A DNA stretch of 64,000 bases, from the NCBI RefSeq assembly GCF_005222835.1, contig NZ_STGA01000029.1:248001-312000 (forward strand). Reading direction: 5' to 3'. The notes under the pieces are model-generated. The model was not told where the DNA came from, did no database searches, and saw nothing but the letters and a program-made list of their open reading frames with translations. The stretch comes from Rhizobium sp. FKY42 (GTDB lineage: Bacteria > Pseudomonadota > Alphaproteobacteria > Rhizobiales > Rhizobiaceae). Numbering within the stretch: the stretch's first letter is position 1; each line of letters starts with the position of its first letter. Positions 1-64,000 of this stretch are shown one piece after another. Position numbers and translations under genes: made by a program.

Positions 1-165
1 CTATCTCAAACATTCGCTGGACGAATTGAAGCCGCAGCAGCATTGTCTGGCACAGAGCTTGCGGCAAAAGCCGCGCGTCATCAACCCCTCACCCCTTCGC
101 CGATCCCCTGCCTGCATGCTGCAGAGCGGGCATCACCTCTTCGTGCCGTTTGAAAGGATATTGCC
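1..165. other. No supported gene at window start
   Basis: Two plus-strand frames stay open from base 1, one closing near 153 and one at 280, but neither gives a recognisable protein and the longer one runs into the next gene. I see no start codon with a ribosome binding site. It may hold the far end of an upstream gene plus the promoter of the gene at 166. Confidence 0.4.
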
Positions 166-456
166 ATGCGCACGATCAGCCACGCTAATTCTCTCGTCAT
201 CTCCGCAATCACGGAGACCAGCCGCGCGGTTTACGAAACCATTGCTATGCTTACGAGAGTGGCTCTTCGACGCCAGGTGAGGATCTCGAATAGCATTAGC
301 GATCTCAACCCTAATCAAATGAAAGATCTCAATGCGGATCTGGAGGGGGAAAGCATGCGCAACAATCCGGCATTCCGCGCCTATGAGCAGGAGCGGGCCC
401 TGTACGAAGCAAAGCAGAAGGCCCTGCTTTTTACGCTGGGCATGAGCGGAAGGTAA
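166..456 (+). CDS. Small hypothetical protein (96 aa)
   Basis: I do not recognise this protein. The ATG at 166 is preceded by a good ribosome binding site (GAAAGGA, about 9 bases upstream), which is the main argument that it is a real gene. The product is soluble, without signal peptide or membrane segment. Its second half is charged and helical-looking (residues 50-90, rich in Glu, Lys, Arg and Ala), with a DLNPNQMKDLN stretch that loosely recalls the small DUF1127-type proteins of rhizobia, though not well enough to assign it. It is convergent with smpB, 33 bases away. The antisense frame over the same bases has no ribosome binding site. Confidence 0.55.
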   Translation: MRTISHANSLVISAITETSRAVYETIAMLTRVALRRQVRISNSISDLNPNQMKDLNADLEGESMRNNPAFRAYEQERALYEAKQKALLFTLGMSGR

Positions 457-489
457 CCCTCCCAACCAAACTCATAGGGCAGCAACAGA

Positions 490-966
490 TTAGCCGGTCT
501 TCAACAACCGGCTTTTCTGGCGATTCCAGTCGCGTTCCTTTTCGGTCTCGCGCTTGTCGTGCAGTTTCTTGCCCTTTGCCAGAGCGAGCTCCAGCTTGGC
601 CCTGCCCTTTTCATTGAAATAGATCTTCAATGGCACAAGCGTCATGCCTTCACGATTGATACCTGCCCTCAGACGGCTGATTTCCCGCTTGTTGAGCAGC
701 AGTTTACGGCGGCGCCGGGGCTCATGATTGAACCGGTTCGCCTGCAGATATTCCGGCAGATGCGAGTTGATCAGCCAGATCTCGTCACCCTCGTCCGAGG
801 CGTAGGATTCGGCAATATTGGCTTTTCCATCGCGCAGAGATTTGACCTCCGTGCCGGTCAGAACCAGACCTGCCTCGTAGGTATCGACGATCTCATAGTT
901 GAAGCGCGCCTTGCGGTTCTCCGCAACGATCTTGTTGACGACGCGCTGGCTGCCTCTGGGTGCCAT
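490..966 (-). CDS. smpB: SsrA-binding protein SmpB
   Basis: SmpB binds tmRNA and brings it to ribosomes stalled on broken mRNAs, so that the nascent peptide is tagged for degradation and the ribosome is released. The 158-residue length fits the family. The typical core is visible: [10 protein letters not shown] near the N terminus, then [19 protein letters not shown] (residues 34-52), the HLPEY segment and the basic [19 protein letters not shown] tail that inserts into the decoding centre. It lies downstream of dapA on the same strand, 111 bases away, with a terminator-like hairpin between them, so expression may come from leaky readthrough or from its own promoter. The tmRNA gene itself is not in the window. 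Confidence 0.97.
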
Positions 967-1035
967 ATGCTTATTCCAGTTCCTGATGATCCGCCCGATA
1001 GCCGGACGATATCAATGATGTAGTGTGTCGCCTCG

Positions 1036-1071
1036 CAAAAGCAAAGACGGCAGCCAAGCAAGGGGCTGCCG
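1036..1071 (-). terminator. Rho-independent terminator after dapA
   Basis: An 8-bp perfect stem (1048-1055 with 1064-1071, CGGCAGCC/GGCTGCCG) with an 8-base loop is followed on the minus strand by a T-rich stretch (TCTTTGCTTTTG). It sits 7 bases after the dapA stop codon. Confidence 0.75.
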
Positions 1072-1077
1072 ATCTTT

Positions 1078-1962
1078 TCAGTTCAGGAGACCTGCATGCT
1101 TGAGTGCCGCATCGATGGCAGCCTCGGTGGCGGGTTCAAGCGTAGACATGAGTGGCGAACGCGCATGGCGATTGAGGCCACGCGTGCGCGACAAAGCGTA
1201 CTTGGTGCCGCAGACACCCGGCTCCATGAAGATGGCCTTATGAAGTGGCATCAGGCGATCCTGGTATTCCAATGCCTTGGCGTAATCACCGGCCAGCGTC
1301 GCCTGCTGGAACTCTGCACAGAGGCGCGGCGCCACATTGGCAGACACTGATATGCAACCGACGCCGCCGTGGGCATTGAAACCGAGAGCCGTGCCATCTT
1401 CACCAGACAATTGGATGAATTGCTTGCCGCATGTCATGCGCTGTTCGGAAACACGATCGATCTTGCCGGTCGCATCCTTTACGCCCACGATGTTAGAATG
1501 TGCCTTGACCAAGGCCCCCATCGTTTCCGGCGTCATATCGATGACCGAACGCGGCGGAATGTTGTAGATGATGATAGGCAGCTTCACGGCCTCTGCAACG
1601 GCCGAGAAATGGGCAAACAAGCCCTTCTGCGTCGGCCTGTTGTAATAGGGCGTGACAACAAGAAGGCCATCAGCACCGGCAGCTTCCGCATGCTGGGCAA
1701 GTTCGATTGCTTCGCGCGTATTGTTGGAGCCGGCGCCCGCAATGACGGGCACACGCTTGCGAGTAACTTCGATGCACAGTTCAATGACGCGCTTGTGCTC
1801 ATCATGTGAGAGCGTAGGAGATTCGCCCGTGGTTCCGACCGGCACCAGACCAGTGCTGCCTTCCGTAACCTGCCACTCCACGTGAGCAGCAAACGCCTCC
1901 TCATCCACTGCGCCCGCATCGGTAAACGGCGTGATGAGCGCGGGCATGGACCCCTTGAACAT
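1078..1962 (-). CDS. dapA: 4-hydroxy-tetrahydrodipicolinate synthase
   Basis: DapA condenses pyruvate with aspartate-4-semialdehyde, the first committed step to diaminopimelate and lysine. The 294-residue length is standard for this TIM-barrel family. The GTTGES motif (residues 43-48) supplies the conserved threonines, PYYNRP (105-110) the second tyrosine, Tyr133 in IIYNIPPR is the catalytic tyrosine, and Lys162 in GVKDATG is the Schiff-base lysine. All active-site residues expected are present. It is divergent from the lytic transglycosylase gene, with about 230 bases between them that must hold both promoters, and upstream of smpB. Confidence 0.97.
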
Positions 1963-2190
1963 GCAAAGTCTCCTCGGCGACCGTACTCATTCTTCGGCCG
2001 CATTATTCTTGTTTAAGTGCGCGCACCATAAAGGGCGAGTTGAGCCGCGACAAGCGTGACAAGGTGCGTTTTGCAATAGATCGTGATAGAAGATTGCGGA
2101 TGCGGGGGCACTGCGGTAACGGGCTGTTAATCAAGATGGAGCGTAATTAACTATCGGAACGGATTGCAACTGTGCGAACATGAGTGCGGG

Positions 2191-4266
2191 ATGAAGACCT
2201 CTCTCTGCGTGACAAGTCTGACGCTTTTATTGACGGCATCCGCGGTCGTTTGTGCGCCACTGCCGGATGGTCCGCTTCCGCATCCTGTTTCCCGGCCAAA
2301 AGACTTTCAGCCCGCCGCCGTGCCTGTTCCGGAAATTACCGGTTCCATTCCGCGCGCCACTCAGCCGCAGGATGCCGATGCCTCTCTTTCACTTCTTAAG
2401 CAGGGCCTGGATTCACTGTCCAACCGGGATATCACGTCGGCGCTTGCCGCCCGGGACGCGCTGACCCCCGGTTCGCTTGATCATCATCTGCTAACCTGGG
2501 CGATTGCAACGTCGGGTGCCCGTGGCGTCCCCTCCTCCGAGATTGCCGAAGCCCAACGGGAACTTACCGGCTGGCCGGGGCTTTCCAGGCTACGCGCCAA
2601 TTCCGAGCGATCGCTTTTCGCAGAAAATCCTCCGCCTGCTCAGGTGCTTGCAGCGTTTGGCAGCACACTTCCAGAAACGCCACAAGGTGCCATTATTCTT
2701 GCCAGATCGCTTGCGGCGCAGGGCAATGGACCAGCGGCTGCAAAAGTTCTGCGGCCATTCTGGATCGGCTATACGCTGGACAAGGATCTGGAGGATCAGA
2801 TCCTGCGGGAATTCGGCTCTGTGCTGACACCGTCCGATCATCGAGCGCGGATGGATTACCTCATGTACCGGGGACGTTCAGCGCAAGCACAGCGCTTCAG
2901 CGAACTCGGTCGCGCTGCATCTCTCTACAAAGCCTGGGTTGCGGTTACTGCGAACGCCAAGAACGCGCCTGCACTTCTGAGCAGCGTCGATCGGTCGCTG
3001 CAGGACGATTCCGCCTATCTCTTCGTGCGGATCGAACTCCTCCGCCGTCAGGATCAGTACGAGCAGGCGGCCGCTTTGCTTGCCCGTGCTCCCAAGGACC
3101 GCGGAGACATGGTGAACGCCAGCGAATGGTGGAACGAGCGCCGGATCATCGCACGGGGTCTGGCGGATAAAGGCGATTTCAGGTCTGCCTATCAGGTGGT
3201 CGCAGCCCACAACGCGAAGAGCCCGACAGATATCGTTGATGCCGAATTTCATGCGGGCTGGTATGCGTTGCGCGGCATGCGCGACCCAAAGGCTGCTTCC
3301 CAGCATTTCGAACGGATTCTGAAGGCCTCGAGCAGGCCTCTGTCGGCTTCGCGCGCCTGGTACTGGCTTGGCCGCTCTGCGGAAGCAGGTGGCCCAGGCA
3401 ATGCCAGCGACTACTTCTCGAAGGCCGCCGCCTATTCCGCGACCTTCTATGGACAACTTGCAGCCGCACGCCTCAATCGCCCTGCCCTCAATGTTTCCTA
3501 TCCATCGCCCAGCGCCCAGGATCGGCGGCTGTTCGAATCGCGGGAAGCGGTGCGCGCGATCGACAGGCTGGATCAGGCCGGGCATGTGAAAAGGGCGGAC
3601 GCTCTTTACAAGGCATTGGCCGACGAGATGACCAGCCCTGGGGAATTGGCGATTCTGGCGGCGCGCGCAGAGCGGAACAACAACCACGCCATGTCGCTTG
3701 AGATTGGCAAGTCTGCCTTCAATCGCGGGCTGGATGTCGCCGCATTGGCATTTCCGATCGGCGTCATCCCGCCCTCTGCCAATATCAATGGTTCCGGCAA
3801 GGCGCTTGCCTATTCCATCGCGCGGCAAGAAAGCGCTTTCAACCCCACCGCAGTTTCCGGCGCAGATGCGCGCGGACTACTGCAACTGCTACCCGGCACA
3901 GCAAAGGCTGTTGCCGGACGTCACGGCATGCAGTTTACGGCCGCCAAGCTAACGTCCGATCCGGGCTATAACGCAACCCTTGGCGCGCATTATCTGGGTG
4001 AGCAGATCGACGCCTTCGATGGCTCCTACATCATGACCTTTATTGCTTACAACGCAGGGCCGCGGCGCGTACCGGAGTGGATTGCGCGTTATGGAGATCC
4101 ACGCGGCAAGACCATCGACGAGGTCGTTGACTGGATAGAACGGATCCCCTTCCCGGAAACGCGCAACTACGTACAGCGAGTTATGGAAAACTATCAGGTC
4201 TACAAGGTTCGCCTGGGGCAGAAGGCCGACATAGTGGATGACCTCCGGTTTGGCCGCCGGTCATAG
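2191..4266 (+). CDS. slt: Soluble lytic murein transglycosylase
   Basis: This periplasmic enzyme cleaves the glycan strand of peptidoglycan with formation of 1,6-anhydro-muramic acid. I start it at the ATG at 2191, which gives 691 residues and a clean signal peptide (residues 1-22, ending SAVVCA). A TTG 27 bases upstream in frame is possible but would bury the signal. The long middle part is alpha-helical and superhelical as in Slt70. The C-terminal SLT domain holds the catalytic Glu547 in IARQESAFNPTAVS, then GLLQLLPGTA and the FIAYNAGPRRV segment that closes the active site. It is divergent from dapA. Confidence 0.93.
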   Translation: MKTSLCVTSLTLLLTASAVVCAPLPDGPLPHPVSRPKDFQPAAVPVPEITGSIPRATQPQDADASLSLLKQGLDSLSNRDITSALAARDALTPGSLDHHLLTWAIATSGARGVPSSEIAEAQRELTGWPGLSRLRANSERSLFAENPPPAQVLAAFGSTLPETPQGAIILARSLAAQGNGPAAAKVLRPFWIGYTLDKDLEDQILREFGSVLTPSDHRARMDYLMYRGRSAQAQRFSELGRAASLYKAWVAVTANAKNAPALLSSVDRSLQDDSAYLFVRIELLRRQDQYEQAAALLARAPKDRGDMVNASEWWNERRIIARGLADKGDFRSAYQVVAAHNAKSPTDIVDAEFHAGWYALRGMRDPKAASQHFERILKASSRPLSASRAWYWLGRSAEAGGPGNASDYFSKAAAYSATFYGQLAAARLNRPALNVSYPSPSAQDRRLFESREAVRAIDRLDQAGHVKRADALYKALADEMTSPGELAILAARAERNNNHAMSLEIGKSAFNRGLDVAALAFPIGVIPPSANINGSGKALAYSIARQESAFNPTAVSGADARGLLQLLPGTAKAVAGRHGMQFTAAKLTSDPGYNATLGAHYLGEQIDAFDGSYIMTFIAYNAGPRRVPEWIARYGDPRGKTIDEVVDWIERIPFPETRNYVQRVMENYQVYKVRLGQKADIVDDLRFGRRS

Positions 4267-4398
4267 CCATTGGAAGACACCTGCGCTTCACGGCCTGGTC
4301 CGGCTGCGAGAGGAGTGCCTTGCGGATTTCCGGGACCCGTGAAATTTTGCCTGACATCAGGATAGAATGCCGTTGCCACAGGCACAGGAGGGAAAAGC

Positions 4399-5286
4399 GT
4401 GCAACCAATCAGAAGCGACCTCCATTTCGCCACGTCAGCAGATGGAACACGCTTGGCGTACCACGTATATGCTCCCAACAACGCCGTTTCAGATGCGCTT
4501 CCGCTGGTCTGCCTGGCTGGTATCACCCGCAACAGCCGCGATTTCCGTGTATTTGCCGAAACTGTCGCCAGCGATCCGATCAAGCCACGCACCGTAATTT
4601 GCATCGATTATCGCGGACGCGGAGCCTCGGACCGAGCTGAAGATGCAGCAACCTATTCCATCCTCACGGAAGCGCAGGATTGCCTGTTGGTTCTGGATAC
4701 ACTCGGGATCACGCAAGCGATCTTCATAGGCACCTCGCGCGGCGGCCTTATTCTTCACATCCTCGCGCAACTTGCCCCAGAGCGAATAACAGCCGCGGTA
4801 TTGAACGATGTCGGTCCGGAACTCGGATTGGAAGGACTACAACTGATCCAGAGCTATCTCAGCCAAGGCAACACCAGCACCATTCCAGACTGGGCATCCG
4901 CAGCGCAACAGCTATCCCGCTTGCATGGAGCCGCCTTCCCTGCTCTTGAGCCGAGCGACTGGCAGGACATGGCTCACGCCATCTATACCGAACACGGCGG
5001 AAAAATTGTTCCTGACTGCGATCCAGCCATCCCGCTTGCGTTCGCATCCATTGATCTTGAACAATCTCTCCCTCACTTATGGTCGCAATTCGACCTGCTG
5101 AGCGACAGGCCGATGATGGTTGTTCGAGGCGAACATTCCACCTTGCTGACCGAGCCAATCGTAGCGTCCATGAAAGACCGGCATCCGAAACTGCGTGTCT
5201 TGACAGCTGCCGGCCAAGGTCACGCACCGCTTCTGCATAAGCCTCAAGTGCGCGATGATCTGGTAGCCTTTCTACGAACGGTTTAG
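4399..5286 (+). CDS. Alpha/beta hydrolase
   Basis: A 295-residue alpha/beta-hydrolase-fold protein. The nucleophile elbow is GTSRGG with Ser113, and the C-terminal catalytic histidine is His275 in GQGHAPLL. The HGG/oxyanion region is replaced by LVCLAGITRNSRDF (residues 34-47), typical of the lactonase and haloperoxidase-like branch. There is no signal peptide, so it is cytoplasmic. The substrate cannot be told from sequence. It follows the transglycosylase by 132 bases and could be cotranscribed with it. Confidence 0.85.
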   Translation: MQPIRSDLHFATSADGTRLAYHVYAPNNAVSDALPLVCLAGITRNSRDFRVFAETVASDPIKPRTVICIDYRGRGASDRAEDAATYSILTEAQDCLLVLDTLGITQAIFIGTSRGGLILHILAQLAPERITAAVLNDVGPELGLEGLQLIQSYLSQGNTSTIPDWASAAQQLSRLHGAAFPALEPSDWQDMAHAIYTEHGGKIVPDCDPAIPLAFASIDLEQSLPHLWSQFDLLSDRPMMVVRGEHSTLLTEPIVASMKDRHPKLRVLTAAGQGHAPLLHKPQVRDDLVAFLRTV

Positions 5287-5554
5287 TCGACTGATACGAA
5301 GCGTCATTGAAGACGACTCTTCGTATTCAATTTTCGAATTTCTCAAGCCACTGACGCAATCGAGATATTCGAAATCCCTCAAAGGTGAGGATGCGTCAGC
5401 ATCTTCGATGCCTTGGTGTGATTGAGTTTTCGCGCCAAATCGCCGCAAAGATGCAGTTCGCTCCCGGTGTTCAAGTCCTTGTTTGTCTCGTGTGGTACCC
5501 GCGAGACCAGCGCGCACTTCCGCAAATACGCATCTGCCAACCCTCCTCAAACAA

Positions 5555-5580
5555 GAAAACCCGCCTTTCGGCGGGTTTTC
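5555..5580 (-). terminator. Strong terminator of the first porin
   Basis: A perfect 11-bp stem (GAAAACCCGCC/GGCGGGTTTTC) with a 4-base loop, 22 bases after the porin stop. On the minus strand it ends in a T-rich run. The symmetrical A/T flanks mean it could also stop transcription arriving from the hydrolase side. Confidence 0.9.
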
Positions 5581-5602
5581 GATGTCTTATCGTCAGACGC
5601 AC

Positions 5603-6643
5603 TTAGAATGCGCGCTGCAGACGGAAGAAGCCAGTCCAGCTTTCCGCACCGTTGTCGATATCCTGGTAGTTGGCAGTAACCTTGGCCGAAAGGTTCGTGG
5701 CCAGCTGGTAATCTACGGTTACGCCAGCGCGCCATGCATCGCCACCGACAAAGTCGCCGACGCGGTTGGTCTGTACCTTCCAGAGGTACTGAGCAGCCGG
5801 GGTGATCGTGAACTTGTCGTTGAGCTTGATGGCGTACTCACCAGCGACAGTCCATTCGGACTCATCGTAGTAAGCATTTGCACCGCTAGCCCAGGCAGCG
5901 GAAAGGCCGAGCGTGCCAGGACCAAGGTCGGCATAGGCAATCGCGCGCAGAGCGCCGTTTTCCTGGTCGATGTCGTAAGAACCAATCAGGTTACCGCGGA
6001 TCGCACCTTCGGAAATGCCAACTGCGCCGCTGATGCCGACATTGTTGTTAGCCTTCGGAACGAAACCGTAAGCAACACCGAGGTTCGAACCAGCAGCATA
6101 GGCGCTTTCGAGTTCTTCAACCGCGACGCCAGCGAAGAAGGCGCCCGATGTGTAGGTGTAGCGGATTGCGTTGTACTGAGTCGTGTTGGACGACAGGAGG
6201 TCTGTTTCACCAGACAGATCGTCATCCCACCAGCTGTAGAAGAAACCGACCTTCAGGCCACCAACTTCGATGAAGGCCTGATCGACGTTTATGCCACGGC
6301 TGGTGCTGTTGTCAGCATTTCCGCGAAGGCCGATAAAGCCGCGCAGGGTGCCAAGCTCAGTATTGGAGCGAGCGTCGAACTCCAACTGACCACGCGAGAA
6401 AGCGTTCCAATCAGAGCGACCCGATGCATCACGACCGAAGTCTGTCTGGAAGCGAACATAGCCGCCGATCTTCAGGCAGGTTTCAGAACCAGGAATGTAG
6501 AAGAAGCCAGCACCGAATGCGTCGCAGACGCGAACATATTCCATTGGCTCCGGCTGAGCAGCAACGATAGCATCGGCAGCATTGGATGCCGAAGCAAAGG
6601 ACAGCGCAGCTACAGAGCTTGCGGCGAGAACCTTGAAGTTCAT
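5603..6643 (-). CDS. Rhizobiales-type outer membrane porin (copy 1)
   Basis: A 346-residue outer membrane beta-barrel of the alphaproteobacterial porin family (RopA/Omp2b type), forming general diffusion channels. The start is the ATG at 6643, which gives a signal peptide cleaved after ASNA (residue 22); the reading frame is open further upstream but without a plausible leader. After cleavage the protein begins ADAIVAAQPEPMEYVRVCD, with two cysteines (VCDAF and ETCLKIGG), and ends in Phe (RLQRAF) as barrel proteins do. A GAGGG ribosome binding site precedes the start. The second porin, 778 bases upstream on the same strand, is a paralogue of the same length; each has its own terminator, so they are separate units. 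Confidence 0.95.
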   Translation of the reverse strand: MNFKVLAASSVAALSFASASNAADAIVAAQPEPMEYVRVCDAFGAGFFYIPGSETCLKIGGYVRFQTDFGRDASGRSDWNAFSRGQLEFDARSNTELGTLRGFIGLRGNADNSTSRGINVDQAFIEVGGLKVGFFYSWWDDDLSGETDLLSSNTTQYNAIRYTYTSGAFFAGVAVEELESAYAAGSNLGVAYGFVPKANNNVGISGAVGISEGAIRGNLIGSYDIDQENGALRAIAYADLGPGTLGLSAAWASGANAYYDESEWTVAGEYAIKLNDKFTITPAAQYLWKVQTNRVGDFVGGDAWRAGVTVDYQLATNLSAKVTANYQDIDNGAESWTGFFRLQRAF

Positions 6644-7371
6644 GTTTTTCCCTCGAAAATTGAAACCATCGGGCGTCAGGTCGCTTGGGTCAACCTGATG
6701 TAGGCACATTAAAGCACCGGCTTTCGCAGTCGCAAAATTAAAAAGCTCCAATTCTTGATTATCAACGCGTGTTGAATTCGGAATTGTTGCGAAAGCGTGA
6801 CACATTCGCGTCAGGGCAACATCTAATAGTTAATCATATCAATCCAACACACGCCGGGCATGTCAGAAACTAACGAAATATTAATGAAACCAAGGATTTC
6901 ACCGACACATTTCCGCCTCAATCCAGACCCGACTGGTCAACACCATGCAGATGTGGAATCAATCGGCGGCTGGCGGAGGTCATTCGGCAGGACTCATCGC
7001 TATCCCGCGCCTGCGTGCGAGACGGCTTATTTCTGGGCACGAATAGCACCTAACAAAATATGACGTCGCCTGGGGCCCTGCTCTCCCGCAGACTGTTCTC
7101 AGCAATTCTGACAATTCGGACCTCAGACTTTAATTGCCGCGAACAAAGCAGGTCGTGTGCGTCTGATATCAAGGAATCAAAATCTGCGTCATCGCCAGAT
7201 TTAACCTGCTTCCGAGATGCACCAATTCGACCTTTCGCTATTCGTGATTCTGCGTGAACAGATCCCTGAAAATGGCAACGTGACCTGAACGGACTAGCAT
7301 CGAGTCCTGATCATGAGAGGCCCGAGCCAAACATCAATGAATGCCCAGCTTCGTCACAACTTCAAACGCAA
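6644..7371. other. Long intergenic region between the porins
   Basis: About 730 bases without a convincing gene. Short open frames at 6860-7063 and 7060-7257 lack ribosome binding sites and resemble nothing. The part next to the porin start (about 6700-6900) is clearly richer in A and T than the coding DNA and should hold the promoter and leader of the first porin. Such long leaders of outer membrane protein genes often carry regulator or small-RNA target sites, but I see no specific motif. Confidence 0.5.
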
Positions 7372-7372
7372 A

Positions 7373-7395
7373 AAGCCCGACACAAAGCCGGGCTT
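7373..7395 (-). terminator. Terminator of the second porin
   Basis: A 7-bp perfect stem (AAGCCCG/CGGGCTT, 7373-7379 with 7389-7395) with a 9-base loop, followed on the minus strand by a run of T residues. It lies 25 bases after the stop of the second porin. Confidence 0.85.
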
Positions 7396-7420
7396 CCGCA
7401 ATCAGACCTGAACGGTAAGA

Positions 7421-8461
7421 TTAGAACGAACGCTGCAGACGCAGGTAACCGCTCCACTGCTCCTGTGCACGGTCCGGATCGTAGTACTGAACCGAAGCCT
7501 TTGCAGTCAGGTTCTTGGCGAGCGTGTAGTCGAGCGTCAGACCAGCCTTCCAAGCGTCACGCGAACCAACGAAATCGCCGAAGCGGTTCTGGTCGAGAGT
7601 CCAGAAATACTGGAAGCCGGGCGTGATCTTGAACTTGTCCGTGACCTTTACAGCGTATTCAGCTGCAACAGTCCATTCAGCCTTGTCGTAGTAGACGTTC
7701 TGGCCGGAAGCCCAGATCGCTGCGAGGCCGAGCGTGCCCGGACCGAGGTCAGCTGTCAGGATACCGCGGATGGCGCCGTTTTCCTGGTCGATGTCGTAAC
7801 CGCCGAGGACGTTAACCTTCACGCTACCGAATGCGCCACCAACGATACCGGAGATACCGACATTGTTGTTTGCGTCGAGAGCGCGGGAGACGCCGAACGG
7901 AGCGACAGCTGCAGTTGCCGTTGCGCCTTCAAGTTCGTCAACCGAGAGACCAGCGTAGAAGTTGCCAGCCTTATAGGTGTAGCGAACAGAGTTGAAGATA
8001 GCGTTCTGGTTGATGTCGTCGGTTTCACCAGAGAGGCTGTCATCCCACCAGTTGTAGAAGTAACCAACCTTCAGGCCGCCAACTTCGATGAAAGCCTGAT
8101 CGAGGTTTACACCACGGTTGCCGGCGTTCTGAGCATTGCCCTGCAATGCAATGAATCCACGGATCGTGCCGAGTTCGGAGTCCGAACGAGCGTCGATTTC
8201 GAGCTGACCACGGGTACGCGAATTCCAGTCAGACGTACCGGAAACGTTGCGGCCGAAGTCCGTCTGGAAACGAACGTAACCACCGATCTTGAGGCAGGTT
8301 TCAGAACCCGGAATGTAGAAGAAACCAGCGCCGAATGCGTCGCAAACGCGAACGTATTCCATCGGCTCCGGCTGAGCAGCAACGATAGCGTCGGCAGCCT
8401 GGGCGCCGGATACTGCTGCAAGGGCAGCAGCGGAGCCGAGAAGAAGGCTCTTGATGTTCAT
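7421..8461 (-). CDS. Rhizobiales-type outer membrane porin (copy 2)
   Basis: A 346-residue porin of the same family and exactly the same length as its neighbour at 5603-6643. The signal peptide ends at SGAQA (residue 22). The first 49 residues of the mature protein, from ADAIVAAQ to FQTDFGR, are identical in the two copies, while the barrel strands and the loops (for example residues 175-200) differ. It ends in RLQRSF with the usual terminal Phe. A very strong ribosome binding site, GGAGG, lies 5 bases before the ATG. The tandem layout indicates an old duplication with possibly different expression or loop specificity. Confidence 0.95.
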   Translation of the reverse strand: MNIKSLLLGSAAALAAVSGAQAADAIVAAQPEPMEYVRVCDAFGAGFFYIPGSETCLKIGGYVRFQTDFGRNVSGTSDWNSRTRGQLEIDARSDSELGTIRGFIALQGNAQNAGNRGVNLDQAFIEVGGLKVGYFYNWWDDSLSGETDDINQNAIFNSVRYTYKAGNFYAGLSVDELEGATATAAVAPFGVSRALDANNNVGISGIVGGAFGSVKVNVLGGYDIDQENGAIRGILTADLGPGTLGLAAIWASGQNVYYDKAEWTVAAEYAVKVTDKFKITPGFQYFWTLDQNRFGDFVGSRDAWKAGLTLDYTLAKNLTAKASVQYYDPDRAQEQWSGYLRLQRSF

Positions 8462-8856
8462 AATGACCTCCAGTCAAGTTTAACGAGGGTTTGGGTTTTT
8501 AGATCGAGAAACGACCTTCCCTGCCCCACACCCGTTTAGTCAGAAGGTAGACGATCCACCGCCTCGCTTCTGATGGTGAACATACTCGGTCGTCTGACGC
8601 TTGCAATCGTGAAGTTGACCCCAATCAGACAAGCCGGGCTGCTTCACAAATGGCTGTTGCTCAAACGACACAAAAGCGCGTGGACAACGTTTCAAATTTT
8701 ACCAATGATTAAGAAAGTCGTTGTCCGACAGGGTGTTACGCGCAGCCAGACCGGTAACGGCCTTGTTGCGCAATTGCATCAGCGTCCCACGTCAGGAGTC
8801 TGCCTTGTGCTCTGTGATGTGCGAGATATCTACAATGCGCGCTTTCGCATTAATGG
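8462..8856. other. Intergenic region upstream of porin 2
   Basis: About 395 bases between the porin start and the 3' end of the tRNA gene. It should contain the promoter of the second porin. A plus-strand frame open through it runs across the tRNA and has no family features, so I do not call it a gene. Confidence 0.5.
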
Positions 8857-8947
8857 TGGCGGAGAGGAAGGGATTCGAACCCTCGATACGCTTTTGACGT
8901 ATACTCCCTTAGCAGGGGAGCGCCTTCGACCACTCGGCCACCTCTCC
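8857..8947 (-). tRNA. tRNA-Ser (anticodon GCT)
   Basis: Reading the minus strand, the acceptor arms GGAGAGG and CCTCTCC pair fully (8941-8947 with 8861-8867). The D arm GGCCGAGTGGTCGAAGGC, an anticodon loop CTGCTAA within the stem CTCCC/GGGAG, a long variable arm (TATACG...CGTATC) and the T arm GGGTTCGAATCCC follow. The long variable arm and the GCT anticodon identify a class II serine tRNA reading AGC and AGU. The discriminator G is followed by an encoded CCA (8857-8859). Confidence 0.97.
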
Positions 8948-9062
8948 GGTGCCGACGTGATTATGTCGTCGAGCCACCGATTGCAAGGCATTTTGCGAGA
9001 CTGCCCGCAAAATCCCCCGATATTATCTGAAATCCTTGAGCTTTTTGCGATACCTTCAGGAT

Positions 9063-10280
9063 TCAGGCAAGCAACTCCTTGAGATCACGCGTCGGATCCT
9101 CAAGAATCAATCGGTTCACAGGTATGTTCGAATCCAGCAGTTTCTTGCCTGTGACATAGGCCTTGGCATCGTTGATGGCGTCGACCGCCACGAATCGATC
9201 CTGCCGGAAATACCAGATCGACTGGCTCCCCGGTCGCACTCCCTGCCTCACGAAGGTTTCGTCGAACCCGACGTTCAGTCCGGCAATCTGCAGTTTGACG
9301 TCGTACTGATCAGACCAGAACCATGGTTTCGGCTCGTAGGCCTTTTTGTTGCCAGCAAGAATCGCGGCTAGCGCCTCGGCCTGATCGACAGCGTTCTGCA
9401 CTGATTCTAACCGTATCATTGTGTCCTGCCACGGCAGGTTGGTGCAGTCGCCGATCGCATGGACGTCCGGATCCGATGTCCGCGTCATCGAGTCGACCAC
9501 TATTCCATCCGTCACCGTCAAACCGGCGGCCTGGGCGAGTTCCGTATTCGCCGTCACGCCGATTCCGACGATGGCGAGATCGAGATCGATGACGCTTCCG
9601 TCTGCCAATTCGGCGCCCACCAGCTTGCCCCCCTCCCCAACCAGGCGACGCAAGCCCGTCGATTCGCGAATCGTGACGCCGTACGATTCGTGAATCGCAC
9701 GCATCGCGTCCGCAGTCTGCGAAGAGGCGACACGCTTGAGGATACGATCCGCCATTTCGATGAGCGTGACCCGAAGCCCTTTGTGTCTCGCCACGGCTGC
9801 CGCTTCCAGGCCGATGTAACCGCCGCCGATCACCAGAGCCCGGGCCCCTGGTTTGAGTGCCGCAGCCAACTGGTCCGCATCGCGCTTGTCCCGCATGACG
9901 AAGACGTTTTCGAGATCGCCCCCGATGGCTGCGGGAAGGCGCCGGGGCGTAGCTCCTGTCGCGAGGACGAGTTTATCGTAGTTTAGGCAAGAACCGTCCT
10001 GCACGCGAACAGAGTGAGCAGCAAGGTCGATCTCATCCACAAACGTCGAAAGCCGCAGATCGATTGCCTGCTCGGCGTACCAGGCGTCCGGGCGCATCTG
10101 AAGACGGTCGAACTCCATCTCGCCCAGCAGATACTTCTTGGAGAGAGGCGGACGTTGATAGGGAGCGACATCCTCCGCCGTCAGGATCGTGATCGAGCGG
10201 CTGTCACCAAGGCTGCGAAGCTTGGCCACAAGCGAAAAGGCAGCCTGTCCGCCCCCAACCACCACCAGATCAACTGTCAT
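9063..10280 (-). CDS. FAD-dependent ferredoxin reductase-like oxidoreductase
   Basis: A 405-residue flavoprotein of the rhodocoxin/putidaredoxin reductase (BphA4-like) family, which moves electrons from NAD(P)H to a ferredoxin-type partner. The start at 10280 is preceded by AAGGAG at ideal distance; an upstream in-frame ATG lies within that site. The FAD-binding motif VVVGGGQAAF is at residues 5-14, ATGATPRR around 110, the NAD-binding Rossmann motif ALVIGGGYIGLEAAAVA around 145-160, and the second flavin motif VHAIGDCTN around 270. The C-terminal reductase domain follows. No ferredoxin or P450 partner is adjacent, so the physiological partner is unknown. Confidence 0.9.
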   Translation of the reverse strand: MTVDLVVVGGGQAAFSLVAKLRSLGDSRSITILTAEDVAPYQRPPLSKKYLLGEMEFDRLQMRPDAWYAEQAIDLRLSTFVDEIDLAAHSVRVQDGSCLNYDKLVLATGATPRRLPAAIGGDLENVFVMRDKRDADQLAAALKPGARALVIGGGYIGLEAAAVARHKGLRVTLIEMADRILKRVASSQTADAMRAIHESYGVTIRESTGLRRLVGEGGKLVGAELADGSVIDLDLAIVGIGVTANTELAQAAGLTVTDGIVVDSMTRTSDPDVHAIGDCTNLPWQDTMIRLESVQNAVDQAEALAAILAGNKKAYEPKPWFWSDQYDVKLQIAGLNVGFDETFVRQGVRPGSQSIWYFRQDRFVAVDAINDAKAYVTGKKLLDSNIPVNRLILEDPTRDLKELLA

Positions 10281-10490
10281 TGCCCGCTCCTTCATTCGCG
10301 TCTTCCGCCCTTTTCCTATCGAGCATAGAGACTGCTTGGGTAGCGCCGTGCGTCGGCAGCGTCAACGAAGGAGACGGCTGGCGCGACATAACGTCAGAAC
10401 TTGAGCTGCCCGTCATATTTTATGGAGCGCCTTTACCGCTTGGTAGGTGATATCCCTTATTCTTGGGTTCCAATAGCGATGGAGGGCGTC

Positions 10491-10841
10491 ATGTCCTTGA
10501 ATATCAACCTTGATCCGAAAGCGAACATCCCGCGCGACCAGGCATTTCCCAAATACGTCATCGATCGGCCGGGCAAAGTCATTTTCGTCGGCCATCATCT
10601 GAGCACGGCCTCTCACTTCCGCTGCATCGTGCGCAACATCTCCCTTTACGGCGCGGATCTGGATGTCAGCCCCAACCTGACGATGCCGAAAAACTTCTTC
10701 CTCGAAATTCTCGGCATTCATGACGAAATCGGCTGCACCGTGATCCGGCGCGAAGCTGAGCATGTGGTTGTCGGCTTCAACATGCTGTTGGCGCCAGAAT
10801 TCCTGCATCACGTCATCCGGCGGGGGTTCGAAGACGCCTGA
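10491..10841 (+). CDS. PilZ-like domain protein
   Basis: A 116-residue protein with a probable PilZ fold. The segment FRCIVRNISLYGADLDV (about residues 40-56) matches the N/DxSxxG half of the cyclic-di-GMP motif. An obvious RxxxR half is not clear, so nucleotide binding is uncertain. I use the ATG at 10491 because GGAGG lies just before it; an upstream extension of 30 residues is open but has no such site. It stands alone, between the reductase (divergent) and the aminotransferase. Confidence 0.6.
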   Translation: MSLNINLDPKANIPRDQAFPKYVIDRPGKVIFVGHHLSTASHFRCIVRNISLYGADLDVSPNLTMPKNFFLEILGIHDEIGCTVIRREAEHVVVGFNMLLAPEFLHHVIRRGFEDA

Positions 10842-10880
10842 CAGGCGTTCCGGGTCTGATGGGCGAGTGTACCAGTCTCG

Positions 10881-10898
10881 CCGCAAGTGTACTTGCGG
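10881..10898. promoter_or_regulatory. Dyad-symmetric site before the aminotransferase
   Basis: CCGCAAGT-GT-ACTTGCGG is an 18-base dyad with only the central two bases unpaired, 56 bases upstream of the aminotransferase start. The tight spacing suits a dimeric regulator better than a transcription terminator. Nothing in the window identifies the regulator. Confidence 0.35.
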
Positions 10899-10953
10899 AT
10901 ACGCCGGAGCAATTTATGGTGCGGCCCTCATTGCCCTTTGAGCCGGGAACATC

Positions 10954-12066
10954 ATGCCAAGCTTTGCGCGCTTCACACATCTTCTTTCCTCACTGCCCGC
11001 GACTGTTCCGTTTGTGGGACCAGAAGCAATTGAACGCAATCGTGGCCTGGCTGTGAGGGCCAGAATTGGTGCCAACGAAAGCGGTTTCGGTCCGGCACCG
11101 TCCGTCGTGGCCGCCATGGCGGAAGCTGCCTCTGACACCTGGCGCTATTCCGATCCGGAGAACTTCGAACTCAAGCATGCCTTGGCAGAGCATCTCGGCT
11201 GCTACCCGGCCAACATCGCGGTGGGCGAAGGCATCGATGCCCTTCTCGGCCATATCGTGCGAATGATCATAGAACCGGGCATGCCAGTGGTGACATCGCT
11301 TGGCGCCTATCCCACCTTCAATTTTCATGTCGCTGGCTATGGCGGGCGACTTGTGACCACACCTTACGTGCAGGATCGGGAAGATCCTGCCGGTCTGCTT
11401 GAGCTTGTGAAGCGCGAAAATGCGCCGCTGGTCTATTTCGCCAATCCGGACAATCCCATGGGAAGCTGGTGGAATGCCGATGCCGTGGTGGAATTTGCCG
11501 AAGCGCTGCCGGAAACCTGTCTGCTGATCCTCGACGAGGCCTATTGCGAAACAGCGCCGGACGGCACGACCCCGGCACTCTCGCGTTTGATCGACCGGCC
11601 CAATGTGATGCGCACGCGCACGCTTTCAAAAGCCTATGGACTTGCCGGAGCGCGGGTTGGATATGTTATCACGACGCCTGAAAACGCGCAGGCTTTCGAC
11701 AAGATTCGCAATCATTTCGGAATGGCGCGGATCAGCGTGGCTGGCGCGCTGGCGGCCCTGAAGGATCAGGCCTATCTCGCGGATGTCCTGCAGAAAATCT
11801 CTGCCTCCCGTGACGCGATTTCCGACATCGCCAGAGCGAACGGGCTTCTGCCCCTCGTGTCAGCGACTAATTTCGTCGCAATCGATTGCGGGCGCGATGG
11901 CGCCTATGCGCGGGCCATCGTGGACGGCCTGATGGAGCACGGTGTGTTCATTCGCATGCCGGGCGTCGCGCCGCTCAACCGGTGCATCCGCATTAGCACA
12001 GGTCTGCCGCAAGACATGGCACTGCTGGCGGAGGCCCTACCGCAGGTCTTGAAGACGATCGGCTGA
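10954..12066 (+). CDS. HisC-like PLP-dependent aminotransferase
   Basis: A 370-residue fold-type I aminotransferase most like histidinol-phosphate aminotransferase. Visible features are GANESGFGP (N-terminal substrate loop), the PLP ring-stacking region SLGAYPTF, NPDNPMGSW (the conserved Asn), ILDEAYCE (the Asp that holds the PLP nitrogen), Lys226 in TLSKAYGLAG as the Schiff-base lysine, and the carboxylate-binding Arg in CIRISTGLP. No his genes are adjacent, and rhizobia usually have several HisC paralogues that act on aromatic amino acids, so the substrate is open. Confidence 0.85.
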   Translation: MPSFARFTHLLSSLPATVPFVGPEAIERNRGLAVRARIGANESGFGPAPSVVAAMAEAASDTWRYSDPENFELKHALAEHLGCYPANIAVGEGIDALLGHIVRMIIEPGMPVVTSLGAYPTFNFHVAGYGGRLVTTPYVQDREDPAGLLELVKRENAPLVYFANPDNPMGSWWNADAVVEFAEALPETCLLILDEAYCETAPDGTTPALSRLIDRPNVMRTRTLSKAYGLAGARVGYVITTPENAQAFDKIRNHFGMARISVAGALAALKDQAYLADVLQKISASRDAISDIARANGLLPLVSATNFVAIDCGRDGAYARAIVDGLMEHGVFIRMPGVAPLNRCIRISTGLPQDMALLAEALPQVLKTIG

Positions 12067-12087
12067 AGAGTACAAAGCTCTTCAGCC
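12061..12087. terminator. Hairpin between converging genes
   Basis: A perfect 10-bp stem (GGCTGAAGAG/CTCTTCAGCC) with a 7-base loop overlaps the aminotransferase stop codon. It has only a weak T tract on either side. It may end transcription from both converging genes. Confidence 0.5.
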
Positions 12088-12128
12088 TCTTCGCCGATCT
12101 GCCGGTTCAGGGATAGAAGAGCGATGGA

Positions 12129-12395
12129 TCAGTGCGTGGTCATCCAGTCGCGCGCTGCGCGAAGGGCTTCCGCAAGCTGCATCTTGGTCATCATGTGAGA
12201 AAGATCGGCCCGCAATTCCGCGGCGCGATCTGATCCCTTGATGGCGGCGATGTTGAGCCACTTGTGAGCCGCAACCAGATCTACCGGGCAACCGCGTCCG
12301 GTGGCATACATCAGGCCCATGTCACAGAAGAGTTCAGCGCGGGCCTCGCCACCCATCGCCGTCATTTCGCATTCCTGAATGTCAAAGCGTGCCAT
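12129..12395 (-). CDS. Sel1-repeat protein (88 aa)
   Basis: A short protein carrying essentially one Sel1-like repeat: FCDMGLMYATGRGCPVDLVAAHKWLNIAA (residues 29-57), the pattern of the tetratricopeptide-like SLR family used for protein-protein contacts. I start at the ATG at 12395, which has AGGGA 8 bases upstream; the frame is open 31 codons further without a site. No signal peptide is seen, so it should be cytoplasmic. Its partner is unknown. Confidence 0.75.
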   Translation of the reverse strand: MARFDIQECEMTAMGGEARAELFCDMGLMYATGRGCPVDLVAAHKWLNIAAIKGSDRAAELRADLSHMMTKMQLAEALRAARDWMTTH

Positions 12396-12863
12396 TGGTT
12401 TAATCCCTGTTGAACCGGTTATTCTTGCCCTGTTTTCGAGAGCCCTTGCGGGCATCGAATGCGCGGAACCTCTCTGGGTTCTCATCACCTCCGACCGGCA
12501 GATTTTCTGCTCGTCTTCATGAGTTCACTATGCGGCAGGGGCTTCAAAATTCGCCTAAAATGCATGATTAATTTGAAACAAACAAAGTCCAAACAGTTGG
12601 TAAACCTCAGTTTTTGTTAAACATCACATCCCTTGCACACCAGTGGATTCCGCGTTTCGTTAGGTTTACGGCAACCATGGCGTTTTCACCCTTTCTTGAC
12701 CATGATTTCGCATGCAAACTCTGATGTCAGGATCGGGCCTGACGAGCTAGCGCCTATTTACCTTTACGTGTGCGTAAGCTAATCTCGCTGCATTACCCTG
12801 GAATGCGGAGGAGGAACTGCGTTCGGGGAGGATGGGTTTCACTTTGGCGGAGGAGCGTCACAT
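12396..12863. other. AT-rich intergenic region
   Basis: About 470 bases without a supported gene, with a strikingly AT-rich core around 12540-12630 compared with the coding DNA. It must carry the divergent promoters of the Sel1-repeat gene and the DUF2147 gene. A plus-strand frame at 12770-13081 overlaps the DUF2147 gene in another frame and is not credible. Confidence 0.5.
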
Positions 12864-13205
12864 ATGATTCGCATGACTGGAATGATCGCAGGGGCAATGC
12901 TGGCGTTCTCAGGGATTGCCTGGGCCGCAGAGCCGATCGAGGGCAACTGGAAGACTGCCAGCGGCGAGACGGCAGCCATTGGCAAGTGTGGCTCTGCTTT
13001 CTGTGTAACGCTGAAGACCGGCAAACATGCGGGCAAGCAGATCGGCAAGATGAGCGGCACCGGCGGCAATTACAGTGGTGAGATTACTGATCCGGAAGCC
13101 GACAAGACCTATAGCGGGTCGGGCGCGGTCAGCGGAAACTCTTTGAAAATGAAGGGCTGCGTCATGTCGGTGTTCTGCAAATCCCAGACCTGGACGCGCC
13201 TCTAA
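12864..13205 (+). CDS. Secreted DUF2147 family protein
   Basis: A 113-residue exported protein. The signal peptide covers residues 1-21 (ending GIAWAA), followed by the DUF2147 pattern PIEGNWKTASGETAAIGKCG and, at the end, GNSLKMKGCVMSVFCKSQTWTRL. Four cysteines in the mature part probably form disulfides in the periplasm. The family is widespread in Proteobacteria with no firm function. The gene is followed at once by a strong terminator, so it is monocistronic. Confidence 0.85.
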   Translation: MIRMTGMIAGAMLAFSGIAWAAEPIEGNWKTASGETAAIGKCGSAFCVTLKTGKHAGKQIGKMSGTGGNYSGEITDPEADKTYSGSGAVSGNSLKMKGCVMSVFCKSQTWTRL

Positions 13206-13234
13206 TCCAGCTCGTGCACTATTTCGGTCTGAAG

Positions 13235-13261
13235 TCCGCCGGTCGCTCCGGCGGATTTTTT
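13235..13261 (+). terminator. Terminator after the DUF2147 gene
   Basis: A perfect 8-bp GC-rich stem (TCCGCCGG/CCGGCGGA) with a 5-base loop, directly followed by six T residues, 29 bases after the stop codon. Confidence 0.93.
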
Positions 13262-13375
13262 GTTTCTCGTTCTTCATTAAGACTCTTGAATTGCGGATGA
13301 ACGGTTGCCTCAGAGCAGGTTCAGGCAAGTCTCGTCATCTTTGATAAAGGGATAAGGCATGAGGGGTGGACAGAC

Positions 13376-13540
13376 ATGACAAAGCTGGCGCGCAGGATGA
13401 CAATCATAACGCTGACGATGGTGGTATTTGCGATTTCGATGTCGGCACTTGTGAACCAGACACGAAAGGCGAATGCCGTGTCAGACGCTTCCACTTTTCC
13501 CTGCCGGACCATCGGCGGAGAATGCGGCGCCCTCCTCTGA
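13376..13540 (+). CDS. Small probable secreted or membrane peptide (54 aa)
   Basis: An ATG at 13376 with GAGGGG nine bases upstream opens a 54-residue frame. The product starts with a basic segment (MTKLARRM), continues with a hydrophobic stretch (TIITLTMVVFAISMSALV, residues 9-26) and ends with two cysteines (PCRTIGGECG). This is the layout of a signal peptide plus short periplasmic peptide, or of a single-span membrane peptide. I do not recognise a family. It lies between the DUF2147 terminator and amn, with 68 bases to the latter. Confidence 0.45.
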   Translation: MTKLARRMTIITLTMVVFAISMSALVNQTRKANAVSDASTFPCRTIGGECGALL

Positions 13541-13574
13541 ATTCAAAACTCCGCAATCTGCTTCCCGACCGTAA

Positions 13575-13603
13575 TTGGCTTGTCAACAAGTCCACACTAT
13601 AAT
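13575..13603 (+). promoter_or_regulatory. Promoter of amn, giving a leaderless or near-leaderless mRNA
   Basis: TTGGCT (13575-13580) and a perfect TATAAT (13598-13603) are 17 bases apart, the ideal spacing for a sigma-70-type promoter. The -10 box ends only 5 bases before the amn ATG, so transcription would begin at or within a few bases of the start codon. No ribosome binding site is visible before that ATG. Confidence 0.5.
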
Positions 13604-13608
13604 GGCTC

Positions 13609-15105
13609 ATGACAAAACGAATCTTTTCCCAATCTGCCCCCACCTTCATCAATCCACCGGCTTATGAGCCCAAGGTCTTCAGCGATTCTGCCGCTGCGGT
13701 GGATGCGTTGACCGAGCTTTACGAGCGCAATACCGGGTTCCTGATCGAGGCATTCGGAAATTTGGCAAAGGGCCAACCGATCGAAGGTCGCTATCGCGCC
13801 TGCTATCCACAGGTGAGCATCGAAACGACCAGCTTCGGGCATATCGATTCGCGCCTGTCCTACGGCCATGTCACGGCGCCGGGTCATTACACGACCACCG
13901 TCACGAGGCCGAAGCTTTTCCGTCATTATCTGAAGGAACAGCTTGGCCTTCTGATGCGCAATCACAACGTTCCGATTACCGTTTCGGAATCGCAGACACC
14001 GATTCCGCTGCATTTTGCCTTCGGAGAAGGCGCGCATATCGAGGCATCCGCCTCTGCGACGGTATCGGACATGCCGCTTCGCGATATCTTCGATACGCCG
14101 GATCTCAACAACACGGACGATCTGATTGCGAACGGCGAATATGATCAGGTTCCGGGTGAGCCCGCGCCGCTTGCGCCGTTTACGGCACAGCGCATCGATT
14201 ACTCGCTGGCCCGCCTCAGCCACTACACGGCGACAAGCGCGGATCATTTCCAGAACTTCGTGCTCTTCACCAACTACCAGTTCTACATCGACGAGTTTGC
14301 GGCCTGGGCGCGTGAATTGATGGCGAATGGCGGCGAAGGCTATACCGCCTTTGTCGAACCCGGCAACATCATCACCCCTGCCGGAAGTCGCACAAACGAA
14401 GCGCCTGTACGCCTTCCCCAGATGCCGGCCTACCATCTCAAGAAGAAGGGTCATGCCGGGATCACGCTGGTGAATATTGGTGTTGGCCCGTCCAATGCGA
14501 AGACGATAACCGACCATATCGCTGTTCTGCGCCCGCACGCCTGGCTGATGGTTGGTCACTGCGCCGGGCTTCGCAACAGTCAAAGGCTCGGCGATTATGT
14601 TCTTGCACATGCTTACATGCGCGAAGACCATGTGCTGGACGATGACCTGCCGGTCTGGGTGCCGATCCCGGCGCTTGCAGAAGTTCAACAGGCGCTGGAA
14701 GATGCCGTCGAGGAAATCACGGGCCTGGAAGGGTTCGAGCTGAAGCGCATCATGCGAACAGGCACGGTTGCCACCATCGACAACCGTAACTGGGAGCTTC
14801 GTGATCAGGCGGGGCCGGTCAAGCGGTTGTCGCAGGCACGTGCGATTGCGCTGGACATGGAATCGGCCACCATTGCCGCCAACGGTTTCCGCTTCCGCGT
14901 TCCCTATGGCACGCTGCTGTGCGTTTCCGACAAGCCTTTGCATGGCGAGTTGAAGCTGCCGGGAATGGCGACTGAATTTTACAGGACGCAGGTTCGCCAG
15001 CATCTCAAGATCGGCATTCGCGCTGTGCAGAAGCTCGCCGCCATGCCGACGGAGACGCTGCATTCGCGCAAGCTGCGCAGCTTCTATGAGACGGCCTTCC
15101 AGTAA
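13609..15105 (+). CDS. amn: AMP nucleosidase
   Basis: Amn hydrolyses AMP to adenine and ribose 5-phosphate and so helps to control the adenylate pool. The 498-residue length agrees with the family. The N-terminal regulatory domain includes GRYRACYPQVSIETT and YGHVTAPGHYTTTVTRP (about residues 60-100). The C-terminal nucleosidase domain of the PNP/UDP fold has NIGVGPSNAKT, HAWLMVGHCAGLRNSQRLGDYVLA and the purine-site DMESATIAANGFRFRVPYGTLL. The product is cytoplasmic. The gene appears to be transcribed from a promoter placed right at the start codon. Confidence 0.95.
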   Translation: MTKRIFSQSAPTFINPPAYEPKVFSDSAAAVDALTELYERNTGFLIEAFGNLAKGQPIEGRYRACYPQVSIETTSFGHIDSRLSYGHVTAPGHYTTTVTRPKLFRHYLKEQLGLLMRNHNVPITVSESQTPIPLHFAFGEGAHIEASASATVSDMPLRDIFDTPDLNNTDDLIANGEYDQVPGEPAPLAPFTAQRIDYSLARLSHYTATSADHFQNFVLFTNYQFYIDEFAAWARELMANGGEGYTAFVEPGNIITPAGSRTNEAPVRLPQMPAYHLKKKGHAGITLVNIGVGPSNAKTITDHIAVLRPHAWLMVGHCAGLRNSQRLGDYVLAHAYMREDHVLDDDLPVWVPIPALAEVQQALEDAVEEITGLEGFELKRIMRTGTVATIDNRNWELRDQAGPVKRLSQARAIALDMESATIAANGFRFRVPYGTLLCVSDKPLHGELKLPGMATEFYRTQVRQHLKIGIRAVQKLAAMPTETLHSRKLRSFYETAFQ

Positions 15106-15216
15106 TCCGCCAGATTACAGCGTCGGGCGACCAATCGGAAACGGCCCGCCGCTCTAAATTCTTTGTTGACGCATCGGTTGAGCGAAAAACCGGATTCCAC
15201 TTTTTCGCCCGATGCT

Positions 15217-16182
15217 CTAGCGGGGTGTTTTTGAACGCCCCGCAACCAGCGTAGACATTCCTGCTCCGATGACAGAGCTGAGAATGATCAGCAGATGCGC
15301 ATTGATGGCGGCCTGCCCCAGCTCAGCCAATGCGCTTTCCGAACGTCCTGCACCGAACGCAAGGGCTCCGGCTGTTATTCCTGCCGGATAGGTTCCGATG
15401 CCGCCCGGCGCATGCAAGGGAAGTACCGAGGAAAGCTCTCCCCCCAGCCCGCCGCCGAAGCCTGCGGCAAGGCCGATGTTCGCCAGCAGAACCAGAACCC
15501 AGGCCATGACAGCGATCTTCACGAACCAGTTGATGAGGGTCACACCCCAAGCACGGATGAATGCTGGCAGGTCAGCGGGAAGCCCTTGCTCAAGTTCCGC
15601 CATCATGTACTGAAGTTTGGGGTGAGAGATCTTTCGCGCCTGCCTCAGCAGATGATCCTTAAGGGCGAAGGCGATCGCAGGACTGACCGCAAACAGCCCC
15701 CAGACAAGCCAGAGCCAGACATTCCGGTGTTCCAAGGCCAGACCGAACCCCGCTGCAGCAAACAGCGCATGCAGATCGAGAAGCCGCATCACAAGCAGCG
15801 CAGCGCTTGCCCGCGTGATGGAGACGCCGAACTCCTGCTTCATCAGCAACGGAAAGCTCAATTCACCGCTGCGGAACGGCAGCATGACGTTCAGGAGATT
15901 ATGAACCTGAACGACACGAAAAAGACGGCGAAAGCTGCCTTCCGTTTCCCTCGGGAAATAATCGTAGATCCGCCAGGTGCGCAGCACATAGGTCATCAGC
16001 AAAAGCAGGAGCGCGGTACTTGCTATACCCAGCCCGGCCGTTCTCCAAAGCCCTACGATTTGCGCCCAGCCCCAGACCCACTGGATGAAGCCGACATAAC
16101 ACACCACCGCGCCAAGTGTCACAAGTGTGGTCGCATGGCGGAGTATCCATGGCTTTTGGCTGGCAAGCCTTTCGTTCTTCAT
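15217..16182 (-). CDS. Lysylphosphatidylglycerol synthase-like transmembrane protein (probable flippase-like)
   Basis: An integral membrane protein of about 321 residues with some eight hydrophobic segments, of the UPF0104/LPG-synthase-TM family. Typical conserved parts are the LLNVMLPFRSGELSFPLLMK segment and the glycine-rich LPLHAPGGIGTYPAGITAGAL near residues 260-280. The family includes the flippase part of MprF and stand-alone proteins next to polyprenyl-sugar genes. I start at the ATG at 16182; the frame is open 24 codons further to an ATG at 16254, which remains possible. It is divergent from a GT2 synthase and an ArnT-like gene, which suggests a role in moving a lipid-linked sugar across the inner membrane. 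Confidence 0.7.
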   Translation of the reverse strand: MKNERLASQKPWILRHATTLVTLGAVVCYVGFIQWVWGWAQIVGLWRTAGLGIASTALLLLLMTYVLRTWRIYDYFPRETEGSFRRLFRVVQVHNLLNVMLPFRSGELSFPLLMKQEFGVSITRASAALLVMRLLDLHALFAAAGFGLALEHRNVWLWLVWGLFAVSPAIAFALKDHLLRQARKISHPKLQYMMAELEQGLPADLPAFIRAWGVTLINWFVKIAVMAWVLVLLANIGLAAGFGGGLGGELSSVLPLHAPGGIGTYPAGITAGALAFGAGRSESALAELGQAAINAHLLIILSSVIGAGMSTLVAGRSKTPR

Positions 16183-16309
16183 ATAGAGGACGCGTCCATA
16201 AGCAATAGATCCACTTCGGCAATTCCCGGACGAGATATCGTCACGCGATATCATCCGGCCGGGTCGATAGCCATCAAGGCAAGCCCCCGAGGTTTAGGAG
16301 AAAGACCAG

Positions 16310-17329
16310 GTGCGTACAACTGTGGAATTGATCGGCGCGGATGCGGTGGACACAGGCGGGCTAGAACTTTCGCTCGTCGTGCCTGTCTTCAACGAAGAGG
16401 AAAGCGTCGGTCCGCTGATTGCGCGCGTTCAGGAGGCGATGGCTGGCTTTGCCGGACGCTGGGAACTGATCCTCGTCGATGACGGCAGCACGGATGCCAC
16501 CTTGACCGCCGCCCGTTCCGCCATCGGGCGCGAGGGACTGGAACTTCGGATCGTCGCCATGCAGCGAAATTTCGGCCAGACTGCCGCCATGCAGGCGGGA
16601 ATCACCGAAGCGCGCGGGCGGCTGATCGCGACGCTCGATGGCGATCTGCAGAACGACCCGAAAGACATCCCCGCCATGGTGGCCGAACTGGAGCGTCGCG
16701 AACTGGACCTGCTGGTCGGCTGGCGCAAGAACCGACAGGATGGCCTTGTCCTGCGCAAGATTCCTTCCTGGATCGCCAATCGCCTGATCGGCCGCATTAC
16801 CGGCGTTCGTCTGCATGATTACGGCTGCAGCCTGAAGATCTATCGTGGATCAGTTATCAAGCAGGTTCGGCTGATGGGTGAAATGCACCGCTTCATCCCG
16901 GCGTGGGTCGCCAACGTTGTGCCGAGTTCCCGTATCGGAGAAATGCCAGTCACGCACCATGCGCGGCAGCACGGCGTTTCGAAATACGGCATTTCGCGCA
17001 CGTTCCGGGTCATTCTCGATCTTCTATCGGTCCTGTTCTTCATGAAGTTCAAGGCGCGGCCGGGCCACTTCTTCGGCTCACTCGGCCTTGGGATCGGCGC
17101 GCTCTCGGCGCTCATTCTGTTTTACCTGTTCATCGACAAGTTCATTCTTGGCAATGACATCGGCACACGGCCGCTCTTTCTTGTCGGGATCATGCTGTTC
17201 CTGTCCTCGGTTCAGATGATCACGACCGGCATTCTCGCGGAAATGCTGGCGCGCGTTTACTTCAAGGATGACAGCAGCCTGAGTTATGTGGTCAGGGAAG
17301 TCTACAGCCGTGATCAGCAGAACCCGTAA
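16310..17329 (+). CDS. GT2 polyprenyl-phosphate sugar synthase with C-terminal membrane segments
   Basis: A 339-residue glycosyltransferase of family 2, like dolichol-phosphate mannose synthase, GtrB and ArnC. The start is GTG at 16310 with AGGAG upstream. Catalytic motifs are VVPVFNEEESV (residues 23-33), LVDDGSTD (55-62) and DGDLQNDP (about 104-111) with the acceptor-side YGCSLKIYR. Two C-terminal membrane helices (about 250-280 and 290-315) anchor it in the inner membrane. It should charge a polyprenyl phosphate with a sugar. The following ArnT-like gene overlaps it and is the likely user of that lipid-linked donor. In rhizobia such pairs (RgtE with RgtA-D) add galacturonic acid to lipopolysaccharide; that link is an inference here. 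Confidence 0.85.
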   Translation: MRTTVELIGADAVDTGGLELSLVVPVFNEEESVGPLIARVQEAMAGFAGRWELILVDDGSTDATLTAARSAIGREGLELRIVAMQRNFGQTAAMQAGITEARGRLIATLDGDLQNDPKDIPAMVAELERRELDLLVGWRKNRQDGLVLRKIPSWIANRLIGRITGVRLHDYGCSLKIYRGSVIKQVRLMGEMHRFIPAWVANVVPSSRIGEMPVTHHARQHGVSKYGISRTFRVILDLLSVLFFMKFKARPGHFFGSLGLGIGALSALILFYLFIDKFILGNDIGTRPLFLVGIMLFLSSVQMITTGILAEMLARVYFKDDSSLSYVVREVYSRDQQNP

Positions 17330-18827
17330 TCTTCTCGTCCGCCAGCCGGGCGTCATTGTGTGGGCAGTCCTCGCCTACTTCATTCTCTGCGTCATCATGC
17401 GGGTTCTGCGTTCCGATAGTCTGCAGAATGACGAAGCGGAACAGGCATTTCTGTCGCAGATGCTGCTCCTTGGCTATGGACGGCAACCGCCGCTGTATGA
17501 CTGGCTACAGATCGGCATGAACGCCATGTTCGGCCTGTCGGTGGCGACGCTTTCGGCGCTGAAGAACAGCCTGCTGTTTCTCTGTTGCATCTTCTATGGC
17601 CTTGCGGCGCGTCAGGTCATGGAAGACAGAAAGCTGCCGCTCATTGCCATGCTGGGTTTGCTGATGGTTCCCTCCATAAGCGTTCTGGCGCAGCGGGATC
17701 TGACCCATGCCATTGCGACACTCTGTTTCGTATCGCTGTTCCTTCTTGCATTCCTGAAGACGCTCGACAGGCCAAGTCTCGGCTCGTACATCCTGCTCGG
17801 ATTGACGGTCGGGCTCGGCTTTCTCACGAAATACAATTTCGTCATCATCCCGATTGCCGCCATCATCGCCGTCCTGCCGGAACCGGATTTTCGCAAGCGA
17901 TTGTTGGACTGGCGCCTGATTCCTGCCATGCTGGTTGCGGCAGCCATTGCCCTACCGCATCTCATCTGGGCGCTGATGAACCTGGATGTAGCAACCACCG
18001 GCACAGTGGAAGCCATGCGCGAGGGTGCTTCCGGCGACCTGGCGCGTGACAGCATCCGCGGCCTCATTTCTATCCTGCTATCGACCCTGAAGGGCACCTT
18101 GCCGGTCATCGCGATTTTTGCCTTGATCTTCTACAGGGATCTGGGAGCGATCTTAAGAGCCAGCGATCGCTGGAGCCGGGTTATCGGATGGATGATCGTC
18201 GTCTGTCTTGTGCTGGTCGCGCTGATCGGCCTCGGTTTCGGCGCTTCCAGCATCCGTCAGAAATGGCTTTCTCCCTTCCAGATGCTGATTCCTCTTTACC
18301 TGACCTTGAAGATTGCCGCGGCCAGAATCGACACCCGCTACAGCGTGGCCCGCATGGGCATTCCGGTCATGGCCATCGTGACAGTCAGCGTCTTATATTT
18401 CGCAGTCGCCAATATCATCGCGCCCTATATCGGCCGCTACAGCAAGGAGCACACGCCTTACCAGCCCATGCTGGAACGGGTCGTTGGCGAGCGCAATGAG
18501 CGGCCCGCTTTCATTGTAACCGACGATCTCATGATGGCTGGCAATGCACGGCTGGAGTTCACCAGCGTTCCGGTGCTGATGCCGCAGCTTCAGCCTATCG
18601 CATTTGCCGATGCCGTGCGACGCGGTCCGGGCCTCGTGGTCTGGCCGCTTCGGGATGGGCGCGAAGGTCTCTCGGACGAATTGACGGATTTCCTCAAGGC
18701 GAACGATGTGTCGCCCGCATCGCTGAAGATCACCTATGTCGATATTCCGTACAACTTCGCGCAGGACGGCGATACCATGCGGTTCGGCTATGTCTGGCTG
18801 GAGCAGGCCTCCCTGCCCCAGCGCTGA
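17310..18827 (+). CDS. ArnT/PMT-like membrane glycosyltransferase
   Basis: An integral membrane GT-C enzyme of about 505 residues with roughly ten to twelve hydrophobic spans. The first periplasmic loop has NDEAEQAFL, matching the acidic motif that binds the lipid-linked donor in ArnT and protein mannosyltransferases, followed by YGRQPPLYDWLQ. LGFLTKYNFVIIPIA is also typical. I use GTG at 17310, preceded by AGGGAAG, overlapping the GT2 gene by 20 bases; an ATG at 17286 is an alternative. It should move a sugar from a polyprenyl phosphate carrier to an envelope acceptor such as lipid A or core. The C-terminal soluble part (about residues 390-505) resembles the periplasmic domain of this family. 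Confidence 0.85.
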   Translation: MISRTRNLLVRQPGVIVWAVLAYFILCVIMRVLRSDSLQNDEAEQAFLSQMLLLGYGRQPPLYDWLQIGMNAMFGLSVATLSALKNSLLFLCCIFYGLAARQVMEDRKLPLIAMLGLLMVPSISVLAQRDLTHAIATLCFVSLFLLAFLKTLDRPSLGSYILLGLTVGLGFLTKYNFVIIPIAAIIAVLPEPDFRKRLLDWRLIPAMLVAAAIALPHLIWALMNLDVATTGTVEAMREGASGDLARDSIRGLISILLSTLKGTLPVIAIFALIFYRDLGAILRASDRWSRVIGWMIVVCLVLVALIGLGFGASSIRQKWLSPFQMLIPLYLTLKIAAARIDTRYSVARMGIPVMAIVTVSVLYFAVANIIAPYIGRYSKEHTPYQPMLERVVGERNERPAFIVTDDLMMAGNARLEFTSVPVLMPQLQPIAFADAVRRGPGLVVWPLRDGREGLSDELTDFLKANDVSPASLKITYVDIPYNFAQDGDTMRFGYVWLEQASLPQR

Positions 18828-18834
18828 ACAGCTT

Positions 18835-20172
18835 TCAATCGAGATTCTGCGCTCGTAAATGGTCGAGGCCATGGCGGATGTATTGAACCAGCCCGTCAAC
18901 CTCCTCGCGGCTGATGATCAGGGCGGGCGAAATCAGCATTCGGTCTGCCGTTGCCCGCATGATGAGCTGGTGATCGTAGCAGAAGCCACGCACCACACGC
19001 CCGGCGCGATCGGGATCCTTGAATCGCTGGCGGGTGGACTTGTCCTTGGCCAGTTGGACCGCGCCCAGCAAACCGACCGACTCGACCTGGCCGACCACCT
19101 CATGATCCTCAAGGGTCTTCAGGGCCTGAGCGAGATAGGGACCGATATCGTCGCGTACCCGCTCCACCAGCCCCTCCTCTTCCACGATCCGAAGATTTTC
19201 CAGCGCTGCCGTGGCGCAAACCGGATGGCCGGAATAGGTGTAGCCGTGATTGATGTCACCGGCCTCAGCCAGCACAGCGGCGACTTTCTCGCTGATCAAC
19301 ACGCCGCCGATTGGCAGGTAGCCGGATGAAAGCCCCTTGGCGATCGATGCCATATCGGGTTTGAAGCCGAAATGCTGATGGCCGAACCAACTGCCGAGGC
19401 GGCCAAAGCCGCAGACGACTTCATCCGCAATCAGCAGAATGTTTCGTGCCCGGCAAATACGCTCGATCTCGGGCCAGTAGGTATCCGGCGGGATGATGAC
19501 CCCGCCTGCGCCCTGGATGGGCTCGCCTACAAAGGCCGCTACATTCTCCTCGCCCAGTTCATCGATCTTGGCCTCCAGCTCGCGGGCCATCTTGAGCCCG
19601 AATTCGGCTGGCGTCAGATCACCGCCGTCTGCGTACCAATAGGGTTGGCCGATGTGGTGAATGCCCTCGATCGGCAGATCACCCTGCTCGTGCATGTGCT
19701 TCATCCCGCCGAGTGATGCGCCTGCCACGGTAGACCCGTGATAGGCGTTGCGCCGCGCGATGACCTGCTTTTTGGACGGTTGGCCCAACACCTTCCAGTA
19801 GATCCGGGCCAGCCGGAACCAGGTATCTGTCGCCTCGGACCCTGACGATGTGAAAAAGACATGGCTCATCAGGCCTTGCGTATAGCTCGTCACCTTTTGG
19901 GCAAGAAGGGTTGCGGGCTGGGTCGATGTACCAAAGAAGGTATTGTAATAGGGCAGCTCGTTCATCTGCCGCATGACGGCTTCACCGATTTCCTTGCGCC
20001 CGTAGCCGATGTTCACGCACCAGAGACCGGCGAAGGCATCCATGTAGGGATTGCCCTGCGAATCAAAGATCCAGACACCTTTGCCTCTCGCCATGATCTG
20101 CGTGCCATGACGCGCCATGTCCTTCATGTCACAAAAAGGATGGATGTGATGCGCCAGATCGATTGCGCTCAT
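18835..20172 (-). CDS. Class III aminotransferase, putrescine-pyruvate transaminase-like
   Basis: A 445-residue omega-amino acid transaminase closely resembling SpuC of Pseudomonas (putrescine:pyruvate aminotransferase), to judge by stretches such as DAFAGLWCVNIGYGR, HVFFTSSGSEATDTW, AYHGSTVAGASLGGMKHMHEQGD and EPIQGAGGVIIPPDTYWPE. The PLP lysine is in SIAKGLSSG, and IADEVVCGFGR holds the PLP aspartate. The ATG at 20172 has no clear ribosome binding site; a TTG at 20199 with GGGGGAAG upstream is a serious alternative start adding nine residues. It is divergent from a PuuA-like glutamine synthetase, which supports a role in polyamine breakdown. Confidence 0.88.
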   Translation of the reverse strand: MSAIDLAHHIHPFCDMKDMARHGTQIMARGKGVWIFDSQGNPYMDAFAGLWCVNIGYGRKEIGEAVMRQMNELPYYNTFFGTSTQPATLLAQKVTSYTQGLMSHVFFTSSGSEATDTWFRLARIYWKVLGQPSKKQVIARRNAYHGSTVAGASLGGMKHMHEQGDLPIEGIHHIGQPYWYADGGDLTPAEFGLKMARELEAKIDELGEENVAAFVGEPIQGAGGVIIPPDTYWPEIERICRARNILLIADEVVCGFGRLGSWFGHQHFGFKPDMASIAKGLSSGYLPIGGVLISEKVAAVLAEAGDINHGYTYSGHPVCATAALENLRIVEEEGLVERVRDDIGPYLAQALKTLEDHEVVGQVESVGLLGAVQLAKDKSTRQRFKDPDRAGRVVRGFCYDHQLIMRATADRMLISPALIISREEVDGLVQYIRHGLDHLRAQNLD

Positions 20173-20341
20173 GTTCTGGGAATTACGAACCGGGTCCAAA
20201 GACTTCCCCCGTCTGACTTGTTTACGATGTTGGCGAGTGAACGGAGGCCGCCACGTTGTAAGCCCCTGTTCGATCCGCTACGAACATGGACCAACAGCAG
20301 CAGGCTTGGCAAGCAAGGTCCACCCGGACTGGCAGCCATTG

Positions 20342-21700
20342 ATGATGACAAAAAGCAGCGAGGCGCGGATGCCGGTCGAGACCCAGGAACCGAGAATCGA
20401 AATCTTGCTCGTCGGCATGAACGGCGATCTTCGCGGCAAGCAGATTCCGCTCAGCGCACAGAACAAGGTCTGGGATGGCAAGGTGCGCCTGCCGACATCC
20501 ACGCAATCGCTGGACATCTGGGGAGACGACAACGACGATATCACGGGCCTCTCGCTGACGCTCGGCGATCCCGACGGCTGCTGCATACCCGATCCCAGGA
20601 GCCTTGCACCCATGCCCTGGGCGCCGCAAGGGTCCGCGCAGGTTCTCTCCACCATGCATGAACTGACGGGCGAGCCGAGCTTCATGGATCCGAGGGCGAT
20701 CCTGTCCTCAATGCTTGCCCGGTTCGCAGAGCGGGGACTGACGCCGGTTGTCGCAACCGAGCTTGAATTCTACGTGATCGAGGATGATTGGCGTGAGAGC
20801 GGCAAGCCGCGCCCGCCGAAATCTCTGACCTATCGGGGGGAACCGAACGGGTTTCAGCTTTACGACATGAGCGCAGTGGATGCGCTGCAAGACTATCTGG
20901 ATACGTTGCGCGAATGGGCGGATCTGCAGGGCCTGCCAGCGGATGCAACCACGGCTGAATTCGGCCCCGGCCAGTTCGAGATCAACCTGAACCATCGACC
21001 GGATGCTCTGGCGGCGGCCGACGACTGCATCTACCTCAAGCGCCTTGCGCAGATGGCGGCACGCAAGCACGGCCTTCGCTCCACCTGCATGGCCAAACCC
21101 TATGGCGAACATGCCGGTTCCGGCCTGCATGTGCACGCCAGCGTTATTGATGGGTCAGGGCGCAACGTGCTGGATGCAGCAGGTGGAGAACCGACCGCCC
21201 TGAAATCGGTCTGCGCCGGAATGCTGGATACGATGCGCGATGCGCAGCTCATTTTTGCACCCTTTGCCAATTCCTACCGTCGGTTCCAGCCGGGTTCCTT
21301 TGCTCCCGTGGATATCGATTGGGGCGTGGGTCATCGCGGAACGGCAATCCGCATTCCGGAAACCGATGGTCCGGGCGCACGTATCGAGCATCGGGTGGCG
21401 GGTGCAGACGCCAACCCCTACCTGCTTCTGACAACGATTCTCGGGGGCATTCTGAGAGGGCTCGATTCGACGCTGGATCCGGGTCCGGCAACCGAGGCTG
21501 GCCAGCAAGCCACGAGCGGCCGAAGACTGACCCATGATTTTCTGACCGCAGTCGAGGATTTTGCGCAGTCTGGCTTCATTCGCGATACGTTCGGCGAGCG
21601 CTATCAGCGCTTGTATGCGGATACCAAACGCAAGGAGGCAATCACCTATCTGCGCACCGTATCCGATTTCGACTACCAGACCTATCTCGCCCGCATCTGA
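20342..21700 (+). CDS. Glutamine synthetase family protein, PuuA-like (gamma-glutamylpolyamine synthetase)
   Basis: A 452-residue member of the glutamine synthetase superfamily. Visible motifs are VVATELEFYVIED (metal-binding glutamate), TTAEFGPGQFEINLNHR, AGSGLHVHASV (the catalytic His loop) and RIPETDGPGARIEHRVAGADANPYLLL (substrate/ATP region). The C-terminal adenylylation tyrosine site of GlnA is not evident, as in the PuuA/SpuI group that ligates glutamate to putrescine or other amines. I start at the ATG at 20342; ATGs at 20345 and 20369 are also possible. It faces away from the SpuC-like gene across about 170 bases that hold both promoters. Confidence 0.85.
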   Translation: MMTKSSEARMPVETQEPRIEILLVGMNGDLRGKQIPLSAQNKVWDGKVRLPTSTQSLDIWGDDNDDITGLSLTLGDPDGCCIPDPRSLAPMPWAPQGSAQVLSTMHELTGEPSFMDPRAILSSMLARFAERGLTPVVATELEFYVIEDDWRESGKPRPPKSLTYRGEPNGFQLYDMSAVDALQDYLDTLREWADLQGLPADATTAEFGPGQFEINLNHRPDALAAADDCIYLKRLAQMAARKHGLRSTCMAKPYGEHAGSGLHVHASVIDGSGRNVLDAAGGEPTALKSVCAGMLDTMRDAQLIFAPFANSYRRFQPGSFAPVDIDWGVGHRGTAIRIPETDGPGARIEHRVAGADANPYLLLTTILGGILRGLDSTLDPGPATEAGQQATSGRRLTHDFLTAVEDFAQSGFIRDTFGERYQRLYADTKRKEAITYLRTVSDFDYQTYLARI

Positions 21701-21708
21701 ACGGAAAG

Positions 21709-22653
21709 CTACTGACTGACCATGCCATCCTGGCCCTGCACCTGTAGTGCGGGCTGCTGCGGCTGGCGGACCAGCACTTTCAGCTCTCCGGCGTGAATGC
21801 GCAGTTTTACATCTCTCGCCATGGGCAGCAGTTCACCGTCGATCACGCAGCGGACGTCATGCCGCCGCCTGGGAAAGTGAAGCTCCAACTCGGTGGCCGT
21901 CATCGCAGTTACGGCTTCATTTTCCTTCAGCTTGCCGCGAAGAATATCGATCGTCAGCTTGGCAACGCCCGCAGGCGTCAAAGCATCCGCAATATAGAAA
22001 CCGAGATGGCCGCCCGTGACACTGTCGGCATAGAGAAGCGCATCCTGCCCGAACTCGTTGTTGGACACCGAAATGGCGGAGACCTTCCGCAGACCGCGAC
22101 GACCTTCGGCGTTGAACTCCACCTCGAAAACAGGTGGATTGAACATCACGCCCAAAGCCGCTCGGGCATTGGCTCGCATCTTTCCCAGGCGCGAGGCATA
22201 GCTCATCTGATTGCGATATCGCACCATACGGGCATGCAGACCGGCGGAAAACTGGTGCACAAAGCTGTGGCCATTGGCGCTGGCAATATCCACGTCCTCC
22301 ACCTCGCCTCGCGCCAGAACATCGATAACCTGCCATATATCGAGAGGCAGTTTGAGAGTGCGCGCGAAGAGGTTCATGGTACCTGCGGGCACAATGCCCA
22401 GCACGAGACCGCTTTTCCAGGCGATACCAGCCGCCGCTGAAATCGTTCCGTCGCCGCCACCGGCAATCAATCCGTCGACGCCACTTTCCGCGACTTCTTC
22501 CATGGCGTGAACGACATCATCTCCGGCCACGACGCGGCATTCGATGTCATGCCCCTCCTCTGCGAAGATGCGCGAGGCATGGTCGCAATAGGCGTCCATG
22601 TCGGTCGTCTTGAAGGTACCGCCGTCACGGTTGAAGATCGCAATGAGTTTCAT
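21709..22653 (-). CDS. Diacylglycerol/lipid kinase family protein
   Basis: A 314-residue protein of the DAGK catalytic (YegS/LCB5) family, which phosphorylates diacylglycerol or related lipids at the inner membrane surface. The nucleotide-binding motif IAGGGDGT lies at residues 63-70 and PAGTMNLFAR at 89-98. The C-terminal half forms the beta-sandwich that binds lipid, with VIDGELLPM near residue 280. There is no membrane segment. It is convergent with the glutamine synthetase gene, only 8 bases away, so the two units must share a termination zone. Confidence 0.88.
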   Translation of the reverse strand: MKLIAIFNRDGGTFKTTDMDAYCDHASRIFAEEGHDIECRVVAGDDVVHAMEEVAESGVDGLIAGGGDGTISAAAGIAWKSGLVLGIVPAGTMNLFARTLKLPLDIWQVIDVLARGEVEDVDIASANGHSFVHQFSAGLHARMVRYRNQMSYASRLGKMRANARAALGVMFNPPVFEVEFNAEGRRGLRKVSAISVSNNEFGQDALLYADSVTGGHLGFYIADALTPAGVAKLTIDILRGKLKENEAVTAMTATELELHFPRRRHDVRCVIDGELLPMARDVKLRIHAGELKVLVRQPQQPALQVQGQDGMVSQ

Positions 22654-22872
22654 TGAAGCCCGCGTTCCATCTCAAATCCGCACCACAACGGCGCCAGAGT
22701 TAAATGGTTGCCTTTTATGGATGCGACAAGCCCGACCAGTACATTGCCGGACAATCCGTTTGCGATTTCCCAAATTAAATCTTTTCGCAGTGCAATATGT
22801 TATGTTAGCCTTATTAAGCGATATCAAAGACATCGCCTTCAAAGTTTCTACTCCCGTCAGACAGCGAATTTC

Positions 22873-23487
22873 ATGACCGATACCCTTGCCGCAGATCGGG
22901 CTAACGAGCCGTCAGTCCTGCGCGACCGAACCGCTCTTTCCCTTTCTCCCGCCCTTTCTCCCATAACAATCTTGCTCATCGAGATCGCACTGGCGGTCGG
23001 TGGGTTCGGCATCGGAACCGGCGAATTTGCCATCATGGGCCTGCTGCCGGATGTTGCTGCTACCTACGGAGTCAGCATTCCTCAGGCGGGCTATGTCATC
23101 ACTTCCTATGCACTGGGCGTGGTAATCGGCGCGCCAATCATCGCAGCACTGGCAGCTCGTGTCAGCCGTGGCAGCCTTTTGCTGATGCTGATGTCGATAT
23201 TCGCAATCGGCAATATTCTGAGCGCCGTGGCTCCGGACTTCGCCACGTTTACCGCTCTGCGCTTCGTCACTGGCCTGATGGACGTTGCCGCGGACGCGCA
23301 AACACTTGCTGCGGCGTCCAGTCATGCGGCTTTCAACATTGCCAGTGCGCTTGGGGCGTGGCTGGGTGGCCTCACGATCGCCTGGGGCTATGGCTACGGT
23401 TCCACCGGTTACGTTGGCGCAGCACTTTCGCTGTTGGGCCTTGCGGTCTTTACCGTGTCTGTCGCTCTGGAGCGCAAAAAAAGCTGA
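22873..23487 (+). pseudogene. MFS transporter with large in-frame internal deletion
   Basis: The frame from the ATG at 22873 codes for 204 residues, about half of a normal major facilitator (AraJ/YdhP-like, near 390-400 residues). The first part is a good MFS N terminus: GGFGIGTGEFAIMGLLPDVA (helix 1), helices 2 and 3, then ALRFVTGL at the end of helix 4. Right after GL the sequence jumps to MDVAADAQTLAAASSHAAFNIASALGAWLGGL, which in full-length relatives belongs near helix 11. Helices 5-10 are therefore missing, without a frameshift or stop. It cannot make a normal 12-helix transporter. A start further upstream is open but has no membrane or leader features. Confidence 0.75.
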
Positions 23488-23547
23488 TCAGGAGCAAAGG
23501 CGGCAGCTGGTTTCCCGGCGCCGCCTTGTTCTTCCGGCTTGCGAAAA

Positions 23548-24171
23548 TCAGGCGCGGGCTTCCTGAATGACGACAACCTTGTCGCCGACTTTCACACGGG
23601 AATAGAGATCCACGACGTCGTGGTTCATCATGCGGATGCAGCCACTCGACATGGCATGACCGATCGATTCAGGCTGATTTGTACCATGGATACGGAAGTG
23701 GGTGTCGCCACCGCCGCGGTAGAGATACATTGCGCGTGCGCCAAGCGGATTATTGGGGCCACCCGGCATTCCACCGGCAAGCTTCTTGTAACGGGCTTCT
23801 CTGCGCTGCATGTTGGCGGTCGGCGTCCAGGTCGGCCATTCGGCCTTGCGACCAACATAGGCATTACCGGCCAGCGCCAGACCCGCCCGGCCCACACCGA
23901 CGCCGTAGCGCATGGCGCGACCGTTATCCAGCACGTAGTAGAGACGACGCGCGGGCGTATCCACCACGATCGTTCCCGGCTTGTGTTCCGTTACATAGGC
24001 CACTTCGGTCCGGCGCAGTTCCGGCTTGATCTTGTCGAGCGGCACTTCCTTTAGGGGATGCAATTCGTTCGGCCGGGCCGAGTAATCTGCCTGCTGGGTT
24101 CCGGAGGTGGAGGCGCATCCGGCAAGGAGAAGCGGAAGCCCGATCAGCAGTCCGCGGCGCGAGATCGACAT
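23548..24171 (-). CDS. L,D-transpeptidase (YkuD) lipoprotein
   Basis: A 207-residue periplasmic enzyme that makes or changes cross-links in peptidoglycan or attaches proteins to it. Residues 1-19 are a lipoprotein signal with the lipobox LLLAGC (Cys19). The YkuD domain begins at TIVVDTPARRLYYV and carries the catalytic motif from His162 (RIHGTNQPESIG) to Cys178 in SSGCIRM. The start at 24171 (AAGGAC upstream) puts the lipid signal at the N terminus; an extension upstream would spoil it. It is downstream of the channel gene by 78 bases on the same strand and may be cotranscribed. Confidence 0.92.
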   Translation of the reverse strand: MSISRRGLLIGLPLLLAGCASTSGTQQADYSARPNELHPLKEVPLDKIKPELRRTEVAYVTEHKPGTIVVDTPARRLYYVLDNGRAMRYGVGVGRAGLALAGNAYVGRKAEWPTWTPTANMQRREARYKKLAGGMPGGPNNPLGARAMYLYRGGGDTHFRIHGTNQPESIGHAMSSGCIRMMNHDVVDLYSRVKVGDKVVVIQEARA

Positions 24172-24249
24172 GAATGTGTCCTTATTGCGGTCATCTTGAG
24201 ATGAGTCGCAAGTTACGGACATTATGGTTAATGAAGCACTAATTCAGGC

Positions 24250-25320
24250 TCAGGCAAGCGAACGCAGCGTGACGCAGATGCAGATGATGGTGAACATCAG
24301 CGGCATGACATACCTGACCACACGGCGAACCTCGCTGGACAGGAAGGGATAGGCCGAGCGTCCCGGAAAGCGCTCACTTTCCATGAACAGATCGATCAAA
24401 AGCGCCAGGATCAGATAGAAATATCCGATCGAGATCATGAATGCGATCGGCGACGTGACTGACATGCTGCCGGGGAAGCTTGCCTCGAAGGTGAAGCTCA
24501 ACGCTGCCAGCGCCAGAAGCGCCGAATAGGTGACGCCCGTTTTGTCGCCGATCAATCCTTTCGGCTGCCACAGGATGAACAAGGATACAGACAGGACGGC
24601 GATGAACGGGATAAAGATGCGCAGGAAATAGCGTGGCCATTTGCGATCGATGGCAACCTCTGCCGTCAGCTTCGCAAAGGGCCTTGCACTCCACCCATAA
24701 AACTGGGCCGTCGTGAAGGACAGGTTTTTCGCGCTCCAGTCCGAGGCCGATAGCTGGGGCGGTAGTTCGGAGAGCTGGCGATCCTGAAAGTCCTGCACGA
24801 AGACCACATCATCAGCCGGATAGTACTGGGAGACGAAGGCTAGCCTCACATGCTGCTGATCGAAGGGAAAAGCCGATAGGTCGCGGGCAAAACGGAAGCT
24901 CCCCTCAAGCCTGCGCATCGACGTCACCTCGCCATTGCTGCGGATCGACAGAGCTTCGAGCTGGAGCGTTTCGTCTCCGCTGCGATTCTCGATCTCGACA
25001 GCCGGGTTCCAGATCGTGGCGAGCTTCGCAGTGGCTTCAGCGCCGGTGAAATCCTGCCGGTCGCGACCGAACTGAATGGCATTGAACTGAAGTGCAGGAT
25101 CTTTCCAGCGCTGCTGAACTTCCACGACCAGTTGCGCATCGCCGGTGGTCTCATCGATCTTGAGAATATCAAGAACACGGACAACCAGATGGATCTGCAA
25201 GGGGCGCTGTACGCCTTGCGGAAAAGGCTGACGTCCAGTCCCCTCCTGCGCAGAAGCACCGAACGATCCGAGCAGGATGACGAGATACGCAACGACAAGC
25301 CGAAGGAACACATTGCACAT
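24250..25320 (-). CDS. Pentameric ligand-gated ion channel homologue (Cys-loop/Pro-loop receptor family)
   Basis: A 356-residue protein with the full architecture of prokaryotic pentameric channels such as GLIC and ELIC. A signal peptide (1-24) is followed by an extracytoplasmic beta-sandwich with TIWNPAVEIEN (residues 102-112, the WxP-type motif) and SAFPFDQQHVRL (149-160), the conserved FPFD loop. As in other bacterial members the two loop cysteines are absent. Four membrane helices follow: M1 about 229-251 after RKWPRYFLR, pore-lining M2 about 259-279 ending in FEASFP, M3 about 291-311, and M4 about 335-353. M1 is preceded by the usual aromatic/basic coupling segment. It begins 3 bases after the stop of the double-Cache gene, with GGAG inside the end of that gene. 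Ligand and ion selectivity are unknown. Confidence 0.85.
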   Translation of the reverse strand: MCNVFLRLVVAYLVILLGSFGASAQEGTGRQPFPQGVQRPLQIHLVVRVLDILKIDETTGDAQLVVEVQQRWKDPALQFNAIQFGRDRQDFTGAEATAKLATIWNPAVEIENRSGDETLQLEALSIRSNGEVTSMRRLEGSFRFARDLSAFPFDQQHVRLAFVSQYYPADDVVFVQDFQDRQLSELPPQLSASDWSAKNLSFTTAQFYGWSARPFAKLTAEVAIDRKWPRYFLRIFIPFIAVLSVSLFILWQPKGLIGDKTGVTYSALLALAALSFTFEASFPGSMSVTSPIAFMISIGYFYLILALLIDLFMESERFPGRSAYPFLSSEVRRVVRYVMPLMFTIICICVTLRSLA

Positions 25321-25323
25321 GGT

Positions 25324-26430
25324 TCAAGGCTCCCCGGCCCGGTCCCGTCTGGTGGACATGGCATCGGAGACGGCTTTTTGCAGATCGCGGAACTCCTTCA
25401 GTCCGCTGGTCGACTGCGATGTGGCGGCATCATCAGGCGAAGCCTTCACCCGGACCGCCAGATCCTTCAGGGGCCTGATCACGGCTGCGCGCACTGTGCT
25501 CATGAAGATCGCTGTCACGATCAGGAGACCGGCCAGAAAGACCGACCCGATCGTGACCAGTGAACGGTTGTAGTAGCTTTCCAGCGATCCGAAATCACTG
25601 ACAGTGAGGATCGTTCCGATCATGTTGCCGCTATAGTCGATCAGCGGGCGACCCTGAACGGTCAGATCCCGGTCCCCCAGTCGATGGAAGAAAAGAAGCT
25701 CGCTGCGGGAAAGCTGAACCTTGCCCGCGCCGAGAATGCCTTCAAACAGGCTCTTGTCGGTGGCGGCATCAAGAACAAGACCATTGGCGGACACGGCAGC
25801 ACTGCCCACATCTTTCAGATAGCGACGATCAAGCACGAGAGCGAAATCACTGCCGCTGGCAGCCTTGGCGAGATCGGCAAGCGCCTGCAGATCGACGCCA
25901 ACCTCCACCGTTCCGATGAAGTTGCTTCCACTTGTGTCGAAGACCGGCGACACCGCGCGCAGGCTCAAGCCCCGCACCCCAAGCTCCAGCCCCTTCTGCG
26001 TCTGCCGATCGTGATTGGCAGCCACCACCATGGGACGGAAGGTGGAAAGATCCTGCCCGAAATTCTGCGGTTCCCACACGCGCAAGAAAGACTTCATCGA
26101 CGCATCATGGAAATGCACCACGCTGACGCCCGCCAGCCGTGCAAGCCGCTCGAACATTGGCTTGGCATAGGCCTGAAGCTCGCTGCGAGAACCCGCGGCC
26201 AGATGCGCACGGATTGAAGGATCAGCGGCCAGAAGCTCTGAATGCGTTGCGGAAAGAATGGCGGCCTGATCCATCGTGGTCGAAAAAACCACCGAGGTCT
26301 GATCGATTTCACGTTGGCGGGCGTCGGTCAGAAGTGCCTGCTGGTCGGCAATCATCAGCCAACCGCCTAGAAGCAGCACGAGACCGACGCAGGCCGAGGA
26401 AACGAAGGCGAGAAAACGATCGAGCGACAT
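25324..26430 (-). CDS. Membrane-anchored double-Cache sensor protein without output domain
   Basis: A 368-residue protein with a helix at residues 8-28, a periplasmic region of about 260 residues, a second helix at about 291-311 and a short cytoplasmic tail (312-368). The periplasmic part has the signature of the dCache_3 type seen in chemoreceptors and diguanylate cyclases: VVHFHDASMKSFLRVWEP, GQDLSTFRPMVV, GLELGVRGLSLRAVSPVF and FIGTVEVGVD (about residues 104-179). The tail has a HAMP-like beginning (IRPLKDLAVRVK) but no kinase, GGDEF or methyl-accepting domain. It is the first gene of a tight pair with a pentameric channel homologue, which makes it a candidate ligand-binding partner for that channel. 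Confidence 0.82.
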   Translation of the reverse strand: MSLDRFLAFVSSACVGLVLLLGGWLMIADQQALLTDARQREIDQTSVVFSTTMDQAAILSATHSELLAADPSIRAHLAAGSRSELQAYAKPMFERLARLAGVSVVHFHDASMKSFLRVWEPQNFGQDLSTFRPMVVAANHDRQTQKGLELGVRGLSLRAVSPVFDTSGSNFIGTVEVGVDLQALADLAKAASGSDFALVLDRRYLKDVGSAAVSANGLVLDAATDKSLFEGILGAGKVQLSRSELLFFHRLGDRDLTVQGRPLIDYSGNMIGTILTVSDFGSLESYYNRSLVTIGSVFLAGLLIVTAIFMSTVRAAVIRPLKDLAVRVKASPDDAATSQSTSGLKEFRDLQKAVSDAMSTRRDRAGEP

Positions 26431-26582
26431 GAACCCAAGCTTTGACCAGCAGAGACTGTCGCTGTTTCACTGGTAAAGTGTAATTGAGTCAATCAAGCGA
26501 AGGGTTGCCCACAAGAGCGATCATCAATGCCGATTGATAATTCTCGGTACCATCAGGGAAAACAACCTGAATAGCACCCGGA

Positions 26583-27356
26583 TCAATCTTCTTCGCAAGG
26601 CCATTCAACTGGAATGGTCAGACCTTGGGGCAACTTCGTCTTGCTGTTCCCGCACGACAGAGCGATTTGATCCTGCTTGAGACCCGTCGCCTGGCTGAGG
26701 TCTACGCCCTCGAAACGCGTGAGAAACAGGAACGCATTGGCGAAATCGACCGGCCCCTTCATGGAAGCATTTTTGAACGAGGCTCGTGCAAGATTTGCCA
26801 TGGCAAAATGTGTATCGCCCAGTTCCGCACCCTTGAAGACTGCCCGTCCAAGTTCCGCCTTGGTGAAATCCGCTCCCAAAAGCGTCGCTTCTGTAAAATT
26901 GGCGCGCTGCATCTCGGCCATGGTGAATTTGGTCTGGGTCGCCATTACGCTTCCGAAGTCGCTGCGATAGCCCTCGACCTTCTGAAGCGAGGCGCTGCTC
27001 AGATCTGCTTTGACGAAGGATGTGCGAATGATGGCTGCCTTGGTGAGATCGGCACCAACCAGCTTGCTGCGGCTGAAATCGGAATTGCTGAGATCCGCCT
27101 CCGCCATCTTCGCCTTTTCGAAATTGCTGTCCTTCAGCATCAGCATTCGCTTCTTGCAGTCAGCCCAGTTGACTTCCGGGCCTGCATCCGTGCGGCAGCG
27201 GCCACCGCCAAATCCGTTATGCTTGTTGGGGAATAGCAATACCAACCCACCCGCGATCACGATGATCGGGATGAAAATCTTCATCTTGCTCTGGCGGATT
27301 CGACTCCAGGCTCTCGACCAGAAGGACTTCGGTTTCCGCTTGACGGGTGCGTTCAT
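26583..27356 (-). CDS. Membrane-anchored pentapeptide-repeat protein
   Basis: A 257-residue protein with a basic N terminus, one membrane helix (about residues 26-43, IFIPIIVIAGGLVLLFP) and then a long run of pentapeptide repeats of the A(D/N)Lxx type, for example AEADLSNSDFSRSKLVGADLTKA and ANFTEATLLGADFTKAELGRAVF. Such repeats fold as a right-handed quadrilateral beta-helix. With the positive segment inside, the helix domain should lie in the periplasm, with four cysteines near its two ends. The start at 27356 is an ATG; a GTG at 27383 in frame is possible. Function is not predictable from the fold. Confidence 0.8.
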   Translation of the reverse strand: MNAPVKRKPKSFWSRAWSRIRQSKMKIFIPIIVIAGGLVLLFPNKHNGFGGGRCRTDAGPEVNWADCKKRMLMLKDSNFEKAKMAEADLSNSDFSRSKLVGADLTKAAIIRTSFVKADLSSASLQKVEGYRSDFGSVMATQTKFTMAEMQRANFTEATLLGADFTKAELGRAVFKGAELGDTHFAMANLARASFKNASMKGPVDFANAFLFLTRFEGVDLSQATGLKQDQIALSCGNSKTKLPQGLTIPVEWPCEED

Positions 27357-27505
27357 GGTCTTGCCAGTGCACTTTTCCAACACAATTGCGTCAGTCTTAG
27401 CGTGGTTACCCCTTAGCCGAAAGAGGAAAGCGATGCGTCTCGACCGCTTTCCCTGCTCACTGGCTGTTCGCTCAACGAAATCGCTGACGTGCGGTTCCGC
27501 AGCCT

Positions 27506-29164
27506 TTACATGCTCGGATAGACCGGCCCCTCACCGCCCTGCGGCGGCACCCAGTTGATGTTCTGGTTCGGGTCCTTGATATCGCAGGTCTTGCAGTGCA
27601 CGCAGTTCTGCGCGTTGATCACATAGACCTGTTCACCATCCTTCTCCACCCACTCGTAGACGCCTGCAGGACAGTAGCGTGCGGACGGTCCGCCATAAAC
27701 CCCAAGCTCGGAACGCTTCTGCAAGTCAATGTCCTTCACCTTCAGATGAACCGGCTGGTCCTCTTCATGGTTGGTGTTGGAGAGGAAGACCGATGACAGG
27801 CGATCGAACGTCAGCACGCCATCTGGCCGCGGGTAATCAATCTTCTTGTGCTGGGCTGCGGGCTCCAGCGAAGCGGCATCGGTCTTGCCATGCTTCATGG
27901 TGAAGGGTGACGTACCGAAAATCTGGTTGATCCACATGTCGATGCCGCCGAGCGCGACGCCAAGCGCCGTGCCGAACTTAGACCATAGCGGCTTCACGTT
28001 GCGCACCCGCTTTAGATCCTTGCCGATGGCGGTCGAGCGCCATTCGTTTTCGATCTCGGCAGGCTCGTCATTGGCGCGGCCTGCAGCAATGGCTTCAGCA
28101 ATCTTTTCCGCTGCCAGCATGCCGGAGAGAACGGCGTTGTGGCTGCCCTTGATGCGCGGAACGTTGACGAAACCGGCAGAGCAGCCGATCAGCGCACCGC
28201 CGGGGAAGGAAAGCTTCGGCACCGACTGATATCCGCCCTCTGTGATCGCACGGGCACCATAGGAAATGCGCTTGGCACCTTCGAACGTGTCGCGGATGGC
28301 GGGATGCGTCTTGAAGCGCTGGAACTCCTCGAAGGGGAAGAGGTAGGGGTTCTTGTAGTTGAGGTGCACGACGAAGCCGACAGCCACGAGATTGTCATGC
28401 AGGTGATAGAGGAAAGAACCGCCGCCGGTCTTCATGTCGAGCGGCCAGCCGAAGGAGTGCTGAACCAGACCCGCCTTGTGGTGTTCCGGCTTGACCTCCC
28501 AAAGCTCCTTGAAGCCAATGCCGTATTTCTGCGGCTCGCGACCCTCATCGAGCTTGAACTTCGAAATCAGTTGCTTGGCGAGCGAGCCGCGAACGCCTTC
28601 GCCGATCAGCACATATTTGCCGAGAAGCGCCATACCACGGGTGAAGTTCGGGCCGGGTTCGCCATTTTTCTCGATACCCATATCGCCGGTTGCGACGCCG
28701 ATCACCGCGCCCTGTTCATTGTAGAGAACTTCCGTCGCCGCAAAACCCGGATAGATATCGATGCCAAGCGCTTCCGCCTTTTCGGCGAGCCAACGACAGA
28801 CGAGACCAAGTGACACGATGTAGTTGCCGTGATTGTTCATCAGCGGCGGCATGAAGGCGTTCGGCAGCCGGATGGAACCTGCCGGCCCGAGAAACAGGAA
28901 CTGGTCATCCGTAACCGGCGTCTTGAACGGATGGCTTGCATCCTCGCGCCAGTCCGGCAGAAGCCGGTCGATCCCGATCGGATCCACGACAGCGCCGGAC
29001 AGGATATGTGCGCCAACTTCCGCGCCCTTTTCCAGCACGACGACCGAAAGTTCGGGGTTCAGCTGCTTCAACCGGATTGCCGCCGACAGGCCGGCCGGCC
29101 CTGCCCCGACGATCACCACGTCGAATTCCATGCTTTCGCGCTCAGGAAGCTCCATATCGCTCAT
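27506..29164 (-). CDS. etfD: Electron transfer flavoprotein-ubiquinone oxidoreductase
   Basis: This membrane-associated flavoprotein passes electrons from reduced ETF, fed by acyl-CoA and other dehydrogenases, to ubiquinone. It has 552 residues from the ATG at 29164, which is preceded by GGAG; the frame is open 27 codons further upstream without a site. The FAD motif FDVVIVGAGPAGLSAAIRL is at the N terminus, and LEKGAEVGAHILSGAVV follows. The C-terminal 4Fe-4S domain has RYCPAGVYEW and NAQNCVHCKTCDIKDP, which provide the four cluster cysteines. A palindromic ACGT-rich site upstream may bind a fatty acid or branched-chain amino acid catabolism regulator. Confidence 0.96.
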   Translation of the reverse strand: MSDMELPERESMEFDVVIVGAGPAGLSAAIRLKQLNPELSVVVLEKGAEVGAHILSGAVVDPIGIDRLLPDWREDASHPFKTPVTDDQFLFLGPAGSIRLPNAFMPPLMNNHGNYIVSLGLVCRWLAEKAEALGIDIYPGFAATEVLYNEQGAVIGVATGDMGIEKNGEPGPNFTRGMALLGKYVLIGEGVRGSLAKQLISKFKLDEGREPQKYGIGFKELWEVKPEHHKAGLVQHSFGWPLDMKTGGGSFLYHLHDNLVAVGFVVHLNYKNPYLFPFEEFQRFKTHPAIRDTFEGAKRISYGARAITEGGYQSVPKLSFPGGALIGCSAGFVNVPRIKGSHNAVLSGMLAAEKIAEAIAAGRANDEPAEIENEWRSTAIGKDLKRVRNVKPLWSKFGTALGVALGGIDMWINQIFGTSPFTMKHGKTDAASLEPAAQHKKIDYPRPDGVLTFDRLSSVFLSNTNHEEDQPVHLKVKDIDLQKRSELGVYGGPSARYCPAGVYEWVEKDGEQVYVINAQNCVHCKTCDIKDPNQNINWVPPQGGEGPVYPSM

Positions 29165-29295
29165 TCTCTCACTCCGCTCGGCCGGTTCCCATCTCACCAC
29201 TTCCTTGTCAAAACATGAGCCCCTTGTCGAGCGAACATATGACATGGGGGTATGAGCGGTCGGCCCCTCCTAGATCTGGGAGCAAAGATAAATAA

Positions 29296-29313
29296 CGTTT
29301 ACGTTCACGTCAA
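29296..29313. promoter_or_regulatory. Candidate LiuR/PsrA-type operator upstream of etfD
   Basis: CGTTTACGTTCACGTCAA (its complement reads TTGACGTGAACGTAAACG) resembles the ACGT-rich palindromes described for regulators of branched-chain amino acid and fatty acid degradation in Proteobacteria. It lies about 130 bases upstream of the etfD start and overlaps the stop codon of the broken DUF4334 gene. ETF-ubiquinone oxidoreductase is a plausible member of such a regulon. Confidence 0.35.
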
Positions 29314-30151
29314 TATTCGCGGATTTGCGAGGGGGAGCGAGGCCGAATCTGTGTCCCTGCGATTTCCTCGGCCCTTTCGAGAAGAAAGGCGTAGTGATCG
29401 TTCTGTCCAGCGACACTCATCAATCCCATCAGGCGATCGGTATCGATCCGGCGGAAATGATCGGTGATCGGTTGATTTTCATAGAACATGGCGGCACTTG
29501 AGGCATTGCGGAATTCGGCGGATTTGACAGCGGCGACAGGTCCGCGCGCCCACATTCCTTTCATCGCATAGCCGAACAGGTTCCGGAACCACTGCCGATG
29601 CGCAAGACGACTGAAGCGGAGAACCAGACGCAGCGGCAGATGCTTCGGGTCTAGGGTGAGGACCCAATCATCTTGTTGAAATGGTGTGAGGCGATCCGGA
29701 TGAGATACGAGGCGAAAAACGGAGGCGATGCTTATGCATCGGCGAGGCTTTTCAACAACGTAGATCACCGGATCGGCCACATCCGAAGGACACGCGAACG
29801 GCTTCAATCTGCTTTGTCGAGGCTCTCGAATGGGTATGGGACCCATACATCGAGCCTCTCCTCGCATATTCTTGCCGTTCATCGTGCCATTTCAATAACA
29901 TGATTGGGTCCTCACCCTAGCGGCACGAGCCTTCGGCTTCCCACACTAAATAAAAGCGCATCTGCCCTGCGGTCGGCATGGAAGCGCTTTCCGTACCAGC
30001 CAAGGCTCTCCAGCGCTCCGTCCAGCGGATGACCGGTCGGCAGGCTGGACCCCTTCCACAGGCCGATAAGTTCGGACGGCGTGATCGGGTCCAGGGAATC
30101 GAAGAAGACCAGGGCTTCTTCCTGTGTTTCGAATTTCAGCGGGGATGACAT
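29310..30151 (-). pseudogene. GXWXG/DUF4334 gene disrupted by an inserted element
   Basis: Two fragments of one gene lie on the minus strand on both sides of an inverted-repeat element. The 5' fragment codes for a GXWXG domain (LIGLWKGSSLPTGHPLDGAL and SLGWYGKRFHADRRADALL). The 3' fragment codes for a DUF4334 domain (SSAAMFYENQPITDHFRRID, LMGLMSVAGQNDHYAFLLER). Removing the element (29654-29917) and one TA copy joins ...SRRLVPL to DPKHLPLRL... in the same frame and yields a 191-residue protein, the length expected for the family. As it stands, the 5' fragment stops within a few codons of the junction. The family's function is unknown. Confidence 0.85.
29652..29919. mobile_element. 264-bp MITE-like element with 18-bp perfect terminal inverted repeats and TA duplication
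   Basis: GGGTGAGGACCCAATCAT at 29654-29671 is repeated exactly in inverse orientation at 29900-29917, and the similarity continues inwards with mismatches through about 31 bases (TTGAAATGG). A TA lies directly outside each end (29652-29653 and 29918-29919), the target duplication of IS630/Tc1-mariner-type transposases. No transposase is encoded; the internal open frames are short and unrecognisable. It is therefore a non-autonomous element, moved by a transposase elsewhere. It interrupts the DUF4334 gene. Confidence 0.85.
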
Positions 30152-30253
30152 GAGTCTAGTTATAGGCCGTCTGGTTGAGGGGGCAACTTTATCAGCAACA
30201 TTCGATGAAAAGATCATTCACAACCCTTCACCATCGGACCGTCCGGCGATAAC

Positions 30254-30270
30254 GTCCTCACCCTAAGCAT
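30254..30270. repeat. Short motif related to the element end
   Basis: GTCCTCACCCTAAGCAT matches the outer end of the 264-bp element (GTCCTCACCCTA, 12 bases) and is located 18 bases upstream of the SDR start codon. A partner end is not visible nearby. It also matches a motif upstream of feuN (59404-59427). Confidence 0.45.
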
Positions 30271-30288
30271 GCAGCAAGGAAATTGATC

Positions 30289-31077
30289 ATGGATTTCGGC
30301 ATTACCGGCAAACGCGCACTGGTGTTGGCCTCATCACGAGGCCTTGGACTTGGCATCGCCACCGCGCTGGCTCAGGAGGGTGCAAATGTTCTCCTGTGTG
30401 GCCGCAGCGGAGAACGTCTGGCGGAGAACTGCGCAAGAATCAACGCTCTGGGCAAAGGCAAGGCCGACTGGGTCTGGTCCGATCTTGCCGAAGACGATGC
30501 GGTCACGGCACTTGTCAAAGCTGTCGAGGAGAAGTTCGGCGGCGTCGATATCCTGGTCAACAACACCGGCGGCCCAACACCGGGCACGACGGAAGACATG
30601 ACGCCGGAAAAGCTGCACAGCTTTTTCCAGACCATGGTCCTGCGCGTCATTACTCTGACGAATGCACTGTTGCCCAACATGAAGGAGCAAGGCTGGGGCC
30701 GCATTCTGACCGTTGCCTCGTCCGGCGTCATCGAGCCAATTCCGAATCTGGCACTTTCCAATACCTTGCGTGGCGCGCTCGTCGGCTGGAACAAGACCCT
30801 TGCAACAGAGGTTGCGGCGCACGGAATTACGGCGAACATGATCCTGCCGGGTCGCATTCATACGGACCGTATCGACGAGCTGGATGGTGCCAATGCCAAG
30901 CGCCAGGGCAAGTCGCTCGAAGAGGTTCGCAGTGCCTCGATCGCCTCCATTCCGGCAAAGCGTCTCGGCACCGTCGAGGAATTCGGCGCGGTCGGCGCCT
31001 TCCTGTGCTCAGGCCCAGCCGCCTATGTGACAGGCAGCGCGATCCGTGTTGATGGCGGCGCTGCGAAGTCAATCTGA
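30289..31077 (+). CDS. SDR family protein with altered active site
   Basis: A 262-residue short-chain dehydrogenase/reductase fold protein starting at the ATG at 30289 with AAGGA upstream. The cofactor motif is ALVLASSRGLGLGIA (residues 11-25), in which the usual TGxxxGxG is ASSRGLGLG. DILVNNTGGP is the conserved NNAG-type segment. The catalytic serine (Ser144/145, TVASSG) is present, but the YxxxK motif expected about 12 residues on reads S157-N-T-L-R161, so the catalytic tyrosine and lysine are replaced. Relatives with NLxLSNxxR at this place form a known FabG-like subgroup. The C terminus (VTGSAIRVDGG) is normal. It is followed by a strong terminator. Confidence 0.85.
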   Translation: MDFGITGKRALVLASSRGLGLGIATALAQEGANVLLCGRSGERLAENCARINALGKGKADWVWSDLAEDDAVTALVKAVEEKFGGVDILVNNTGGPTPGTTEDMTPEKLHSFFQTMVLRVITLTNALLPNMKEQGWGRILTVASSGVIEPIPNLALSNTLRGALVGWNKTLATEVAAHGITANMILPGRIHTDRIDELDGANAKRQGKSLEEVRSASIASIPAKRLGTVEEFGAVGAFLCSGPAAYVTGSAIRVDGGAAKSI

Positions 31078-31084
31078 TCGGCAC

Positions 31085-31122
31085 ACGCCTTCCCGCCCGT
31101 ATCGCGGGAAGGCGTCCCTTTC
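31085..31122 (+). terminator. Terminator after the SDR gene
   Basis: A perfect 12-bp stem (ACGCCTTCCCGC/GCGGGAAGGCGT, 31085-31096 with 31104-31115) with a 7-base loop and a CCCTTTCTT tail. Confidence 0.85.
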
Positions 31123-31263
31123 TTCAGCGCGAAATAGAAAAACCCACATTACATAAGTTTAAGATGCTTTTTGCGCGCATGAAGCGTTTTGTTCATGGCA
31201 TCGACCTGTCTCTGCTTGTGCAGAACAGTGCTTCCCTGTCTTTTTCCCAGCGCGGACAAGCCC

Positions 31264-32607
31264 ATGAAGACGTTTTTCTCGACCGTTGCAGTCCTTGCTA
31301 TCCTGGCTGCGGGTGCAGTCTATTACAGGGATCAACTCCCCGAGCAGATCAGGCCACCGACCTGGCATCAACTGGCGCTGGCTGCCGGGTTGAAATCGGA
31401 TACGCCTGAACCGGCAGTAACCGATGGAAGCCGCAGGCAAGGCGGCCAGAAGCCGGGTTCTGGCGAGACCGCGCAGGCAAATGGCGAAGGGCGTGGTCAG
31501 GGTCAGGGTCAGGGTCAGGGTCAGAACCGTCGCGGCAACGGCGGCCCGTCCGCCGTCAAGACAATTGCCGTGACCTCCGGCACCCTGCCCATGGATGTGG
31601 TGGCGACGGGCTTTGCGGAAGCGGCCGATACGACCACGATCGCAGCACTTCAGTCCGGCCCGATCGTAGAGATTTTGGTGAAGGACGGCCAAGAGGTCAA
31701 AAAAGGCGACGTGATCGCACGTCAGGATGATCGCACGGCCCGTGCGCTGGTTGCCAAGGATCAGGCAAATCTCGCCAGCGATCAGGCGGCTTTGGCGCAG
31801 GCCGATGCCGCATTCGCCAGAACACAGAACCTGCTGAAGCAGAATGTGCAATCGGAACAGAGTTACGAGCAGGCCAAGGCGACGCGTGATTCTGCCGCAG
31901 CCAAAGTGGAAGCCGACAAGGCCACTCTGTCCTCGGATCAGATCGCGCTTGGCAATCTCGAACTCAAGGCGCCCTACGACGGCCGTCTGGGCAACATCGC
32001 CATCAGCCCCGGCGCCTATCTCAGCGCAGGCGCAAGTGTGGTGACCATAACCCGTTACGATCCCATCTATGTGAATTTCCGCATGGCCCAGCGCTATCTG
32101 CCGCAGCTTCATGCCGGACTGAAATCCGGTGCGAAGGTCGATGCGGATACTTCCGCAACCGGTGGCGTTGCCGATCAGGGTGTGCTTTCCTTCTTCGACA
32201 ACAATGTTGATCAGGCCTCGGGAACGGTTCTCGCCAAGGCGGAATTCAAGAACGACAGTGCCCTTCTATGGCCTGGCGAAAGCCTGAATGTGACGGTGCA
32301 CTTCGTGACCGACACCAAGAGGCTGATCGTACCGACGGTGGCCGTGCGCCAGGGTGCCGATGGGCCGTTCGTCTATACGGTGGATGACAAGTCGAAGGTG
32401 CATGCGACGAAGATCGTGCTTGCTCGCACGAATGGCGATCAGGCCGCGATTGCGTCCGGCCTCACCGAGGGTCAGCATATCGTCGTCGAGGGTCAGGTGC
32501 AGCTGGCCGATGGCCAGACGATTGTCGAGCAGTTCTCCGGCAGCCAGACGGCCGCAAAGCCCGCACGAACGGAACAGGCGGCGCTGATCGAGGGAGCCAA
32601 GCCATGA
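31264..32607 (+). CDS. RND efflux periplasmic adaptor (MdtA-like)
   Basis: The membrane fusion protein of a tripartite efflux pump, 447 residues from the ATG at 31264. An N-terminal membrane anchor (residues 5-20) is followed by a long low-complexity linker rich in Gly, Gln and Asn (about residues 50-95), then the lipoyl half (GPIVEILVKDGQEVKKGDVIARQDD), an alpha-helical hairpin rich in Ala and Gln, the second lipoyl half (APYDGRLGNIAISPGAYLSAG) and the beta-barrel domain. The frame is open 25 codons upstream without leader features. It overlaps the RND gene by 4 bases (ATGA), so the two are translationally coupled. No outer membrane factor gene is adjacent. Confidence 0.93.
   Translation: MKTFFSTVAVLAILAAGAVYYRDQLPEQIRPPTWHQLALAAGLKSDTPEPAVTDGSRRQGGQKPGSGETAQANGEGRGQGQGQGQGQNRRGNGGPSAVKTIAVTSGTLPMDVVATGFAEAADTTTIAALQSGPIVEILVKDGQEVKKGDVIARQDDRTARALVAKDQANLASDQAALAQADAAFARTQNLLKQNVQSEQSYEQAKATRDSAAAKVEADKATLSSDQIALGNLELKAPYDGRLGNIAISPGAYLSAGASVVTITRYDPIYVNFRMAQRYLPQLHAGLKSGAKVDADTSATGGVADQGVLSFFDNNVDQASGTVLAKAEFKNDSALLWPGESLNVTVHFVTDTKRLIVPTVAVRQGADGPFVYTVDDKSKVHATKIVLARTNGDQAAIASGLTEGQHIVVEGQVQLADGQTIVEQFSGSQTAAKPARTEQAALIEGAKP
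31495..31524 (+). repeat. In-frame hexanucleotide tandem repeat (GGTCAG x5)
   Basis: Five perfect copies of GGTCAG code for (GQ)5 in the linker between the membrane anchor and the lipoyl domain of the adaptor protein. A change in copy number would lengthen or shorten the linker without breaking the frame. Confidence 0.9.
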
Positions 32608-35600
32608 TCCCGGCCTTTTGTATTCGACGCCCCGTCGCCACGACATTGCTGGCCATCGGCGTGGTTCTCGCAGGTCTTGCCGGTTACAAGCAATTGCCCG
32701 TGGCGGCCCTGCCGAAGGTGGATTTTCCCACCATCAACGTTTCCGCCGCCCTTTCCGGTGCCTCGCCCGAAAGCATGGCGACCTCGGTCGCAACACCGCT
32801 CATCAAGCAGTTCGAAACGATCCCCGGCATCAGCGAAATCAGCGCATCGAACTCGCTCGGCAATACATCCATCGTCCTTCAGTTCGATCTGAACAGAAAC
32901 ATCGATGCTGCGGCGGCAGACGTTCAGGCGGCGATTTCCAACGCCACTCGGCAGCTACCGTCCAATATGACGACCCCGCCCAGCTATCGCAAAACCAACC
33001 CGGCCGATGCGCCAATCCTGCTGATTACCATCAATTCCGATGAGATGCCGCGCTCCAAGGTGGACGAGATCGCCCAGAACGTGATTTCGCCCATGCTGTC
33101 CACGCTGTCGGGCGTGGCGCAGGTCAGCGTCTATGGATCGCAAACCTATGCGGTGCGCGTCGAGCTTGATCCCTCCAAGCTCCAGGCGCGAAACCTGGGT
33201 GTCGATACGGTCACCAGCGCCATCGCCAATGCCAACAACCAAACACCGGTCGGGACGCTTCAGAGCCGCAACCAGCAGCTCACCATCGATGCCAAGACGC
33301 AGCGCACGAATGCGGAGGAATTCCGCACACTCGTCATCGCCAACAAGGGTGGTGCCCCCATCCACCTGGGCGACGTGGCAACGGTGCAGGACAGCGTGGA
33401 AAACCTGAAAGGCGGCAGCTGGTATGACGGCAAGCAGGCAATCATTCTCGCGGTACAACGCCAGCCGGATGCCAATACCGTTGACGTCGTAAACGAGATC
33501 AAGGCGAAACTTCCCGCGCTCAAGGCGCAATTGCCGCCATCCGTGCATTTGAACGTCATGAATGACGCCTCGACCTCCATCAAGGATGCGATTTCCGACG
33601 TTCAGTTCACGCTGTTTCTCACGATTGCGCTCGTCATTCTTGTCATCTACCTCTTTACCGGTCACCTGACCGCGACGCTCATTCCGGGTCTTGCCGTTCC
33701 CCTCTCGCTGATCGCGACCTTCGGGGGCATGTATGTTCTTGGCTATAGCATCGACAATATCTCGCTTCTTGGCCTGACTCTTTCGGTCGGGTTGGTGGTG
33801 GACGATGCCATCGTCATGCTGGAGAACATTCTACGACTATCGGAAGAAGGAATGTCCATGCGGGAGGCCGCGCTGAAGGGTGCGGCGGAGGTGAGCTATA
33901 CCATTATCTCCATGTCCATTTCTCTTGTGGCCGTTTTCATCCCCATTCTGCTGATGGGCGGCGTCGTGGGACGGCTGTTCAACGAGTTCGGCATGGTCGT
34001 TACCATGGCCATCATGGCCTCGGCCATCGTTTCGCTGACGGTGACGCCGATGCTGGGCTCGCGCCTCTCCAATCATTCCGGCAAGCCGCCCTTCATCATC
34101 CGCTGGTTCAATGCCGGGTTTGACTGGACTCTGCGCGGTTACGATCGCTCCGTGTCCTGGTGCCTGCGGCATCGCGGGCTCATCCTGCTGCTCTTCATCG
34201 GCAGCGTTGCGGCCTCCGGCTATCTGTTCAAGACGCTTCCTTCCAGCTTCTTTCCGCAGGAAGATATCGGCAGGCTTTCGGTCTCTACCCGCGCCCGTGA
34301 GGATATTTCCTATGAGGCGATGCAAGACCTGCAGCAGCAGGTGGCGGACATCATTCGCAAGAACCCTGCGGTCCTGCATGTCACCTCCATCGTCGGCGGC
34401 AGCGCGCGTAGTCCGTTGAACAACGGCACGATGTTCGTGGAGTTGAAACCGAAGGAAGAACGCGGGGCACTGACGGAGACCATCAACGAACTGCGTGGAG
34501 CGACTGCGAAAGTGGCGGGCCTGAAAACCTACATCACGCCGCAGCAGAGCTTGCGCTTCGGCGGACGCTCGACCGCAAGCCAGTACCAGTTGGTCGTTCA
34601 GGCGCTCGATACCGCCACGACCACGGAATGGTCTGGCAAGATGATGGCCGCGATGCGCCAGGACCGCATGTTCACCGATCTTGCAACCGATGCGCAGAAT
34701 GGTGCGATTGCCGCCAACATCGAGATCGACACGGACAAGGCAGCCGCCTACGGCATCACCAACGACCAGCTTCGCAAGACATTGGAAATGGCCTTCGGCG
34801 GCTATGCCGCGGCACAGATCCAGTCAACAGGCGACAGCTACGACGTGATCGTCGAGTTTGACCAGAGCCGTTCCTACGACGACGAGTTCCTGCGCAATAT
34901 CAACGTCATGTCCCAGCAGACGGGAACGCTGGTTCCGCTTTCGAACTTCGCAACGGTGGAGCGCCGCGCGGCACCCGTGACCATCAACCAGACAGGTCAG
35001 CTCGTATCCACGACGATCTCCTTCAACCTGCCGGAAGGTGTTGCGCTTTCGGAGGCAACGGCGCGGATCGACCAGATCAAGTCCAGCATCAACATGCCAA
35101 GCGATGTCTTCACGTCTTATGGCGGCACCGCGGCAATCTTCCAGCAGAGCCAGGGCAATACCGGCCTGCTGATCCTCGCGGCGGTTCTCACCATCTATGT
35201 GGTGCTGGGCGTGCTTTACGAAAGCTTCATCCACCCGCTGACCATTCTGTCCGGTCTGCCAGCGGCTGCTTTCGGCGCACTGATCGCACTGAAGGTGATG
35301 AACTTCGACCTGTCCGTGATCGCCCTCATCGGCCTTCTGATGCTGATCGGCGTCGTGAAGAAGAACGCCATCATGATGATCGACGTCGCGGTGGAACTCA
35401 TCCGGGACAAGGGGGAAACTCCGGCGCGCGCCATTCATGAGGCCTGCGTGCGGCGCTTCCGCCCCATCATGATGACGACGTTCTGCGCCCTTCTCGGCGC
35501 GCTGCCGATTGCGCTTGGTGAGGGTGCCAGTTCGGAATTGCGCCAGCCGCTCGGCATCGCCGTTGTCGGAGGGCTCATCGTCTCGCAATTGCTGACGCTG

Positions 35601-35732
35601 TTCATCACGCCGGTTATCTTTGTCGAGATGGATCGCTTGGGCAAGGCGCTTGGCCGCCTGTTCCGCCGCAAGGGGCATGACGATCCGGCCAACAGCACCT
35701 TCCAGCAGGAAAGCCGTGCTGCCGCCGAATAG
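32604..35732 (+). CDS. RND efflux transporter (HAE1 family, MdtB/MdtC-like)
   Basis: A 1042-residue proton-driven exporter in the inner membrane. It starts FCIRRPVATTLLAIGVVLAG (first membrane helix), has two large periplasmic loops, and twelve membrane helices in total. Asp400 and Asp401 in GLVVDDAIVMLEN on helix 4 are the proton-relay residues. The second half repeats the pattern with IGLLMLIGVVKKNAIMMID. The length and motifs are standard. It is cotranscribed with the adaptor gene and followed by a terminator. The substrates cannot be told, though MdtB/C relatives export bile salts, novobiocin and similar compounds. Confidence 0.95.
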   Translation: MIPAFCIRRPVATTLLAIGVVLAGLAGYKQLPVAALPKVDFPTINVSAALSGASPESMATSVATPLIKQFETIPGISEISASNSLGNTSIVLQFDLNRNIDAAAADVQAAISNATRQLPSNMTTPPSYRKTNPADAPILLITINSDEMPRSKVDEIAQNVISPMLSTLSGVAQVSVYGSQTYAVRVELDPSKLQARNLGVDTVTSAIANANNQTPVGTLQSRNQQLTIDAKTQRTNAEEFRTLVIANKGGAPIHLGDVATVQDSVENLKGGSWYDGKQAIILAVQRQPDANTVDVVNEIKAKLPALKAQLPPSVHLNVMNDASTSIKDAISDVQFTLFLTIALVILVIYLFTGHLTATLIPGLAVPLSLIATFGGMYVLGYSIDNISLLGLTLSVGLVVDDAIVMLENILRLSEEGMSMREAALKGAAEVSYTIISMSISLVAVFIPILLMGGVVGRLFNEFGMVVTMAIMASAIVSLTVTPMLGSRLSNHSGKPPFIIRWFNAGFDWTLRGYDRSVSWCLRHRGLILLLFIGSVAASGYLFKTLPSSFFPQEDIGRLSVSTRAREDISYEAMQDLQQQVADIIRKNPAVLHVTSIVGGSARSPLNNGTMFVELKPKEERGALTETINELRGATAKVAGLKTYITPQQSLRFGGRSTASQYQLVVQALDTATTTEWSGKMMAAMRQDRMFTDLATDAQNGAIAANIEIDTDKAAAYGITNDQLRKTLEMAFGGYAAAQIQSTGDSYDVIVEFDQSRSYDDEFLRNINVMSQQTGTLVPLSNFATVERRAAPVTINQTGQLVSTTISFNLPEGVALSEATARIDQIKSSINMPSDVFTSYGGTAAIFQQSQGNTGLLILAAVLTIYVVLGVLYESFIHPLTILSGLPAAAFGALIALKVMNFDLSVIALIGLLMLIGVVKKNAIMMIDVAVELIRDKGETPARAIHEACVRRFRPIMMTTFCALLGALPIALGEGASSELRQPLGIAVVGGLIVSQLLTLFITPVIFVEMDRLGKALGRLFRRKGHDDPANSTFQQESRAAAE

Positions 35733-35759
35733 GCGGATCATTCATAGCATGTGCGAGAC

Positions 35760-35786
35760 AGGGGCGGGATTTTCCCGCCCCTTTTG
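35760..35786 (+). terminator. Terminator after the RND operon
   Basis: A perfect 10-bp stem (AGGGGCGGGA/TCCCGCCCCT) with a 3-base loop, followed by TTTG and further T residues, about 30 bases after the stop. Confidence 0.92.
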
Positions 35787-35908
35787 TCTTGCCAAGCAGC
35801 CGATCCTGTGCGATCAGCCCGCCTCCCTATTTTTCAGGGGCGCCGTTTGCGCCTCCATCGGATGCGCCAGTCGCATTCGTATCCAGCACTTTCAGAAAGG
35901 ATGCGGCC

Positions 35909-37204
35909 ATGGCACGTGCACTTGGGCTCGACTTCGGCACGACCAATACTGTTCTCGCGCTCGGTGAACCGGATGCCAATGCCACGCATTCCGTGCCTTT
36001 CGTCAGCAGTGCTGGAACAAGCGACAGCATGCGGACCGCCCTCTCCTTCATGAAGGACAAGGCGCTCGGCGCGCAGGCGCTGAAGGTCGAGGCAGGACAG
36101 GCCGCCATTCGCCAGTTCATCGACAATCCCGGCGACTGCCGGTTCTTGCAGTCAATCAAGACCTTTGCCGCAAGCGCAGCATTCCAGGCGACCCTCGTTT
36201 TCGCGCGCAGGCAGCAGTTCGAGGATCTGATGGAGATCTTCCTGCGCAGGCTGAAGACCTATGCCGGGGACGCCTGGCCGAACGAGATTTCGCGACTGGT
36301 CGTCGGGCGGCCTGTCCGGTTTGCAGGCGCGAACCCGGATGAGGCGCTCGCCTTGCAGCGGTATCGCACGGCGCTCGAACGTTTCGATTTCCCGGAAGTG
36401 CATTTCGTTTATGAGCCGGTGGCAGCCGCCTATTACTTCGCGCAGTCTCTGACACAGGACGCCAATGTTCTGGTGGCCGACTTCGGGGGCGGCACGACTG
36501 ACTATTCGTTGATCCGGTTCGAGCGCCACGCAGGGCAGTTGCGCGCCATTCCGATTGGTCACTCCGGTGTCGGGATTGCGGGCGATCACTTCGACTATCG
36601 CCTGATCGACAATCTCGTCTCGCCGGAAATCGGCAAAGGCAGCCATTTCCGCAGCTTCGACAAACTGCTGGAGGTTCCAGCAGGCTATTACGCCAATTTC
36701 GGACGCTGGAACCAGCTGTCGATCTTCAAGACAACGCGCGAGTTCACCGATCTTCAATCGCTGGTTCGCTCTGCAACGGAGCCGGACAAGCTGGAACTGT
36801 TCATCGAGCTTATCGAGCATGATGAAGGTTATCCGCTCTACCAGGCGATCTCCGCCACCAAGATGGCGTTGTCGAAGGCAGAAGAGGCGGAGTTCAACTT
36901 CTCTCCACTGGGCAAAGCGGGGCGCAGAACCGTAAAACGCAGCGACTTCGAAAGCTGGATCTCGGAAGATCTGGCGCGCATCGAAGAGGCGCTGGACGAA
37001 GTTCTGGTCAAGACAAACACAGCTGCCGATCAGGTCGACAAGGTCTTCCTCACGGGCGGCACCTCGTTCGTGCCTGCCGTGCGCCAGCTGTTCGTCAACC
37101 GTTTCGGCACGGAACGGATCGAGAGCGGCGGAGAGTTGCTGTCCATCGCGCATGGACTATCGCTGATCGGCGAGAGCAAGGACATTGAGCAGTGGGTTGC
37201 ATGA
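35909..37204 (+). CDS. Hsp70-like protein (YegD family)
   Basis: A 431-residue protein that contains only the actin-like ATPase part of Hsp70 plus a short tail. LGLDFGTTNTVLAL (residues 5-18) is the phosphate-1 loop, VFVYEPVAAAYYF the connecting region, VLVADFGGGTTDYSLIRF the phosphate-2 loop and VFLTGGTSFVPAVRQLF the adenosine motif. There is no typical Hsp70 substrate-binding domain. I start at the ATG at 35909 with AAGGA upstream; the frame is open 40 codons further with no site. The following uracil-DNA glycosylase-like gene begins 45 bases later and may be in the same operon. Confidence 0.9.
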   Translation: MARALGLDFGTTNTVLALGEPDANATHSVPFVSSAGTSDSMRTALSFMKDKALGAQALKVEAGQAAIRQFIDNPGDCRFLQSIKTFAASAAFQATLVFARRQQFEDLMEIFLRRLKTYAGDAWPNEISRLVVGRPVRFAGANPDEALALQRYRTALERFDFPEVHFVYEPVAAAYYFAQSLTQDANVLVADFGGGTTDYSLIRFERHAGQLRAIPIGHSGVGIAGDHFDYRLIDNLVSPEIGKGSHFRSFDKLLEVPAGYYANFGRWNQLSIFKTTREFTDLQSLVRSATEPDKLELFIELIEHDEGYPLYQAISATKMALSKAEEAEFNFSPLGKAGRRTVKRSDFESWISEDLARIEEALDEVLVKTNTAADQVDKVFLTGGTSFVPAVRQLFVNRFGTERIESGGELLSIAHGLSLIGESKDIEQWVA

Positions 37205-37249
37205 GGCCAGAGGCTTTATCCGCCGAACGGGTTCGGATAGAGTGAGGCC

Positions 37250-38125
37250 ATGACCTCAGCCTCGGAACTCGCCCCAGCGGAACTCGCAGCCCTCCTGCAC
37301 TTTTATGCGGATTCCGGATGCGACTGGCTTCTGGAGGACGAGGCCGTTGATCGTATTGCCGAGTTCCAGACCCAGCGTCTGGAGCGTGAGGCGCAGATAC
37401 GCAACCGCCAGCAGGCGGCCCCGCAGGCGAGCGAGCGACCCGCCAATGCCGGGCGTTCAGCGCCCTCACCGGCGGCGCGGGCGCCTGCTCCTGCCGCGAA
37501 TATGGCGGTGCCGGATGCGGATGCCGTGGCGGCTGCCCGGCAGGCGTGCGCTGCCGCCAACAGCCTGGGCGCTTTGAAGACGGCGCTGGAAGGCTTTTCC
37601 GGCTGCAACCTGAAGAACGGCGCGCGTTCCACCGTATTTGCCTCAGGCGATTATTCCTCCGGCATCATGGTCGTCGGTCCCATGCCATCGGCTGAGTGCG
37701 ACCGGGATGGCATTCCTTTTTCGGGACGACAGGGTCAATTGCTGGACAAGATGCTGGCCGCAATCGGGCTACATCGCGACAAGGTGCTGTTGACGAATGT
37801 CGTGGCGTGGAGGCCGCCGGGCAACCGTCCGCCCTCGCCCGCAGAGATGGACATCTGCCGTCCGTTCATCGAGCGCCAGATCGAGCTTGCGGCTCCGAAA
37901 TACCTTCTGATCCTTGGCAACTTCACGGCGCGTTTCTTCTTTGCGGAGGAGCAATCCATTTTTGCCATGCGTGGCACCTGGAGGGATGTGCAGATCGGCG
38001 ACCGTACCATCCCAGCCATCGCAAGCCTGCATCCACAGGATCTTCTGACGGCACCCGCGAACAAGGCGCTGGCCTGGAAGGATCTCCTCGCCTTTCGCCA
38101 GCGGATCTCGCTCAACGAGTCGTAA
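37250..38125 (+). CDS. Uracil-DNA glycosylase-like protein of family 4, degenerate cluster and motif residues
   Basis: A 291-residue protein. The first 90 residues include an Ala/Pro-rich linker; the rest aligns by pattern with the thermophile-type (family 4) uracil-DNA glycosylases: GIPFSGRQGQLLDKML, LLTNVVAWRPPGNRPPSPAE, LLILGNFTARFFF and the SLHPQDLL loop. Family 4 enzymes bind a 4Fe-4S cluster through four cysteines. Here the first CxxC is reduced to FSGC and the KCRPP cysteine is Trp (AWRPP), so only two of the four remain. The GEAPG motif that holds the active-site water is GPMPS. Either it is a divergent enzyme without cluster or it has a different role. Confidence 0.75.
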   Translation: MTSASELAPAELAALLHFYADSGCDWLLEDEAVDRIAEFQTQRLEREAQIRNRQQAAPQASERPANAGRSAPSPAARAPAPAANMAVPDADAVAAARQACAAANSLGALKTALEGFSGCNLKNGARSTVFASGDYSSGIMVVGPMPSAECDRDGIPFSGRQGQLLDKMLAAIGLHRDKVLLTNVVAWRPPGNRPPSPAEMDICRPFIERQIELAAPKYLLILGNFTARFFFAEEQSIFAMRGTWRDVQIGDRTIPAIASLHPQDLLTAPANKALAWKDLLAFRQRISLNES

Positions 38126-38260
38126 ATCCGAGTCTTAAACTTTTATGAAATGTGGTATGCGTAATTCGCATGGCTGCCTCACGGTAGCTGCTGTTGAATT
38201 CATCATGTTGCGGTGCAATATACAGAGGTGTCTTGGGAGGAACGTTTAGGAACCAAGGCC

Positions 38261-38452
38261 ATGAGCACACGCATTCGCCCCATTCATTCCGGCTTTGAGA
38301 CGCTTCGTCTTGCCGGCCTATCGCCTCGCTCAACTGCAGGCTACCATAACTTCGGCTCTGCTACGAATGAGCAGCTGACGGCGACGGCCTATGCGCGTCG
38401 CGGCGGCCTCTCCCGTCCGACGGCGATCTTCGCCGATTTTCGTGAACGCTGA
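38261..38452 (+). CDS. Small hypothetical protein (63 aa)
   Basis: An ATG at 38261 with AAGG shortly upstream opens a 63-residue frame rich in Arg, Ser, Thr and Ala. There is no membrane segment and no family that I recognise. A second small frame with a better ribosome binding site follows 17 bases later, so the two may form a small operon. It lies between the uracil-DNA glycosylase-like gene and the convergent EamA transporter. Confidence 0.45.
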   Translation: MSTRIRPIHSGFETLRLAGLSPRSTAGYHNFGSATNEQLTATAYARRGGLSRPTAIFADFRER

Positions 38453-38469
38453 TCAAGGAGTGTGAGCCA

Positions 38470-38616
38470 ATGAAGTACAGACTTCGCCAGATCCGGGATA
38501 ACCTTGCCTCGATTTCCGTTGCGGTTCGTGCAAGCCACGAATACACGCGTTCTGCGGGCCAGAGCGCTGAAAGCCGCGGGCGCGACCATTCTCCGCTCGC
38601 CGGCATCCCGATCTGA
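38470..38616 (+). CDS. Small hypothetical protein (48 aa)
   Basis: The ATG at 38470 has an excellent AAGGAG nine bases upstream. The 48-residue product begins with a basic helix-like segment (MKYRLRQIRDNLASISVAV) and ends SPLAGIPI. I do not recognise a family. It follows the 63-residue frame closely and ends 18 bases before the stop of the convergent EamA gene. Confidence 0.45.
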   Translation: MKYRLRQIRDNLASISVAVRASHEYTRSAGQSAESRGRDHSPLAGIPI

Positions 38617-38634
38617 TCAACGGCCATTGATGAA

Positions 38635-39573
38635 TCATGTAGACGGCGAGGATGCCTTCCTCGCCGCTTTGCGTTCGAGCCCAAGCTGGTGCTCGCGGTA
38701 AATGATGAAGATCCCAGCCGAAACAGTGATTGCTGTTCCCAACAGCATCTGCCACGTCGGAACATCGCCGAAAAGCACATAGGCAATCGCGATCCCGAAG
38801 ATGATCGACGAATAGTCGAAGGGTGCGACGGTCGAGACATCGGCCAGCCTGTAGCTCTGTGTCAGAAAGATCTGACCAAGTCCGCCGCAGATGCCTGCGC
38901 AGATCAGGATCAGCTTCGTCTCCCAGGAAAGTCCGTTCCATCCAAACGGCAGGCTGATGAGAGAGAAGGCCGCAGACAGAAGCGAGAAATAGAGCACAAT
39001 CGTAAATGTCTTCTCGGTCTTTACGAGCTGGCGCGTCTGAACCATTGCAAGACCGCCGATGACTGCCGATAGCAGAACCGCTATGGCTCCCGTCGCCTCG
39101 TTTGCCCCCATTCCGCCCTGTTCGAACATGGTGAGCTTCGGCCATGAGATGATCAGAACGCCGAGAATGCCAATCGCGACTGCCGTCCATCGATAGATCC
39201 GCACCTTTTCCTTCAAGATCAGGGCTGCAAAGATCACCGCCATCAGCGGCGAGGCATATCCGATGGCAATGGCGTCCGGCAGCGGTAGGTGGATGAGGCC
39301 GAAGAAACCCATGACCATGGCAATCATTCCCAGCGTGCCGCGCTTGAGATGGCCTGTGAAGCTGGACGTCCGGAAGGCAGAGGCCAGTTCCTTTCGCATA
39401 GCCAGATAGACGAAAATGGGGATGAGCGCGAAGAACGAGCGATAGAACGTAATCTGCCCTGCCGGAATGCCTGCGCCTGCGGCCTTGATGAAGGTCTGCA
39501 TGCCAAGAAAAGCCATGACGGAGAGTAGTTTCATGAGGATCCCCCTCAAGGGATCCGGGGTTTCGGAACTCAT
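38635..39573 (-). CDS. EamA/DMT family transporter
   Basis: A 312-residue inner membrane protein with ten hydrophobic helices arranged as two EamA repeats, typical of the drug/metabolite transporter superfamily. Landmarks are QITFYRSFFALIPIF in helix 2, AIAIGYASPLMAVIFAALILKEKV at helices 4-5 of the first repeat, and APFDYSSIIFGIAIAYVLFGD in the second. The C-terminal tail is basic. Relatives include S-adenosylmethionine and amino acid exporters; the substrate here cannot be told. It is divergent from pepN across about 290 bases without another gene. Confidence 0.9.
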   Translation of the reverse strand: MSSETPDPLRGILMKLLSVMAFLGMQTFIKAAGAGIPAGQITFYRSFFALIPIFVYLAMRKELASAFRTSSFTGHLKRGTLGMIAMVMGFFGLIHLPLPDAIAIGYASPLMAVIFAALILKEKVRIYRWTAVAIGILGVLIISWPKLTMFEQGGMGANEATGAIAVLLSAVIGGLAMVQTRQLVKTEKTFTIVLYFSLLSAAFSLISLPFGWNGLSWETKLILICAGICGGLGQIFLTQSYRLADVSTVAPFDYSSIIFGIAIAYVLFGDVPTWQMLLGTAITVSAGIFIIYREHQLGLERKAARKASSPST

Positions 39574-39861
39574 GCTTCACTCGTGGCGGCTTGTTTTCGG
39601 AGATCCAAGCCATTCGCAAACTTCAGGGATCAGGCGGGTTGGACAGAAGTGTAACCTGATTTGGTGAAACGTTTCATCAGGACTTTTGATACAATGATCA
39701 TTTTCGGAAATCACACGCAGGTGTTAGCAGACGTGTTGAGTGATTAGTGTTTTTATTTGGGACCGCTTTAGCAATCGTTCAGTTTTGGATGCAATAGTGC
39801 CGCGAAACTGGGCAAGTAGAGCTCGTCAAAACCGATCGGTCATTCCATTTCAGGAAGCAAC

Positions 39862-42516
39862 ATGCTGCGTACAGACACGGGTCAGATCGTACATCTGGCA
39901 GATTATCGTCCCACCGATTTCGTCCTGGAACGCGTCGATCTGACCTTTGAACTTGATCCGCAGGCGACGCGCCTGGAATCCCGGCTCATCTTTCATCGCC
40001 GTGAGGGTGTGGACGCGTCGGCGCCTCTGGTTCTGGATGGTGACGAACTCGTTCTCACCGAATTGCGTCTCGACCAGAACGAGATGCCTGCCAGCCAGTA
40101 CGATCTTTCTCCCGATCAGCTGGTGATCCGCGACCTGCCTGGAAGCGAACCGTTCGAAGTGACGGTCATCACCACCATCAATCCGGAAGCCAACACCCAG
40201 TTGATGGGTCTCTATCGCACCAATGGTGTCTATTGCACGCAGTGCGAGGCGGAAGGTTTCCGTCGCATTACCTATTTCCCGGATCGTCCTGATGTGCTGG
40301 CGCCCTATACGGTAACCATCATCGCCGACAAGGCAACCAATCCGTTTCTGCTGTCCAACGGCAACTTCCTCGGTGGCGGCAACTACGACGAAGGTCGGCA
40401 TTTCGCCGCCTGGTTCGATCCCTTCCCTAAGCCAAGCTACCTGTTCGCGCTCGTCGCCGGTGATCTTGGTGTCGTGGAAGACACATTCGTCACCATGTCG
40501 GAACGCGAAGTCACGCTGAAGATCTATGTCGAGCACGGCAAGGAAGATCGCGCGGCCTATGCCATGGATGCGCTGAAGCGGTCGATGAAGTGGGACGAGG
40601 AAGTCTTTGGGCGCGAATACGACCTCAACATCTTCATGATTGTCGCCGTATCGGATTTCAACATGGGGGCGATGGAGAACAAGGGCCTCAACGTCTTCAA
40701 CGACAAATATGTTCTGGCTGACCCGGAAACGGCAACGGACCAGGATTACGCCAACATCGAAGCCATCATTGCCCACGAATACTTCCACAACTGGACGGGC
40801 AATCGCATTACCTGCCGCGACTGGTTCCAGCTCTGCCTCAAGGAAGGCCTGACCGTCTATCGCGATCACGAGTTCTCCGCTGATCAGCGCTCTCGTGCAG
40901 TCAAGCGCATTGCAGAAGTGCGTCACCTGAAAGCCGAACAGTTCCAGGAAGATGGCGGCCCGCTTGCACATCCGGTTCGTCCGACCGCCTATCGCGAGAT
41001 CAACAACTTCTACACGACAACCGTCTACGAAAAAGGCTCCGAGGTCACGCGGATGATCGCGACGATCCTTGGCAAGGATGGCTTCAAGAAGGGAATGGAT
41101 CTTTATTTCGAGCGCCACGATGGCGAGGCGGCGACGGTCGAGGATTTCGTGAAGTCTTTCGAAGATGCCAACAGCGTCGATCTGAAGCAGTTCTCGCTCT
41201 GGTACCATCAGGCGGGAACGCCACTGGTAACGGCATCCGGCATCTATGATGCGGTAGCCAAGACTTTCACGCTCTCTCTGGAGCAGATGATCCCGGCCAC
41301 GCCCGGTCAATCTGCAAAGCAGCCAATGCATATCCCGCTGTCCTACGCCCTCATTCAGGACAATGGCGCGCTGCTCGATGCGCCCAAGGTCAGCGGCGGT
41401 CAGGTGACGGGCGACGTTCTGCATCTGACGGAAAAGGCCCAGGTCTTCGTCTTCGAAGATGTACCGACACGTCCGGTGCTTTCCCTGAACCGCGGCTTCT
41501 CTGCTCCGATCAATCTCGATTTCAAGCAAAGCACCGAGGATCTGGTACGCATTGCCCGTCATGATACGGATCTGTTTGCCCGCTGGCAGGGGCTGACGGA
41601 TCTGGCGCTGCCCAATCTTCTGCAGGCGGTCAAGGATGCGCGTGAAGGAAAGGCCATCACCTTCGATCCGGTTTTCATCTCCACCTTGCTGGAAGCGGCG
41701 GCCGATGAAGCACTCGAACCGGCTTTCCGTGCCCAGGCGCTTGCCCTTCCCAGCGAGGCAGACATTGCCCGTGAGCTTGGCAGTAACATTGATCCTGACG
41801 CCATCCACAAAGGCCGTCAGGCTATCCTGAAGGCCATTGCCGAAAGCGGCCAGTCTGTTTTCGAAAACCTGTTTAATACGATGAAGCCGGAAGGCGCCTT
41901 CAGCCCCGATGCGGCAAGCGCTGGCAAACGGGCGCTACGCAACAGCGCGCTGGGCTATCTGGCCTATGTCGCGGGCGGCAGCGAGCGCGCCGCCAAGGCC
42001 TTCGCGGATGCGGACAACATGACCGATCTGGTTCAGGCCCTGACGGTTCTGGCGCACCGCTTCCCGGAGGATGCGGCAACGGCAGAGGCGCTTGCAACAT
42101 TCGTCAAGCGTTTCGAAAACAATCCGCTTGTTCTGGACAAGTGGTTCGCACTGCAGGCCACCACTCCCGGCGGCGACACGCTGAACCGCGTCAACGCCCT
42201 GATGGAGCACCCGCTTTACGTTGCGACGAACCCGAACCGTGTTCGTTCGCTGATCGGCTCGCTGGCATTTGCAAATCCCACCGCATTCAATCGCGCCGAT
42301 GGTGAAGGATACCGGTTGCTGGGCAATCAGGTCACGCAGATCGACCCGCGCAACCCGCAGCTTGCTGCGAGGCTGCTGACTGCCATGCGCTCCTGGCGGG
42401 CGCTGGATGCCAACCGCGCTGACCATGCACGTGCGGCACTGCTGGAAATCGACCGCACGCCAAAGCTCTCGACCGATGTGCGGGATCTTATCGAGCGGAT
42501 GCTGAAGGACAGCTGA
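39862..42516 (+). CDS. pepN: Aminopeptidase N
   Basis: An 884-residue M1-family zinc metallopeptidase that removes N-terminal residues from peptides in the cytoplasm. The GAMEN exopeptidase motif is in NMGAMENKGLN, and the zinc site is HEYFHNW (His305, Glu306, His309) with the third ligand Glu328 in LKEGLTVYRD. The Tyr that stabilises the transition state lies in TTTVYEKGSEV. The length matches the bacterial PepN type with its helical C-terminal domain. An AGGAAG site precedes the ATG. It lies just upstream of pleC. Confidence 0.96.
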   Translation: MLRTDTGQIVHLADYRPTDFVLERVDLTFELDPQATRLESRLIFHRREGVDASAPLVLDGDELVLTELRLDQNEMPASQYDLSPDQLVIRDLPGSEPFEVTVITTINPEANTQLMGLYRTNGVYCTQCEAEGFRRITYFPDRPDVLAPYTVTIIADKATNPFLLSNGNFLGGGNYDEGRHFAAWFDPFPKPSYLFALVAGDLGVVEDTFVTMSEREVTLKIYVEHGKEDRAAYAMDALKRSMKWDEEVFGREYDLNIFMIVAVSDFNMGAMENKGLNVFNDKYVLADPETATDQDYANIEAIIAHEYFHNWTGNRITCRDWFQLCLKEGLTVYRDHEFSADQRSRAVKRIAEVRHLKAEQFQEDGGPLAHPVRPTAYREINNFYTTTVYEKGSEVTRMIATILGKDGFKKGMDLYFERHDGEAATVEDFVKSFEDANSVDLKQFSLWYHQAGTPLVTASGIYDAVAKTFTLSLEQMIPATPGQSAKQPMHIPLSYALIQDNGALLDAPKVSGGQVTGDVLHLTEKAQVFVFEDVPTRPVLSLNRGFSAPINLDFKQSTEDLVRIARHDTDLFARWQGLTDLALPNLLQAVKDAREGKAITFDPVFISTLLEAAADEALEPAFRAQALALPSEADIARELGSNIDPDAIHKGRQAILKAIAESGQSVFENLFNTMKPEGAFSPDAASAGKRALRNSALGYLAYVAGGSERAAKAFADADNMTDLVQALTVLAHRFPEDAATAEALATFVKRFENNPLVLDKWFALQATTPGGDTLNRVNALMEHPLYVATNPNRVRSLIGSLAFANPTAFNRADGEGYRLLGNQVTQIDPRNPQLAARLLTAMRSWRALDANRADHARAALLEIDRTPKLSTDVRDLIERMLKDS

Positions 42517-42529
42517 GATCAGCCACCTT

Positions 42530-42560
42530 GGCGCCCCTGTAGGATCGCGGGGCGCCATTT
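42530..42560 (+). terminator. Probable terminator after pepN
   Basis: A perfect 8-bp stem (GGCGCCCC/GGGGCGCC) with an 11-base loop, followed by ATTTCC. The T tract is short, so some readthrough into pleC is possible. Confidence 0.55.
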
Positions 42561-42678
42561 CCGCAATATGGTTAACTTTTTCTTAAAACCGCATCTGGAC
42601 AAGGCGAATCTGCAATGATTCACTGCCCTCGGATCGCAACATGATTTGCGAATCACTCACGAGGGATCAAGCAAAGCG

Positions 42679-45030
42679 ATGGCGGACGTGCAGCGGGAAA
42701 CCGCGGCCGAAGGGCGGCTGTTTTTCAAATTCTGGGATCGGATGCTGCTGAGGTTTCTGGTCATCGGAGACAGATCGCTGCGTATTGGTCAGCGTCTGCA
42801 GGCCATTCCGAACCTGGATGTCTGGCTCAAGCGTGCTATCCCCGTCCTCATCATCGCCTTTCTGAGCGTCATTGCCATTTCCCGCCTGATGGGTCTTGTG
42901 TCTGAGCGCGCCCGGATGGAAGAGGATGCCAGGCAGACTACGGCCCTTCTGGCCGCCATTGGCACCTCTGCCCTACAAGGTCACGATGAGATTTTCGCTG
43001 ACGCCGATCAGGCAGCCGCAGAGCAACGCCTTAAAACGCTGCCGCAGGATCTGGATCGGCAGAGCTTCATTCTTCTGGTCAACAGCACGGGCCGGATCTT
43101 CAGCGCGACCGGAAGCGCCAGGTCGTTCATCGGGGCGCGGTTTGATTCCTTCCTGCCGGAAATGGTGGCCCTGCGCCGCTTCGGCGGTGGCAATGGCATT
43201 ATCGAAACCACCTTCGAGGGCGCGCCCCATTATGCAGCCATTCGCAGCATGGGTGGCGGATTGCTGGTGGCAGGTCATTCTCTGGATGAAATCGATCAAT
43301 ACTGGCGTCAGCAGGTCTCGCTGAATGTGACACTCTTCACCGGCATTTCCTCGGTCATGCTGGTCATCCTCTACGCCTATTACATGCAGGCCAAACGCGC
43401 CCGCGAAGCTGACGAGATCTTCCTCGAATCCAATATGCGCGTGGAAACTGCCCTTTCACGCGGACGCTGCGGCCTGTGGGATTTCGATCTCACGAACCGG
43501 AAGCTGTTCTGGTCTCGCTCCATGTATGAAATGCTGGGGCTTCCCCCCGGCAACAACGTGTTGTCCTTCAGCGAGGCTGCCCGGATGATGCATCCGGCCG
43601 ATGGCAACCTCTTCGCACTGGCCCGCGCGGTCGGTCGCGGCAATTCAAAGCAGGTGGATCAGGTTTTCCGCATGCGCCACGCGGCCGGTCATTACGTTTG
43701 GATGCGGGCCCGCGCACAGGTGGTGAAAACAGGCATGGGGCGGACCCATGTCATCGGCATCGCGATGGACGTCACGGAGCAGCATCGTCTTGCCCAGCGC
43801 TATGCGGAGGCAGATCAGCGTCTGGCGGATGCAATCGAGTGCACATCGGAAGCTTTCGTTCTGTGGGACAAGAACGACCGTCTCGTCATGTGCAACACGC
43901 ACTTCCAGCAGGCCTACGGCCTGCCGGACAATGTGCTCGTTCCAGGCACAGAAAAGGCCATCGTGACCGCTGCGGCCTCTCGTCCTGTGGTGGAGCGGCG
44001 GATCGCGGATCCTGATCAGAACGGCTTTTCACGCACCATCGAAGTGCAGCTAGCCGACGAGCGCTGGCTCCAGATCAACGAGCGGCGCACACGCGATGGC
44101 GGTCTTGTGTCAGTTGGCACAGACATCACGCTGCTCAAGCGGCATCAGGAGCGCCTGCGTGAATCCGAGCGCCGACTGATGGCGACGATTGGCGATCTCT
44201 CGTCATCCCAGAAGAAGCTGGAGCGCCAGAAGGCAGAGCTGTCCGTCGCCAATGCCAACTATCTGGCAGAGAAAGATCGAGCGGAAGCCGCGAACAAGGC
44301 GAAGTCCGAATTTCTTGCCAATATGAGCCATGAGTTGCGCACACCCTTGAACGCGATTCTCGGTTTCTCTGAAATCCTGTTGAACGGCATGTTCGGCCCG
44401 GTCGGCTCGCCGAAATACAGCGAATATGCCAAGGACATCCACGAAAGCGGCAAACACCTGCTGAACGTCATCAACGACATTCTCGACATGTCGAAGATCG
44501 AAGCGGGCCACATGAAGATCCATTGCGAGTCGATCGATCTGGCGCCTCTTATCGAGGAGAGCCTTCGCCTTACCTCGATCCCGGCGCAGGAAAAGTCGAT
44601 TATCGTGACGCAGCGCCTCAGCCCGGATCTGCGCATGGTCGGCGATCGCCGTGCGATGAAGCAGATCCTTTTGAACCTTCTGTCCAATGCCGTGAAGTTC
44701 ACCAACGAAGGCGGACGCATCGAGTTGCGCGCCCGCGAAACGGCCAAGGGCCTGCGCCTCACCATTGCCGACACGGGCATAGGAATCCCGAAGGCGGCGC
44801 TTGGAAAGATCGGCCAGCCATTCGAGCAGGTTCAGAGCCAGTATGCCAAGAGCAAGGGAGGCTCCGGCCTTGGTCTGGCCATTTCGCGCTCGCTTGTAAC
44901 CCTGCATGGCGGCTCCATGCGCATCCGCTCACGCATGAAGCACGGCACGGTCGTTGCGCTTACGATCCCGGGGGACGCCGGCGTGTCGTCGACTGGAAAA
45001 CCGAGCGCACGCCCTTCGACAGCCGCTTGA
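42679..45030 (+). CDS. pleC: PleC-like PAS-domain sensor histidine kinase
   Basis: A 783-residue membrane kinase. Two helices (about residues 55-75 and 220-245) enclose a periplasmic domain of about 150 residues, followed by two PAS domains (about 270-390 and 400-500), a coiled-coil linker, the HisKA box NMSHELRTPLNAILGFSEIL with His551, and the ATPase with NLLSNAVKFTNEGG, DTGIGIPK and SKGGSGLGLAISRSL. In rhizobia this gene next to glnE is, to my knowledge, the PleC kinase/phosphatase of the DivK-CtrA cell-cycle pathway; the name rests on that context. I start at the ATG at 42679. Its 3' end overlaps the end of convergent glnE by 71 bases. Confidence 0.8.
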   Translation: MADVQRETAAEGRLFFKFWDRMLLRFLVIGDRSLRIGQRLQAIPNLDVWLKRAIPVLIIAFLSVIAISRLMGLVSERARMEEDARQTTALLAAIGTSALQGHDEIFADADQAAAEQRLKTLPQDLDRQSFILLVNSTGRIFSATGSARSFIGARFDSFLPEMVALRRFGGGNGIIETTFEGAPHYAAIRSMGGGLLVAGHSLDEIDQYWRQQVSLNVTLFTGISSVMLVILYAYYMQAKRAREADEIFLESNMRVETALSRGRCGLWDFDLTNRKLFWSRSMYEMLGLPPGNNVLSFSEAARMMHPADGNLFALARAVGRGNSKQVDQVFRMRHAAGHYVWMRARAQVVKTGMGRTHVIGIAMDVTEQHRLAQRYAEADQRLADAIECTSEAFVLWDKNDRLVMCNTHFQQAYGLPDNVLVPGTEKAIVTAAASRPVVERRIADPDQNGFSRTIEVQLADERWLQINERRTRDGGLVSVGTDITLLKRHQERLRESERRLMATIGDLSSSQKKLERQKAELSVANANYLAEKDRAEAANKAKSEFLANMSHELRTPLNAILGFSEILLNGMFGPVGSPKYSEYAKDIHESGKHLLNVINDILDMSKIEAGHMKIHCESIDLAPLIEESLRLTSIPAQEKSIIVTQRLSPDLRMVGDRRAMKQILLNLLSNAVKFTNEGGRIELRARETAKGLRLTIADTGIGIPKAALGKIGQPFEQVQSQYAKSKGGSGLGLAISRSLVTLHGGSMRIRSRMKHGTVVALTIPGDAGVSSTGKPSARPSTAA

Positions 45031-47935
45031 GGTCTACCTCCACCAGCTTGAGGTTCGGGGCATCCACAGCCGCCGAAAGCCGCTCGATCAGACCTGCGGG
45101 CGCATCCTTCGGGTCGAACTCGCTGCCGACGCACAGCCGGATGATCTGCGAAAGTTCGGTGTAGACGGCGAGCGCCTGAAGGCAGAGATCAAGATCGTCA
45201 CGGCTGATCATGTCCTGCGCATACAGCATAAGGCTTCTGCCCGTTCCCGTCAGCTGGCGCTCCTCACCGGTCAGGCTGCTTGCTCGTCCGTTCATCAGCC
45301 GGGCAAACTGCGCCAGAAATTCGATATCGATCAGGCCGCCGGGAACGAGCTTCAGATCCCATTGGTCGCGTGGCGGCTTTTCCTGCTCGATCAGCGCACG
45401 CATCTCGGCCACATCGGCTGCAATTCTGTCACGCTCCCGCGGGCGGTTCAGGATCGATGTGATCACATCATCCGCCTCACGCATCAGGCTGTCGTCGCCG
45501 CAGATCAGCCGTGCCCTGGTCAGGGCCATGTGCTCCCAGGTCCAGGCTTCCTCTTCCTGATATCTGCGGAAGGAATTGATCCGCGTGGCAACCGGCCCTT
45601 TGTTGCCGGATGGCCGCAGGCGCAGATCCACCTCGAAAACGATGCCCTCTGCAGTTGGCGCCGACAGCGCTGCGATCAACCGCTGCGTGATGCGGGTAAA
45701 ATAGCGGATGGAATCGAGCGGCTTCTCTCCGTCCGATTCAAGAGCGTCGTCATCATAATCGTAGAGCAGGATGATATCGACATCGGAACCGGCGGTTAGC
45801 TCGAAGCTTGCAAGCTTGCCCATCCCGACCACCGCGATCCGCCCGCCCGGAAAATCGCCATGCGCCTGCCGGATCTCGCTGCGCACGCCCTCCAGCGCCT
45901 TGGCGATAATCAGGTCGGCCAGATCGGTAAAGGCATGGCCTGCCTGAATGCCGCTAATGCTGCCTGTCAACAGCCGGATACCAATCAGAAAGCGTTGCTC
46001 AGCGGCAAAAATGCGCAGTCGGTCAAGCAGATCCTCATAGTGCCGCGCACCGCCGAGAAAGGTGGTCAACCGTTCCAGAAGGTAATCGCGGGTCGGCATC
46101 TGCGCCATAAGGCCTGGGTCCAGCATGCCGTCGAACACATGCGGCCTCGCGGCGATGATATCGGCAAGACGCGGTGCCGCCGACATGACCGTCACCACCA
46201 GGCTCAGCAGGTTGGGATTGTTGCCGAGCAGCGAGAATAGCTGGATACCGGCTGGCAGCGCCTTCAGAAAGCCGTCAAAACGCAGCAGCGCCTCATCCGC
46301 GCGCTTGCTTTTGCCGAAAGCCATCAGCAGTTCCGGCATCAGTTCCGTCAGCCGTTCGCGGGCCTCGACAGATTGCGTCGCACGATATCGTCCGTAATGC
46401 CAGGTGCGGATGACGCGGGACATATCGGCAGGCCGCTCGAAGCCCATCCGCTCCAATGTCTTCAGGGTTTCGGGATCGTCGTTCTGGCCGGTGAAAACCA
46501 GGTTACCATCGGCCGCCGAAAGCTTCGTTTCCTGCTCGAACAACCGGGCATAGCGTTTTTCGACGATACGCAAGATCTCTTCCAGCCTGTCACCAAACGC
46601 CTTGGTGTCGGCGAAGCCCATCATGAAGGCAATCCGCTTCAGCTCGGCCTCACTGTCGGGCAAGCGATGCGATTGCTCGTCGCGCACCATCTGAATGCGA
46701 TGCTCTACATCCCGCAAGAACCAGTAAGCCTCCGTGAGCTCTCTGGCGATCTCGGGACGGATCCACTGGGCATCGGCAAGGGCGGAAAGCGCGTCCTCGG
46801 TGCGGCGAGCGCGCAAGGGGGGCATGCGCCCTCCAGCGATCAATTGTTGTGTCTGCACGAAGAACTCGATTTCCCGAATGCCGCCGCGCCCAAGCTTCAC
46901 ATCATGACCCTTCACGGCAATTGCGCCGTGGCCTTTGTGCGCATGGATCTGGCGCTTGATCGAGTGAATGTCGGCAATCGCCGCGTAATCGAGATATTTG
47001 CGGAAAACGAAGGGCACCAGCTGGCGCAGGAAATCGGTGCCTGCCTTCAGGTCGCCGGCGATGGGCCTTGCCTTGATGTAGGCGGCACGTTCCCAATTCT
47101 GTCCCCGCCCTTCGTAATAGACGAGCGCTGCCTCGACGGAGACGGCCAGAGGGGTCGAGCCCGGATCGGGCCGCAGACGCAAGTCGGTGCGGAACACATA
47201 GCCATCGCCCGTGCGCTCCTGCAGCATGCGGATCATCCGGCGCATCATGCGACCGTAAAGCTCGCTTGCCTCCAGCGGCTCCGGCAGAATGCCGCTCTCA
47301 GGGTCATAGAAGACAACCAGATCGATGTCTGAGGAGTAATTCAACTCCTCTGCACCATGCTTACCCATGCCGAGCACGATCAGCCCGGACCCTTCACTGG
47401 GGCTGGCGGGATCGTTCAAGTTCAGCTTGCCCGCATGGTGTGCCGTGACCAGCAGGTGGTCAATCGACGCTGCGACGGCCACATCTGCCAACCTTGTCAG
47501 CCAGCGGGTGGTCTGTCTTGCATCGTGCAGACGCGCCAGATCGGCCAGCGCCAAAAGAATGCTCACCTCCCTCTTGGCGTTTCTCAGCGCCGTCATCACC
47601 TCGGCTTCCGTCGGGATGGATCCATCAGAATGCGGTTGCCAGCTCTGCCGCGCGACCTCGACAGACTCCGCCAGCAACTGTTCTACCGGTGCAGAGAGGA
47701 AGCGGGTCAACAGCGCTGGACGTATGGAGAGGCTCTCACGCAGGTAGGGAGATAGCGAAAGTGCGGCAGTCAGAAACTCCTTCAGCGCACCGCCATCCTT
47801 CAGCATGTCGGCGACCGCAGGCTCCTGTCCCGCAATCTCTTTCAGAACCGCATTGGCGGCCCTCGCCTCCGTCTGGTTGAAGACGCGCAAGGGGTTGTCG
47901 CAAAGCTCGCCCAGAGAGTGCACCTGCTCAGCCAC
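44960..47935 (-). CDS. glnE: Glutamine synthetase adenylyltransferase/deadenylase
   Basis: GlnE adds and removes AMP on GlnA in response to PII and glutamine, tuning ammonium assimilation. The start is GTG at 47935 because GGGAGG lies 8 bases upstream; an ATG 17 codons earlier is open but has no site. The 991 residues contain two nucleotidyltransferase domains: the N-terminal one with VLGMGKHGAEELNYSSDIDLVVFYD, and the C-terminal one with VVGMGKLASFELTAGSDVDIILLYDYD, each with the GxSDxD metal motif. The helical regulatory domain is between them. It is the last gene of a minus-strand run after degP, a response regulator and a kinase. Confidence 0.96.
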   Translation of the reverse strand: MAEQVHSLGELCDNPLRVFNQTEARAANAVLKEIAGQEPAVADMLKDGGALKEFLTAALSLSPYLRESLSIRPALLTRFLSAPVEQLLAESVEVARQSWQPHSDGSIPTEAEVMTALRNAKREVSILLALADLARLHDARQTTRWLTRLADVAVAASIDHLLVTAHHAGKLNLNDPASPSEGSGLIVLGMGKHGAEELNYSSDIDLVVFYDPESGILPEPLEASELYGRMMRRMIRMLQERTGDGYVFRTDLRLRPDPGSTPLAVSVEAALVYYEGRGQNWERAAYIKARPIAGDLKAGTDFLRQLVPFVFRKYLDYAAIADIHSIKRQIHAHKGHGAIAVKGHDVKLGRGGIREIEFFVQTQQLIAGGRMPPLRARRTEDALSALADAQWIRPEIARELTEAYWFLRDVEHRIQMVRDEQSHRLPDSEAELKRIAFMMGFADTKAFGDRLEEILRIVEKRYARLFEQETKLSAADGNLVFTGQNDDPETLKTLERMGFERPADMSRVIRTWHYGRYRATQSVEARERLTELMPELLMAFGKSKRADEALLRFDGFLKALPAGIQLFSLLGNNPNLLSLVVTVMSAAPRLADIIAARPHVFDGMLDPGLMAQMPTRDYLLERLTTFLGGARHYEDLLDRLRIFAAEQRFLIGIRLLTGSISGIQAGHAFTDLADLIIAKALEGVRSEIRQAHGDFPGGRIAVVGMGKLASFELTAGSDVDIILLYDYDDDALESDGEKPLDSIRYFTRITQRLIAALSAPTAEGIVFEVDLRLRPSGNKGPVATRINSFRRYQEEEAWTWEHMALTRARLICGDDSLMREADDVITSILNRPRERDRIAADVAEMRALIEQEKPPRDQWDLKLVPGGLIDIEFLAQFARLMNGRASSLTGEERQLTGTGRSLMLYAQDMISRDDLDLCLQALAVYTELSQIIRLCVGSEFDPKDAPAGLIERLSAAVDAPNLKLVEVDLKRLSKGVRSVFQSTTRRRPPGS

Positions 47936-48048
47936 GATAAGAACCTCCCAATTCCGCCGCACATGTTCAGGCTGTAGCGCGGGCATGACGATCTGTCAGC
48001 CCATTCTCACCATAAAAGAGGCAGATGCTGCATAAACAGGCGACAAGT

Positions 48049-49455
48049 TCACGCGAAAGCCGGAAACACCATCGTCGCGGTCAGACCGGGATTCTCGGTT
48101 GCGCCGACATTCGTCTGAGACAATTGCAGACGCCCGCCATGCAACTCCATGACCGCCTCGACCAGTGAAAGGCCAAGGCCCGTTCCCGGTTTAGATCGGC
48201 TTGCGTCAAGACGCACGAAGCGCTTCACAACCTCATGCCGTTTGTCTTCCGGCACGCCCGGACCATTGTCGCAGACCGAGAGATGGAGTTCCGCACCCTG
48301 CCGCTTCAGACGCATCACAATCGGCCGACTCGGCTCACCTTCGGCAGCATATTTGATGGCATTGTCGAGAAGGTTGAACATTGCCTGGCCGATGAGTTCC
48401 CGGTTTCCCTGTACGGTCAGGCCCGGCTCAATCTCGGTCACCAGCGAAAGTCCGGCCTCTTCCGCCACCGGCTCATACAGCTCGGCGGAATCGGCGCAGA
48501 TGGCGGAAATGTCCACCGGCGACATTTCCGCTGCAATCGAACCGGCCTCAACCCGGGAGATCATCAGAAGCGCATTGAAGGTGCGGATCAACTGGTCCGA
48601 TTCGCTGATGATGCCTTCCAGCGCGACACGCCGAACCTCTCCGTCATCCTCATCCAGCGCATCGACCGCCTTGTTGCGCAGCCGCGTCAAAGGCGTCTTC
48701 AGATCGTGGGCAATATTGTCGGAAACCTGCCGCAGCCCCTCATTCAGCTTCTCGATCCGCTCGAGCATGGCGTTGAGGGATTCGGAAAGCCGATCGAATT
48801 CGTCGCCGGAAACACCCACCGGCAATCGCTGCGAAAGATCTCCTGCCATGATCTTGGTGCTTGCTGCCGACATGCGGTCGATGCGTTTCAAGGCGTTCCG
48901 GCCGATGCCAAACCAGATCACCAGTGCGCCAAGTCCCATGATAGCCAGTGCCACCATCAGGGCACGCCGAACGATCCCACGAAAACGTCCCGGCTCACCC
49001 AGATCGCGTCCCACCATGACGCGCAGGCCATTGTCGAGGAAAAACACGTTAGCCATGGCCGCGTGAGGGCGCGGCGGACCCTGCTCGGTGAAAGGCTCGT
49101 AGCGGAAGGGCATGGCGGTCCAGCCTTCCTGGTCCAGAACGCCCGGTTCAACGGAGGCTACGTTGCCTGCCAGCATTTCACCGGTCGGGCTTGCGATGAC
49201 ATAGAGATTGGCGCCCGGCTGCCGCGCGCGACGTTCCATGGTTCTGAGCAGCAGATTGATACCGCCGCGATCAAAGGCAGCGCGAATATCTGCCGCCTCC
49301 TGATTGATACCTTCGCGCACCTGCTGCGTCAAAAGCCGCTCGGACATGGCCGTAACATAGACAACCAAAAAAGCCGCGCAGAGCGAAAACAAAACGATGT
49401 AGAGCGCCGACAGCCGAACACTCGTCGAGCGGAACAGCAGGCGAAGTCGACTCAT
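48049..49455 (-). CDS. Sensor histidine kinase of the degP-linked two-component system
   Basis: A 468-residue kinase with two membrane helices (about residues 16-36 and 165-188), a periplasmic sensor of about 125 residues with no known fold that I can name, a HAMP domain (about 190-245), the phosphoacceptor box DNIAHDLKTPLTRLRNKA and the ATPase motifs NLLDNAIKYAAEG, DNGPGVPE and GTGLGLSLVEAV. It starts 2 bases after the stop of the response regulator gene, so the two are a cognate pair. The place after degP suggests that it watches envelope stress, which is an inference. Confidence 0.92.
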   Translation of the reverse strand: MSRLRLLFRSTSVRLSALYIVLFSLCAAFLVVYVTAMSERLLTQQVREGINQEAADIRAAFDRGGINLLLRTMERRARQPGANLYVIASPTGEMLAGNVASVEPGVLDQEGWTAMPFRYEPFTEQGPPRPHAAMANVFFLDNGLRVMVGRDLGEPGRFRGIVRRALMVALAIMGLGALVIWFGIGRNALKRIDRMSAASTKIMAGDLSQRLPVGVSGDEFDRLSESLNAMLERIEKLNEGLRQVSDNIAHDLKTPLTRLRNKAVDALDEDDGEVRRVALEGIISESDQLIRTFNALLMISRVEAGSIAAEMSPVDISAICADSAELYEPVAEEAGLSLVTEIEPGLTVQGNRELIGQAMFNLLDNAIKYAAEGEPSRPIVMRLKRQGAELHLSVCDNGPGVPEDKRHEVVKRFVRLDASRSKPGTGLGLSLVEAVMELHGGRLQLSQTNVGATENPGLTATMVFPAFA

Positions 49456-49457
49456 AC

Positions 49458-50216
49458 TCAGCCTTCGTCCTTGATCATGTAACCGGCCCCGCGAATGGTC
49501 TTCAGAAGCGGCTTGTCAAAATCCTTCTCGATCTTCGAGCGCAGGCGCGAAACATGCACGTCTATGACATTCGTCTGCGGGTCGAAATGATAGTCCCAGA
49601 CATTCTCCAGAAGCATCGTCCGGGTCACGACCTGACCGGCATTCTTCATGAGATATTCGAGCAGTCGAAACTCGCGCGGCTGCAGCAGGATCTCCTTGCC
49701 CTGGCGGCGAACCTCATGGGAAAGCCGGTCAAGCTCAAGATCGCCAACCCGATAGATCATTTCCTGCTCGGGCGTGCCTTTCCGCCGTCCCAGCACTTCC
49801 ACGCGCGCCAGAAGCTCGCTGAAGGCGTAGGGCTTGGGAAGATAATCATCGCCGCCTGCACGTAGGCCCGTTACGCGGTCATCCACCTGTCCAAGTGCGG
49901 AGAGAATGAGAACGGGCGTATTGATGCCGCGTTTGCGCAATTCACTGATCACCGAAAGCCCATCGCGGCGCGGCAACATGCGGTCGATGACCATCACGTC
50001 ATAGGGGTTTTCCGAACCCATGAAGAGGCCGCTTTCGCCATCGCTGGCGTGATCGACCACTATACCTGTCTCTCGAAAGGCCTTGGTCATGTAAGCGGCG
50101 GCTTCGAGATCGTCTTCAATCACAAGAATCTTCATGTGCGGGACAATAGCCTCGCGACCCTGCCCGGTGGAAGGGTTTTCAGCGGGCTTCTCCATGCTTT
50201 CCTGCTGCGTGTGCAT
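49458..50216 (-). CDS. OmpR-family response regulator of the degP-linked system
   Basis: A 252-residue transcription regulator. The receiver domain has the acid pocket IEDD and the phosphorylated Asp78 in VMVIDRMLP; the C-terminal winged helix begins around residue 155 and ends in TIRGAGYMIKDEG. I use the ATG at 50216, which has GGAGG five bases upstream. This adds 27 residues before the usual MKILVIEDD start at 50135, which has no ribosome binding site. The gene lies 73 bases downstream of degP and 2 bases before the kinase gene. Confidence 0.92.
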   Translation of the reverse strand: MHTQQESMEKPAENPSTGQGREAIVPHMKILVIEDDLEAAAYMTKAFRETGIVVDHASDGESGLFMGSENPYDVMVIDRMLPRRDGLSVISELRKRGINTPVLILSALGQVDDRVTGLRAGGDDYLPKPYAFSELLARVEVLGRRKGTPEQEMIYRVGDLELDRLSHEVRRQGKEILLQPREFRLLEYLMKNAGQVVTRTMLLENVWDYHFDPQTNVIDVHVSRLRSKIEKDFDKPLLKTIRGAGYMIKDEG

Positions 50217-50289
50217 ATCCGCCTCCATCAAAAGAAAGGCACCGAACCATTGCTGGCTCGGTGCCCGTGAATGGCCCCTTGCCGATCGA

Positions 50290-51837
50290 TCAGCCTTCGT
50301 TGATCGGAAGCGCGATGAAGCGGCTGCCGCTCTGCGATTCGATCTGGAACAGTGCGCGGGTACGGCCATCCTTCCGGGCGGCGGCGATGGCCTTGGTAAT
50401 GTCGGCTGCCGTTGCGACCTGCTGGTTGTTGACGGCGGTGATCTTCTCACCTTCCTTCAATCCCTTGGCCGCAGCTTCCGAGTCCGGATCGACATCGGTC
50501 ACTGCAACGCCCGTACCATCGTCGGACGGACCGACGGTGATGCCGAGGTTGGCGAGCGCCTTCTCCGTCGAAGGCTGCGCCTGCTGCTGGCTCTGCTGCG
50601 TTTCGGCCTTGGAGGCTTCATCGCTTGCCAGATTCCCCAACGTCACCTCGACGGATTGCGCTTTGCCGCTACGCCAGATGGAAACATCCACCTTCTTGTT
50701 CGGACCGATGGCTGCAACCTTCTTGGCCAGATCACGGGCATCCTTGATCGGCTCGCCATTGACGGCGGTGATCACGTCACCCTGCTTGATACCAGCCTTG
50801 GCGCCCGGAGAACCATTCTGCGGAGACACGACCAGCGCACCCTTGGCTTCTGCAAGACCGAGCGATTCCGCAATTTCCTGTGTCACCGGCTGGATCTGAA
50901 CACCAAGCCAGCCGCGTTCAACCTTGCCGCTCTTCATCAGGTCGGCCACAACATCTTTTGCGGTGGAGGCGGGAATTGCAAATGCGATGCCGACGCTGCC
51001 GCCGGAGGGCGAGAAGATGGCGGTGTTGATTCCCACCACTTCGCCGTTCTGGTTGAAGGTCGGGCCACCGGAGTTACCACGGTTCACCGGCGCATCGATC
51101 TGGATGAAGTCGTCATAGGGACCGGAGCCGATATCACGGCCACGGGCAGAGACGATACCGGCCGTCACCGTACCACCAAGACCGAACGGGTTGCCGACAG
51201 CAACCACCCAGTCGCCAACGCGAATCTTCGCGTCATCGGCAAACTTCACATAGGTAAACTTGCGCTTGGTATCGACCTTCAGGACGGCGAGATCGGTGCG
51301 GCTGTCCTTGCCAATCAGCTTGGCGTCCAGTTCGGTGCCGTCGTTCATGACAACCGTATAGGCGGAGCCATCAGCCACGACGTGGTTGTTGGTGACGAGA
51401 TAGCCATCCTCGGAGATGAAGAAGCCGGAGCCCTGCGCAACAGGACGCATGTAGTGCGGACGGTTTCGATTGTTGCGCTCGGCGCGTTCCTGGTTGCGGC
51501 CGTTCGGCATCTGGCCGCCAAATTCGCGGAAGAAGCGCTTCAACGGATGGTCGTCCGGAAGTTCGTCAAAGCCACGGCCGCCGAAGGAAAAGCCATTGCT
51601 GGCATCGTCAGAGGCAGGCGTCGTATCGGATTTCACGCGGACGGAAACAACGGCGGGCGAAACGGCGGAAACGACATCTGCGAAGCTTGGAACCTGCGGC
51701 GAGGCAACAGTCACCGGCTCAGCATGGGACTGATAGATTTGCGCAGGAATGCCGGTGGAAAGCATCACGGCTGCGAGGCCCGCCACAGTGGTTCCCTTGA
51801 GAATGGTCTTCAGGGAGGGGCGTCCGATCTTGCTCAT
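50290..51837 (-). CDS. degP: Periplasmic serine protease DegP (Do family)
   Basis: A 515-residue HtrA-type protease and chaperone for misfolded envelope proteins. A signal sequence (about residues 1-39) is followed by the trypsin-like domain with His152 (TNNHVV), Asp182 (RTDLAVL) and Ser256 (RGNSGGP), and by two PDZ domains (about 300-390 and 425-510; LGVQIQPVT and the KGLKEGEKITAVN segment). A Gln/Ser-rich linker separates the PDZ domains. It is followed by a two-component system on the same strand, and upstream lie two palindromic repeats and the cytochrome c maturation operon, the layout I know from other rhizobia. Confidence 0.96.
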   Translation of the reverse strand: MSKIGRPSLKTILKGTTVAGLAAVMLSTGIPAQIYQSHAEPVTVASPQVPSFADVVSAVSPAVVSVRVKSDTTPASDDASNGFSFGGRGFDELPDDHPLKRFFREFGGQMPNGRNQERAERNNRNRPHYMRPVAQGSGFFISEDGYLVTNNHVVADGSAYTVVMNDGTELDAKLIGKDSRTDLAVLKVDTKRKFTYVKFADDAKIRVGDWVVAVGNPFGLGGTVTAGIVSARGRDIGSGPYDDFIQIDAPVNRGNSGGPTFNQNGEVVGINTAIFSPSGGSVGIAFAIPASTAKDVVADLMKSGKVERGWLGVQIQPVTQEIAESLGLAEAKGALVVSPQNGSPGAKAGIKQGDVITAVNGEPIKDARDLAKKVAAIGPNKKVDVSIWRSGKAQSVEVTLGNLASDEASKAETQQSQQQAQPSTEKALANLGITVGPSDDGTGVAVTDVDPDSEAAAKGLKEGEKITAVNNQQVATAADITKAIAAARKDGRTRALFQIESQSGSRFIALPINEG

Positions 51838-51982
51838 GGTTCAATACCTTTATCATCATTCAGACTGGTTGCCGGAGGTCCGGCGGCGGTGGATGACGGA
51901 AGATATAGGTGCCGTGACCTTAACTGCACGTGTCCGACGGGTGAAATGTTTGTAATGTTGCGGAGAGCGGAAACAAAACCGT

Positions 51983-52059
51983 CTAGTGGTTCGATTCCGA
52001 CATTTGCATCCGTTCGCAGCACCCTCAAGAGCAAATGTCGGAATCACGAGAACCACTAG
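51983..52059. repeat. CTAGTGG-type palindromic repeat, unit 1 (77 bp)
   Basis: The left arm CTAGTGGTTCGATTCCGACA.. and the right arm pair over 25 bases apart from a 4-base bulge (TCGT), with a loop of about 23 bases that includes GTTCGCAGC. It lies upstream of degP and next to a second repeat of the same design. Confidence 0.85.
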
Positions 52060-52071
52060 CAACTACATACT

Positions 52072-52150
52072 CTAGTGGAATTTCTGAATTTGACATTTGA
52101 TCCTCGAGTTCGCTGCGGGTGGGTATCAAATGTCAAATTCATTCCACTAG
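52072..52150. repeat. CTAGTGG-type palindromic repeat, unit 2 (79 bp)
   Basis: Arms starting CTAGTGGAAT and ending ATTCCACTAG pair around GAATTTGACATTTGAT with a 3-base bulge and a loop holding GTTCGCTGC, close to the loop of unit 1. The last CTAG contains the TAG stop codon of ccmH on the minus strand, so the repeat abuts the gene without a gap. Confidence 0.85.
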
Positions 52151-52620
52151 CCCTCTTCCTTGCGCAGCAGTTCTGCCAGTCGCGCCTGCTCTTCTGCGGT
52201 CAGGGCCTTCTCGCCTCCGGTCGCGGGACGGGAGCGGCGAGACAGCCGGTAGACGGCAATTCCGCCGATGAGGAACAGAAAAGCAGGGGTTGCCCATAAA
52301 GCAATTGTCTGGGCACTCAGGCGGGGTTTCAGCAGCACGAATTCGCCGTAGCGCGAAACGAGATAGTTGATCACCTGCTCGTCACTGTCGCCGGCGGTGA
52401 TACGTTCACGCACCAGCACCCGCAGGTCCTTGGCAAGCTCGGCGTTCGAATCGTCGATGGACTGGTTCTGGCAGACCATGCAGCGAAGCTGGGCAGACAG
52501 GTCACGGGCGCGCTGCTCCAGCTTCGGGTCCTTCAGAACCTCATCGGGGTTCACGGCAAGCGCCGTCAGCGGCGCCAGCATCAGGCCCGCCAGCAGAACG
52601 AGAGAAAAGCGCCTCTTCAT
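52147..52620 (-). CDS. ccmH: Cytochrome c maturation protein CcmH (CycL)
   Basis: CcmH is the thiol-disulfide protein that reduces apocytochrome c cysteines before heme attachment. The 157-residue product has a signal peptide or anchor (1-22), the redox motif [10 protein letters not shown] with Cys47 and Cys50, and a C-terminal membrane helix (about 104-123). It overlaps the ccmF stop by 4 bases (ATGA) and is the last gene of the ccmI-E-F-H operon. Its stop codon is provided by the edge of a palindromic repeat. Confidence 0.96.
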
Positions 52621-54605
52621 TCTGCCGGCTCCAGTGCAATCTTCGCGGGCTTGGTACGGCGGCTTGGAGCCCCGACTCTCAGCCGCCGATCCGAAAGCGA
52701 CACAAACCCGCCGATCATCATGATGACACTGCCCAGCCAAATGCAGAGGATGAATGGCTTCCACCAGATACGCACCACGATGCCGCCATCAGCCATCGGA
52801 TCACCCAGCGACACATAGAGCTGGCTGAGACCGAAGCTGACGATACCGGCTTCCGTTGTGGGCATGCGGCGCGCGGTGTAGATGCGCTTGGAAGACCAGA
52901 CATCGGCAACGGCGACGCCCGCCTTGCTGATCGTGAAATGCGCCCGCTCTTCGGTAAAATTCGGACCGACGGCCTCCTTCATGCCATCGAAAACGAGCGT
53001 ATAGCCGCCTGCATCCGCCGTCATGCCCTGCTTCATTTCCAGCACGTGCTCGGTCTCGAACGCCGTCACCGCCACGATGCCCAGCACGGTGACCCCGAGG
53101 CCCATATGCGCCAGCGCCGTTCCGAAGGCAGAGCGTGGAAGTCCCTTCAACCGGGCAAAGGCGATTGAAAAGGCAAGCTTGCCGAAGTTTGCGCGGTACC
53201 AGAGGTCGACCAGCGAACCGAGAATGAGATAGATTCCGAGCGCCAGACCGAGGAAGGCCAGAACAGGGCCGCCATTTTCCACGTAGTAGAGCCCAAGCCC
53301 TACAACCAGCGCCAGCCCCGCAACCAGATAGAGCCGCTGCATGGCGCCCAGGAGATCACCCCGCTTCCAGGCCAGAAGCGGCCCCATGGGCACGATCAGC
53401 AGAAGCGGAATCATCAACAGGCCGAAGGTCAGGTTGAAGAATGGCGCGCCGACGGAAATCTTCTCGCCGGTCAGCGTCTCCAGAACCAGCGGATAGAGGG
53501 TACCAGTCAGCACGGTTGCGGTGGATACCGTCAGGATCAGATTGTTCAGAACCAGAGCGCCCTCGCGAGAAATCGGCGCAAAGATGCCGCCGCTTTTCAG
53601 CTGCGGGGCGCGCCAGGCAAACAGTGCGAAAGCACCACCGACGAAGATCGAGAGAATGGCCAGAATGAAGGTGCCGCGTGTCGGGTCTGTCGCAAAGGCA
53701 TGCACGGATGTCAGAACACCGGAGCGGACGAGGAAGGTTCCGAGCAACGACAGCGAGAAGGTGATGATCGCCAGAAGCACGGTCCAGATCTTCAGCGCCT
53801 CGCGCTTTTCCATCACCAGCGCGGAGTGCAGAAGCGCCGTTCCCGCAAGCCAGGGCATGAAGGAAGCGTTTTCGACCGGGTCCCAGAACCACCAGCCGCC
53901 CCAGCCAAGTTCGTAATAGGCCCAGTAGGACCCCATCGCGATGCCAGCCGTCAGGAAGGTCCAGGCTGCCAGCGTCCAGGGGCGAACCCAGCGCGCCCAG
54001 GCCGCATCGATCCGCCCCTCAATGAGGGCAGCCACCGCAAAGGAGAAGCAGACGGAAAAGCCCACATAGCCGAGATAAAGCAAGGGCGGATGCACTGCGA
54101 GACCGGGGTCCTGCAGAACAGGGTTCAGATCCTGTCCTTCGGCTGGTGCCGGGTTCAGGCGTATAAAAGGGTTGGATGTCAGCAGAATAAACAGCGTGAA
54201 GGCAACCGTTACCCAAGCCTGAACGGCCAACACATTCGCCCGCAGCGTGTCCGGCAGGTTGCGGCCGAAGAGAGCCACTAGCGCGCTGAACAGCGTCAGG
54301 ATCAGCAGCCACAGCAGCATGGAGCCTTCATGGTTGCCCCAGACGCCGGATAACTTGTAGATCATCGGCATCAGCGAATGGGAGTTTTCCCAAACGTTGC
54401 GCACGGAAAAATCAGAAACCGCATAGGCCCAGGTCAGCGCCAGAAACGAAAGCGTCACCATGCCGAAGAGGATGATGGAGCCGGAGGGTGCCAGCGCCAT
54501 CAGCGCCGCATCGTTGCGCCGCGCACCGACAACAGGCGCGATGGAAACGATCAAGGCAATCGCAAGCGCCAGAACCAGCGCGTAATGGCCGATCTCGACA
54601 ATCAT
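52617..54605 (-). CDS. ccmF: Heme lyase subunit CcmF (CycK)
   Basis: A 662-residue inner membrane protein with about fifteen helices that, with CcmH and CcmI, transfers heme from CcmE to apocytochrome c. The tryptophan-rich signature is [19 protein letters not shown] (about residues 230-250), and the conserved histidines lie in [27 protein letters not shown] and [13 protein letters not shown]. It starts at 54605, overlapping the ccmE stop by 4 bases, and overlaps ccmH in the same way. Confidence 0.97.
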
Positions 54606-55078
54606 CGCGTCACACTCCCCTTGGCGCCAGTCGTCGGGCTGCCTTCGCTCTCCTTCCACACGCCATCCGCCTTCAGGCGATCCGCCACTTCCTTCGGCAT
54701 GTAGTTCTCATCATGCTTGGCCAGCACCGAATCTGCAACGAAGGCCTGCGATGTCGTAAACACCCCCTCCGTCACGACGCCCTGCCCCTCGCGAAAGAGA
54801 TCGGGCAAAATGCCGGTATAGCTGACCGGCACGCTCGCCGAGCCATCGGTCACCTTGAAGCTGACTGTAGACCCTGCGCCGCGCACCACGGAGCCCGCTT
54901 CAACCAGACCGCCCAAGCGTATGCGCGTTCCCGGCGATACCTCGTTCTTGGCAAGATCGCTCGGCATGAAGAAATAGGCCACCGACTGGCTGAAGGCGAA
55001 CATCACGAGCAGCACGGCAATCAGGATGAAGCTCATCCCGCCGGCAATAACGGCCATGCGTTTCTGTTTGCGTGTCAT
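54602..55078 (-). CDS. ccmE: Heme chaperone CcmE (CycJ)
   Basis: A 158-residue periplasmic heme carrier anchored by one helix (about residues 8-29). The OB-fold domain includes [16 protein letters not shown] and [19 protein letters not shown]. His122 in [11 protein letters not shown] is the covalent heme-binding histidine and Tyr126 the axial ligand. It overlaps both neighbours by 4 bases. Confidence 0.97.
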
Positions 55079-56202
55079 TGCACGATCCCCTCGCCCAGTC
55101 CGATTTCACGTGCCAGCGCCAGAAGCCGCTGACCCTCGCCCGTTTCGGCTGGGAATGTTTTCAGGCCAGTCTGAAGGGCATCACGCGCGTCCTGCTCTCG
55201 GCCCAGTACCTTGTAGGAGCGCACCAGCCGCAGCCAGCCTTCGATGTTTTTCGGATCAGCCTTCAGCCGTTCCGCAAGGCTTTCCACCATGCCCGCGATC
55301 ATCGCCTGCCGCTCTTGTCCGGAAAGATTTTGTGCGGCAGCAACATCGGCGGCACTCGGATTGCCGGGCGCATTCCCGCTCACAGCAGCAATGTGCTGAT
55401 CAATCAGCTGCTCCCATGCAGCTCCGGGGGGCGAATCGCGCTTGATGGCCTTGAAAGCGGCAAGCGCCTCCGGCTTGCGGCCCGCCTGCTCCAGCCCAAG
55501 CGCCACATAGAAGCGCGAGCGTATATTGCCGGGTTCCAGCGCCACGGCTTTCTCGAAGAAGCCGCGTGCCTCGTCGGTCACAATGCCCTGATTGGCGGCG
55601 ACCATCGTTTCGCCCAAGCCCGCCAGCCGTTGCGGCGTCGCGCCCAGAATACGAATTGAATTGCGAAACGCCTGATCTGCGTCGGCATAGCGGCCGGAGC
55701 GCATATAGATCGGTGCCAGCAGATCCCATCCGGCCCCGTCATTGGGGTTCTGCGCCAGATGCCGTTCGGCCTTGGCAAGCAGAAGTTCGATATTATTGCC
55801 CGGATTGGCAAGACGTGCCGCCAGCGGCTGGTCGGGCATCCCTGGGCTTCCCAGCATCAGATAGCCCGCAAGCCCGATGGCGGGGGGACAGAGAATGACA
55901 AGCAGCGTGGTGATGCGATGCGGGCGCGGCAGTGCGGCTGGCGTCAGGCCCCGCTGCGGCGCGTCGGTGGCGGCCAGCAAACGGCGGCCGATTTCGGCGC
56001 GCGCATAGTCGGCCTCTTTCTCGCCGAGAAGACCGAGCGCGAGATCGCGATCGATCTCCTTCATCTGGTCGCGGTAAACCGCAGCCTCGTCTTCACGGGC
56101 CGTTGTCAGTTGCGGCCTCGGCTTCATCAGCGGCGCGATCAGCAGCCCCGCCACTCCAGCCGTCAATACTGCGATAAGAATCCAGAAAATCATTGAAGCC
56201 AA
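55075..56202 (-). CDS. ccmI: Cytochrome c maturation protein CcmI (CycH)
   Basis: A 375-residue apocytochrome c chaperone with two N-terminal membrane helices (about residues 4-22 and 92-112), a cytoplasmic loop between them, and a periplasmic TPR domain from about residue 140. TPR signatures include [25 protein letters not shown] and [24 protein letters not shown]. It is the first gene of the operon and overlaps ccmE by 4 bases. Its promoter should lie in the region 56203-56380. Confidence 0.95.
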
Positions 56203-56380
56203 TTACGTCAAGCGCACCACTATTCCAATCGAATAGGAGCCGATGACACGAATTTGAGGCGTTTGGCCGCAAGTTCGTGAACAGTCTCCTCTCTCCTATG
56301 GACGGACTGCCTGACACGGGCCTTGATTTGCGTCAAGCAATCGCGTGAAGCGCAACAACTTCAACGAAGGTCAGAAGACC

Positions 56381-56797
56381 TCAGCTCAGCGGAGTCCAGG
56401 CTCCATCGGCATTCCGGCAGGCCGTGCCGCGGGCCTTCAGCTCGTGCTCGTTGATCGTCAGCGTGTGCGTGTAGCTGCGGCAATTCTGTGAACCCACCTG
56501 ATAGGGCGCTGCTGCCACCACCTCGCCGCTCACATTGCGGCCCTTCCATTCGGTCGACTGTCCGGCCTCTGAAAACTCAAGCGCGCGATATTCCGCTTCC
56601 AGCGCCCTCTGGCGGTCGCTTTCGCTGAGCTGTGTCCCGGCGCGGCTGACAATTCCGCCCTGAAGCGCAACTATGAAATTATTCGGCGGAGCCTTGGCAA
56701 AGAGCCCGGCACGATTGCCTCCGGTCGATGTACAGGCCGAAAGCAGGCTTGCAGCAAGAACAGGCCAAACGACGAATTTCACAGCGCGGACTTCCAT
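56381..56797 (-). CDS. 17-kDa surface antigen-like lipoprotein
   Basis: A 138-residue lipoprotein. The N terminus has a hydrophobic stretch ending in the lipobox LLSAC (Cys22), and the remainder follows the pattern of the RT0821/Lpp0805 (17 kDa antigen type) family: LSESDRQRALEAEYRALEFS, WKGRNVSGEVVAA, NCRSYTHTLTI and RGTACRNADGAWTPL. It is probably anchored in the outer membrane; the function is unknown. The ATG has GGAG four bases upstream; a GTG 15 bases later is an alternative. It sits between ccmI and feuQ on the same strand. Confidence 0.8.
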   Translation of the reverse strand: MEVRAVKFVVWPVLAASLLSACTSTGGNRAGLFAKAPPNNFIVALQGGIVSRAGTQLSESDRQRALEAEYRALEFSEAGQSTEWKGRNVSGEVVAAAPYQVGSQNCRSYTHTLTINEHELKARGTACRNADGAWTPLS

Positions 56798-57019
56798 TCT
56801 ACTCCAACCGTTTCGTGCTTTGCGTAGACAGACATCTGGTATCTACGCACCTGATTTTCAAACCTGATCTCGGCCCGCTCCGTCACCGGCCATGCACGCC
56901 AACTGTGGCGAAACCAAGCGAAGGTTTGAACACTGTTTGTAGCGTGCTGAAACAGAGTGTCGAGCCAGAAAGCGCTCGCTGTGCCATTTATACCGCAGTG
57001 CAGTTGCGTAAGCATCCGC

Positions 57020-58417
57020 TCAGGCTCCCTCGCGCGCAATTCCCGGCAGCGTCAACACAGCACGCAAGCCCCCGCGACGCCCGCGTGAAAGACGGAAACG
57101 ACCCTGATATTCGCGGGCAATTTCGCCAACGATGGAAAGTCCGAGGCCCGTGCCAGGCTTGCTCTCGTCCAGCCTGCGTCCGCGCTTCATGGCCTCCTTG
57201 ATCTCGTCCGGCGTCAGGCCCGGCCCATCGTCCTCGACAGCGATTTCCACCCAGTTGCGCCGCGCCGGATCTTCTCCTTCCGGTGCGAGAGACGGCATGA
57301 TTGTCAACCACACGCCGCTGTTGGAATGGCGGGCCGCATTTTCCAAAAGGTTGCCAACCGTTTCCTCGACATCCTGCTGCTCCATGGCAAGGGCCAGATT
57401 AGGCTGCGTTGCAATCAGTTCGAAGGTCTTGTCGGGGTTCAGGCGGCGCATCACGCGCATCAGGCGCTCCAGCACCGGCTCGGCATCGGTGCGCGCCAGC
57501 ATGGATTCGCGCTGGGCTGCAATGCGGGCACGGTTCAGATAGCTCTGCACCTGGCTCTGCATGGCTTCTGCCTGCCCGCGCACCACTTCCCCGTGACCCT
57601 TATCGATGAGGCGTGATTCGTTGAGAAGCACGGCAATCGGCGTTTTCAGTGAATGGGCCAGATTTCCCACCTGCGAGCGGGCACGCTCGACAATACGGCG
57701 GTTGCTGTCGATCAGTGCATTCATCTCGATGGTCAGCGCATGCACTTCGCGGGGAAATTCGCCCTCCAGCCGTTCCGCCTCGCCGCGACGTACCTTTTCC
57801 AGGGCGCGGCGTGCCTCATCCAGCGGACGCAGACCAAACAGAATCGCAAGCCCGTTAACCACGAGGCTACCGAGACCAAACACCACGAGCGCGATATAGA
57901 GGCTCCGGGTAAAGGCCTGCACATCCTCGGTCACCACGGTCAGGTTGCCGGTCACGCGAAAACGCGCCGCCCTGCCCTCGCTGTCCAGCACCACCTCCGT
58001 CTCGGCCACCAGCACATTGTTCCCGAAGGCGTCGATGGCCGGATAGAAGCGCTCATAGCGATTATTGAACGGCACGTTGAGGATGGACGGCACCTTGATA
58101 TTGGATGTGCCGAGCGAGGAGGATGACAGCGGCGTCGCGGCAAAGGTGCCAAGCGGCTCCACGATCCAGTACCAGCCGGTTTCGGGCTGGGAGAAACGCA
58201 GGTCGCCCAGTTGCGGATTGCCCGCAAGCGCGTTGTCGTCGCCAATGGTGATCGAGTTCACCACATTGTAGAGCTGCGCACGCAGCAGATCGGTAAAGGC
58301 GCGTTCGGCGGATTTTGTGTAGAGCGCCGAGATCACGAGCGCGATCACCACCAGCGCCACGCCCGACCAGGCAGTCGCCAGCAGCAGAACGCGCGCCGTG
58401 ACCGATCTAACGTACAT
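57020..58417 (-). CDS. feuQ: FeuQ-like sensor histidine kinase
   Basis: A 465-residue kinase of the PhoQ type. Two helices (about residues 14-33 and 165-185) border a periplasmic sensor of about 130 residues. The HAMP-like linker precedes the phosphoacceptor box QVGNLAHSLKTPIAVLLNESRL, and the ATPase has GNLLENAARHSNSG, DDGPGLTPDE and GTGLGLSIVGEIA. I start at the ATG at 58417, which overlaps the feuP stop by 11 bases. The place next to ccmI and behind feuN and feuP matches the FeuPQ system of Rhizobium and Sinorhizobium, linked there to cyclic glucan export (ndvA) and first found in an iron-uptake screen. Confidence 0.85.
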   Translation of the reverse strand: MYVRSVTARVLLLATAWSGVALVVIALVISALYTKSAERAFTDLLRAQLYNVVNSITIGDDNALAGNPQLGDLRFSQPETGWYWIVEPLGTFAATPLSSSSLGTSNIKVPSILNVPFNNRYERFYPAIDAFGNNVLVAETEVVLDSEGRAARFRVTGNLTVVTEDVQAFTRSLYIALVVFGLGSLVVNGLAILFGLRPLDEARRALEKVRRGEAERLEGEFPREVHALTIEMNALIDSNRRIVERARSQVGNLAHSLKTPIAVLLNESRLIDKGHGEVVRGQAEAMQSQVQSYLNRARIAAQRESMLARTDAEPVLERLMRVMRRLNPDKTFELIATQPNLALAMEQQDVEETVGNLLENAARHSNSGVWLTIMPSLAPEGEDPARRNWVEIAVEDDGPGLTPDEIKEAMKRGRRLDESKPGTGLGLSIVGEIAREYQGRFRLSRGRRGGLRAVLTLPGIAREGA

Positions 58418-59078
58418 CGGATGGTGCTTGCATGCGATAACCAAGACCTCGAACGGTCTCGATCAGGTCAACGCCGATCTTTTTGCGAAGACGTCCGACG
58501 AACACTTCGATCGTGTTGGAATCGCGATCGAAATCCTGATCGTACATATGCTCGATCAGTTCGGTTCGAGAAACCACCTCACCCATGTGGTGCATGAGGT
58601 AGGATAGCAGGCGAAACTCATGTGAAGTAAGCTTCATCGCCACGCCATTCACGGTCGCCTTGGAGGCTTTGGTATCGAGCTTCACCGGCCCGCAGGTAAT
58701 TTCAGAAGAAGCATGTCCGGCGGCGCGGCGAATGAGGGCGCGAACACGCGCCAGCACTTCCTCGACGTGGAAGGGTTTGGCCACATAATCGTCGGCACCG
58801 GCATCGATACCGGCTACCTTGTCGCTCCAGCGGTCGCGCGCCGTCAGCATCAGCACCGGCATGGCTTTGCCTGCCGCACGCCATTTCTCGACCACCGTGA
58901 TGCCGTCCATCTCTGGGAGGCCGATGTCGAGAATGACCGCGTCATAGGGTTCGGTCTCGCCCAGATAATGCCCTTCCTCACCGTCGAAGGCCTGATCGAC
59001 CACATAGCCGACCTCCTTCAGCGCATCGGTCAGCTGGCGGTTCAGGTTGCTGTCGTCTTCGACCACGAGAATGCGCAT
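58407..59078 (-). CDS. feuP: FeuP-like OmpR-family response regulator
   Basis: A 223-residue regulator with a receiver domain (acidic VVEDDS, phosphorylated Asp51 in VILDIGLPEMDG, AKPFHVEEVLAR with the conserved Lys) and a winged-helix DNA-binding domain (about 125-220, LTSHEFRLLSYLMHH and VRGLGYRM). AAGGA precedes the ATG. It is placed between the feuN-like gene and feuQ, as in Sinorhizobium, which is the reason for the name; the protein itself is also close to PhoP. Confidence 0.87.
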   Translation of the reverse strand: MRILVVEDDSNLNRQLTDALKEVGYVVDQAFDGEEGHYLGETEPYDAVILDIGLPEMDGITVVEKWRAAGKAMPVLMLTARDRWSDKVAGIDAGADDYVAKPFHVEEVLARVRALIRRAAGHASSEITCGPVKLDTKASKATVNGVAMKLTSHEFRLLSYLMHHMGEVVSRTELIEHMYDQDFDRDSNTIEVFVGRLRKKIGVDLIETVRGLGYRMQAPSDVR

Positions 59079-59126
59079 GGAGATCCTTGATTCGATGGAA
59101 TACGAGAAGCGGCTTTTCGCCTTCTA

Positions 59127-59381
59127 CTACATCGGCACCCGAACAGTCACCTTGCGCGGGCGCTCTCCGCTGCCCTGCACGAGTACGGTCACGATACAGG
59201 TCGCACCGTCCTTGGAAGGCTGGGCAGACAGCAGTTCTCCACCCGTTTCGCGCACAACCTTGGATGCGGCGTCGCCGCAGTCTCCGGCAACCAGAATCAG
59301 GTAGTCGCGAGCGAAGGCCTGAGCAGCAGGCAGGCTGAACAAACCTGCCGCGACCATCGCGATTACCTTGCGTGATGCCAT
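59127..59381 (-). CDS. feuN: Small periplasmic protein, FeuN-like
   Basis: An 84-residue exported protein with a signal peptide (1-25, cleaved near AFARD) and a mature part of about 60 residues with two cysteines (Cys35, Cys62) that may form a disulfide. It lies 48 bases upstream of feuP on the same strand. Size, export and position match FeuN of Sinorhizobium meliloti, a small periplasmic inhibitor of FeuQ. The mature part is a short alpha/beta domain similar in size to DUF4174-type proteins, which is an alternative label. The identification rests on context as well as layout. Confidence 0.7.
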   Translation of the reverse strand: MASRKVIAMVAAGLFSLPAAQAFARDYLILVAGDCGDAASKVVRETGGELLSAQPSKDGATCIVTVLVQGSGERPRKVTVRVPM

Positions 59382-59403
59382 GACGACGACTTCCGATTAC
59401 AAA

Positions 59404-59427
59404 ATGCTGAGGGTGAGAACCCAAATC
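59404..59427. repeat. Motif related to the inverted-repeat element, upstream of feuN
   Basis: On the minus strand GATTTGGGTTCTCACCCTCAGCAT resembles the outer end of the 264-bp element at 29.65-29.92 kb (GATTGGGTCCTCACCCTA) and shares CTCACCCT-AGCAT with the motif at 30254-30270. It ends about 23 bases before the feuN start codon. Confidence 0.5.
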
Positions 59428-59448
59428 AACTGGCAAATTATGTATCGA

Positions 59449-59490
59449 ATGACGGCTGAATGGCAAATGAATGTGCCCCTCAGCCGTCAT
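59449..59490 (-). terminator. Inverted repeat after the gene-transfer-agent cluster
   Basis: ATGACGGCTGA and TCAGCCGTCAT form a perfect 11-bp stem with a 20-base loop, 18 bases after the stop of the small membrane protein gene. There is no clear T run, so a role as terminator is possible rather than proven; it could also be a binding site upstream of feuN. Confidence 0.4.
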
Positions 59491-59508
59491 GCAGACAATG
59501 CTTAAACG

Positions 59509-59721
59509 TCAGGTTCCGACAATGGGTTTGGTGGCCGCCAACCGGCCGTAAATAGCGAGAAGCGAGCCGAAAGCGCCGCCTGCGCTGGTCAGTGCATCAA
59601 CGAGTGCCGCCTGTTGCTCATAGGGAAACAGATGCCCACGCGCCTGCAGAATTGAGGCGAAAAGGGCAATCAGCCCGCCCCAGACAGCCTTGGATTCATA
59701 CCATGCCTTTGCATTATCCAT
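59509..59721 (-). CDS. Small membrane protein at the end of the GTA cluster (holin-like)
   Basis: A 70-residue protein with one or two hydrophobic segments (WGGLIALFASILQA, residues 14-27, and AGGAFGSLLAIYGRLAAT, about 47-64), the size and layout of small phage holin-like proteins. It begins 1 base after the stop of the large tail gene, with GGGAG inside that gene, so it is translationally coupled to it. A role in particle release is an inference from context. Confidence 0.7.
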   Translation of the reverse strand: MDNAKAWYESKAVWGGLIALFASILQARGHLFPYEQQAALVDALTSAGGAFGSLLAIYGRLAATKPIVGT

Positions 59722-59722
59722 T

Positions 59723-62700
59723 TTAGATAACTCCCTGCTTTCTCACAATAATAACCTGCTCTCGAGCAATGCCCCGCGGTACCGCCCGCCCCAGCTGCGT
59801 CAGGCGCACACGGAAACTTGTTTGAATAATTCCGAAATCGCTCAATTCCTGAGAAAGATCATAATGATGAAGGCACGCATCGACCTCTGCCTGCGCCACC
59901 ACGGCGCCAGTTGAGGCATGCAGTAGTTCCAGCCGATAGCGTTCTTCCGATTCATCGAGGGCTATGTCGAATGCGTCCCAGTCATCGGCGTTGGTGCGGC
60001 TCCGGCGCACCCAGCTGAAGGAAACGCCGTCCGACCGCCGTTCAGCCTTTAGGTGAACCGGCGCCAGCGGCGTCTCGGCGCGAAGGCCTGCGACAGTCTG
60101 ACGCGGCCCGTAACGACCGGTCTTTGCGCCCACAGGCTCCACGATCCAGTTCAGCGCCAGTCCTCGTTCGCTCCCCGTCAACCCAAGCGGCACCACGGCC
60201 TCATCCAGCATAACCACCTGTGCGCCAGCCGCTGCTCCTGCCGCCATTGCATCCTCGGTCCCGGAGAGACCGCGCAGCAGGTTGGACAGCCGAAACCGTC
60301 CCGGTGCCACCTCTTGCGCCGTCGCAAAAGCCAGCACTTCCCAGGCACCGTTATTGCCCATCACCGCCAGACGGTTTTCGCCTGCCTGCACGGCGATTTC
60401 GCTCGCGGAAGAGAGTCCCCCGAACGGCAATTCCACCTCGATGGCCGACCTTCTGTCGAACCGCCCCCAGGCACCGGCCGCCAGCGGCGCACTCAGCCGT
60501 CCAATGCGGGCCGGTCGTTCGATCAGCACGCGGCTGCGATAGCCTTCCGTCGTTGCGGAACTGGAAACCAGCATGCGCGTCCACGGTTTGGCAAAGGCAG
60601 CCACGCGGGCAAAGCTTGCCGCCTCTCCATCCTCGAAGCGCGGCAGATCGAGAAAGGCAACGAGCGGCGAAAAGGCGTCGGAGGCGGCCATCGCACTCAC
60701 CCGTTCAACCGGGGAAACACGGCTTCCGACAGCGGCAATGGACACATGCCGGCGCGCCTCCACCCGCCGCATCTCGCCATCCTCAATGCGGGTCACGAGG
60801 TAGATGCCGTCCGGACCATCGGTCAGTTGAACCCCATCCCCGGGCGTCAGCGTCATATCGGCAGGCGAAAGCGAGAAGCGGATGGAGCGGCGGGACAGGT
60901 GGTTGTCGCGCAGCAGCGCCTCCGTGGCGGTCTGCGCCGCCTCATCGGCCATGGCACCGGGAATGTCGGCCCGCATCACACGGTTTGTCATGCCGGGAAT
61001 GCGGCGGGAACGTACGCTTGCCTGCTCGTAGTCCAGATCGGGGTTGGCAAAGCCCAGCACGGCCTCCGCTGCAAAATCGCTGTCATGGCCGCGCGTTTCG
61101 CTCCAGGCCGCCTCGCCTTCGCGCTCGGCCAGCACCTCGATTGTCTTGAACGGCACGCTTGTCTTGTTGCGCGAGCGGAAGATCAGCCGTCCCTCAACTT
61201 CCGTCACGTCGAGGAGAAAGCTTTCCACCAGCGGCGTCAGCATCTGGCGCGCAGAGCTGGTTTCTGCCTGTACATAGCCGGTCAGATCGCCGCAAACGCC
61301 AGATACGTCGAAATCGGTCAATCCATGATCGGTCAGGATGGCGGCAATTGTGTCGGCCAGCGTTCCCGCCCCCAGCCGTCCGGTCAACCAGTGCCCCAGC
61401 CGCCAGTTCTCGCCGTCGTTCCAGATGGATGTCGCCTGCGGAAAGGCGGGGTAAGGCCGCGCATCCCAGCTCCAGACGAAGATGTGATCCGCATCCACCA
61501 TATTTGCCGGCGCGGCATCGCCCTGCCAGTAGGCGTGATGGGAATCGAGGAAGCGCCGCTGCATTGCGTCCGACCGTCCACCGCTGGAAAAGTAGGGCCA
61601 GCCGCTTTCGGAGGATTTCGGATCCACGAACAGGTTCGGCTGGTTCGCCCCCTTGTCGATGGCAGGGCAACCGAGTTCGGTGAACCAGATCGGTTTCGAT
61701 CGAGGCACCCAGGCGGTCGGGCTTGGGCTCTCGGTGCCGCCTGTCCGGTCGAAGTGATGGCTCCCCCACCAGCCGGAAAGATCCTTGAAGCGAAACACCC
61801 ATGGCTTGCCCGCCAGTCCATCGGTAATCGGGCTTCGTACGCGCGCTTTGCGGTCGGCCTCGCTGGCATAATACCAGTCGAAACCCTCGCCGCGCGTGAT
61901 CGCACGGCTCATTGCCGCCACATCCTCGGCGCTTGTCATGCCGTCGGGGTTTGCGCCCATCAGGTCGCTATCGCGCCAGTCGCCAAGCGGCATGTAGTTG
62001 TCGATCCCCACGGCGTCGATCGCGGATGAGGCCCAGAGCGGATCGAGATGGAAGAACACATCGCCGGTCCCGTCATTCGGATGATAGCCGAAATATTCGC
62101 TCCAGTCGGCGCCATAGGTCAGCCTGACCGATGGCCCGAGCTTCGCACGGCAATCGGCAGCCAGTCGAACCAGTTCCGCCACGAAGGGAAAGCTGTTACC
62201 CGCCCCGCGCACGCTTGTCAGGCCGCGAAATTCCGAGCCGATGATGAAGCCATCCACGCCGCCCGCCGCCGCCGCCAGATCGGCGTAATGGAGCACCATG
62301 CGGCGATAGCCTTCTGCGCGATTGCAGAACTGGTCGATCTCGCTTGCAGCCTGCGCCGTCCTGTCGGGAGAGCCTGCCCGCCCCGGTGCCGGATGGCAGG
62401 TAATACGCCCACGCCACGGATAGACGGCCTGTTTCGATTCGCCATAAGGGTCCGGCAGCGTGTTGTCTTCCGCCACATCCATCATGATGAACGGATAGAG
62501 ATAGACCTCGATGCCCCGCGCCTTCAGGTCGGAAATTGCCTGTTTCACGCTCTCGTCGGAAGGCGTGCCGCCATAGGCAGGCGCATCGTGTCTGCGGCTC
62601 ACCAGATGCGCATCGGCCCGCTCGATGCCCGCCACGTTCCAGAGCATGCTCTCCCCGTCGCGCGAAAGGAATTCGACACCGGGAACGATCCGGCATTCGC

Positions 62701-63535
62701 CAGCGCGCAGATCGGTGCCAAACCAGCTGACAACGAGCGCCACACGTTCAAGGTTGGGGCACAGCGCCTGCAACTCGTCGAGGGATGCTTCCCAATCGGT
62801 CGCAGCCATACGGTTGTTGCGGTTGAGAATGCGGGCGCTGCCCTCACCGGTGTCTTCAGTCACCTGAACCGTCGCGTAGCCATGCTCGCTGGAGCCGGGA
62901 ATGATTGTCACGGCCCGGATCTGTCTCTCCAACGCACCGATGGGTCGCACCACCTCGAACTGCAGCAGCGGAATACGATTGCCGAAATCGCCAAGCGGCA
63001 ATCGCTCGAACACCACATAGGCAAGGCCCCGGAAGGCGGGTGCCTTGCCCGCCCCCTGCTTCGCCTCGATCAGCGGGTCCGGCAGCTGGTCTTCGGTGCC
63101 GCGGTAGAACCGCATCTGGATCGTCGTCAGGTCCAGTTCGCGGCCATCGGCCCACACGCGCCGCACATGCGCCACTTCGCCCTCGCAGAGACCCAACGCA
63201 ATATTGGCATAGTAGGTAAAGCTCTTCACCTTCTGGCCGCCGGTCGCCTTGCCGCCGCTGCGCTCTGTGCGCACCTCTTCCTCGAAGCGCGTGGCCCAGA
63301 TCAGCGTACCGCCAATGCGCATCGTGCCGTAAAGCCGGGGAATGCCGGTTCCCTCATCGGCTCCGGCCAGTCGCGCAGTTGCCAGTCGTGGACCCGTGAC
63401 AGTTGGCGAACCGAGCAGTGCCCGGTCCACCGCCGCGCCCGCCAGCCCGCCTGCCGCGCGGCCAATCATAGCGCCCACGGGCCCGAAGACGGAGCCGAGA
63501 GCCGCCCCCGCCGCCTGAAACAGAATGGTAGCCAT
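59723..63535 (-). CDS. Gene transfer agent host-specificity/tail protein (RcGTA gp15-like)
   Basis: A 1270-residue tail-tip protein of the alphaproteobacterial gene transfer agent. From the ATG at 63535 (AAGGAC upstream) it begins with a glycine-rich hydrophobic segment (ALGSVFGPVGAMIGRAAGGLAGAAVDRALLG). Then follows the tail region, a GTA TIM-barrel domain (about residues 420-730; VDGFIIGSEFRGLTSVRG, TYGADWSEYFGYHPNDGTGDVFFHLDPLW and FTELGCPAIDKGANQPN are typical) and the phage-tail-3 domain with a C-terminal carbohydrate-binding-like part. It resembles glycoside hydrolases in its barrel. Length and order next to an NlpC/P60 gene agree with g14-g15 of the Rhodobacter capsulatus cluster. Confidence 0.92.
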   Translation of the reverse strand: MATILFQAAGAALGSVFGPVGAMIGRAAGGLAGAAVDRALLGSPTVTGPRLATARLAGADEGTGIPRLYGTMRIGGTLIWATRFEEEVRTERSGGKATGGQKVKSFTYYANIALGLCEGEVAHVRRVWADGRELDLTTIQMRFYRGTEDQLPDPLIEAKQGAGKAPAFRGLAYVVFERLPLGDFGNRIPLLQFEVVRPIGALERQIRAVTIIPGSSEHGYATVQVTEDTGEGSARILNRNNRMAATDWEASLDELQALCPNLERVALVVSWFGTDLRAGECRIVPGVEFLSRDGESMLWNVAGIERADAHLVSRRHDAPAYGGTPSDESVKQAISDLKARGIEVYLYPFIMMDVAEDNTLPDPYGESKQAVYPWRGRITCHPAPGRAGSPDRTAQAASEIDQFCNRAEGYRRMVLHYADLAAAAGGVDGFIIGSEFRGLTSVRGAGNSFPFVAELVRLAADCRAKLGPSVRLTYGADWSEYFGYHPNDGTGDVFFHLDPLWASSAIDAVGIDNYMPLGDWRDSDLMGANPDGMTSAEDVAAMSRAITRGEGFDWYYASEADRKARVRSPITDGLAGKPWVFRFKDLSGWWGSHHFDRTGGTESPSPTAWVPRSKPIWFTELGCPAIDKGANQPNLFVDPKSSESGWPYFSSGGRSDAMQRRFLDSHHAYWQGDAAPANMVDADHIFVWSWDARPYPAFPQATSIWNDGENWRLGHWLTGRLGAGTLADTIAAILTDHGLTDFDVSGVCGDLTGYVQAETSSARQMLTPLVESFLLDVTEVEGRLIFRSRNKTSVPFKTIEVLAEREGEAAWSETRGHDSDFAAEAVLGFANPDLDYEQASVRSRRIPGMTNRVMRADIPGAMADEAAQTATEALLRDNHLSRRSIRFSLSPADMTLTPGDGVQLTDGPDGIYLVTRIEDGEMRRVEARRHVSIAAVGSRVSPVERVSAMAASDAFSPLVAFLDLPRFEDGEAASFARVAAFAKPWTRMLVSSSATTEGYRSRVLIERPARIGRLSAPLAAGAWGRFDRRSAIEVELPFGGLSSASEIAVQAGENRLAVMGNNGAWEVLAFATAQEVAPGRFRLSNLLRGLSGTEDAMAAGAAAGAQVVMLDEAVVPLGLTGSERGLALNWIVEPVGAKTGRYGPRQTVAGLRAETPLAPVHLKAERRSDGVSFSWVRRSRTNADDWDAFDIALDESEERYRLELLHASTGAVVAQAEVDACLHHYDLSQELSDFGIIQTSFRVRLTQLGRAVPRGIAREQVIIVRKQGVI

Positions 63536-63583
63536 GGTTGTGAAGTCCTTGGGTTTGCAAAGATGTTGGTATCCGGGGCCTTC

Positions 63584-63762
63584 ACCCCCCTCTGGTCTGC
63601 CGACCATCTCCCCCTCAAGGGGGGAGATCGGCAGGACGCGCTCGCTCGCCTTCTCTCAACTTCAAAGGTCGCCGCAATCTGAAACGTCACGAGCGATGAA
63701 GAGCCAACCACGAGTCGATCTCCCCCCTTGAGGGGGAGATGTCCGGCAGGACAGAGGGGGGT
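63584..63762. repeat. RIME-like intergenic element with 47-bp inverted arms (179 bp)
   Basis: The arms 63584-63630 and 63716-63762 are inverted copies with few mismatches, starting ACCCCCCTCTG and including CATCTCCCCCTCAAGGGG. Each arm contains its own palindrome (CTCCCCCTCAAGGGGGGAG). The structure agrees with the rhizobial intergenic mosaic elements (RIME). It lies between the partial NlpC/P60 gene and the large tail gene, both on the minus strand, and would form a long hairpin in their mRNA. Confidence 0.85.
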
Positions 63763-63765
63763 AGC

Positions 63766-64000
63766 TCAAACTCGAAGCCTGCTCTTTTCAGGCACCACCC
63801 CAAACCGGTGCACGGCCACGATCCGCCGTCGCCAGGCAGGCACGAGTGCGGAGCGCGTCACCGCCACCTGTTCGTAAGCGTGGATGAAGCTCGTCTCATC
63901 GGCCAGAATACCTGCATGTTTGGCCGCGCATCCCGCGTGCCAGCGAAACAGCAGCACATCGCCTGCCTGCATCTCAGCCTTCGGCACCGGCGCACCGAAC
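63766..64000 (-). CDS. GTA NlpC/P60 family peptidase, partial (C-terminal end)
   Basis: The frame is open to the window end, so only the last 77 residues are seen. GDVLLFRWHAGCAAKHAGILADETSFIHAYEQ is typical of the NlpC/P60 peptidase of gene transfer agents (RcGTA g14), with KHAGI holding the catalytic histidine. The N-terminal part with the catalytic cysteine lies outside. It is followed by a RIME-like element and then the large tail gene, in the order known for GTA clusters. Confidence 0.8.
   Translation of the reverse strand, partial: FGAPVPKAEMQAGDVLLFRWHAGCAAKHAGILADETSFIHAYEQVAVTRSALVPAWRRRIVAVHRFGVVPEKSRLRV

Follow-up and report, generated by a model that had tools for sequence, protein, structure and literature searches.

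A pentameric ligand-gated channel gene and a stand-alone dCache_3 sensor gene form a conserved bacterial pair

The channel and Cache genes of the locus

The locus lies in a 64,000-nucleotide stretch of Rhizobium sp. FKY42 (NZ_STGA01000029.1, positions 248,001 to 312,000), referred to here in its entirety as the window. Two minus-strand genes, the Cache gene in front and the channel gene behind it, carry the following features; clades I and II are defined further below.

24250..25320, minus strand: pentameric ligand-gated channel (pLGIC) gene, 356 aa (ORF; Neur_chan_LBD; GLIC/DeCLIC similarity; predicted fold)
24478..24543, minus strand: channel M2 pore helix, residues 260-281 (AlphaFold2 helix, alignment)
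24640..25212, minus strand: channel periplasmic ligand-binding-type domain, residues 37-227 (Pfam span)
24691..24696, minus strand: channel Gly-Trp, residues 209-210, in the loop-C region between W195 and the pre-M1 R226 (alignment)
24859..24870, minus strand: channel FPFD, residues 151-154, the Pro-loop (sequence, alignment)
25255..25311, minus strand: channel N-terminal hydrophobic segment, residues 4-22, probable signal peptide (hydropathy)
25321..25323, minus strand: 3-base junction from the Cache stop to the channel start (ORFs)
25324..26430, minus strand: gene of the Cache partner, 368 aa, a membrane protein with two TM helices and a periplasmic dCache_3 domain (ORF; Pfam; AlphaFold2)
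25327..25503, minus strand: cytoplasmic tail of the Cache protein (310-368), HAMP-like and without an output domain (hydropathy, model, weak profile matches)
25330..25335, minus strand: GGGGAG, likely ribosome binding site for the channel, within the Cache gene (read from sequence)
25504..25560, minus strand: Cache protein TM2 core, residues 291-309 (hydropathy)
25594..26316, minus strand: dCache_3 sensor domain, residues 39-279 (Pfam span)
25957..25959, minus strand: Cache R158 (58/58 in clade I, Phe in 28/29 of clade II)
26035..26037, minus strand: Cache R132 (86/87 aligned partners)
26080..26082, minus strand: Cache R117 (invariant in 87/87 aligned partners; by eye at the pocket-Arg place of DcuS/CitA)
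26350..26406, minus strand: Cache protein TM1 core, residues 9-27 (hydropathy; continuous helix 3-69 in the model)

The preliminary description had read the 356-residue product as a Cys-loop-type channel with an FPFD loop and an M1-M4 layout, and profile and fold searches bear this out. The protein matches Neur_chan_LBD in Pfam (E 1.4e-19), where Neur_chan_memb is not reported; the NCBIfam models LIC and LGIC_1 are matched below their cut-offs. Its nearest PDB sequences are GLIC variants (best E 1.6e-13) and DeCLIC (3.5e-13). The fold of the AlphaFold2 model (mean pLDDT 89.4, from 87 sequences) resembles glycine and GABA-A receptors and DeCLIC, and four transmembrane helices (229-251, 260-281, 291-314 and 327-355) follow the FPFD at 151-154. 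By analogy with its family, the channel is probably a homopentamer.

The front gene had been described as coding for a two-helix dCache_3 protein without an output domain, and this assignment is likewise established by profile. The protein matches dCache_3 with E 1.1e-29 (104.1 bits against a gathering cut-off of 25.7), contains two hydrophobic segments, and shows no kinase, cyclase or MCP domain at cut-off in Pfam or NCBIfam, the NCBIfam kinase matches lying far below. Queried alone, it has no significant sequence match in the PDB. In the AlphaFold2 model (mean pLDDT 93.8), a long helix at the N-terminus is followed by two Cache modules, another long helix in the membrane and a short tail that is also helical. 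The 59 residues after TM2 give weak profile matches to NarQ and HAMP structures (E 0.27-0.84).

The two genes are tightly coupled. The 3-base gap (25321..25323) and the siting of the channel's likely ribosome binding site within the sensor gene (GGGGAG at 25330-25335, as read from the sequence) were both noted in the preliminary description and stand. Cache stop and channel start overlap in 78 of 92 distinct pairs (108 less identical channels, with L132 left out), 63 of them by 4 nt and 15 by 1 nt, when the channel start is taken as the in-frame start codon closest to the Cache stop, a choice that favours overlaps. Another 12 pairs, the window's with its 3 bases among them, are 1-4 nt apart, which brings 90 of 92 within 4 nt; L027 and L070 have distant or doubtful channel starts. 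As a control on the choice of start, 80 of 92 pairs have the channel in the frame that permits an overlap, against an expected one third. The overlapping start codons are ATG in 58 pairs, GTG in 20 and never TTG, and 90 of 92 channels with starts so chosen have a hydrophobic stretch near the N-terminus. Cache and channel occupy separate frames in all 109 paired loci read. A scan of consensus promoters and terminators gave no more matches than in shuffled sequence.

The flanks of the pair vary between loci. A search for a third operon member found no other gene family in more than 11 of 80 loci, a crude test because the longest-ORF caller lets antisense ORFs displace genes; the same caller recovered the Cache family in 65 of these loci and the channel family in 62. 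In the window, an ORF that by eye resembles an L,D-transpeptidase-like lipoprotein (23548-24222, minus strand) lies directly downstream of the channel gene and could share its transcript, and another ORF of that strand (26583-27383), upstream of the pair, resembles by eye a pentapeptide-repeat membrane protein. At L069, L070, L071, L077 and L105 the channel gene is followed by a same-strand ORF family that looks CorA/ZntB-like by eye.

Distribution and co-inheritance of the pair

How widely does the pair occur? The window's genome holds one copy of the channel. Matches to the channel protein were found in 9 of 57 genomes of the genus (10 places), 13 of 297 of the family (14 places), 32 of 297 of the order and 4 of 337 of the class, where the window's genome and a relative are shared between samples. 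The match scores are bimodal. At all 30 distinct strong channel places in the genus, family and order samples (E 1.1e-20 or better), the thirtieth of which is a second copy in genome G412, a Cache gene lies directly upstream on the same strand. In a phylum-wide sample of 398 genomes, 29 channel places occur in 25 genomes, and the Cache gene adjoins the three that score E < 1e-100 and no others; one of the three is new. A search of plasmids with the channel protein gave no match.

A GTDB-wide scan of 84,980 species genomes used a channel profile whose only pattern was the M2 motif and which held no Cache information; it can find only channels that bear the M2 motif of the clade, and it returned at least 80 loci, several of them in genomes already present in the earlier samples. 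Among the loci listed, a same-strand Cache gene lies upstream in 80 of 80, across four phyla and with channel identity down to 21%. Adjacency tabulated across genomes is therefore conserved far beyond close relatives. The named records with the pair belong to Alpha-, Beta- and Gammaproteobacteria, Myxococcota, Acidobacteriota and Verrucomicrobiota. Nine of the listed loci lie outside Pseudomonadota; eight of these, all except L110, are labelled MAG, and their phylum depends on binning. Two of the listed loci are imperfect. The pair at L118 is cut by a contig end, and at L132 of Rhizobium sp. RCAM05350 (about 3887-5992) Cache and channel are each split over several frames, as if by joint decay or by assembly errors.

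The association also holds in reverse. When the Cache protein was searched against the 57 genus genomes (cut-off E 1e-10), the ten places with E < 1e-20 were exactly the ten channel places. The next matches begin at E 1.7e-17 and, with the exception of one 264-aa frame, lie in frames of chemoreceptor or kinase size (733-835 aa). In the 297 family genomes, a sample that overlaps that of the genus, a Cache profile (threshold E 1e-40, with no more than six candidates per genome scored) found 13 places with E < 1e-100, which are exactly the 13 clade-channel places; the only two other matches (E 4e-59 and 4e-51) lie in frames of 719 and 724 aa. As a separate observation, genome G026 carries a truncated orphan dCache_3 frame of 264 aa (L144/L187) that groups with non-partner Caches, and no channel match was found within 6.5 kb around L144.

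As a negative control, 59 weaker pLGIC-like places were considered (35 from the family, order and class samples and 26 from the phylum sample, two of them in both sets). None has a Cache-profile match with E 0.1 or better in its vicinity, with at least 900 bases upstream of the channel frame in view at 53 of the 59 and the contig or stretch ending too early at six; the control was rechecked with 32 longer stretches. Ten proteins were scanned for fused domains, and the two fused unpaired channels tested, L044 and L050, carry Peripla_BP_6. Fused pLGIC frames of this kind, of roughly 710-880 aa, occur in the order and phylum samples and represent a separate way of adding a sensor.

We compared 52 representative paired channels with 25 unpaired ones and GLIC. 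The paired channels form one side of a branch with an SH-aLRT of 100, in a tree made by a quick method with several long outgroup branches. Likewise, the partner Caches fall on one side of a branch that separates them from 12 other dCache_3 proteins of the genus (93, a value not starred). Both trees divide the 52 pairs identically into 31 (clade I) and 21 (clade II). Clade I, to which the window's pair belongs, is mostly alphaproteobacterial, with the addition of Acidovorax; clade II spans several phyla. The separate trees of the pairs share 27 of 49 splits, and there is no conflict among the 20 x 20 splits supported at 95 or more. Channel and Cache tree distances correlate with r 0.92 overall, 0.93 within clade I and 0.85 within clade II, and in each clade none of 500 permutations reached the observed value. 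Any two genes that always move as one would show such congruence, and it speaks for co-inheritance and co-divergence, not for contact. The gene pair is old, tightly coupled and apparently obligate.

Several positions distinguish or unite the paired channels. Of the 52 paired channels, 50 have a Gly-Trp in the loop-C region, versus 0 of 26 unpaired ones at the same columns; one unpaired channel has GW at another place between W195 and R226. Two further candidates for a mark of the clade were dropped: the helix insertion between W72 and W104, since that spacing also occurs in 7 of 26 unpaired channels, and residues of M2, since F276 occurs in 13 of 26 unpaired channels and A270 in GLIC. Judged from the alignment, Gly-Trp is the sole clade signature that we claim. 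The pre-M1 R226 and the M1 residue P238 are kept in all 52 paired channels and D154 in 51, residues that we regard as gating residues. The position before M2 is acidic (D/E) in all eight of the commonest triplets listed, which account for at least 30 of the 52. In pLGICs, an acidic residue at this place points to cation selectivity, and the paired channels probably conduct cations.

What the Cache partner may do

What does a sensor without an output domain contribute to a channel? The earlier proposal of a functional sensor-channel pair draws strong support from the adjacency at 30 of 30 and 80 of 80 listed loci and from the reverse search (13 of 13). The Cache proteins themselves supply the main argument for regulation of the channel. 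The protein ends no more than 25 residues past TM2 (actually 7-13) in 29 of 91 measurable partners, which leaves no room for cytoplasmic output. The 11 short-tail representatives form one group on both trees and L015, with 26 residues, is placed elsewhere, so the tail was shortened more than once; it is dispensable in part of the clade. A tail-less Cache would have to signal through the membrane or the periplasm, where its constant companion is the channel, and regulation of the channel is the inference that we draw. We consider it fairly probable that the two proteins make up an obligate receptor of two subunits, with the Cache protein binding a metabolite and changing channel gating. The channel would form the pore, and the Cache protein would be anchored beside it by its two helices. 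On binding of a small periplasmic metabolite, a conformational change of the Cache domain would be passed to the channel within the periplasm or the membrane, thereby altering gating. Both the physical complex and the idea of the preliminary description, that the Cache protein gates, assembles or localises the channel, are inferred.

The conservation of the operon can also arise for partners without contact. That the genes are ordinary neighbours, adjacent through close relatedness, has nothing in its favour beyond the congruent trees of co-moving genes, and the 80 of 80 listed loci in four phyla, with channel identity down to 21% and varying flanks, make it extremely improbable. The HAMP-like longer tail retained by 62 of 91 partners, L015 included, could talk to another protein; together with the weak NarQ/HAMP profile matches, it is what recommends an independent two-TM receptor that signals elsewhere, the channel being merely co-regulated. 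We regard this as very unlikely, given the 29 partners that lack space for a cytoplasmic output and the fact that no partner-type Cache was found without the channel in the 57 genus and 297 family genomes (overlapping samples).

Two other readings keep the proteins in one pathway. In the model of Tasneem et al. 2005, as given in the available part of that paper (PMC549065), the Cache protein would capture and concentrate a ligand that acts on the channel's own ligand-binding domain. Other pLGICs with fused periplasmic binding domains, such as the Peripla_BP_6 of L044 and L050, are in keeping with it. Against this stands the membrane anchoring of both proteins, and Cache sensors are known to switch conformation rather than to shuttle ligands; we hold capture to be quite unlikely. 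Somewhat better placed, though still unlikely, is an assembly, stability or targeting subunit comparable to alpha2delta of calcium channels, with sensing left to the channel's orthosteric site. The Cache gene precedes the channel gene and is coupled to it, the Cache protein can do without its cytoplasmic tail, and, in the portions of the papers available to us, alpha2delta carries dCache domains and augments CaV expression and function (PMC9901441, PMC9016415). A pure chaperone need not keep R117 in 87 of 87 partners, R132 in 86 of 87 and R158 in 58 of 58 of clade I, although these residues could be structural. D127 and N139 are kept as well, in 86 and 85 of 87 aligned partners.

If the Cache protein is the sensing subunit of a receptor, what might it bind? 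By eye, and not from coordinates, R117 and R158 seem to fall at the places of DcuS R107 and R147. The available text on DcuS names R107, H110 and R147 as pocket residues (PMC12772337). The column taken as the DcuS His position, again by eye and not by coordinates, is mostly R, D, E or K in clade I, and the pocket His is not kept. Arginines at both pocket-Arg places make a carboxylate plausible for clade I, and clade II should differ. In the two-subunit reading, the clade-I Cache proteins, the window's included, would most plausibly bind a carboxylate. A single ligand common to the whole paired clade was considered and rejected: with Phe in place of R158 in 28 of the 29 rows of clade II, the same ligand cannot fit every pair.

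We further propose, tentatively and as a possibility that we would not yet favour, that a pLGIC lineage handed ligand recognition to a separate sensor. A Cache dimer would dock on the channel ectodomain, and the loop-C Gly-Trp would couple the two, replacing the capping seen with neurotransmitters; the result would be an auxiliary-subunit-gated heteromeric receptor in at least four bacterial phyla.

We know of no natural stimulus or role for most bacterial pLGICs, which are relatives and structural models of neurotransmitter receptors. If channel and Cache protein form one receptor, the ligand of the Cache domain would offer a direct route to the physiological stimulus, and work on such channels expressed without the partner would overlook what regulates them. 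Such a receptor would also provide, for structural work, a bacterial counterpart of Cache-bearing channel auxiliary subunits.

Relation to known systems

The channel is similar in sequence to GLIC and DeCLIC, with a fold match to DeCLIC, and GLIC shares R226, P238 and FPFD-type positions. Its likeness to ELIC is that of the pLGIC family. GLIC itself lies outside the paired clade and is without the loop-C Gly-Trp. For the Cache protein, the best domain-level fit is the Cache fold of CitA (1p0z; 127 columns, rmsd 1.8 A, 21% identity, target-normalised TM 0.83). DctB (3by9, 3e4o) is matched as a double Cache in a different domain arrangement, with rmsd above 8, and DctB and Mlp24 match the Cache model as double Caches at 6-10 A. 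Unlike the sensor kinases CitA, DcuS and DctB, the partner has no kinase, and its sequence similarity to them is weak (profile E 0.004-0.31). Similarly, alpha2delta is an auxiliary ion-channel protein that is associated with the membrane and bears Cache domains; it contains dCache_1 where the present protein has dCache_3, and its channel is unrelated, so that the resemblance is an analogy only.

Extra periplasmic sensor modules on a pLGIC core are known from fusions, including the PBP-I and Cache/MCP-N fusions described in the accessible part of Tasneem et al. 2005 (PMC549065) and the N-terminal domain of DeCLIC. Here, in contrast, the sensor is a separate dCache_3 membrane protein, encoded in its own frame in 109 paired loci. 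The preliminary description had called a separate Cache partner little described. The arrangement is indeed scarce in the literature: among the papers listed from open-access sources, which largely leave subscription journals outside their coverage, the pairing was found only in PMC549065, with no later study, and a term search of the main text of a 2016 inventory (PMC4795631) found no mention of Cache, operon, fusion or periplasmic. It had nevertheless been reported in 2005 for one genome: the same accessible part of PMC549065 gives one predicted operon of an ART-LGIC and a stand-alone Cache protein in Rhodopseudomonas and suggests that the proteins cooperate, perhaps in chemotaxis.

The two-gene arrangement of that operon is the one described here, and the three Rhodopseudomonas loci L078, L081 and L082 are among the present pairs, L078 falling inside the paired clade of the channel tree. 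Where the accessible 2005 text has one genome, the present pairs extend over four phyla, with reciprocal pairing, overlapping codons, a single clade and sequence signatures. The first sighting is thus that of 2005, and what is new here is the breadth of the pair, its obligacy and reciprocity, the tail-less sensors and the loop-C signature.
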